Of a stretch of DNA of 32,829 nucleotides, positions 1-32,829 are shown piece by piece; position 1 is the first letter of the stretch, and each line of letters begins with the position of its first letter. The notes below the pieces were generated by a model that saw only the letters and a program-made list of their open reading frames with translations, ran no database searches and had not been told where the DNA came from. A program made the translations under genes and the position numbers. The stretch is from Fidelibacterota bacterium (lineage in GTDB: Bacteria > Fidelibacterota > Marinisomatia > Marinisomatales > TCS55). The stretch is taken from NCBI GenBank assembly GCA_029936965.1, contig JAPYRG010000017.1, positions 13,709-46,537 on the forward strand, in the 5' to 3' direction.

Positions 1-143
1 CTCTTTCTCAATTATCATTTAAGATTAAAATTATTATAAAAATAATCATAAAGCTATTTTATAATATTATTTTTTTATGGAACTCTTGTTATATAGAATG
101 AGTGTAGAATAAATTCCTTAACGAATTTTTCATTTTAATAACC

Positions 144-932
144 ATGAAGACAAATTATTTTACAATAAATGTATCTGTTGCGAATATATATAATAAACCT
201 GATTTTACATCACAAGTAGTAACTCAAGGTTTATTAGGTGAGTCTTGCAACATTTTGGACGAAAGTGATGATTGGGTTAAAATTCAACAGTGGGATAATT
301 ATAAGGGTTGGATTAATAATAAGCAGGGTGTGTATTCAGAAAAAAAATATGATTCTAAACTAACTGTTTTTGATATGGATGGAGTGGTAATTCAAAGAAA
401 TAGTAATAATATTATTAGAGATCTTACTTTTGGCAATAAACTTGTTGGAAAAGCAAAAAATGGAGGTTTTGATTTGGTTCTTCCTGATGGACAAAAAGGT
501 TGGACTGATACTATATTAGGGAATATGACTGAGAAGCCTAGCAGGAAGAGCATTGTTCGTCTAGCACGATCTTTTTTGGGTACTCCTTATCTCTGGGGAG
601 GAAAATCACCTAATGGTTTTGATTGCTCCGGATTTATTCAATCCATTTATTATACTTTTAATATAGAACTACCAAGAGATTCTTTTCAACAAGCTGAATT
701 CTTAGATAAATATAAAATAAATAGAGATGAAGTACAGGAATGTGATTTACATTTCTTTAATAATAATAATAATAAAGTTTCTCATGTTGCACTTGCGGAG
801 GACAATGCATATTACTTGCACTCTCAAGGATGGGTCAAACAAGAAAGTTTTGATAAAAAATCACAAAATTATAATCAAGATTTAGACTCTAAATACACTT
901 TTTCAGTATCAATGAAGGAAATATTAGATTAA
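144..932 (+). CDS. SH3b + NlpC/P60 cysteine peptidase, YkfC/dipeptidyl-peptidase VI-like
   Basis: This is probably a gamma-D-glutamyl-L-diamino-acid endopeptidase that trims murein peptides during cell-wall recycling. Two bacterial SH3-like segments (about residues 5-65 and 70-125) precede an NlpC/P60 domain (about 135-262). The catalytic Cys is C161 in the FDCSGF motif. H214 (KVSHVAL) and H225 (YLHSQG) are the likely partner histidines. No signal peptide is visible, which fits the cytosolic YkfC-type enzymes rather than secreted autolysins. The loop between the DLHFF strand and the catalytic His is a run of five Asn encoded by AAT repeats, where family members usually have a short Gly-rich loop. 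The stop overlaps the next start by one base (TAATG). Family assignment is firm; the exact substrate is inferred from family. Confidence 0.85.
   Translation: MKTNYFTINVSVANIYNKPDFTSQVVTQGLLGESCNILDESDDWVKIQQWDNYKGWINNKQGVYSEKKYDSKLTVFDMDGVVIQRNSNNIIRDLTFGNKLVGKAKNGGFDLVLPDGQKGWTDTILGNMTEKPSRKSIVRLARSFLGTPYLWGGKSPNGFDCSGFIQSIYYTFNIELPRDSFQQAEFLDKYKINRDEVQECDLHFFNNNNNKVSHVALAEDNAYYLHSQGWVKQESFDKKSQNYNQDLDSKYTFSVSMKEILD
759..775 (+). repeat. AAT trinucleotide tract inside the NlpC/P60 gene
   Basis: An uninterrupted AAT repeat encodes five consecutive asparagines just before the catalytic His strand of the peptidase. Slippage here would change loop length in whole codons. Confidence 0.7.
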
Positions 933-1471
933 TGAATAATTATGCTACTAAAGAAGGCTCATTACTTAATCGAGTTGTACTAGTATTAAATTCAAATTAT
1001 GCTCCAATGACAATTACTACATCAAAAAGAGCTATTTGTTTATTTTTCCTTGATAAAGTCGAAGTTATTGAAACGTATGATGACCGTATTCATTCTCCAA
1101 GTAGAACTTTACAACTACCAAGCATTGTTAAAGTAAAAGATTATATAAATTATAACAGTATGAATGTAGTATTAACTAGGAAAAATATATTATTAAGAGA
1201 TAAACAACAATGTCAGTATTGTGCTTGTAAATCAAATATATTAACTATTGACCATATTATTCCTAAAGAAAGAGGCGGTTATGATTCATGGGATAACCTT
1301 GTGACTGCTTGTCAGAATTGTAATAGAAAAAAAGGAAATAGGACGCCAGAGGAGGCAAGAATGCCTTTATTAAAACATCCTAAGAAACCTAATAGAATTC
1401 ATTATTTTCAGCAATTTATAAAGGAATCTCAACGAAATTGGAAACCTTATTTATTTTTAGAGGCATTTTGA
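932..1471 (+). CDS. HNH endonuclease family protein
   Basis: A 179-residue protein with a C-terminal HNH/zinc-ribbon nuclease module. The first CxxC is C94/C97, the catalytic Asp-His pair is D107-H108 in LTIDHIIP, the conserved Asn of the WDNL strand is N122, and the second CxxC is C127/C130. The N-terminal 85 residues (VLVLNSNYAPM onward) match the conserved extension of the housekeeping HNH proteins common in Bacteroidetes-type genomes and elsewhere. It lacks restriction-methylation neighbours and sits between a peptidase and trpS, so a chromosomal role in DNA processing is likelier than a mobile nuclease. The biological role is unknown. Translation is probably coupled to the upstream gene through the TAATG overlap. 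Confidence 0.85.
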   Translation: MNNYATKEGSLLNRVVLVLNSNYAPMTITTSKRAICLFFLDKVEVIETYDDRIHSPSRTLQLPSIVKVKDYINYNSMNVVLTRKNILLRDKQQCQYCACKSNILTIDHIIPKERGGYDSWDNLVTACQNCNRKKGNRTPEEARMPLLKHPKKPNRIHYFQQFIKESQRNWKPYLFLEAF

Positions 1472-1479
1472 GGTAATCT

Positions 1480-2454
1480 TTGAAAAGAGTGTTAAGCGGT
1501 ATACAGCCTTCAGGATCATTACATGTTGGCAATTATTTTGGTATGATGAATAGAATGATTAAATACCAGGATGAAAATGAACTATTTTCATGTATAGTAA
1601 ATTATCATGCATTAACAACAATAAATGACCCGGAGGTTTTAAGAAATAATACAATTAATGCTACTATGGATTTTTTTGCGTTAGGCTTGGATCCTGAAAA
1701 ATCTACTTTTTGGATTCAGGGAGATGTCCCCCACGTTACAGAGTTTACATGGATCATCTCAAATGTTACAAATGTCGGATTAATTGAGCGTTCTACTTCA
1801 TATAAAGATAAAATTTCAAAAGGCGTTATGCCAAATATGGGCTTATTTAGTTATCCTTTACTCATGGCATCAGATATTTTGTGTTTTGGAAGTGAGATTG
1901 TGCCTATTGGAAAGGATCAAAAGCAGCACTTAGAGATTGCCCGAGAGATTGCTATAAGATTTAATAATATATATGGTGATATATTAGTTATTCCTGAGGA
2001 AGATATAGATAAAGACACTCAATTGGTGCCAGGCGTCGATGGTCAAAAAATGAGTAAATCATATAATAATATTATTCCAATATTTGGTGATGAAAGTTTT
2101 ATCAAAAAACAGATTATGTCCATAGTTACAGATTCTACGCCTGTTGATCAACCTAAGGATTTAAATTCTCCTTTATATAGATTATATACATTATTTCTCA
2201 ATGATAAAGACATAAAAATATTAGAAAATAAATTTCTTAGTCCAGGACTACAATATGGCAAAGTTAAAGCAGATTTATTTGATACTGTTATTGAGTATTT
2301 TCGACCATTTAGAGATAAAAGAGATTATTTATCTAAAAATTTAGATTATGTTTTAAATCAGTTAACCGTTGGATCAGAAAAAGCAACTTTAGTCGCTGAT
2401 CAAATTATTGATAAAGTAAGAACTGTAACTGGATTAAATTATTCTATTAAATAA
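1480..2454 (+). CDS. trpS: Tryptophanyl-tRNA synthetase
   Basis: A class Ic aminoacyl-tRNA synthetase charging tRNA-Trp. The N-terminus carries SGIQPSG and the HIGH-type motif HVGNY (residues 15-19). The tryptophan-pocket segment MASDIL has D132-equivalent Asp at 132 or next to it, and the KMSKS loop is exactly conserved at 190-194. At 324 residues it is full length for the bacterial family. The start is TTG, preceded by a GAGGT Shine-Dalgarno-like sequence overlapping the end of the HNH gene. An upstream ATG in this frame is not available. The stop codon directly abuts the scpA ATG. Function is certain from the motifs. Confidence 0.97.
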   Translation: MKRVLSGIQPSGSLHVGNYFGMMNRMIKYQDENELFSCIVNYHALTTINDPEVLRNNTINATMDFFALGLDPEKSTFWIQGDVPHVTEFTWIISNVTNVGLIERSTSYKDKISKGVMPNMGLFSYPLLMASDILCFGSEIVPIGKDQKQHLEIAREIAIRFNNIYGDILVIPEEDIDKDTQLVPGVDGQKMSKSYNNIIPIFGDESFIKKQIMSIVTDSTPVDQPKDLNSPLYRLYTLFLNDKDIKILENKFLSPGLQYGKVKADLFDTVIEYFRPFRDKRDYLSKNLDYVLNQLTVGSEKATLVADQIIDKVRTVTGLNYSIK

Positions 2455-3177
2455 ATGTATAAAGTAGAATTAGAGAATTTTAGCGGACCGCTTGACTTAT
2501 TATTATATTTTATACGTCGAGATAAAATTGATATTTATGATATCCCTATTTCATCTATAACTAAAGAATATATGGATACATTGGAAATGTTAGAAAACCT
2601 GAATTTAAATATTGCTGGTGAGTTTATTTTGATGGCAGCTACTTTAATGAGGATTAAGGCAAAAATGCTTTTACCTAAGCCTGAATTTATTGATTTAGAT
2701 GAAGGATCTGATCCCAGAGTAGAGTTAGTTCAACAGTTACTTGAGTATCAGAGATTTAAAGAGATGTCTTTTGATTTGAAGCAACTAGCTGAACAAAGGA
2801 GTCATTATCATCCGCGTGGCATGGAAATGAAATCTCCTGAATATAAAGAGAACTTAAGTGCACAATTAAAAGATGTTACAATTTTTGAGATAGCTCGTAT
2901 TTTTAAAGTTTCTATGGAAAATATGCCAGTTATTCAACCGTATGAGCTTCATAGAGAGCAGATACATTTAGATGATCAAAAAGCAATAATATTGAAATCT
3001 TTTGATATGCAAGGCTCACTGCGATTTTCATTTTTGTTAGATAAGTTAAAATCAAAAATTGAAGTTGTTGTGACGTTTTTAGCTATTTTAGAATTAATCA
3101 GAATGCGCAAAATAGTTATTATTCAAAGTGAAATTTTTGGTGAAATAGAAATGCAAAGAATTGAAGCCGAAGCATAA
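2455..3177 (+). CDS. scpA: Segregation and condensation protein A (kleisin)
   Basis: ScpA is the kleisin subunit of the Smc-ScpAB condensin that compacts and resolves newly replicated chromosomes. The N-terminal signature FSGPLDLLLYFIRRDKIDIY (about residues 9-28) and the following YMDTLE and AATLMRIKAKMLLP segments are classic for the family. The C-terminal winged helix (about 185-240, with FLAILELIRMRKI) would contact the Smc head. Length is 240 residues, as expected. The ATG follows the trpS stop with no gap and has no Shine-Dalgarno, implying coupled re-initiation. The partner scpB follows after 5 bases. Smc itself is not in the window. Confidence 0.96.
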   Translation: MYKVELENFSGPLDLLLYFIRRDKIDIYDIPISSITKEYMDTLEMLENLNLNIAGEFILMAATLMRIKAKMLLPKPEFIDLDEGSDPRVELVQQLLEYQRFKEMSFDLKQLAEQRSHYHPRGMEMKSPEYKENLSAQLKDVTIFEIARIFKVSMENMPVIQPYELHREQIHLDDQKAIILKSFDMQGSLRFSFLLDKLKSKIEVVVTFLAILELIRMRKIVIIQSEIFGEIEMQRIEAEA

Positions 3178-3182
3178 TTATA

Positions 3183-3815
3183 ATGAACGTATCTGAAAAA
3201 TTACAAATTCTAGAAGCCCTCCTTTTTGCTTCTCCTGAGCCATTAACTCAAACCAGAGTAAATTTAATTTTTCAAAATGATGCACCAAAATTAGATAATG
3301 CAATTAAAAAACTTAATACACACTATGAAAAGAATAATAGATCATATATCATTCAGTGTATTGCAGGAGGTTATCAAATAACTACTCTTCCTAAGTATGA
3401 TAAATGGATTAAAAGAATGTTTGATAAGTCTGGAAAAATCACATTATCTACAGCTGCAATTGAAACTCTCGCAATCGTAGCATATAAACAACCAATTAAT
3501 AGATTCAACATTGAGTCTATCCGTGGTGTTGATTGTAGTGGAGTTATTAAGACTTTATTATCCAGAAATTTAATTAGAATTAAAGGACGGGATGATGCGC
3601 CTGGACGTCCACTTTTATATTCAACTACAAATAACTTTTTAGAAAATTTTGGATTAAATCGAGTATCTGATTTGCCAAGACTAAAAGAAGTTGCAGAATT
3701 AACTGATCAAGATATGTTAGAAAAAATGAAATTAGATAGTTTGCAATTGCATCAATCAGAAAATTCTAATGATATATCCACGGATAATTATTCTGCAACT
3801 AATTCATTGCCATAA
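3183..3815 (+). CDS. scpB: Segregation and condensation protein B
   Basis: ScpB dimerises and binds the ScpA linker in the Smc-ScpAB complex. Two tandem winged-helix domains are recognisable. The first begins LEALLFASPEPLT, and the second contains AAIETLAIVAYKQPI and the signature GRDDAPGRPLLYSTT (about residues 136-150). A low-complexity Ser/Asn tail of about 20 residues follows and is probably disordered. The gene lies 5 bases after scpA and 6 bases before the pseudouridine synthase gene. The order scpA-scpB-RsuA-family synthase is widely conserved in bacteria. Confidence 0.95.
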   Translation: MNVSEKLQILEALLFASPEPLTQTRVNLIFQNDAPKLDNAIKKLNTHYEKNNRSYIIQCIAGGYQITTLPKYDKWIKRMFDKSGKITLSTAAIETLAIVAYKQPINRFNIESIRGVDCSGVIKTLLSRNLIRIKGRDDAPGRPLLYSTTNNFLENFGLNRVSDLPRLKEVAELTDQDMLEKMKLDSLQLHQSENSNDISTDNYSATNSLP

Positions 3816-3821
3816 TAATTA

Positions 3822-4532
3822 ATGCGTTTAAATAAATATTTAGCTCTATCTGGAGTAGCTTCTAGGAGGATGGCAGATAATTTAATTAAAGCTGCAACTA
3901 CTACTGTTAATGATATTGTTATAACAGATCCAGCATTTCATGTAAAAAAAGATGATGTGATTAGATATGATGGCATGAATATCAAAATTAATCAAAATTA
4001 TTTTGTTATAATGTTTAATAAACCTTTAGGTGTAATTACAAGCATGCATGATCCGAAAAATAGACCAGTTATTGCTGATTATTTTCCGAAGAAGATGAGG
4101 CTTTTTCCTGTTGGTAGATTAGATAAAAACACCACAGGTTTATTATTAGTAACAAATAATGGAGATTTAGCTAATAAGCTTATGCATCCTAAAAATCTTA
4201 TCCCTAAAATTTATGAAGCTGAAACAGATTCACTACTTGACGCTAAAATAATATCGAAGATAAAAAAAGGGGTTTTCATTGGGTATAATCAATGGGCAAA
4301 AGCAATAGTCGTTAATCAAAAAAAAATAAAAAGTAGAATTCTTGTTACTTTGCAATTGCATCATGGTAAGAATCGAGAAATCAGAAGATTATTTAATAAA
4401 ATTAATAGAAAATTATTTAGCTTAAAAAGAGTACGATATGGTGATCTTGAATTAGGAAATTTGCCATTAGGTATGTTTAGGGAATTGAATAAAATTGAAT
4501 TGAATAAGGTTCAAAAATCTATATATGGTTAA
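3822..4532 (+). CDS. rluB: RsuA/RluB-family rRNA pseudouridine synthase
   Basis: Converts a specific uridine of ribosomal RNA to pseudouridine. An N-terminal S4 RNA-binding domain (RLNKYLALSGVASRR, residues 2-16) is followed by the catalytic domain. The conserved motif GRLDKNTTGLLL places the catalytic aspartate at D101. The MFNKPLGVITS strand (residues 64-74) and the late KNREIRR motif are also typical. At 236 residues it is complete. RluB (23S) is favoured over RsuA (16S) because of the linkage to scpAB, but the motifs do not settle the target. A 95-base AT-rich gap follows before cmk. Confidence 0.9.
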   Translation: MRLNKYLALSGVASRRMADNLIKAATTTVNDIVITDPAFHVKKDDVIRYDGMNIKINQNYFVIMFNKPLGVITSMHDPKNRPVIADYFPKKMRLFPVGRLDKNTTGLLLVTNNGDLANKLMHPKNLIPKIYEAETDSLLDAKIISKIKKGVFIGYNQWAKAIVVNQKKIKSRILVTLQLHHGKNREIRRLFNKINRKLFSLKRVRYGDLELGNLPLGMFRELNKIELNKVQKSIYG

Positions 4533-4627
4533 ATCCATAATTATTCCAATTTTTAAAATATATTCCATTTCATTGGTTTTCAATAAACTCAATAGTAAAT
4601 TTGCCAGCTTTTTGAGAAGGTGATTAA

Positions 4628-5287
4628 ATGATAATCGCTATTGATGGACCTGCTGCCTCTGGCAAAAGTACAACAGCTAAATTAGTTGCGAAAAAATTAA
4701 ATATAACTAATTTAGATACTGGTGCGATGTATAGAGCTGTAACTTTACAATTATTGAGATCTAATACTGATTTTGATAATATTGATAAAGTTTCTACTAT
4801 TCTTGGTAATCTCAATATTGATATGTATGATTATAAAGGTAGAAATATCATAAAACTAAATAATGAGGATGTCACAGAGGAAATAAGGTCAAGTAATGTT
4901 ACTAAATATGTTAGTGAAGTTAGTGCATTGCTTACTGTTCGAGAAACTATGGTTATTAAGCAACGAGAAATTGGATTTAAAACTGACTGTGTAATTGAAG
5001 GGCGAGATATTGGAACCAAAGTATTTCCAAATGCTGATTATAAATTTTATATGATTGCAGATATAAAAATGAGAGCTAATAGAAGATTAAAAGAAATGAA
5101 TCAGTTAGGAAGAATTAAATCATTTGATGACGTTGTCTCTGATTTAGAGATAAGAGACTATAAGGATTCCAATCGAGAGAATTCTCCCCTGCGTAAAGCA
5201 GTGGATGCGGTTGAGATTGACACTTCAAATTTATCTATTGATGAGCAGGTTAATAAGATCATTAATCATATAAAAATAAATAAATAG
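4628..5287 (+). CDS. cmk: Cytidylate kinase
   Basis: Phosphorylates CMP and dCMP with ATP. The Walker A loop GPAASGKST is at residues 7-15. The NMP-binding TGAMYRAVTL segment, the IEGRDIGTKVFP motif and the lid/LID-adjacent RR.KE region follow in order. Length (219 residues) is standard. A good Shine-Dalgarno (GAGAAGGTGATT) lies just upstream of the ATG, one of the better ones in the window, suggesting independent initiation after the 95-base gap. The cmk-rpsA pairing with a 7-base gap is a classic bacterial arrangement. Confidence 0.97.
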   Translation: MIIAIDGPAASGKSTTAKLVAKKLNITNLDTGAMYRAVTLQLLRSNTDFDNIDKVSTILGNLNIDMYDYKGRNIIKLNNEDVTEEIRSSNVTKYVSEVSALLTVRETMVIKQREIGFKTDCVIEGRDIGTKVFPNADYKFYMIADIKMRANRRLKEMNQLGRIKSFDDVVSDLEIRDYKDSNRENSPLRKAVDAVEIDTSNLSIDEQVNKIINHIKINK

Positions 5288-5294
5288 GAATAAT

Positions 5295-7214
5295 ATGTCT
5301 AAAGAAAATAAAAATGAATTGACTATTGAAGAGGAAGAAGTAAATATTTCTGATTTCAGTAATGATTCTAATAATTTAGAAGATTTACCTTTAGTTGCTG
5401 TAGATAATAAAAATGACAAAGGTGATAGTACGTCTGATATTCAAATAGATTACTTAAATCCTAAATTATTTGAAGATATTCGTACTGTTGATATAAAGGA
5501 TCTGCTTTCTAACACAGATGAATCTTCTGTAAAGGATGAAGTAAAAGATCAATATCTTGGTTCGATTTCTGATATATCTGAGAACCAAGTACTTTCTGGA
5601 CGTGTAATTGGAATGAATGAAAAAGTTATTTTAATTGATATTGGATTCAAATCTGAAGGACTAATTGATCGTTCAGAATTTCCCGAAGATGCAATCCCTC
5701 AGATTGGTGATCAGATTGATGTTTATCTTGAATATCTTGAAGATAGAAATGGTAATTTAGTTCTATCAAAAGAAAAAGCAGATTTTATGCGAAATTGGAA
5801 AGAGATAAGAGAGTATTATGATACTGGTGAAATATTTAGTTGTAAAATTATTAAAAGAATTAAAGGTGGTATGATAGTTGATATAAATGGTTTGCCTGGA
5901 TTTCTTCCTGGAAGTCAAATAGATGTAAGACCAATCAAAGATTTTGATAATTTTCTTGATAAAGATATTGAAGTCCGAGTTGTTAAGCTAAATGAGGCCC
6001 GAAAAAATATAGTTGTATCTCATAAGGTAATAATAGAAGATAGTCTTCAAGAAAAAAGAGAAGAATTTCTTTCTAAGATTAAAGTTGGACAAATAATTGA
6101 AGGAAGAGTTAAAAATATTACTGACTTTGGTGTTTTTATTGATTTAGGAGGAATCGATGGTCTTCTACATATTACAGATTTATCTTGGGGTAGAGTAAAC
6201 CATCCTAGTGAAATTGTTGAGTTAGATGAGACCATTTCAATTAAGATTATAGATTATGATGAGAGTAAGCAACGAGTGTCTCTCGGTTTAAAACAGCTTA
6301 TGCCTCATCCCTGGGAAAATGTTGAAGATACGTATCCAATTGGATCTAAGGTTAAGGGGAAAATTGTAAGCTTGACAAATTATGGAGCATTTGTTGAATT
6401 AGAGGCCGGTGTTGAAGGTTTAATTCATGTTTCTGAGATGTCTTGGACACGCCATATTAAGAATGCTTCTGAAATTTATTCTATTGCTGAAGAAGTAAAT
6501 GCAGAAGTGCTTTCAATAGATAAAGATGATAGAAAAATAAGTCTTGGTGTTAAACAATTAGGACCAGACCCATGGGATAATATTCAAGAAAGATATATAA
6601 TTGGAACTTTACATAAAGGTAAAATTATTAATATAACTCAATTTGGAGTATTTGTTGAATTAGAAGATGGTATAGAAGGCTTAATACATGTCTCTGATTT
6701 ATCATGGACAAAAATTATTCGACACCCCAAAGAAATGGTACAGAAAGATGAAGATATAGAAGTGAGTATTATTGAAGTTTCTCGTGAAAAAAGAAAAATT
6801 TCTCTTGGTTTAAAACAAATATCGGAGGACCCTTGGCCAGATTTAATTAAAAAATATGAAACTGGAAAAGAAGTTACTGGAGAAATAATAAAAATATTAG
6901 ATAAAGGTATTATTTTGCAATTAGATGGTGACATTGAAGGAATTGTTCCATTTGGCGCTAGGTCTAGTAAAGGCCGCAAAGAAAAATTATCAAAATATAA
7001 CTCAGGAGATAAAATAACTGGTTTAGTAATGGAAGTGAAACCAGATGATAAAAAGATTGTAGTTTATATTGAAGATTTATCCGATCAAAAAAATTCTAGT
7101 TCTAAGGGTGATGTTGAAGAATATTTAAGTGGACAAGATGAACCTGCTGCTCAAAAGATTGAAATACCTGATGAATTGACAGAAAAATCTTCCAAAGAAG
7201 AGTCAGCTGAATAA
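5295..7214 (+). CDS. rpsA: 30S ribosomal protein S1, six S1 domains
   Basis: The ribosomal protein that captures and unfolds mRNA on the 30S subunit. Six S1 (OB-fold) repeats can be placed at about residues 97-161, 177-244, 264-334, 349-421, 436-508 and 522-593. Repeats 3-5 are most canonical (for example VKNITDFGVFIDLGGIDGLL at 272-291). Repeats 1 and 2 are divergent, as in other S1 proteins where they dock on the ribosome. At 639 residues it is longer than the 557-residue E. coli protein. The extra length is an acidic N-terminal extension of about 90 residues and an acidic C-terminal tail after 594. AGGAAT precedes the ATG. It is paired with cmk as in many bacteria. Confidence 0.96.
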   Translation: MSKENKNELTIEEEEVNISDFSNDSNNLEDLPLVAVDNKNDKGDSTSDIQIDYLNPKLFEDIRTVDIKDLLSNTDESSVKDEVKDQYLGSISDISENQVLSGRVIGMNEKVILIDIGFKSEGLIDRSEFPEDAIPQIGDQIDVYLEYLEDRNGNLVLSKEKADFMRNWKEIREYYDTGEIFSCKIIKRIKGGMIVDINGLPGFLPGSQIDVRPIKDFDNFLDKDIEVRVVKLNEARKNIVVSHKVIIEDSLQEKREEFLSKIKVGQIIEGRVKNITDFGVFIDLGGIDGLLHITDLSWGRVNHPSEIVELDETISIKIIDYDESKQRVSLGLKQLMPHPWENVEDTYPIGSKVKGKIVSLTNYGAFVELEAGVEGLIHVSEMSWTRHIKNASEIYSIAEEVNAEVLSIDKDDRKISLGVKQLGPDPWDNIQERYIIGTLHKGKIINITQFGVFVELEDGIEGLIHVSDLSWTKIIRHPKEMVQKDEDIEVSIIEVSREKRKISLGLKQISEDPWPDLIKKYETGKEVTGEIIKILDKGIILQLDGDIEGIVPFGARSSKGRKEKLSKYNSGDKITGLVMEVKPDDKKIVVYIEDLSDQKNSSSKGDVEEYLSGQDEPAAQKIEIPDELTEKSSKEESAE

Positions 7215-7246
7215 TTTTTAAAATATTGTTTAAAGTTGGTTGATTT

Positions 7247-8236
7247 TTGAAAGAATCAAATTTCATAACTTTTTTAAATAATAAGCAATTTGGTGCACGT
7301 ATAGCCGCCTTTGGGCTAGCAGTATTTTTGTGGCTTTTTGTAGTTAGTAATAATAATTATTCTACGATTATTAATATCCCAATTGAAGTCAGAAATCTTA
7401 ATGAAAGAAAAAGAGCCTATAAAAAAGAAATTCCTCAGATAGCAAAAGTTCGTTTTAAAGGAAAAGGAAGATCTATAATAAAGACATTGCTATTAAAAGA
7501 TTTTGTAAAAGATTTTAAATTAGTTATCGATCTTGATAGAATTTCTGAAGAATACAACTTTTTCTTAAACGATTATTATAATAAGTACCCTCAAAAAGTT
7601 TCAATTCCATCAATATTTGGATTACAGTATGTTGAAGTCATCTATCCAGATTCATTACATATTAGTTTAGATGAGTATATGGTTAAAAATGTTCATATTA
7701 AATCTAACATAGTGATAAATCCTAGTCCGGGTTATATAAAAGTTGGCAAACCATATCTTGATTCAAGTTTAGTAACAATTGCTGGTGCAAAAAATGTAAT
7801 ACAATCAATTGATTTTATCTATACAGAAAATGACACTTTTTATAATATTGATATTCCAATCAATACAACAGTTTCACTTAAAAGAATAAATAATACACTC
7901 ATAGAATATTCGTTTTTAAAAGTTAATTACACGCAAGATATTCAGGCTATTAGCGAAAGAATTGTAAGTAGTGTGCCAGTAATGATTAAAAATAATTTAA
8001 AGGGTTTGGTTGTAAGAAAAAACCCTAGCACAGTATCATTAACTATAGTTGGAGGTATAAATTATATTGCAAAAATAGAACCAACTGATATTATTGTCTC
8101 GATTGATTTTACTTATCAGTGGTCCCCCAAAAAACAATTCTATGAGCCTGCAATTATAGTTCCAGATGGAATTATTAGTTGGAAAGATTTGACACCAAGA
8201 AACATTGAACTAGCAGTTGCAAAGGAATCAGATTGA
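7247..8236 (+). CDS. YbbR-like domain membrane protein
   Basis: A 329-residue protein anchored by one N-terminal transmembrane helix (about residues 17-34, AAFGLAVFLWLFVVS) followed by extracytoplasmic repeats of the YbbR type. Each has the IPIEVRNL / VHIKSNIVINPSPGYIKVGKP style of beta-rich segment. In Firmicutes the YbbR protein CdaR regulates the di-adenylate cyclase CdaA. No cdaA is adjacent here, so regulation of c-di-AMP synthesis is only a possibility. Start is TTG with no clear Shine-Dalgarno, chosen because the basic stretch and membrane helix follow directly. The 3' end overlaps tsaD by four bases (TTGA). Confidence 0.8.
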   Translation: MKESNFITFLNNKQFGARIAAFGLAVFLWLFVVSNNNYSTIINIPIEVRNLNERKRAYKKEIPQIAKVRFKGKGRSIIKTLLLKDFVKDFKLVIDLDRISEEYNFFLNDYYNKYPQKVSIPSIFGLQYVEVIYPDSLHISLDEYMVKNVHIKSNIVINPSPGYIKVGKPYLDSSLVTIAGAKNVIQSIDFIYTENDTFYNIDIPINTTVSLKRINNTLIEYSFLKVNYTQDIQAISERIVSSVPVMIKNNLKGLVVRKNPSTVSLTIVGGINYIAKIEPTDIIVSIDFTYQWSPKKQFYEPAIIVPDGIISWKDLTPRNIELAVAKESD

Positions 8237-9216
8237 TAATCTTAGGAATCGAGTCTTCCTGCGATGAATCTGCTGTATCAATTTGTAAAGATGGAAAAAT
8301 TTTATCAAATGTTGTTAGTTCTCAACAAGTTCATAAAAATTATGGTGGAGTAGTCCCAGAAATAGCTTCTCGTGAACATGACCGCCTATTAAATCACTTA
8401 GTCATAAAATCCATAAATGAAGCTAATATTTCTTTGAATAATATAGAAGGTATTGGTGTTACAAAAGGACCTGGTCTAGTAGGAGCATTATTAACTGGTG
8501 TAAGTTTTGCAAAGGGGTTTTCCCAAAGTATAAATGTCCCAATCATCGGAATTAATCACCTGGAGGCTCATATTTATGCGAACTTTTTAACTTATCCTAA
8601 GTTAGAATATCCATTAGTTTGTTTATTAGTTTCAGGAGGGCATACGCAGATTTGGTATATTAAGAATATATTTGATTATGAACTATTAGGTGATACTAGA
8701 GATGATGCTGCAGGAGAAGCTTTTGATAAAGGAGCAAGAATCTTAGGTTTAGGATATCCAGGAGGACCAGTGATTGAAAAAATTGCAAATAAAGGTAATA
8801 GCAATGCGATTAATTTCCCTAGAGCCCTTATGGAAAAAGACAATCTTGAGTTTAGTTTTAGTGGTTTAAAAACATCTTTACTTTACTTAGTTAAAAAAGA
8901 ACAATTATTTGATGTTGAGGATATTGCTGCCTGTTATCAAAAAGCAATTTTAGATGTTCTTATCACAAAACTATTAAGAGCTATAAACATTAAAAAAGTT
9001 AATACTTGTATTATAGCAGGAGGAGTTGCAGCAAATAAGTGCTTACGTAGATTGGTAAATGATAAACTAAATAATAGAATCAATGTTTATTATCCTGATA
9101 TTAATTTATGTACTGATAATGCTGCGATGATTGCTTTCCTTGCAGAGATTTATCTTATGAAAGGAATACGAAGTAGCATAGATTTTGAAGTTGTTCCAAA
9201 TTTAAAATTGAAATAA
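8233..9216 (+). CDS. tsaD: tRNA N6-adenosine threonylcarbamoyltransferase TsaD
   Basis: TsaD transfers the threonylcarbamoyl group to A37 of ANN-decoding tRNAs (t6A synthesis), together with TsaB and TsaE. The opening GIESSCDESAVSI, the metal-binding HxxxH (H109 and H113 in NHLEAHIYA), LVSGGHTQIW, the FSFSGLKTSLL motif and the late AGGVAANKCLR motif are all present. Length (327) is close to the family norm. The start is TTG inside TTGA, overlapping the stop of the YbbR gene. It is supported because the conserved IILGIESSCDES strand begins immediately. Function is certain. Confidence 0.97.
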   Translation: MIILGIESSCDESAVSICKDGKILSNVVSSQQVHKNYGGVVPEIASREHDRLLNHLVIKSINEANISLNNIEGIGVTKGPGLVGALLTGVSFAKGFSQSINVPIIGINHLEAHIYANFLTYPKLEYPLVCLLVSGGHTQIWYIKNIFDYELLGDTRDDAAGEAFDKGARILGLGYPGGPVIEKIANKGNSNAINFPRALMEKDNLEFSFSGLKTSLLYLVKKEQLFDVEDIAACYQKAILDVLITKLLRAINIKKVNTCIIAGGVAANKCLRRLVNDKLNNRINVYYPDINLCTDNAAMIAFLAEIYLMKGIRSSIDFEVVPNLKLK

Positions 9217-9217
9217 A

Positions 9218-11317
9218 ATGGAATTATCTTTTTTAAAATCGGCTGATATCTGGTTTTGGTTTTTTGTTATTATTTCATTTATAATAGTAGCTTTCTCCTT
9301 CATATTTATAAAAAACCATTCCGAATTAAAATTGTTAATCATCTTGAGAAGCATAACATTTATAATAATTACCTTCTTACTATTACAACCAAAATTTTCG
9401 TGGATCCATTTTAATTATAGTAAATTAGATTGGAATTTATATGTTGATAATTCAGTAAGCATTTCATATCACCCAGCTTTATCATTTCAGACTATTAAAA
9501 CAGAGCTTGAACAAATTATATTAAAAATTTCAAAAAACATTACTGTCACAAATCTTTTTTCTTTTTCTGATGAAGTAAAAAAAATTGAAAATACTAATGA
9601 AATTGACGGTTCTGGATCTTCAACAGATTTGGGAAGAGTACTTAGTCATATTCAGATAAATCAGGACAACTTAGCTGGTGCAATAATTATCACTGATGGA
9701 CAAAATAACCATGGAATTGACCCTCTAAATTTGATAAAAAATATAAATGTTCCAGTTTTTACTTTAGGTGTAGGTGAATCAAAGCCATCAATAGATTTAA
9801 GTATAGAGAGCGTGGATGGTCCAACTGTAGCTATTAAAGGCGAGAAAGTTAATATTACTATAACAATTCTTTCTTTTGGTGATTTAAGGGAAAAAGTTAA
9901 CGTAATGCTGTTTAGTGAAAAAAGAATGATTGGATCAAAATCTTTAAATATAAATGGACAAGGATCTAGCAATGAGGCGCGATTTATTTTTTCACCTATT
10001 AATCTTGGAGAAAATGAGTATATAGTTAAAGTTTCAAGTTTGGCTGAGGAAATCAACATAGATAATAATCAACAAACTTTTTTCATCACTATTTTAAAAG
10101 ATCGTTATAAAGTAGCTCTAATTACTGGTGTACCAAGTTTTAATACTGGAGTAATAAAAGACTATATTAATAATTATCCACGCGTTGAACTTGATCACTT
10201 TATTCGATCTAAAAATGGATATTCTCCCTCATTAAAATCATTCTGGTCAACACCTTATCAATTAATCGTTTTTGATAATTATCCTATTGATGTCTTAAAA
10301 TCTAAGACACAGAAAATATATTCAAAAAAAATAACTTCTGAGAAAGCTTCGCTTTTATGGGTCATAGGTCCAAATGTAACTAAAAAATCTTCCCAGTCAC
10401 TGACACCTTTTTTTCACTTAGATTTAATAAAAGAAAATATTAATTCGGATAAGATATCTTGGTATTTTACTGAAGAAATAATAAATAGTAATGTTATTCA
10501 GGGTTTATTAACTATTCATGATAGTAATCATTCAGATATTTTTCCACCAATTATAACACCCTATAAATTTAATAGTAAGCATGATAAAGTAATACCAATT
10601 GCATACCTTGAATCTGAAGAAGTTATTCCAGTGCTTTTTATGGGTGAAGTAAAAAACATCCGTAGTATTGTATGGACATCAAACGATCTTTCTACTATTA
10701 AGTATAATATTTCTAATTCTAATTCAAATAATATTTTTCCTGAAATTTGGTCAAAACTATTTTCTTGGTTATTGAAAACTGGTGGTGATAAGAATCTATA
10801 TTTTCGTTTAAATAAAGACTCATATCAGCAGGGTGAAGAGATATTAATTACTGGAAGTAGCGTACAGGATTATATTAACAATCAAGCATTTATAACTATA
10901 ATTAATGATAGTATTGAGATTAATTCTTTTGAATTAAGGTTTAATCCTGAGACTGTTCGATGGGAGGGTAATTTTTGGGCTCCTAAGCCTGGTGATTATA
11001 ACTATAAAATTGTAATTCAAGATGGACTAACTGATCCAATGGTGCAGAATGGAAAATTTATTGTTGAAAAAAGCCAGATAGAATTAAACCAAGTCTCTTT
11101 AAATTTTCCTCTACTTGCAAATATTTCAAATATTACAGAAGCTGAATATTTTTCTTGGAAACTTCGATCACAACTGGTTGATAAGATTACACCTATAGAA
11201 AGCAAACGTAAGATAAATAAATCCATTGTTTTAAATGAGAATAAATGGGTGATGATAATGTTGATTATATTATTAACTATCGAATGGGTTTTTAGAAAAA
11301 GAATTGGTTTACCTTAG
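9218..11317 (+). CDS. VWA-domain membrane protein, BatA-like architecture with possible glutamine-amidotransferase-like domain
   Basis: A 699-residue membrane protein I do not recognise as a named gene. Two N-terminal transmembrane helices (about residues 11-31 and 36-56) are followed by a von Willebrand factor A domain with an intact metal site. The DxSxS motif is D77, S79 and S81, a Thr lies at about 136 (SSTDLG), and an Asp is in IITDGQNN (D160). Next come an Ig/CARDB-like beta region (about 185-290) and an alpha/beta segment starting KVALITGVPS (about 298-400). That segment could be the degenerate class-I glutamine-amidotransferase-like domain seen in related proteins. A second beta domain and one C-terminal helix (about 677-692) end the protein. 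Similar architectures occur in putative periplasmic quality-control or envelope proteins. Function is unknown. It begins one base after the tsaD stop. Confidence 0.7.
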   Translation: MELSFLKSADIWFWFFVIISFIIVAFSFIFIKNHSELKLLIILRSITFIIITFLLLQPKFSWIHFNYSKLDWNLYVDNSVSISYHPALSFQTIKTELEQIILKISKNITVTNLFSFSDEVKKIENTNEIDGSGSSTDLGRVLSHIQINQDNLAGAIIITDGQNNHGIDPLNLIKNINVPVFTLGVGESKPSIDLSIESVDGPTVAIKGEKVNITITILSFGDLREKVNVMLFSEKRMIGSKSLNINGQGSSNEARFIFSPINLGENEYIVKVSSLAEEINIDNNQQTFFITILKDRYKVALITGVPSFNTGVIKDYINNYPRVELDHFIRSKNGYSPSLKSFWSTPYQLIVFDNYPIDVLKSKTQKIYSKKITSEKASLLWVIGPNVTKKSSQSLTPFFHLDLIKENINSDKISWYFTEEIINSNVIQGLLTIHDSNHSDIFPPIITPYKFNSKHDKVIPIAYLESEEVIPVLFMGEVKNIRSIVWTSNDLSTIKYNISNSNSNNIFPEIWSKLFSWLLKTGGDKNLYFRLNKDSYQQGEEILITGSSVQDYINNQAFITIINDSIEINSFELRFNPETVRWEGNFWAPKPGDYNYKIVIQDGLTDPMVQNGKFIVEKSQIELNQVSLNFPLLANISNITEAEYFSWKLRSQLVDKITPIESKRKINKSIVLNENKWVMIMLIILLTIEWVFRKRIGLP

Positions 11318-11370
11318 AATATATGTAATAATTTATTAATGAAAAAATTATGGGGTCTATTTAGTTAATT

Positions 11371-12678
11371 ATGAAAAAAATTACAATAATCGGGACAGGA
11401 TATGTTGGCTTAGTTAGCGGGGCTGGACTTTCAGATTTTGGTAATAATGTATGTTGTTCAGATATTAATAAAGAAAAGATCGAATTATTAAATAAAGGTG
11501 TGATTCCGATTTATGAACCCAGTTTGTATGAATTAGTTAATAGAAATGTCAAATCAAAAAGATTGATATTTTCTGATAATGTCAAGGATTCTATACAATC
11601 TGCTGAAGTAATATTTATTGCAGTTGGCACGCCTGAAGGCAAAACTGGAAATGCAGACATAACGACTGTTTTACAAGTTGCAGAATTAATTGGGAAAAAT
11701 CTGAATAACTATAAAGTTATTTGCACAAAGAGTACTGTACCCGTAGGCACTGGAAAGAAAATTATTGATGTAATAAATAAATATAATCAAAATAATATTG
11801 AATTTGATTACTGTTCAAATCCGGAATTCTTAAGAGAAGGTAAGGCTGTCTCGGACTTCCTTCATCCTGATAGGGTTGTTCTAGGTGTTGCTAGCAAAAA
11901 AGCTTATGATTATATGAAAGTTGTTTATCGTACGCTATATATTAATAAAACACCTTTAATTCAAACAACAATTGAAACTGCTGAAATGATAAAATATGCT
12001 GCTAATGCATTCTTAGCTTTGAAAATAAGTTATATTAATGAGGTAGCGAATCTTTGTGATGAAATTGGTGCAGATATAAATATAGTAACAGAAGCCCTTG
12101 GTTCTGATGGTCGAATAAGCCCAAAGTTTTTGAATCCAGGTCCTGGTTTTGGAGGATCCTGTTTTCCAAAAGATACTAAAGCATTAATTCGCATAGCAAA
12201 AAAACATAATCTTGATATGTATACTGTTGATGCGGCAATTAAAGCTAATGAAAATCAAAAAATCAGGATGCTTAATAAACTCGAAAAACTACTTAAAGGA
12301 AATTTTAACAAAAAAAAGATAGGTATTTTAGGATTAGCTTTTAAGCAGGAGACAGATGATGTTAGGGAATCTTCTGCGATTTATATGATTTCAGGATTAA
12401 TAAAACGTGGTGCAAATATTAAAGCTTATGACCCTATAGCAAATGATTCTATGAAAAAATTAATTCCAGGAATTGATTATAAATTAAATTGGGAATCTGC
12501 TGTAGAAGATTGTGATGCTGTAGTAATTATGACTGAATGGAATGAATTTAGAGGAATAGATTTATCTAAACTTAAGGAATTAATGTGTTCCCCAATTATC
12601 CTTGATACCAGAAATATTTTAAATATTATTGAGCTAAAAAGATTAGATTTTACATTTGATAATGTAGGACGAAAATGA
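11371..12678 (+). CDS. ugd: UDP-glucose 6-dehydrogenase
   Basis: Oxidises UDP-glucose to UDP-glucuronate, a precursor of acidic capsules. The Rossmann signature GTGYVGL is at residues 8-14. The substrate segments FIAVGTPEG and NPEFLREG and the lysine in MIKYAANAFLA (K208) follow. The catalytic cysteine is C264 in GFGGSCFPKD. The C-terminal UDP-binding domain contains GLAFKQETDDVRESS. At 435 residues it is complete. It opens the polysaccharide locus after a 53-base AT-rich gap and overlaps rmlC by ATGA. Other family members oxidise UDP-ManNAc or GDP-mannose, but the motif set and length fit Ugd best. Confidence 0.93.
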   Translation: MKKITIIGTGYVGLVSGAGLSDFGNNVCCSDINKEKIELLNKGVIPIYEPSLYELVNRNVKSKRLIFSDNVKDSIQSAEVIFIAVGTPEGKTGNADITTVLQVAELIGKNLNNYKVICTKSTVPVGTGKKIIDVINKYNQNNIEFDYCSNPEFLREGKAVSDFLHPDRVVLGVASKKAYDYMKVVYRTLYINKTPLIQTTIETAEMIKYAANAFLALKISYINEVANLCDEIGADINIVTEALGSDGRISPKFLNPGPGFGGSCFPKDTKALIRIAKKHNLDMYTVDAAIKANENQKIRMLNKLEKLLKGNFNKKKIGILGLAFKQETDDVRESSAIYMISGLIKRGANIKAYDPIANDSMKKLIPGIDYKLNWESAVEDCDAVVIMTEWNEFRGIDLSKLKELMCSPIILDTRNILNIIELKRLDFTFDNVGRK

Positions 12679-13220
12679 TTATTGAACAGACAAAGCTTGA
12701 TGGTGTATTATTAATAAAACCTACCATTTACGAAGATGAAAGAGGTTACTTTTTTGAAAGTTATAGAGATGATAATTTTAAGAACATTGGTTTATCAGGG
12801 AAGTTCTCTCAAGATAATCAGACAAAATCTAAGAAGGGAATTTTAAGAGGTTTACATTATCAGTTAAATTATCCTCAAGGTAAGTTAGTACGAGTAAGTT
12901 TAGGTGAAGTATACGATGTTGCTGTTGATATAAGACTAAACTCTCCTACTTTTGGACAATATTATGGCACTTTACTTTCAGATAATAATCACTTTCAAAT
13001 GTATGTGCCACCAGGTTTTGCTCATGGTTATATCGTTAGATCTGAAATTGCAATTTTTCAATATAAGTGTACCGAAATATATCATCCTGAGGATGAATAT
13101 GGAATTCGATGGAATGACCCTCAAGTGTCAATAGATTGGGACATCACTAATCCAATTATTTGTGATAGAGATAAAGAATTTCCTTTATTATCAAATCAAA
13201 AAAATCTTCCAATGTATTAG
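12675..13220 (+). CDS. rfbC: dTDP-4-dehydrorhamnose 3,5-epimerase
   Basis: RmlC/RfbC epimerises dTDP-4-dehydro-6-deoxy-glucose at C3 and C5 on the path to dTDP-L-rhamnose. Seen in order are DERGYFFE (residues 21-28), the catalytic histidine H61 in LRGLHYQ, the VDIR strand, the VPPGFAHGY metal/cupin motif (111-119) and the catalytic tyrosine Y130 in IFQYKC. The 181-residue length is standard. It overlaps ugd by four bases and lies 5 bases before rmlB. The other rhamnose genes rmlA and rmlD are not in the window. The pathway may therefore be completed elsewhere or lead to another 6-deoxy sugar. Confidence 0.94.
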   Translation: MIIEQTKLDGVLLIKPTIYEDERGYFFESYRDDNFKNIGLSGKFSQDNQTKSKKGILRGLHYQLNYPQGKLVRVSLGEVYDVAVDIRLNSPTFGQYYGTLLSDNNHFQMYVPPGFAHGYIVRSEIAIFQYKCTEIYHPEDEYGIRWNDPQVSIDWDITNPIICDRDKEFPLLSNQKNLPMY

Positions 13221-13225
13221 TTACG

Positions 13226-14290
13226 ATGAATAACAATATTTTAGTTACAGGTGGCAGTGGATTTATTGGTTCAAACTTTATTCAATATCTAATAAATAAT
13301 ACTGATTATCAATTAATAATTAATTTGGACAAATTAACTTATGCGGGAAACCCTGATAATTTAATCAACTTAGAAAATGACCCGCGTTATGAATTTATTA
13401 ATGGTGATATTTGTAATAAAGATTGTATCAAAAAAATATTTCATGATTATAAGCCCAATAAAATTGTACACTTTGCAGCTGAAAGTCATGTGGATCGTTC
13501 TATTGATGGTCCTAAGGATTTTATTAATACTAATATTATTGGGACATACTTTTTACTTGAAGAATCATTGTCTTTCTACAACAGGTTAAATAAACCGTCA
13601 AAGTCTTTTTTCAAGTTTCATCATATTTCAACTGATGAGGTTTTTGGGAGTCTTGGAGAAAGTGGGTCTTTTACAGAAAATACTCCCTATGATCCAAGTT
13701 CACCATATTCAGCTACAAAAGCTTCTTCTGATCATCTTGTGCGTGCTTGGTTTAGGACTTTTGGATTACCAGTAACTATTTCAAATTGTTCAAACAATTA
13801 TGGGCCATATCAGTTTCCTGAAAAATTAATTCCATTAATGATAATTAAATGTTTATCAGAAAAGTCGCTTCCTATCTATGGAAAAGGTGAGAATATACGT
13901 GATTGGCTATACGTGGAAGACCATTGTAAAGCAATAGATTTAATTTTACAAGATGGCACAATTGGTGACACATATAATATTGGTGGAAATAATGAAATAA
14001 GAAATATTAGCATTGTTGAATCAATTTGCAGTGTTTTAGATAGGTTAAGCCCTGCAAATTCTGGAAAACTTTACCATGAGTTAATAACATATGTTACAGA
14101 TCGTCCTGGACATGATTATAGATATTCTATTGATTCAACTAAAATTAAAAATGATTTAAATTGGGAGCCAAAGGAAACCTTTGATACGGGATTAATTAAA
14201 ACAATAGAATGGTATCTTAAAAATGAAGTTTGGTGGAGAAAAATAAAAGATCATGTATATAAACAAGAAAGACTTGGTGTTTCATCTTGA
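13226..14290 (+). CDS. rfbB: dTDP-glucose 4,6-dehydratase
   Basis: RmlB/RfbB makes dTDP-4-dehydro-6-deoxyglucose using bound NAD. An extended short-chain dehydrogenase with the GxxGxxG motif TGGSGFIG (residues 8-15), the THR-ASP-GLU catalytic trio at T136-D137-E138 in HISTDEVFGSLG, and the YxxxK pair Y161/K165 in SPYSATK. The substrate-binding NNYGPYQFPEKLIP and the RDWLYVEDHC segment are also present. Length of 354 is typical. It follows rmlC directly and overlaps the exporter gene by TTGA, so the three sugar-nucleotide genes and the export genes look like one transcript. Confidence 0.96.
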   Translation: MNNNILVTGGSGFIGSNFIQYLINNTDYQLIINLDKLTYAGNPDNLINLENDPRYEFINGDICNKDCIKKIFHDYKPNKIVHFAAESHVDRSIDGPKDFINTNIIGTYFLLEESLSFYNRLNKPSKSFFKFHHISTDEVFGSLGESGSFTENTPYDPSSPYSATKASSDHLVRAWFRTFGLPVTISNCSNNYGPYQFPEKLIPLMIIKCLSEKSLPIYGKGENIRDWLYVEDHCKAIDLILQDGTIGDTYNIGGNNEIRNISIVESICSVLDRLSPANSGKLYHELITYVTDRPGHDYRYSIDSTKIKNDLNWEPKETFDTGLIKTIEWYLKNEVWWRKIKDHVYKQERLGVSS

Positions 14291-15291
14291 AAATAAGAAA
14301 AAATAGTCATCATTTTTTTTATTTATATATTTTAGTAATTATTAATATTGCTTATACACAATCTTCTAACCAGTTAGATGCTACTCAATTAGATAAATCT
14401 CAACAACCAATAATATATCGTGAATATGGAGTGAAACCTCTTCCTTTAGAAAGTGCGATTAATCCAGAAGAATATTACTTGGGACCAGGAGATAGATTAA
14501 GGATATTATGGTCTGTAGAAAATATTGATAATTTTGTTACAATAGGTCCGACCGGAAATTTAATTGTTCCTGAGATTGGTCCTATAAATGTCTTAGGTAA
14601 AACTTTAGCAGATGTTGATCGTGAAATAAATGAAGAGATAAAACAAGTCTATAAATCAGCGAAAGTTTCTATAGATCTTATCCGATTTAGACAATTTAAG
14701 GTGCTCGTTTACGGTGCTGTGAATAGACCTAGATATGTTAAAATGGCTCCAGTAAGTCGATTTAATGAAGCAATTAATGAAGCTGGAGGTCTACAGAAAT
14801 ATGCGGATTCAGATAGAGCTGTTTTAATTAGAGCAAATAAAAGTAGCAATATATTTATTAAAGAATTTTTACTATATGGAGATGTAAAAAATAATCCATA
14901 TTTAATAGATGGTGATAAAATTTTCGTACCCTTTAAAGGTATTAACGCTGAAGAACAAAAAAAATATATGGAATATGATAATGCAAATAAAGTTTTAGTA
15001 ACAGGGTTTGTTATTAACCCAACTGCACATTATTTTCGTCCAGGGTATAGCGCAAAAGATTATATAGCCTTAAGTGGAGGATCATTAGATGTTGGTTCAT
15101 CAAAAAGGGTGAGAATATTAAAAAAAGATGGTAGAATATTGAAAAGAGCATATAATGAGACTATTGAGCCAGGGGATATTGTTGATATACCAGAAACTTA
15201 TGGTAGTATAATCTTTGGGAATACAGGATTTGTCCAAGCCTTAACATCAATTGCGACACTAATGTTGGCATATCAAGCAACACTTAGATGA
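14287..15291 (+). CDS. Polysaccharide export outer-membrane protein, Wza/SLBB family
   Basis: A periplasmic/outer-membrane exporter of the Wza (OPX) group. It has an N-terminal signal peptide (residues 1 to about 24, cleavage near AYT-QS) without a lipobox cysteine. A Poly_export domain (about 62-132, starting YYLGPGDRLRI) and two SLBB domains (about 137-185 and 235-285; VYGAVNRPRYV and VTGFVINPTAHYF) follow. The last 22 residues (GFVQALTSIATLMLAYQ) are hydrophobic and could be the outer-membrane helix seen at the C-terminus of Wza. Absence of a lipid anchor differs from E. coli Wza. The TTG start lies in a TTGA overlap with rmlB, and the ATGA at its end starts the Wzz-type gene. Confidence 0.87.
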   Translation: MKIRKNSHHFFYLYILVIINIAYTQSSNQLDATQLDKSQQPIIYREYGVKPLPLESAINPEEYYLGPGDRLRILWSVENIDNFVTIGPTGNLIVPEIGPINVLGKTLADVDREINEEIKQVYKSAKVSIDLIRFRQFKVLVYGAVNRPRYVKMAPVSRFNEAINEAGGLQKYADSDRAVLIRANKSSNIFIKEFLLYGDVKNNPYLIDGDKIFVPFKGINAEEQKKYMEYDNANKVLVTGFVINPTAHYFRPGYSAKDYIALSGGSLDVGSSKRVRILKKDGRILKRAYNETIEPGDIVDIPETYGSIIFGNTGFVQALTSIATLMLAYQATLR

Positions 15292-16694
15292 GCATAAATT
15301 TATCACCTCATGAAAAGAAAATTTTATCACTAGTTGATAAATACCCTTCTATTATTGATGATCCATTAGAAAGAAAACGTGTAGCAGAATTAAATGGTAT
15401 GTCTGAAAAAACTCTTCGTAATAGAATTGCTGATTTAAAAAGATATGGAATAATTGGTGATAAAAATCGTGCGCAGAATTACAATATTAGTGAGGAAGAA
15501 GGATTTGTTGGAAGTTTTTTACTATTTTGGAAAAGTAGAAAATTTATTTTTAAGAATATGATTATTGTGACTATATCTGCTATAATTATATCTCTTTTAT
15601 TACCAAAGTGGTATGCATCAAAGGCAGTTGTGCTTTCTTCAGGCGCTGGGCAATTTAATTTTTTATCTTCTATTTCACCTATCCCAGTTGCGGATTTTGG
15701 ATTATCTACAATTAATGAAGATATTAATAATTTTATTGCAATACTTCAGAGTAGGACTGTGAAAGAATATATGGTTAATAAATTCAATTTAATTGATAGA
15801 TATAAACAAAGAGATATTGAATATGCAATTGAAGCTTTTGAAGAAAAAATAGAATTAGAAGTAACAGAAGAAGGAACATTAGAAATAACCATTATTGATA
15901 AGGATCCCTTAATTGCTAAAGAAATGGTAAATGAAGTTCTTTTTATGTTGGATCAGATTAATCAAAGTATTGGGATGGAAGCTGGTAAATATAATCGAGA
16001 ATTCTTAGAAAATAGGATCAATATAAATAATAAAGACCTTGAAAAGGCCGAACTTGCTTTAAAAACTTTTCAGGAAAAAACTGGTATTATTGATTTAGTT
16101 GCCCAGTTATCCAGCACTATGCAAATGAGTGCACAAGCATATAATTCAATTTTTGAAGCATATACATCATTATATGCAAAAAAGATTGAAACTGAAACAG
16201 AATTAGCAGTTGCCAAAACAACTTTATCAAATAATAATCCTACTATAATGCAGCTTGAAAAACTTTTAGATGTACAGACAATTCAACTTGATCAGCTAAT
16301 GATAAGATTAGATGAGAAATTGCAATATTTATTATCTAATATTTCTCCTGCCCAAATTGACACTATACCAAATATTGAGTTTTCAGTTTCTTTTAATACT
16401 TTGCCATCTTTAGGACTAGAAAATGCTAGACTAATTCGTGAGGTCGAATTACAAAGCACTATTCAAGAAATTCTGATTCCACAATTTGAACAAGCCAAGC
16501 TGGAAGAAACAAAAAACATTCCAACACTTCAAATAATTGATAAGCCTAAGGTTGCATTAAATAAAACCAAACCAAAAAGATCATTAATAGTAATTGGATC
16601 GACAATTATGAGTTTTTTAATGTCTTTAATATTTGTTTATACTGATCATAGAACGAAGGGATTCCGATTAGCTATTAAGCAAAGCAAGTTTTAA
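15288..16694 (+). CDS. Wzz/GNVR-type chain-length protein with N-terminal helix-turn-helix domain
   Basis: A polysaccharide co-polymerase that would set chain length with the Wzy polymerase. Residues 88-106 form transmembrane helix 1. A large periplasmic region (about 108-430) holds the Wzz fold and coiled-coil stretches. Transmembrane helix 2 (about 432-452) follows the typical Lys/Pro-rich KTKPKRSL segment. There is no cytoplasmic kinase domain. Unusually, residues 1-65 read as a winged helix-turn-helix: a helix at PHEKKILSLVDKY, then ERKRVAELNG, turn, SEKTLRNRIADLKRYGIIG. That domain would sit in the cytoplasm. The Wzz identity is firm from topology and context; the HTH is called from pattern only. 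Start ATG overlaps the exporter stop by four bases. Confidence 0.8.
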   Translation: MSINLSPHEKKILSLVDKYPSIIDDPLERKRVAELNGMSEKTLRNRIADLKRYGIIGDKNRAQNYNISEEEGFVGSFLLFWKSRKFIFKNMIIVTISAIIISLLLPKWYASKAVVLSSGAGQFNFLSSISPIPVADFGLSTINEDINNFIAILQSRTVKEYMVNKFNLIDRYKQRDIEYAIEAFEEKIELEVTEEGTLEITIIDKDPLIAKEMVNEVLFMLDQINQSIGMEAGKYNREFLENRININNKDLEKAELALKTFQEKTGIIDLVAQLSSTMQMSAQAYNSIFEAYTSLYAKKIETETELAVAKTTLSNNNPTIMQLEKLLDVQTIQLDQLMIRLDEKLQYLLSNISPAQIDTIPNIEFSVSFNTLPSLGLENARLIREVELQSTIQEILIPQFEQAKLEETKNIPTLQIIDKPKVALNKTKPKRSLIVIGSTIMSFLMSLIFVYTDHRTKGFRLAIKQSKF

Positions 16695-18061
16695 TGCTTC
16701 TACTTATAACTTTTTCTATTACTCAAATATTATTTTTTCTTATAGGTATCAATACATCTCCATTAGTGATGATTATTTTACCTATAGGTGTGATTATATT
16801 TTGGTGGTTAATTAACAATCCATCTATTTCTTTAATGTTTTTAAGTCTAACAGCAATTATTAAAGGATATTTTATTAATTATAATCCTATTTTTGAAATA
16901 TTAGATATTACTGTTGTAGCAACAATTATTATCTGGCTTGGATTAATTAAGATCCTTATCCAAGATGGTTGGAATATTCCAAAAAATTTAAAGGAAATTA
17001 TTTATATATTTATATTTTTTGGATTTGTACTTGGCCTTTCATATTTATATACACCATCCCCTGAGTATGGATTAATGAAAATAATTCGTTTTAACACCTT
17101 TGCACTAACCATGTTTTTGACTCCTTTTCTTGTAATTAAATCACCAGAAGATTCAAAAAGGCTTCTGAATTATTTTTATTTTCTTTTAGCGATTATTGTT
17201 GGTATAATGTTATTCCAATTTATTTATTTTTTAAAATGGGGAAATTTTGCAATTGTTTTAGCATATTGGAATAGAATTTCAATTCCTGGTGCAAATCCTA
17301 TACAAGTTAGTCGATATTTAGCAATTGGTGCAGCAATGTTGATAGTATTATTAATAAGAAAAAAACCTACTGATAGCATAAGTTATATTCTCATTCTATC
17401 TATAATATTATTAACGATCATTCTATCAGGATCTAGAGGTCCATTAGTAAGTATAATTTTAGGTTCAATAATCTATGCAATGCTCTATGAAAGAAATCAC
17501 TATATGAAAATTATTTTATATGCATCAATTGCAATAGGAACCATTATCTTAATTCTACTTTTATTACCTGAAAATCTGACTCAAAGGTTTTTTGATATTT
17601 CACAAGGTTCAGTTATTATTACTCAACAAGGAGTTAAAAGAGTAAGTACTATAGCAACTAGATTTGAATTTTGGTCTATGTCATTAAAATCATGGATCTC
17701 TTCAATAGTAAATTTTGTATTTGGTCTTGGATCAGGAGGTTTTAGTTCATTATTTATTTGGAGAGATTGGAGATGGTATCCACATAATATATTTTTTGAG
17801 ATCATTGTTGAGCTAGGATTTATTGGATTAACTCTATTATCATTATTTATTGCAAAAACGTATAAATTAATTAGCCAAGGTCTAAATAGAGGGTCATTTA
17901 CTGATCATTCAGCATTATGGGTAGCAGGTACAACCGTTATGTTTATTGCTGCTCAATTTTCCGGTGATATAAATGATAATAGAATCCTTTGGATGTTTCT
18001 GGCAATTTCAATAGCCTCAACGAATGTTGATAAGTTATTAGTTTTAGATACTGATAGTTAA
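16694..18061 (+). CDS. O-antigen polymerase/ligase family membrane protein (Wzy-like)
   Basis: A 455-residue inner-membrane protein with roughly eleven or twelve hydrophobic helices. It has the loop signature of the Wzy_C/O-antigen ligase family: SGSRGPLVS at about residue 243 and the late RWYPHNIFFEIIVELGFIGL region (HN..E...E.G..G). In this setting, between Wzz-type and Wzx-type genes, it most likely polymerises lipid-linked repeat units in the periplasm. A ligase (WaaL) role cannot be excluded from sequence because both families share the fold. The start overlaps the preceding stop in TAATG. A 38-base AT-rich spacer follows. Confidence 0.82.
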   Translation: MLLLITFSITQILFFLIGINTSPLVMIILPIGVIIFWWLINNPSISLMFLSLTAIIKGYFINYNPIFEILDITVVATIIIWLGLIKILIQDGWNIPKNLKEIIYIFIFFGFVLGLSYLYTPSPEYGLMKIIRFNTFALTMFLTPFLVIKSPEDSKRLLNYFYFLLAIIVGIMLFQFIYFLKWGNFAIVLAYWNRISIPGANPIQVSRYLAIGAAMLIVLLIRKKPTDSISYILILSIILLTIILSGSRGPLVSIILGSIIYAMLYERNHYMKIILYASIAIGTIILILLLLPENLTQRFFDISQGSVIITQQGVKRVSTIATRFEFWSMSLKSWISSIVNFVFGLGSGGFSSLFIWRDWRWYPHNIFFEIIVELGFIGLTLLSLFIAKTYKLISQGLNRGSFTDHSALWVAGTTVMFIAAQFSGDINDNRILWMFLAISIASTNVDKLLVLDTDS

Positions 18062-18099
18062 TAATTAACCCCTATATTATTTGCATATCTAAGCAATAA

Positions 18100-19530
18100 A
18101 TGAACATTATAAACAAAAACTTATCATTGAAATATGATATAATAGTCACTTTTATTAATGGTATTATAGTAATAGGTGGAATATTCATTTTAAATGGCCT
18201 AATTGCTCGAATACACGGATTGGATATGCTAGGTGAATTTTTATTAGTGAAAAGAACTATTTCATCAAGCATGGGAATACTCTTAATTGGTTTGAATATT
18301 GCTTTGCCAAATTATTTAAGTAGAAATTTTGATAAGTCATATGCTGATAATTCGTATGTGCTATTTATGCTTGCAACTTTTCCTTTAACTGTATTATCAA
18401 TCATTTCAGCAATATGGTTTGATATTAAGGGTTTCAATGAAAACTATTTTTGGTACTACGTGATCTTTACTTTTGGTATGTGTTCGCAATTTATGACCTA
18501 TGCTATTTTTAGAGGTTATATGAATATGATAGGTGCAAATATTATTCAATTGATTGGTGCGGCAATTATTCCAATCCTTGTTTTTATTTATGTGCCCACA
18601 TTACATGATAGTCTTTTTTGGATAGGATTTATTTCTATATTAGTTATGATTTCATCTTTTTTATTTCGTAATCAAGGTTTTCGTTTATATACAATTAATG
18701 CTGATAAAATAAAAAAATTATTTTTATATGGATTTGAGAGAGTTCCAAGTTTTATATCACAATTTATCTTATTAGCTGGTGTACCTATTTATATTGCCCA
18801 AAAAGTAGATTTTGATAGCGTTGCTTATTTTAACTCAAGCCTAAGTTTAGTCCGCCTTGCTTTAATAATTGTTAACCCTATAGGGTTAGTGTTATTACCC
18901 AGAATATCAAATAAAGTTGCAACCGGTTCACTAGAAGAAATAAATAAAAAATTATTTATATTATTAAAAGCAGGAATCTTTTTTAGTGTAATTACTTCAA
19001 TTTTTTGTTATTCGAATGCTGCACTAATTTTTAAATATTGGCTTGGTAGTGAAAGTTATAAAGGGGCACAGATCTTACGATTTACAATATTAGCTTTACC
19101 TTTTTATACGCTTGCAGGTTTAAGTAGAAGCCCAATAGATGCAATATCTGAAAGAGGATATAATTCCATCATTTATACTATATCTGCTATAATAATGTTA
19201 TTAATTCTTTATGCTGGGAAGATATTAGAATTTGATTTCTTGCATACCGCTATAATTAGTTTTTTGGCTAGCTATATAATTTTAGCTTTCCTTAGTATGT
19301 ATTTGATAAAAAAGTTTTATAAATCAAAATTATGGAACTACAAATTGTTTCGCGATATCATTGTAGGTGGATTTATTATCTACATAATTAATTATTTGCT
19401 GATAGGAATGTCAGATTTATTTCAATTATTGGGTCAGACTATTATTTATTTACTTATAGGTTTATTTTATATATTAAAGGTTAAAACGGGATGGATGGCT
19501 GAATTGAGAGGCTTTTTGTTTGCAAGATAA
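18100..19530 (+). CDS. Wzx-type polysaccharide flippase
   Basis: A 476-residue polytopic protein of the MOP (polysaccharide transporter/MurJ-like) superfamily, expected to move undecaprenyl-linked repeat units across the inner membrane. About twelve to fourteen hydrophobic segments are visible. The N-terminal half has ILNGLIARIHGLDMLGEFLLVK (here cited by residues about 26-47), a typical Wzx opening with a Gly-Glu turn. The central NPIGLVLLPRIS motif (about residue 256) is characteristic of the superfamily. Substrate cannot be read from sequence. It overlaps the next glycosyltransferase gene by 11 bases if the TTG start of that gene is right. Confidence 0.85.
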   Translation: MNIINKNLSLKYDIIVTFINGIIVIGGIFILNGLIARIHGLDMLGEFLLVKRTISSSMGILLIGLNIALPNYLSRNFDKSYADNSYVLFMLATFPLTVLSIISAIWFDIKGFNENYFWYYVIFTFGMCSQFMTYAIFRGYMNMIGANIIQLIGAAIIPILVFIYVPTLHDSLFWIGFISILVMISSFLFRNQGFRLYTINADKIKKLFLYGFERVPSFISQFILLAGVPIYIAQKVDFDSVAYFNSSLSLVRLALIIVNPIGLVLLPRISNKVATGSLEEINKKLFILLKAGIFFSVITSIFCYSNAALIFKYWLGSESYKGAQILRFTILALPFYTLAGLSRSPIDAISERGYNSIIYTISAIIMLLILYAGKILEFDFLHTAIISFLASYIILAFLSMYLIKKFYKSKLWNYKLFRDIIVGGFIIYIINYLLIGMSDLFQLLGQTIIYLLIGLFYILKVKTGWMAELRGFLFAR

Positions 19531-20626
19531 TTACAAGATATTTATTGGAACTAGTGTCCATCGATGGAATGATAACCGAATATTTCATAAAGAAGCAGTA
19601 TCGTTAGCTAAAAAATTTAATGTTGAACTGCATGCTCCTGCAGATTTTGATAAAAAGAATATAAATGGTGTCAACATTATTGGTCTTCCTACCTGGGAAA
19701 AAGAAACAGATAGAAAATTGATTAGAAAACAACTTTGGCTTAGATTAAAAAATAATGATTCAGATATATTTATTTTTCATGATCCAGAATTAATATGGAT
19801 TGGAATTAAAGCTTCAATAGTATTAAAAATTAAGGTTGTATATGATATTCATGAAAACACTATTCAATCTATAATTCGAAAAAAATGGCTTAATCCAATA
19901 GCCAAACTAATTGCAATCATTGGATATTCTTTTTTACAACAAATATCAAAATTATTCTTTGATCATTATTTTCTTGCTGAAAATTCATATAGAAATTTTA
20001 TAAAAAAAAATAGTACTGTTATTTACAATTATCCATTAAAAGTTGATTATGATCATCAAAGCACCAAAGAATTTGATTTAGTATACTTAGGAGATATAAC
20101 TGAGGATAGAGGTGCATTAATTATGGTTAAAATACTTTCCATCTTAAAAAGAAAACTTCCCAAGATTAACCTCGCTTTAATTGGTAGGGTTCCCCCAATC
20201 CTAAAGGATGATTTAGCAAATGCAATCGTGGAAAACCGATTAAAGAATAATATTAAATTGTTTGGATATATGAATTATTATGAAGCAATGCAAATAGTAT
20301 GTAAATCCAAGGTAGGATTATGTCTACTAAAACCAATAAAAAATTATATTGATTCTTATCCAACAAAACTTTTTGATTATTTGCAAGTAGGTGTTCCATG
20401 TATTTGCTCCAATTTTCCACTTTATCAAAAATTAATAGATAAATATGATGCAGGTATTTCAGTTGACCCATTAGATATTGAAGGTGTTGCAACAACCATC
20501 TATGGTTTATTAGATGATCCTGACAAATATAATAATCTATCAAAAAATGGAATTATTGCTTTAAATAACGATTACAATTGGTCCACTCAAGAAAATAAAT
20601 TATTCAATTTAGTTCAATCTTTTTAA
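19520..20626 (+). CDS. Glycosyltransferase, GT4-like (GT-B fold)
   Basis: A cytosolic GT-B glycosyltransferase of 368 residues that would add one sugar to the lipid-linked repeat unit. The N-terminal domain contains FIFHDPELI and YDIHENT. The C-terminal nucleotide-sugar domain has VYLGDITEDRGALIMV, IKLFGYMNYYEAM and the donor-site region YPTKLFDYLQVGVPCICSNF (starting near residue 279). The usual second Glu of the EX7E motif is replaced by Asp in LFDYL. Donor and acceptor are unknown. The likely start is the TTG overlapping the flippase by 11 bases, since the first beta strand (YKIFIGTSVHRW) begins right after it. Confidence 0.82.
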   Translation: MQDNYKIFIGTSVHRWNDNRIFHKEAVSLAKKFNVELHAPADFDKKNINGVNIIGLPTWEKETDRKLIRKQLWLRLKNNDSDIFIFHDPELIWIGIKASIVLKIKVVYDIHENTIQSIIRKKWLNPIAKLIAIIGYSFLQQISKLFFDHYFLAENSYRNFIKKNSTVIYNYPLKVDYDHQSTKEFDLVYLGDITEDRGALIMVKILSILKRKLPKINLALIGRVPPILKDDLANAIVENRLKNNIKLFGYMNYYEAMQIVCKSKVGLCLLKPIKNYIDSYPTKLFDYLQVGVPCICSNFPLYQKLIDKYDAGISVDPLDIEGVATTIYGLLDDPDKYNNLSKNGIIALNNDYNWSTQENKLFNLVQSF

Positions 20627-20628
20627 TT

Positions 20629-21696
20629 ATGGGTATATTAGAAATAATTCTTTGGATCAGTATAATTTTGATTATCTATTCTACTATTATTTATCTCATT
20701 TTATTAAACCTATTTAGAAATAATGATTATGTTGTAGATGAGGATTATTTACCTACAATTACATTTATTGTATGCGCATATAATGAAGAAAAAAATATTC
20801 TAAATAAATTTAATAATGTTGAGGGTCTTGAATATCCTATGGAAAAAATGCAGGTGATTCTTGCAGATGATGGTTCTGATGATAGGACAGTTGAAATTGC
20901 AAAAAGTTTCAATTTTGTTAATGTTCTTTCATTAGATAGATCAGGTAAGACTTCTGCGCAAAATGAAGCTGTAAAGATTGCAGAAAATGATATTTTAGTT
21001 TTTAGTGATGCAAATAGTATTTATCACCCAGATGCAATAAAAAAATTAGCTAGGAACTTTGCTGATCAAAGAGTTGGTGTTGTATGTGGAGAATTACGTT
21101 ATCATGAAGAGAAATCTGAAGAAAGTATATACTGGAATTATGAAATAGCTATCAAAAAAAGTGAAAGTAGAAATGGCTGGTTAATTGGAGCTAATGGCAG
21201 TATTTATGCTGTACGTAGAGAGTCATATGTCCCATTACCAAAAGATGCTATCAGTGACCATTTAGAACCTATAAAAGTATATGGGAATGGTCTTGATATT
21301 ATTTATGAATCCGAGGCAATTGCCATTGAAGATGCTCCAAAAAATGTATTGCTAAGGAAAAGACGAATTATCTTAAGAAGTTTAATATCAATGAAATATA
21401 TTTTGAATGAATTGAATCCATTTAGGAAAAGATCAATTTATATTCCTTATGTTTCCCATAAATTAATCCGATGGTTTACACCCATATTTTTATTATTAAT
21501 TTTTTTATCTAGTGGCTTATTGATTAATTATTCAAATATGTATTTGTATATGTTTTATAGCCAGATCTTTTTTTATTTGCTTGGGTTAATTATCAGCCCA
21601 ATAAGATACTTCTTAAAAGTAAATATTGCTTCTCTTTTAGCTATTATTGATTGGTTAAAAGGAAAAAAACAAGACACTTGGGAAGTAATTCGCTAA
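20629..21696 (+). CDS. Membrane glycosyltransferase family 2
   Basis: A processive-type GT2 enzyme (355 residues) resembling PgaC/hyaluronan-synthase relatives. One N-terminal membrane helix (about residues 6-28) is followed by a GT-A domain with CAYNEEKN (49-56), the UDP-binding LADDGSDD (78-85) and a divergent DxD as FSDANS (D127-A-N). The acceptor-site aspartate is in AISDHLEP (D210), and a basic LLRKRRI motif sits where processive enzymes carry (Q/R)xxRW-like residues. Two C-terminal hydrophobic regions (about 280-302 and 305-335) complete it. It is the last + strand gene before the inverted Wzi gene, with an 11-base gap between the two convergent stops. Confidence 0.83.
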   Translation: MGILEIILWISIILIIYSTIIYLILLNLFRNNDYVVDEDYLPTITFIVCAYNEEKNILNKFNNVEGLEYPMEKMQVILADDGSDDRTVEIAKSFNFVNVLSLDRSGKTSAQNEAVKIAENDILVFSDANSIYHPDAIKKLARNFADQRVGVVCGELRYHEEKSEESIYWNYEIAIKKSESRNGWLIGANGSIYAVRRESYVPLPKDAISDHLEPIKVYGNGLDIIYESEAIAIEDAPKNVLLRKRRIILRSLISMKYILNELNPFRKRSIYIPYVSHKLIRWFTPIFLLLIFLSSGLLINYSNMYLYMFYSQIFFYLLGLIISPIRYFLKVNIASLLAIIDWLKGKKQDTWEVIR

Positions 21697-21707
21697 ATAA
21701 ATAGATA

Positions 21708-23327
21708 TTACCATTCCCAACTAATTCCAAACCGAATCTGTCTGTCATCCTTGGATCTTGAATTAAAGCCACATTGAACATCAATATATCTGGATAGTTT
21801 ATAATCTATTAATAATGTAATTATTCTATTATAGTTGATTGGTTTTAGTAGTAGAGGAGTATCATTATCCAAAACTGGATCACGTTCTATGTAGCTTTGA
21901 TTAATGCTGCTACCTAAACCTGTACCTTTTCTATAGTAATCAAAAGATCCTTTAATAAATATTTTTGATGATGGAAAGAAATTAGTGCTGATACTAATTA
22001 AATCTGAGCTTGGACCAAAAGGGTGCCCCAAAGATATATTTGCAGATGAAAAAGCATTAATTGAGTCTTTATGAGAATATACCCAAGGCCTACTTAATGT
22101 ATACTCAATTCGAATGTCTGGAACAGAAGGATTGCTTGATAGAATAAAGTGCAATCCTGATTGAAAAACGAATTTATTTCCCCACCAAGGCTTAAACAGC
22201 TTTGACCAAGTTATTTCATCTAATAACATCGTTTGATAAAATCTCATATTAGGTCTTATTCTCCATGAATAATCAATGCCAATGAGAAGGTTATCTCGAT
22301 CACCAGTATTATGTTCTACAGCCCAATACCAATGAGCAGGATTTAGATAGTCTAGATCTATATTCCTATTACCATATATTGCTAATTCTGTTATTGAAAT
22401 AGTAAAATTGTTTGTTATATCTATTTCCCCTCTATGAGCTGCGATATATTTACTTGGACTATAAACTCTTTTATGCATTTCATAAGGACTGTATGGCATG
22501 AGAGAGCCGTGTAAGGATCGAAATCGAATTTTACCAAAATTAATTTGTAGACCGATATATGAGAAAGGCATTCCATCGCCTGATAGTATTGGTGAAGAAT
22601 TTGTTGACCATCCCCAGCTATGATTCTGTCTTCCAAGATTAAAATTTAACTTATCGAAATCAATAGATATTCCAGCTTGGCTATTATACCAAAAAATGGA
22701 TTTAACTTCAGGAAAATATTTAGCCCATTCATTATTGTAGTTGTACCAATCTATGCTGTCTGGCGGCAAAACAGACTCAATAATTTTTCCGTTATTTTTC
22801 CAAACCAGACGATTCATAGAAAATTGTGTGTATGCGGATATTTGTTTAGATATTATTGTTTTTAATGAAATGTTATCTTGAAAATACGTATGATAATCAT
22901 TAGAGGTTGACATGACTAGATCCTCACTCCAATCTATCCATATCGATGAACTGTCATTCTTTATACTTAAAAAATGAGGCTCTACATCATTAATATTGTA
23001 AGATAAAAGATGATTCAATTTATTTTTTTTTGAAAAAGGTAAGTTTATTCCAGAAATTTTTGGACTTATAAATTCGCTTATAAATTGTTCAGCTAATATG
23101 CGGGTGTTATTATTTATTTCATCATTTTCTTTGACCTTATTTAATAATGACAAAACTTGATCAATTGTTAAAGGCCTAACTGATTGAATCCATTGAGGCA
23201 ATATTCCATTAGTTGATTGTCTATATAAATAGGGATATACATTATGATCAGGGCTAACAGGAATTTTTTGTGCAAACAAAAATGGACATAAAATATACAC
23301 GATAGAAATTTTTATATATTGCTTCAT
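21708..23327 (-). CDS. Capsule assembly Wzi-family outer-membrane protein
   Basis: A 539-residue outer-membrane barrel related to Wzi, the lectin that anchors capsule at the cell surface. A signal peptide spans residues 1 to about 19 (cleavage near LFA-Q). The mature part is rich in alternating beta-strand motifs such as FNLGRQNHSWGWSTNSSPIL (residues about 230-249), the conserved Wzi feature. The protein ends in FGISWEW, an aromatic C-terminus expected for BAM-inserted barrels. It is the only gene of the locus on the minus strand, convergent with the GT2 gene and divergent from the phosphoglycosyl transferase gene. It is therefore transcribed from its own promoter in 23328-23577. Confidence 0.85.
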   Translation of the reverse strand: MKQYIKISIVYILCPFLFAQKIPVSPDHNVYPYLYRQSTNGILPQWIQSVRPLTIDQVLSLLNKVKENDEINNNTRILAEQFISEFISPKISGINLPFSKKNKLNHLLSYNINDVEPHFLSIKNDSSSIWIDWSEDLVMSTSNDYHTYFQDNISLKTIISKQISAYTQFSMNRLVWKNNGKIIESVLPPDSIDWYNYNNEWAKYFPEVKSIFWYNSQAGISIDFDKLNFNLGRQNHSWGWSTNSSPILSGDGMPFSYIGLQINFGKIRFRSLHGSLMPYSPYEMHKRVYSPSKYIAAHRGEIDITNNFTISITELAIYGNRNIDLDYLNPAHWYWAVEHNTGDRDNLLIGIDYSWRIRPNMRFYQTMLLDEITWSKLFKPWWGNKFVFQSGLHFILSSNPSVPDIRIEYTLSRPWVYSHKDSINAFSSANISLGHPFGPSSDLISISTNFFPSSKIFIKGSFDYYRKGTGLGSSINQSYIERDPVLDNDTPLLLKPINYNRIITLLIDYKLSRYIDVQCGFNSRSKDDRQIRFGISWEW

Positions 23328-23577
23328 AAATGAATTTTATGATTAACTAATGTTTATACAAATAGAAAGGATAATTATTTTTATTCTTTGTTGTATCATT
23401 AAATATAAAAAACTAACTTTAAATAATTGCACGGAGTTATATCGAATTAAACGTTAACAGTATTTAATAATTCATCAAATCAAATAGTTGAGGGAATTTT
23501 ACTGTTATGCGTATAGAACTTTTCGGTGTGATCCAGCTCAATGTGCATGTATCCACCAATAATATAGATTAAAGCTG
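23328..23577. promoter_or_regulatory. Divergent intergenic region between wzi-like and phosphoglycosyl-transferase genes
   Basis: This 250-base gap must hold promoters for both flanking genes, but I see no convincing -35/-10 pair. The right half (about 23500-23560) is less AT-rich than the left. It contains a possible 21-codon ORF (ATG 23507, stop 23570-23572) with a weak GAGGG 12 bases upstream of its ATG. The ORF ends 5 bases before the transferase ATG at 23578, so a leader peptide or coupled translation is conceivable. No terminator-like hairpin was found. Confidence 0.35.
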
Positions 23578-24987
23578 ATGTCTTACGAAACGTTACAGCA
23601 TCTGCGCATCCGTTTGCCAAAATGGCTAACTTCATGGTCAATATTTCTATTAGATCTAATCCCATCTTTTATTGCTTATAAATATTTTCTAATTCCTGAT
23701 CTTATAATATCTGTAAATAAAATTATTTTCTATTTTATTTGCATCCAGATATTTTGGAGTATATTATTTCTAAGTTTAAATCTCTATAACTCTTCTGCAA
23801 CATCTTCAAGATTCATTGAAATTCAGAGATTAGTCCTCACAACATTTACTATAGTTGTATTAATGATCTTTTTTGATGCAATTAATTATCTTAATTGGCC
23901 GATTAATCCGCAGACTACAGTGAGATATTGGTTTGTTTTTACATTTGGTTTTATAACTTCTAGAGTAATATTTCGAACATTTCAAAAATATTTATTAAGA
24001 AAAGGATTTGGTCGAAGCAATGCAGTAATTGTAGGATTCAATTCTCGAGGTATTGAGACTGCAAAACAAATCATTGATCATAATAATTTAGGTTATGATA
24101 TTATTGGATTTGTTCAAGCAGTTGATGATAAAAATATAAACCAATATGATTCTAGTATACCAATTTTGGGTGAAGAGAAACAATTAAAGGATATTATTCT
24201 TAACAATCAAGTTTCTGAAGTAGTGCTTGCTTTAGAACAACTGCAGCATAATAGAATGATGGAAGTAATTACGCATGCCAATGGATCGCCAGTATCAATA
24301 AAAATTGTTCCTGATATGTACGAAGTGATCAGCGGATTAGCAAGGACAGAGCAAATCTACGGTGTCCCGTTAATTCAAGTAAACCCCAATCTTAATACAT
24401 TCTATAATAAATATTTAAAGCGAGTATTAGATTTAATTATTGCTATCCCTTGCTTAATGATATTTTTACCTTTTTGGTGTATTATTTCTATTTTCATTAA
24501 GCTTGATTCTTCTGGACCTGTACTCTATAAGCAAAATAGAATGGGTGAAAATAATACAAGATTTACTGTAAGGAAATTTCGATCAATGCACTATGATGCG
24601 GAAAAAGATTCTGGGCCAGTATGGGCTTCCGATGAGGATCCGCGAATTACACGAACTGGAGACTGGTTGCGAAGGTTTAGACTTGATGAGATACCACAAT
24701 TAGTTAATGTAATTAAAGGTGAGATGAGCCTAGTTGGTCCTCGTCCAGAACGCCCTTTTTTTATTGATAAACTAATGCAAGAATTTCCATTTTATTATAG
24801 AAGGCATAAAGTCCGTCCTGGTATTACTGGTTGGTCTCAAATCAAACAACCATATGATAAAGATATAGATGATGTCCGAAAAAAATTGAAATATGATTTT
24901 TATTATATAGAGAATCTTAGTTTTTCTTTGGATGTTAAAATTTTAGCAAGCACTTTTTGGGTAATGCTTTCTGGTAAGGGTAGATAG
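23578..24987 (+). CDS. Undecaprenyl-phosphate sugar phosphotransferase (WcaJ/WbaP type)
   Basis: This polyisoprenyl-phosphate hexose-1-phosphate transferase would load the first sugar onto undecaprenyl phosphate, starting repeat-unit synthesis. Four to five N-terminal membrane helices (about residues 18-140) are followed by a Rossmann-like CoA-binding_3 domain (about 145-265). The catalytic bacterial sugar transferase domain (about 276-469) has [20 protein letters not shown] at its membrane hairpin. The catalytic dyad is D370-E371 in RLDEIPQL, next to [10 protein letters not shown] and [10 protein letters not shown]. Glucose-1-phosphate is the commonest substrate in this family, but galactose is possible. 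It is separated from the main run by the inverted Wzi gene. Confidence 0.92.
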
Positions 24988-25057
24988 TATATTTACCTAT
25001 CATTGTAAATCTTCATGAATGTCTCTAGTTTCTTTAATTACTTAATAAGAAATATAT

Positions 25058-26326
25058 ATGTTATCTCTAAATCGCATTCGAAATAATACTGATGAAATTA
25101 AGAAAGGAGTTCAGTCTAAAAATGAATCTATAAATCTAGATGATATCCTAAAAATAGATTCAGATCATAGAGAAAAAGTCCATGAACTAGATGGGCTCCG
25201 CGCGAAAAGAAATAAATCTTCGGATGCCATAGCTGAAGCAAAACGAAAAGGAATAAATTCTGATAAAGCAATAAATGATATGAGAATAGTATCAGATACA
25301 ATTAAAAAAATTGAAAATGAAGCGAATGATATAAAACAGCTATTGGTCTCTAAATTAGAAATAATCCCAAATATTCCTCATGATTCAGTGCCTATTGGAA
25401 AGGATGAGACTTCTAATGTAGTAATAAGAGAATGGGGTAAACCAACAAGTGTAGATTTTGAATTAAAATCCCATGTTGATTTAGGTACAAATCTTGGCTT
25501 ATTTGACCTTGAAAGAGGTTCAAAAATTTCAGGTTCCGGATTCCCATTATTAACTGGCCACGGATCTAAATTAGAAAGAGAATTAATTAATTTTATGTTA
25601 AATGTTCATGTTACAGAACATGGATATATAGAAATTTTCCCACCCTTTCTTACAAGATCAAAAGCCCCACATACATGTGGACAGCTTCCAAAGTTTTCTG
25701 ATGATATGTATTATATTGAAAAAGACGAACTTTATCTTATTCCTACAGCAGAGGTACCATTAACAAATTTATATGCTGATGAAATAATTGATGTAAATAA
25801 TTTACCATCAAATTACACTGCATACTCAGCTTGTTTTCGGAGAGAAGCAGGTTCATATGGTAAAGATACAAGAGGACTTTTGCGATTGCATCAATTTAAT
25901 AAAGTAGAAATGGTAAAATTTGTTACACCCGATTCATCCTATGATGAACTTGAAAAACTCACTAAAGAAGCGGAAATAATATTACAAAAACTTGGTTTAC
26001 ATTATAGAGTGATCGAATTATGTACAGGTGATCTAAGTTTTGCAGCAGCTAAGTGTTATGATTTAGAGGTATGGGCTCCAGGTGAAAAGAAATGGTTAGA
26101 AGTGTCCTCATGCAGTAATTATGAAGATTTTCAAGCTAGAAGAGGTAATATACGATATCGTCAAGCTACTGATAAAAAAGTTAATTATTTACATACACTT
26201 AATGGTTCGGGGCTGGCAACTCCTAGGCTAATGGTAGCTTTATTAGAGACTTATCAATCATCGGATGGAAAAATATTATTGCCTGAAGTGCTTCATCAGC
26301 CAATGGGTATGGAGGTCCTTGGGTAG
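25058..26326 (+). CDS. serS: Seryl-tRNA synthetase
   Basis: A class II aminoacyl-tRNA synthetase charging tRNA-Ser and tRNA-Sec. The N-terminal coiled-coil tRNA-binding arm (about residues 30-100, rich in Lys/Glu) precedes the catalytic core. Motif 2 (CFRREAGSYGKDTRGLLRLH, about residues 260-280) and motif 3 (NGSGLATPRLMVALLE, about 382-397) are intact. Serine recognition is supported by the TAEVPLTN segment. The length of 422 is standard. A 70-base gap with no clear promoter separates it from the capsule locus. The plsC TTG start follows the stop codon with no spacing. Confidence 0.97.
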   Translation: MLSLNRIRNNTDEIKKGVQSKNESINLDDILKIDSDHREKVHELDGLRAKRNKSSDAIAEAKRKGINSDKAINDMRIVSDTIKKIENEANDIKQLLVSKLEIIPNIPHDSVPIGKDETSNVVIREWGKPTSVDFELKSHVDLGTNLGLFDLERGSKISGSGFPLLTGHGSKLERELINFMLNVHVTEHGYIEIFPPFLTRSKAPHTCGQLPKFSDDMYYIEKDELYLIPTAEVPLTNLYADEIIDVNNLPSNYTAYSACFRREAGSYGKDTRGLLRLHQFNKVEMVKFVTPDSSYDELEKLTKEAEIILQKLGLHYRVIELCTGDLSFAAAKCYDLEVWAPGEKKWLEVSSCSNYEDFQARRGNIRYRQATDKKVNYLHTLNGSGLATPRLMVALLETYQSSDGKILLPEVLHQPMGMEVLG

Positions 26327-27049
26327 TTGCGTATCTATTTGTTCTATTTTTTAATTTGTTTATCAACGGTTTTTTTTTCAATCATAGGAATTTTACTTAC
26401 TCCAATAGATTGGTGGGGTAAAATATGGGCAAAAATTGTTCAATATTGGGCGAAGTCCATTTTATGGATTGGTAATATTCCATATACAATTATAGGTTTG
26501 GATAAATTAGATCCTAATCAACAGTATGTGTTTGCAAGCAATCATGAATCTGCTTTTGATATTCCATTAACTTTAGCTGGAATTCCCGGGCATGTTGTTC
26601 CTATAGCTAAAAAAGAATTAAAAAAAATACCATTTCTTAGTTGGGCAATGCTTGCTGCTGGACATATATTTATTGATAGAAGTGATCATAGAAAAGCGCT
26701 TCATTCTATAGATAAAATCAAAAATTCACTAAAAAAGAATCCTCGATCAATATTAATCTTCCCTGAGGGAACAAGGTCATTAGATGGGAAGATGAAACCT
26801 TTTAAAAAGGGAGGTATTATCCTGGCTATTAATGCCGGTTTACCAATTGTTCCTATTGCGTGTTGTGGTACATTTGATGTTTTGGTAAAAGGATCTAAAA
26901 AATTTAATCCTAAATTGATTGAATTGCGCTTTGGCTCTCCAATATATACATCTTCCGATGATATAGATAATAGAAATGAGATAACTGAACAAGTAAAGAA
27001 AGCGGTTATAAGTTTGAAATCTGAATGGAACAATATTAATATAAATTAA
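26327..27049 (+). CDS. plsC: 1-acyl-sn-glycerol-3-phosphate acyltransferase
   Basis: Adds the second acyl chain to lysophosphatidic acid to give phosphatidic acid at the inner membrane. The HX4D catalytic motif is NHESAFD (H73, D78). The phosphate-binding FPEGTRS follows at about residues 145-151, with E147. An N-terminal hydrophobic helix (about 3-24) is present. At 240 residues it is complete. The start is TTG with a strong GGAGGT Shine-Dalgarno 10 bases upstream, lying within the last codons of serS. That sequence decides the start and suggests active translation initiation despite the rare start codon. Confidence 0.94.
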   Translation: MRIYLFYFLICLSTVFFSIIGILLTPIDWWGKIWAKIVQYWAKSILWIGNIPYTIIGLDKLDPNQQYVFASNHESAFDIPLTLAGIPGHVVPIAKKELKKIPFLSWAMLAAGHIFIDRSDHRKALHSIDKIKNSLKKNPRSILIFPEGTRSLDGKMKPFKKGGIILAINAGLPIVPIACCGTFDVLVKGSKKFNPKLIELRFGSPIYTSSDDIDNRNEITEQVKKAVISLKSEWNNININ

Positions 27050-27066
27050 TATAATTATTTATGCGA

Positions 27067-27111
27067 GGGTAAATCTCTTGTTTGAATTTATAGAGACGGG
27101 TAATTTTGCCC
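27067..27111 (+). promoter_or_regulatory. Alternative-pairing leader before the LysM transglycosylase gene
   Basis: The hexamer GGGTAA occurs at 27067-27072 and 27098-27103, and both copies can pair (with one G-U) to the single TTGCCC at 27106-27111. Between them TCTCT (27074-27078) can pair with AGAGA (27092-27096). Two mutually exclusive folds are therefore possible just upstream of the start codon. The local fold would bury the alternative TTG at 27106. This is a pattern seen by eye, with no match to a riboswitch class that I know. Confidence 0.3.
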
Positions 27112-27129
27112 TTTAATTATGAATATAAT

Positions 27130-29328
27130 ATGAAAGTTATGATAATAAGTTTAAAGAGTTTTAGCACGATATTTTTATTGATGCTATTTCTCTCTGCTCA
27201 AGAATCATCGATACAAGATTCATCTGAATTTCAGAATGAAATTCCAGTAAATCAAAATGGATCAGGATATGTTGAAACATCAAACCGTCTTCCATTACTT
27301 CTTAAAGATGTAAAAGTTCTTTTAACAGATGCTATTATTGCAGATTCCCAAGGTGACACATTAGAAGTGCTATATAATCTTGATCGTATTTATGAATTAT
27401 TATCTGAAGCAGATCAACTAGGGGAAAAAACTGCAGAAGATGAAGAAGAGTTTGAAAGATTTGAGAGTGCGCTCCTTAATGTTGTAACGCAACGTTTGTT
27501 TACTCTAGAAATTAATACTGGATCCATTGTTGCTGTAGATTCCAGGCAATCTATCGAAGAATTAATGGTGCCAATGGAAGTGGAAATGGGTGCCTCAAAA
27601 TTTATTGTTGTAGATGATCGTGATGGTCATATACCCTTAGTAAGAAATAAATCAGTAGATCAATTTATTAGCTATTTTCAAAATAAGGGTAGACGACAGT
27701 TTGAAATATGGTTAGATCGTTATTATCAATATGGTCCAATGTTAATCAAGATCTTAAATGAATATGAATTACCTGAAGAGCTAGCATATTTAGCAATGAT
27801 TGAATCAGGTCTTAATCCTAAAGCTTATTCTAAGGCGAAGGCTGCTGGTATGTGGCAGTTTATGTATTCAACTGGAAAAAAATATGGTCTGCAAAGAAAT
27901 TGGTATATTGATGAGAGGAGAGATCCAGAAAAAGCAACGCATGCTGCAGCTAAATTTTTATTGGATCTTTATAAAGAATTTGATCATTGGTACTTAGCTT
28001 TAGCTGCTTACAATAGTGGTCCAGGAAGAATCCATAGAGCATCAAGGCTTCATCAAACATCGGATTTTTGGCAGTTACATTCTTTACCAAGAGAAACAAG
28101 AAATTATATTCCTTATTATTTGGCTGCTGCAATTATGTGTAGTGATCCCGAATCTTATGGATTTAAAATACCTAAAACTAAACCCCATAAATATGAATTT
28201 GTTGAAATAAAGCAAAGTGCAGATCTTGCAGTTTTGGCTAGTTCTGCAGGTATTTCTTTGAAAACGTTGAAGATATATAATCCTGAATTACGTCAATCTG
28301 CTACACCGGATGAAGTAAAATACCAATTAAAAATTCCTTTGGATAAAAAAGATCAGTTTGTATCTAATTTTAATTCAATACCTGCAGATCAACGTTTTGC
28401 TCCTCAATATGTTGCTCATAAAGTTAAACGGGGTGAGAGTCTTTGGACAATATCAAAGAAGTATCGGGTTTCTATTCATGATTTAGCTGCCGTAAATAAA
28501 ATAAGGAATCGACATAGGCTTAGTATTGGTCAAAAACTCACTATTCCAGTTCGTAGGTCAAATAGTGGTACCTTATTAAGTAGTAGAAGTGGACCCTCAG
28601 GTCACAAAAAGATTTTATATAAAGTTAAGAGAGGAGATACTCTTGGTCACATAGCGGAAGATTATAATACTTTAGCTAGAAGCATCAGACGTTGGAATAA
28701 GCTTGAATATGGCCAACATATTTTTCCAGGTCAAAAGTTAACGATTTGGGTAAAAGAGGATATGGGTCAATTAGTATCAAATAATAAAAAGGCTAGTGAT
28801 AAAATTGTTCATATAGTAAAAAGAGGTGATACCATCGGCCATATTGCAGAAAGTTATCGCCTTTCTAGCAGAAAAATAATGAGTTGGAACAATATTAAAT
28901 CTAAACAGCATATTTACCCAGGACAGAAATTGACTTTATGGGTTAAAAATAATAATTCTTCGTCTCAAAAATCAAAAAAAGGGAAAAAAGTTACTTATAC
29001 GGTAAAAAGAGGTGATACTATCGGCCATATTGCTGATGATTATAATACTTCAGTAGAAAATATTAGATCTTCGAATAGCATGAAACGTGGATCGTATATA
29101 AAACCTGGACAAAAATTAGCAATTTGGATTGGGTCTAGTAATAGTTCTTTATCAAAGAGTTCAGATAATTTAAAAATTTATTATACCGTTAAAAGAGGGG
29201 ATACATTAAGTAAAATTGCAGAAAATCACAGTGTAAGAATAGCTAGTATCATGAAATGGAATAAATTGAACAAATCTAATACTATATTTACGGGTCAAAA
29301 ATTAGCTATTTGGATAAAACAGGGTTGA
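27130..29328 (+). CDS. Membrane-bound lytic transglycosylase (MltD-like) with five LysM repeats
   Basis: Cleaves peptidoglycan glycan strands in the periplasm. From the ATG at 27130 the protein has 732 residues, with a signal peptide (about 1-22, ending FLSAQ) and an Asp/Glu-rich helical region (about 50-150). The SLT catalytic domain (about 195-330) has the catalytic Glu E225 in AMIESGLNP plus GMWQFM and LALAAYNSGPGRI. A degenerate LysM-like segment (about 365-420) is followed by five clear LysM domains at about 428-475, 495-545, 559-606, 621-668 and 683-731, each with VKRG(D/E)(S/T). E. coli MltD has two LysM domains, so this binding array is expanded. An alternative TTG start at 27106 adds eight residues. 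I prefer 27130 because it fits the signal peptide. Confidence 0.9.
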   Translation: MKVMIISLKSFSTIFLLMLFLSAQESSIQDSSEFQNEIPVNQNGSGYVETSNRLPLLLKDVKVLLTDAIIADSQGDTLEVLYNLDRIYELLSEADQLGEKTAEDEEEFERFESALLNVVTQRLFTLEINTGSIVAVDSRQSIEELMVPMEVEMGASKFIVVDDRDGHIPLVRNKSVDQFISYFQNKGRRQFEIWLDRYYQYGPMLIKILNEYELPEELAYLAMIESGLNPKAYSKAKAAGMWQFMYSTGKKYGLQRNWYIDERRDPEKATHAAAKFLLDLYKEFDHWYLALAAYNSGPGRIHRASRLHQTSDFWQLHSLPRETRNYIPYYLAAAIMCSDPESYGFKIPKTKPHKYEFVEIKQSADLAVLASSAGISLKTLKIYNPELRQSATPDEVKYQLKIPLDKKDQFVSNFNSIPADQRFAPQYVAHKVKRGESLWTISKKYRVSIHDLAAVNKIRNRHRLSIGQKLTIPVRRSNSGTLLSSRSGPSGHKKILYKVKRGDTLGHIAEDYNTLARSIRRWNKLEYGQHIFPGQKLTIWVKEDMGQLVSNNKKASDKIVHIVKRGDTIGHIAESYRLSSRKIMSWNNIKSKQHIYPGQKLTLWVKNNNSSSQKSKKGKKVTYTVKRGDTIGHIADDYNTSVENIRSSNSMKRGSYIKPGQKLAIWIGSSNSSLSKSSDNLKIYYTVKRGDTLSKIAENHSVRIASIMKWNKLNKSNTIFTGQKLAIWIKQG
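28816..29033 (+). repeat. Near-identical 32-base direct repeats in LysM 3 and LysM 4
   Basis: Two 32-base copies (28816-28847 and 29002-29033) differ at one base, and their starts are 186 bases (62 codons) apart. They encode the VKRGDTIGHIA core of LysM repeats 3 and 4. This DNA-level identity is higher than between the other LysM repeats, suggesting a recent duplication or conversion within the array. Confidence 0.6.
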
Positions 29329-29365
29329 TGTATCTTCTGGTAAGTATTTTTGTAAAATAATTGAT

Positions 29366-29393
29366 TACTGATAGATATTTTTCAGTATTTTTT
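29366..29393 (+). terminator. Possible weak intrinsic terminator after the LysM gene
   Basis: A six-base stem (TACTGA at 29366-29371 with TCAGTA at 29382-29387) is followed directly by six T residues. It lies 37 bases after the LysM gene stop. The stem is short and AT-rich, so efficiency is doubtful. Confidence 0.35.
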
Positions 29394-29410
29394 GAACTTG
29401 GAGTAATGCC

Positions 29411-29701
29411 ATGACAAAACAGGAGATAGTTGATGCAGTTTCTGAAGCGACTGGGTTAACGAAGGTTGAAACGGAAACTGTTATGAATGGTATAATGACT
29501 ACCATCACAGAATCGTTGGCTCGCAATGAAAGAGTTGAACTACGTGGTTTTGGTACTTTTGGTACAAAGCATCGTATGCCAAAGAAAGCAAGAAACCCTG
29601 GGACAGGTGAAGCTATATTTTTACCTGAACGATATGTTCCAACATTTAAACCTGCGAAACATTTACGAGGTCGTGTAAACGATTCTTTAATGATAAAATG
29701 A
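29411..29701 (+). CDS. HU/IHF-family DNA-bending protein
   Basis: A 96-residue nucleoid protein that bends DNA as a dimer. The N-terminal helices (KQEIVDAVSEATGLTKVETE) and the beta-ribbon arm with ARNPGTGE (about residues 60-67), whose proline intercalates in DNA, are intact. FKPAKHLR closes the domain. The GFGTF turn is the standard HU/IHF core motif. HU versus IHF subunit cannot be decided here. A GGAG Shine-Dalgarno lies 7 bases before the ATG. The next gene, a small basic ribosomal-type protein, starts 10 bases after the stop, so they are probably co-transcribed. Confidence 0.93.
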   Translation: MTKQEIVDAVSEATGLTKVETETVMNGIMTTITESLARNERVELRGFGTFGTKHRMPKKARNPGTGEAIFLPERYVPTFKPAKHLRGRVNDSLMIK

Positions 29702-29711
29702 AAGAAAGAGA

Positions 29712-29807
29712 ATGCCCTGCGGAAAAAAACGTAAGAAGAGAAAGATAAGCACACATAAGCGCAAAAAACGTTTGCGTGCAAATCGTCATAAGAAAAAGAT
29801 TCGTTAA
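29712..29807 (+). CDS. Small AURKAIP1/COX24-domain (mS38-like) ribosomal protein, 31 residues
   Basis: A 31-codon ORF from ATG 29712 to TAA 29805-29807, shorter than most annotation cut-offs. It encodes an extremely basic peptide beginning MPCGKKRKKRKISTHKRKKR and ending with HKKKIR. This closely follows the pattern of the AURKAIP1/COX24-domain proteins of Bacteroidetes (starting MPSGKKRKRHK, with ATHKRKKRLRKNRHKKK), which are homologous to mitochondrial mS38 and mycobacterial bS22. It would bind the 30S subunit, probably at the intersubunit face, as those relatives do. The only visible ribosome-binding feature is a purine-rich AAAGAAAGAGA directly before the ATG. Identification rests on remembered family sequence. 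Confidence 0.85.
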   Translation: MPCGKKRKKRKISTHKRKKRLRANRHKKKIR

Positions 29808-29838
29808 TTTCATATTTACCTAATTGGTGATGATTTTC

Positions 29839-29873
29839 GATTACAGTCGTATCATTGTATGATTACTGTAATC
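29839..29873. promoter_or_regulatory. Nested inverted repeat upstream of xseA
   Basis: Outer arms GATTACAG (29839-29846) and CTGTAATC (29866-29873) are perfectly complementary. Inner arms ATCAT (29851-29855) and ATGAT (29859-29863) form a second perfect hairpin with a 3-base loop. No T-run follows, so it is not a classic terminator. It ends 27 bases before the preferred xseA ATG at 29901. It could be an operator or an mRNA structure. Confidence 0.5.
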
Positions 29874-29900
29874 AGTCCTACTATTTATATCTACCCAATA

Positions 29901-31109
29901 ATGAATACACCTGAATCGAAACCGATATCAGTATCTGACTTAAATAAGCAGATCAAAAACATACTAGAGAATAGTATTTCTCGTTTTTGGGTATCAGGTG
30001 AGATATCAAATTTTATTCACCATAGTTCTGGACATATGTATTTTACGCTTAAAGATGAAAAATCAGAGATACGATGCGTGATGTTTAAAGGACCTAATCA
30101 ATTATTGCACTTTAAGCCTGAAAATGGGATGCAAATCTTATTAGAAGGTGAAATCAGTGTTTATGAGCCAAGAGGACAATACCAGATATTAGTGAAAAAG
30201 ATGGAGCCAGCTGGTATTGGCACTCTTTATTTAGCATTTGAAGCACTAAAAAAAGAATTATCCATAGAGGGGTTATTTGATTTAGATAAAAAACAGAAAC
30301 TGCCAACTTATCCCAGAAATATTGGTATAATAACTTCTAAAACAGGTGCTGCAGTTCAAGATATTTTTCAAGTTCTTCATCGTAGAGCTCCACATGTTAA
30401 TATAATCCTTCGATCTACTCAAGTACAGGGTGATAAAGCTGCAAATGATATAGTTGAAGCAATTAATGATATGGTTAGCTATAATAAACTAGATGTGATT
30501 ATTATTGGAAGAGGTGGAGGATCTCTTGAAGATTTGTGGCCGTTTAATGAGGAGCCAGTTGCAAGAGCAATTTTTTCATGTCCTATTCCGATTATTTCTG
30601 CTGTGGGACATGAAACAGATTTATCAATATCCGATTTAGTAGCCGATATGAGGGCACCAACTCCTTCAGCAGCAGCAGAGCTAGTGTCACCTGCGACCAA
30701 TGATATATTTGAGACTATTATTGGTTTTGAACGTAACTTATCTTCATTAATGAAAAGATACCTTCAAATTCGCTGGCAGAGCTTAGATAATACTAAAGAT
30801 CGTTTTGCATTGCAGGAACCTAGTAGATTATTACAAAAACACAATGATCGATATAATGAATTAACTAAACTATTATTTCAAACATATAGATATAGTATTC
30901 AAACTTTCTCATCAAAGTTTTCTACTCTACATGAAAAACTACATGCTTTGAATCCAAAAAATATTTTATCGAGAGGTTATTCCATTGCATATAGAGAAGA
31001 TGATCAAAAAATTATCCTTGACCCTAGAGATTTACAACAAGAAGAACACTTTAAATTACAAACCTACAAAGGTACCCTTAGAGCCAAAAAAACTGGTGAG
31101 AAAAAATAG
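29901..31109 (+). CDS. xseA: Exodeoxyribonuclease VII large subunit
   Basis: The catalytic subunit of exonuclease VII, which degrades single-stranded DNA to oligonucleotides. An N-terminal OB-fold domain (FWVSGEISNFIHHSSGHMYF, about residues 21-40) is followed by the catalytic core. That core has IITSKTGAAVQDI, RGGGSLEDLWPFN, SAVGHETDLSISDLVAD and MRAPTPSAAAE in order. A coiled-coil C-terminal region (about 270-350) would hold the small subunits. The start at 29901 gives 402 residues. An ATG at 29859 would add 14 residues but overlaps the inverted repeat at 29839-29873. The family typically begins 8-12 residues before the SVSDLN-type strand, which supports 29901. Confidence 0.94.
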   Translation: MNTPESKPISVSDLNKQIKNILENSISRFWVSGEISNFIHHSSGHMYFTLKDEKSEIRCVMFKGPNQLLHFKPENGMQILLEGEISVYEPRGQYQILVKKMEPAGIGTLYLAFEALKKELSIEGLFDLDKKQKLPTYPRNIGIITSKTGAAVQDIFQVLHRRAPHVNIILRSTQVQGDKAANDIVEAINDMVSYNKLDVIIIGRGGGSLEDLWPFNEEPVARAIFSCPIPIISAVGHETDLSISDLVADMRAPTPSAAAELVSPATNDIFETIIGFERNLSSLMKRYLQIRWQSLDNTKDRFALQEPSRLLQKHNDRYNELTKLLFQTYRYSIQTFSSKFSTLHEKLHALNPKNILSRGYSIAYREDDQKIILDPRDLQQEEHFKLQTYKGTLRAKKTGEKK

Positions 31110-31120
31110 ATCTTAAACTC

Positions 31121-31143
31121 ATCTAGTATTAGTAATATTAGAT
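31121..31143. promoter_or_regulatory. Near-perfect 23-base palindrome abutting the xseB start
   Basis: Arms of 11 bases flank a single central G. Ten of eleven arm positions are complementary in DNA, and the eleventh is a G-U pair in RNA. The outer arms are ATCTA and TAGAT. It ends one base before the xseB ATG, where a ribosome-binding site should be, and no Shine-Dalgarno is seen. It could be an operator or an initiation-blocking hairpin. Confidence 0.45.
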
Positions 31144-31144
31144 T

Positions 31145-31375
31145 ATGACAAAACAAGATAAACAAATGCATTTTGAAGAAGCTTTTAAACGGCTTGATGT
31201 TATTGTAGGAAATCTTGAATCAGGCGACCTATCATTAGAAGAAAGCATGAAACTTTTTGAAGAAGGAATTGGATTAACTAAAGCTTGCAAATCCAGGTTA
31301 GAAGATGCAGAACAAAAAATCCAACTATTACTAAAAAATTCTGATGGGAAGCTTAACCTTGAGAAAACGGATTGA
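31145..31375 (+). CDS. xseB: Exodeoxyribonuclease VII small subunit
   Basis: A 76-residue all-helical subunit that oligomerises on XseA. The family signature is clear: FEEAFKRLDVIVGNLESGDL, then SLEESMKLFEEG, GLTKACKSRLEDAEQKI. Length is typical (about 80 residues). It lies 35 bases after xseA, with a 23-base palindrome filling much of that gap, and overlaps nadK by TTGA. A second in-frame ATG at 31166 would still leave the conserved core but lose seven residues. Confidence 0.94.
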   Translation: MTKQDKQMHFEEAFKRLDVIVGNLESGDLSLEESMKLFEEGIGLTKACKSRLEDAEQKIQLLLKNSDGKLNLEKTD

Positions 31376-32256
31376 ATAAGCCAACCAGCTTTGGTTTATG
31401 GGCCAATACAGATAAAAAAGCTTTTTGGGACACATTTCCTGATATTATTGATTGGGCAAATAAAAGGAAGCTTCAATTATTTATAACTACTAGAATACAA
31501 TCTCAATTAAATAATCTTGATTTTGACTATAAGCTAATAAATAGTGCCGATGATTTTAATAAATTAGATTTTGTTTTATCTCTTGGAGGTGATGGGACAA
31601 TACTATCATTAGCGCGCGCAGTTGCTGAAAGAGAAATACCTATTCTAGGGATACACCTAGGCGAATTAGGATTTCTTGCAGAAGTTGTTTTGAATGATAT
31701 GTTTTCTAGGTTAGATGATGTATCGAATGGAGAATTTCTAATTCAAAAACGTATGGCTATTAAATGCTCGGTATTAAATGAAAATGGATCAAAAACCTTT
31801 CATGCGTTAAATGATGTAGTCGTTGATAGAGGAAAATCACATCGTCTACTCAATTGTGAATTATTTGCGAATGGTAATTTTGTTGCTGACTATAAAGCAG
31901 ATGGATTAATAGTTTCAACTCCAACTGGTTCAACTGCATACTCTTTATCTTCCGGGGGTCCAATTGTTATTCCTACATTTGGTTCAATGGTTGTTACTCC
32001 TATTTCACCACATACATTAACCTTAAGACCTATTGTTTTTTCTGATGATCAGATTTTAACAATTTCTTTTCCAAATAATGGACATGAGGATATGGCCTTG
32101 GCAATAGATGGACAGGTCAATGAATATCTTAATCCATCTGCTAAAGTGGAGATACAAAAGGCCCCGTTTGAAGTCAATATGATAAATTTTTCTGATTCAA
32201 ATTATTTTAGCACTCTTCGTAGTAAGCTAGGATGGGGAGTGAGGGGGTCAAATTAA
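31372..32256 (+). CDS. nadK: NAD kinase
   Basis: Phosphorylates NAD to NADP, the only de novo route to NADP. The glycine-rich GGDGT motif is at residues 72-76, with the catalytic Asp at 74. The NDVVVDRG and DGLIVSTPTGSTAYSLSSGG motifs follow, and HTLTLRPIV is also conserved. The length of 294 is standard. The TTG start overlaps the xseB stop (TTGA). It ends 26 bases before a strong terminator hairpin, closing the xseA-xseB-nadK unit. Confidence 0.95.
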   Translation: MNKPTSFGLWANTDKKAFWDTFPDIIDWANKRKLQLFITTRIQSQLNNLDFDYKLINSADDFNKLDFVLSLGGDGTILSLARAVAEREIPILGIHLGELGFLAEVVLNDMFSRLDDVSNGEFLIQKRMAIKCSVLNENGSKTFHALNDVVVDRGKSHRLLNCELFANGNFVADYKADGLIVSTPTGSTAYSLSSGGPIVIPTFGSMVVTPISPHTLTLRPIVFSDDQILTISFPNNGHEDMALAIDGQVNEYLNPSAKVEIQKAPFEVNMINFSDSNYFSTLRSKLGWGVRGSN

Positions 32257-32282
32257 ATTTGTTAATTATAAAATAGTTAAAT

Positions 32283-32312
32283 AAAAAACCCTGTTTAATA
32301 ACAGGGTTTTTT
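32283..32312. terminator. Bidirectional intrinsic terminator between nadK and the convergent gene
   Basis: A perfect 13-base stem (AAAAAACCCTGTT with its complement AACAGGGTTTTTT) closes a 4-base TAAT loop. It has a GC core of CCCTG and an A/T tract on each side, so it can end transcription of nadK on the plus strand. It can also end the convergent acidic-repeat gene on the minus strand. Confidence 0.92.
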
Positions 32313-32337
32313 ATTTATAATACTTATTGAAATATAA

Positions 32338-32829
32338 TTATGGTCTATCACCTTCACCATCATTGCCCCAACATTCTTCTTCTAGGGCATTCATTTCTTC
32401 TTCATTATTAATCGTAACAGTAGTTTCTTCGCCTTCATCATCAAATAGAATAATATTTACTGGATACTGTAATAAAGGTTCTTCTTCAGTTTCACTATTA
32501 TTCACATACCATTCTCTTAAACTTAACCAGCCTTCTTCATTCTCAACTGTAATTGTGGTTCCATCAGGCATTGTAAAGGAAATAGGCAATACAAATTCAA
32601 AGCATTCATCATCATCTCCCCATTCTTCCCAGCAACGGCTTTTTACATATTCCATTTCTTCATCATTATTAACAGTAAGTGTAGTATCACCATCTTCAGT
32701 TTCATAAGTAATATCAACAGGAAATTGTAGTGTAGGCCGTTCTTCAGAATCAGGGTTGACATTATACCAGTCTCTTATTGCAGTCCAATCTTCCTGACTT
32801 TCAACAGTAATGGTTGATCCATCAGGCAT
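32338..32829 (-). CDS. Partial acidic tandem-repeat protein, C-terminal part only
   Basis: The reading frame is open to the window edge, so the visible 163 residues are the C-terminal part of a longer protein. The Met at the edge is probably internal. It is built of repeats of about 86 residues: MPDG recurs at visible residues 1 and 87. Each is divisible into two related halves of about 43 (pattern P-V/I-x-I ... DG ... TVxNEEE ... a helix). The composition is extremely acidic, with Trp/Cys-containing linkers (RCWEEWGDDDECFEF). No catalytic motif is seen. Similar DG/NEEE-type repeats are found in secreted or lipoprotein-like proteins of FCB bacteria, but I cannot name a family. It may be extracellular or calcium-binding; both are inference. 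Confidence 0.8.
   Translation of the reverse strand: MPDGSTITVESQEDWTAIRDWYNVNPDSEERPTLQFPVDITYETEDGDTTLTVNNDEEMEYVKSRCWEEWGDDDECFEFVLPISFTMPDGTTITVENEEGWLSLREWYVNNSETEEEPLLQYPVNIILFDDEGEETTVTINNEEEMNALEEECWGNDGEGDRP

Follow-up and report, generated by a model that had tools for sequence, protein, structure and literature searches.

The locus and its polysaccharide co-polymerase

The window, namely the whole stretch of 32,829 nucleotides that we analyzed, derives, judging by its closest relatives, from a bacterium of the phylum Candidatus Neomarinimicrobiota, also called Fidelibacterota, an uncultured oceanic group, and holds a polysaccharide cluster comprising ugd, rmlC, rmlB, wza, a wzy-type gene, a flippase-like gene, glycosyltransferases and an initiating transferase (table 1). 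Two further genes have no match in Pfam or NCBIfam: one encoding 699 aa at 9218-11317, which lies between tsaD and ugd where the operon begins and is retained in many relatives, and one encoding 539 aa on the opposite strand within the cluster (21708-23327).

Table 1. Coordinates of the features discussed in the text, given as positions of the window
Feature	Position	Strand	Basis
ugd, UDP-glucose/nucleotide-sugar dehydrogenase, early operon gene	11371..12678	+	Pfam, NCBIfam
ugd codons YEPSL (TAT GAA CCC AGT TTG), eroded form of the CCCGGGC element of other HTH operons	11512..11526	+
wza-like polysaccharide export protein (Poly_export, SLBB)	14287..15291	+	Pfam; overlaps start of HTH gene, which it adjoins in nearly all related loci
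Wzz/Wzc-type polysaccharide co-polymerase with N-terminal HTH	15288..16694	+	ORF with ATG start, 468 aa; Pfam; Foldseek; order-wide orthologues
HTH domain, residues 5-58	15300..15461	+	Tri-helical in AlphaFold; Csa3 profile match; HTH_24 in relative L106
Helix 3 (recognition helix), residues 40-53, with EKTLRNR	15405..15446	+	Invariance in 34 sequences
Variable low-confidence linker, about residues 59-83, where a wing would sit	15462..15536	+	pLDDT, dN
Transmembrane helix 1, residues 84-104	15537..15599	+	AlphaFold; hydrophobic, RKFIFKN just before; topology from knowledge of the PCP family
Periplasmic co-polymerase domain, long coiled-coil helices	15600..16577	+	AlphaFold, Foldseek
Transmembrane helix 2, about residues 431-455, followed by a short cytoplasmic tail; kinase absent	16578..16652	+	AlphaFold
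Wzy-like polymerase/ligase family (PF04932)	16694..18061	+	Pfam
Initiating polyprenyl glycosylphosphotransferase (WbaP/WcaJ type)	23578..24987	+	Domain matches, NCBIfam

The gene whose start overlaps the stop codon of wza (ATGA) encodes a polysaccharide co-polymerase (PCP). This identity follows from the Pfam matches of the 468-aa protein to Wzz (residues 80-165; 28 bits, cut-off 25.5, E 2.7e-6) and GNVR (residues 381-451; 31.8 bits, cut-off 27.7, E 1.3e-7), from the topology of its full-length AlphaFold model and from the Foldseek matches of that model, namely Wzc (9r64, E 9e-13), WzzE, KpsE and FepE. The model, obtained with 28 sequences and having a mean pLDDT of 77.5, consists of an N-terminal helical domain, a helix at residues 84-104, a periplasmic coiled-coil and a helix at residues 431-467. 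A pair of membrane helices thus flanks a helical periplasmic domain as expected of PCPs, and the linkage to wza/wzy/wzx that characterizes them is found at the locus too. The first-pass annotation had placed the first membrane helix at residues 88-106 instead of 84-104 and had described a Wzz-type chain-length protein fused to a helix-turn-helix (HTH) domain, which Pfam, AlphaFold and the retention of the fusion in orthologues all bear out. By homology with Wzz and Wzc, the protein would assemble into an oligomeric ring and control chain length. The protein family also suggests that the HTH lies on the cytoplasmic side of the membrane, in support of the earlier view of a cytoplasmic, membrane-tethered domain.

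The protein stops after its second membrane helix and has no partner kinase above cut-off, which sets it apart from PCP-2a proteins (Wzc) with their BY-kinase; no match to TIGR01007 above cut-off was found in the window's own genome, and such matches occur in only 5 of 61 relatives. Two of these five genomes (G048 and G059) have a co-polymerase without HTH. Most genomes with the HTH, including that of the window, have no BY-kinase above cut-off, which leaves the HTH as the sole cytoplasmic effector domain carried by the co-polymerase. This situation fits with the HTH replacing the kinase in this role, although the remaining three genomes have both.

The N-terminal HTH domain

AlphaFold modelling of residues 1-71 with an alignment of 34 sequences predicts helices at residues 7-18, 20-23, 26-35 and 40-53, with pLDDT values of 91-94 across residues 11-50 and nothing ordered beyond about residue 58; in the full-length model, pLDDT lies below 50 at residues 58-71. 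These boundaries agree to within a few residues with those proposed earlier. The previous assignment of a winged HTH to residues 1-65 holds for the tri-helical HTH itself, but not for its wing, since no strands that could form a beta-hairpin after helix 3 appear in the AlphaFold models and the region following this helix is variable; the HTH is thus confirmed, whereas the term winged is unproven.

In Pfam searches, the HTH is sub-threshold in the window sequence alone (HTH_Crp_2, 0.005 with residues 1-88), and the relative L106 matches both HTH_24 (28.3 bits, cut-off 21.9) and LexA_DNA_bind (23.9 bits, cut-off 23.7). The OmpR-type winged HTH (PF00486), which is the Trans_reg_C domain of ToxR and CadC, gives no match with the window domain at E 1 and reaches 0.017, below cut-off, in one archaeal relative. 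Profile searches of solved structures retrieve Csa3 transcription factors, which carry a wHTH, as the nearest relatives (E 1e-6), with SEKTLINKIAELKKFG of Csa3 aligned to SEKTLRNRIADLKKYG of the HTH family, and Lrp/AsnC proteins more weakly. In Foldseek searches with the HTH, DNA-binding domains of the Lrp/AsnC and LuxR types are among the leading matches, but with E-values no better than 0.08. Judging from its predicted fold, the N-terminus is a genuine HTH of DNA-binding type, which would bind DNA, and the protein shares with transmembrane transcription regulators the combination of such a domain and a membrane segment in one chain.

Distribution and conservation of the fusion

To define the distribution of the domain, we searched 245 Neomarinimicrobiota genomes with its profile at a threshold of E 0.01. 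Matches were found in 72 of the 245 genomes, with 61 counted as strong; all but one of the latter (60/61) belong to the window's order, the remaining one (G213) lying outside the window's class. The strong matches all open a co-polymerase frame, save for contig ends and one single-cell chimera, and the 245 genomes contain no HTH-only paralogues with strong scores. Related genomes keep the fusion, with an uninterrupted frame in dozens of them, and no Neomarinimicrobiota genome has the extension as a separate gene. (In the single-cell assembly, L107 4926-6326, the 3' part of HTH-wzz is inverted on the other strand, which looks like an amplification chimera.) The same co-polymerase occurs without HTH in two relatives of family f13 (L023 and L026). 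Of note, the co-polymerase of L084 (4890-6683), identical to that of L009, has 598 aa and a charged repeat (MQERRQLHEKEMQERRQLQEK...) inserted in its coiled-coil.

All 34 aligned sequences, three of them archaeal, share the motif EKTLRNR without change, even though whole proteins are as little as 28% identical. The mean frequency of the top residue is 0.88 in helix 3, 0.69 in the HTH, 0.50 in the periplasmic part and 0.30 in the linker. The latter (residues 59-84) is nearly unconstrained, with dN of 0.2-0.7 versus 0.03-0.2 in the HTH, and dN/dS among close relatives is about 0.05 in residues 1-58, similar to the rest of the protein. Because it is conserved across the order and its residues 1-58 are under purifying selection, the HTH is not a chance resemblance.

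A scan of 84,980 species genomes detected the HTH in Neomarinimicrobiota, in records seemingly misnamed for them and in three euryarchaea; no relatives were found in viral contigs, phages or plasmids. Two records, labelled Legionellales (L062) and Chloroflexi (L090), contain Neomarinimicrobiota HTH-wzz operons and are probably misbinned or misnamed, since L062 matches the window protein at 84% and the scores of L090 equal those of the Marinimicrobia record L091. The three marine euryarchaea (L097 4959-5303, L114 4965-5303 and L115 4950-5303) encode a protein of 112-117 aa with the same HTH and a single C-terminal membrane helix; the membrane anchor is thus kept and the co-polymerase is absent, and synteny is conserved among the three contigs. 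Reading its sequence by eye, we take the neighbour of the archaeal gene to be archaeal translation initiation factor 6, and other neighbours are common too. In a tree of 61 columns, the archaeal HTHs are placed beside sequences of family f8 (support 89/89, from few columns). This placement suggests a transfer from bacteria to archaea, with family f8 of Neomarinimicrobiota as the probable source. The occurrence of a near-identical HTH with only a membrane anchor in marine euryarchaea suggests a portable membrane-tethered regulator module.

A conserved octamer in HTH-carrying operons

A conserved DNA octamer, the palindrome GCCCGGGC with core CCCGGG, occurs in operons that carry the HTH and not in HTH-less ones. 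Across all HTH loci, the 251 kb upstream of the HTH gene contain 65 copies, whereas the 260 kb downstream contain none. Of the 47 loci having at least 4 kb of upstream sequence, 39 possess the octamer; two further loci (L069 and L071) have ACCCGGGC in ugd, and in the f3 genome L185 the octamer lies just past 5 kb. Four genomes that look HTH-less and have the ugd element were not taken as exceptions: in G003, G005 and G025 the contig stops short of the expected HTH gene, and in G053 the N-terminus of the co-polymerase is cut off.

The octamer lies in intergenic and promoter regions, in wza within the codons for GPGD (frame 1) and signal-peptide ARA (frame 0), in ugd within those for EPGL (frame 2) and VARAIG (frame 0), and also in the gene that precedes ugd. 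Since it spans three coding frames as well as intergenic sequence, no single protein motif explains it. The operon of family f7 has wza-wzz at its start, divergent from serS, and in 17 aligned serS-wza intergenic regions of this family the octamer is the longest invariant block (mean column identity 42%). In many f7 loci, octamers are paired 369-449 bp apart, one in the promoter region and one in wza GPGD (e.g., L088 3094/3486 and L104 3097/3485), a spacing compatible with DNA looping. Below the octamer, the serS-wza regions (e.g., L107 3003-3264 and L104 3007-3279) contain a second conserved block, AAGGAATACTATCGA...TGCGCCCAGTTTA...AAAGGCAA, in which the starting AAGGAAT could pair with a later ATTCCTT; this block matches nothing in Rfam and yields no structure in RNAalifold. 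Rfam leaders or riboswitches were not matched in the window and seven loci, RNAalifold gave no conserved structure for the f7 serS-wza regions, and a sigma-70 promoter scan of one region did not rise above shuffles.

Genome-wide, TGCCCGGGC occurs in one to three places each in G042, G054 and G007, one of them located at the operon or immediately before it and the rest scattered in unrelated ORFs, a scarcity which rules out a genome-wide iterated palindrome of the HIP1 kind. Genomes of higher GC hold more octamer-type sites, and the reversed-pattern control behaves likewise for G110.

The constraint is visible at the level of codons. Background codon use predicts GGCCCGGGC in about 0.26% of GPG, and it is seen in 16/18 cases in f7. 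Among the 55 degenerate columns of the wza alignments, the three GPG codons rank highest, each being 95% identical (the next column reaches 78% and the mean is 50%), and in the ugd EPGL of HTH genomes the codons CCC (17/17) and GGG (16/17) come first and second among 106 columns (the next reaches 71% and the mean is 44%). The amino acids of EPGL and GPGD are retained in HTH-less genomes but encoded differently, with CCCGGG in none of 17 ugd genes and the octamer in none of 24 wza genes; the element was not found in the ugd of f13 operons either, which have the order ugd-wza-wzz without HTH. The difference in ugd CCCGGG between HTH and HTH-less genomes has a Fisher p of 1.5e-8, although related genomes are not independent; HTH presence and octamer share phylogeny, so that few independent losses underlie the association. 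Fixed within the codons of wza and ugd, the octamer illustrates with unusual clarity what looks like regulatory DNA inside coding sequence.

CCCGGG is absent from the operon of the window genome and from those of its nearest kin (L061/L180 and L181; G004 and G002), all of which have an unaltered HTH. At the ugd site, L061 has CCC GGT and the window CCC AGT. Since the octamer has decayed in this subclade, it is not the present target in the window genome, where any target would be different or lost. Scanning of 23328-23577, the region previously proposed for DNA binding, revealed no CCCGGG-type candidate site, and the octamer was not found at the archaeal HTH loci.

Possible autoregulation and alternative explanations

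The reading that we favour, at a probability of about one in two, is that of a membrane-tethered autoregulator in which the HTHs of the co-polymerase bind the octamer and regulate their own operon according to the state of assembly. An inner-membrane oligomer of the co-polymerase would expose several HTH domains, arranged as a ring, on its cytoplasmic face, and in most relatives these domains would recognize GCCCGGGC (core CCCGGG) where the operon begins, in the promoter region, wza and ugd. The operon would thereby be tethered to the machinery of assembly, and its transcription coupled to the state of the latter. Oligomerization, DNA binding, the octamer as target and the sign and trigger of regulation are parts of this scheme that we infer. 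Counting in its favour are the fusion in the strong matches, the invariant EKTLRNR, the kinship with Csa3, the distribution of the octamer, the anchored archaeal HTH and the lack of a BY-kinase above cut-off in most HTH genomes; counting against it are the window subclade and archaea without octamer, the lack of a predicted wing, the shared phylogeny and the fact that HTH folds can bind proteins. The coupling of assembly to expression that the first-pass annotation had suggested gains from the apparent confinement of the octamer to HTH-carrying operons and loses from its absence in the window's own subclade; for the family, the regulatory claim is moderately likely. More tentatively, and at somewhat less than even odds, the chain-length machine would itself be a transcription regulator of its own operon, reading an octamer in promoter and codons and providing direct feedback without kinase or cytoplasmic regulator.

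Two alternatives appear unlikely to a similar degree. The HTH might be a protein-binding adaptor in the style of RodZ and MreB, recruiting a glycosyltransferase or cytoskeleton partner and having nothing to do with the octamer. RodZ offers a precedent and the window lineage does retain the HTH without octamer, but the invariant residues fall in the predicted recognition helix, the nearest solved relative (Csa3) is a DNA-binding transcription factor, and the limitation of the octamer to HTH operons would be left unexplained. Alternatively, the octamer could be read by another factor or act as an RNA or DNA pausing signal, for example in antitermination of the RfaH/ops kind, its restriction to HTH operons reflecting shared operon ancestry. 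The location of octamers in early operon genes, the frequency of NusG paralogues in polysaccharide operons and the retention of the HTH in the octamer-free window operon are consistent with this possibility. However, an RfaH/ops-like element is disfavoured by the single NusG of several HTH genomes (G007, G020, G054, G120 and G143, the octamer having been checked directly for G007 and G054); moreover, the f7 intergenic site consists of the palindrome alone and shows no RNA structure that is conserved, and f13 operons without HTH have no octamer-type element in ugd.

It is considerably less probable that the HTH serves to attach the chromosome, or the capsule locus, to the capsule machinery so as to coordinate them in space or with the cell cycle, and not to control transcription. 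In pneumococcus, the co-polymerase partner CpsD binds ParB and so ties capsule synthesis to chromosome segregation (PMC4574921), and pairs of octamers about 370-450 bp apart are present in many f7 loci, yet the sites lie at the operon start and are not spread across the chromosome. Finally, an artefact of start site or assembly, with the HTH as a separate short gene or chance resemblance, might be suspected from the window sequence falling below the Pfam HTH cut-off, but is rejected by the genome-wide profile search with its fusion throughout the strong matches of the phylum, by the unbroken frame in dozens of genomes, purifying selection and invariant motif, and by the chimeric nature of the sole split case (L107), in which the rest of wzz is inverted.

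Comparison with known systems

No description of the HTH-co-polymerase fusion was found in the open-access literature searched, of which coverage was partial, and we regard the protein as a new architecture of known parts, accompanied by a DNA element that is both testable and surprising. It resembles the PCPs of the Wzz/Wzc/KpsE type (PF02706, PF13807) in its two membrane helices, periplasmic coiled-coil and wza and wzy-like neighbours, and it is matched to Wzc, WzzE, KpsE and FepE by Foldseek and HMM searches; it differs in having no tyrosine kinase and in its cytoplasmic N-terminal HTH of about 58 residues, which the matched solved members lack. With transmembrane transcription regulators of the ToxR-CadC kind (PMC10269533), it shares a cytoplasmic DNA-binding-type domain on a membrane protein with a periplasmic domain. 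Here, however, the latter is a component of polysaccharide assembly and no dedicated sensor, and the HTH is not of OmpR/ToxR type by the matches found; a survey of these regulators does not mention Wzz in its main text (PMC10269533).

In Group B Streptococcus, the N-terminus of CpsA, a membrane protein of capsule assembly, binds the promoter of the capsule operon (PMC8875755). CpsA (LytR-CpsA-Psr) belongs to an unrelated family, that of a Gram-positive wall ligase. The CARF-wHTH regulators of CRISPR systems, Csa3, include the best solved sequence relative of the HTH; the palindrome reported to be associated with Csa3, TCCCN8GGGA, has CCC/GGG half sites as does the octamer, and the same study found DNA binding by Csa3 to be non-specific in vitro (PMC8699464). 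In contrast to the HTH co-polymerase, Csa3 is soluble and controlled by cyclic oligoadenylate.

By its architecture, the protein can also be likened to RodZ, a bitopic membrane protein of envelope synthesis with a cytoplasmic N-terminal HTH. The HTH of RodZ contacts MreB and is not known to contact DNA. Feedback from the assembly of surface polysaccharides to gene expression is mostly known via kinases or separate regulators; if the reading proposed here is true, a co-polymerase with its own DNA reader would make the link between assembly and expression direct, with a candidate target at hand.
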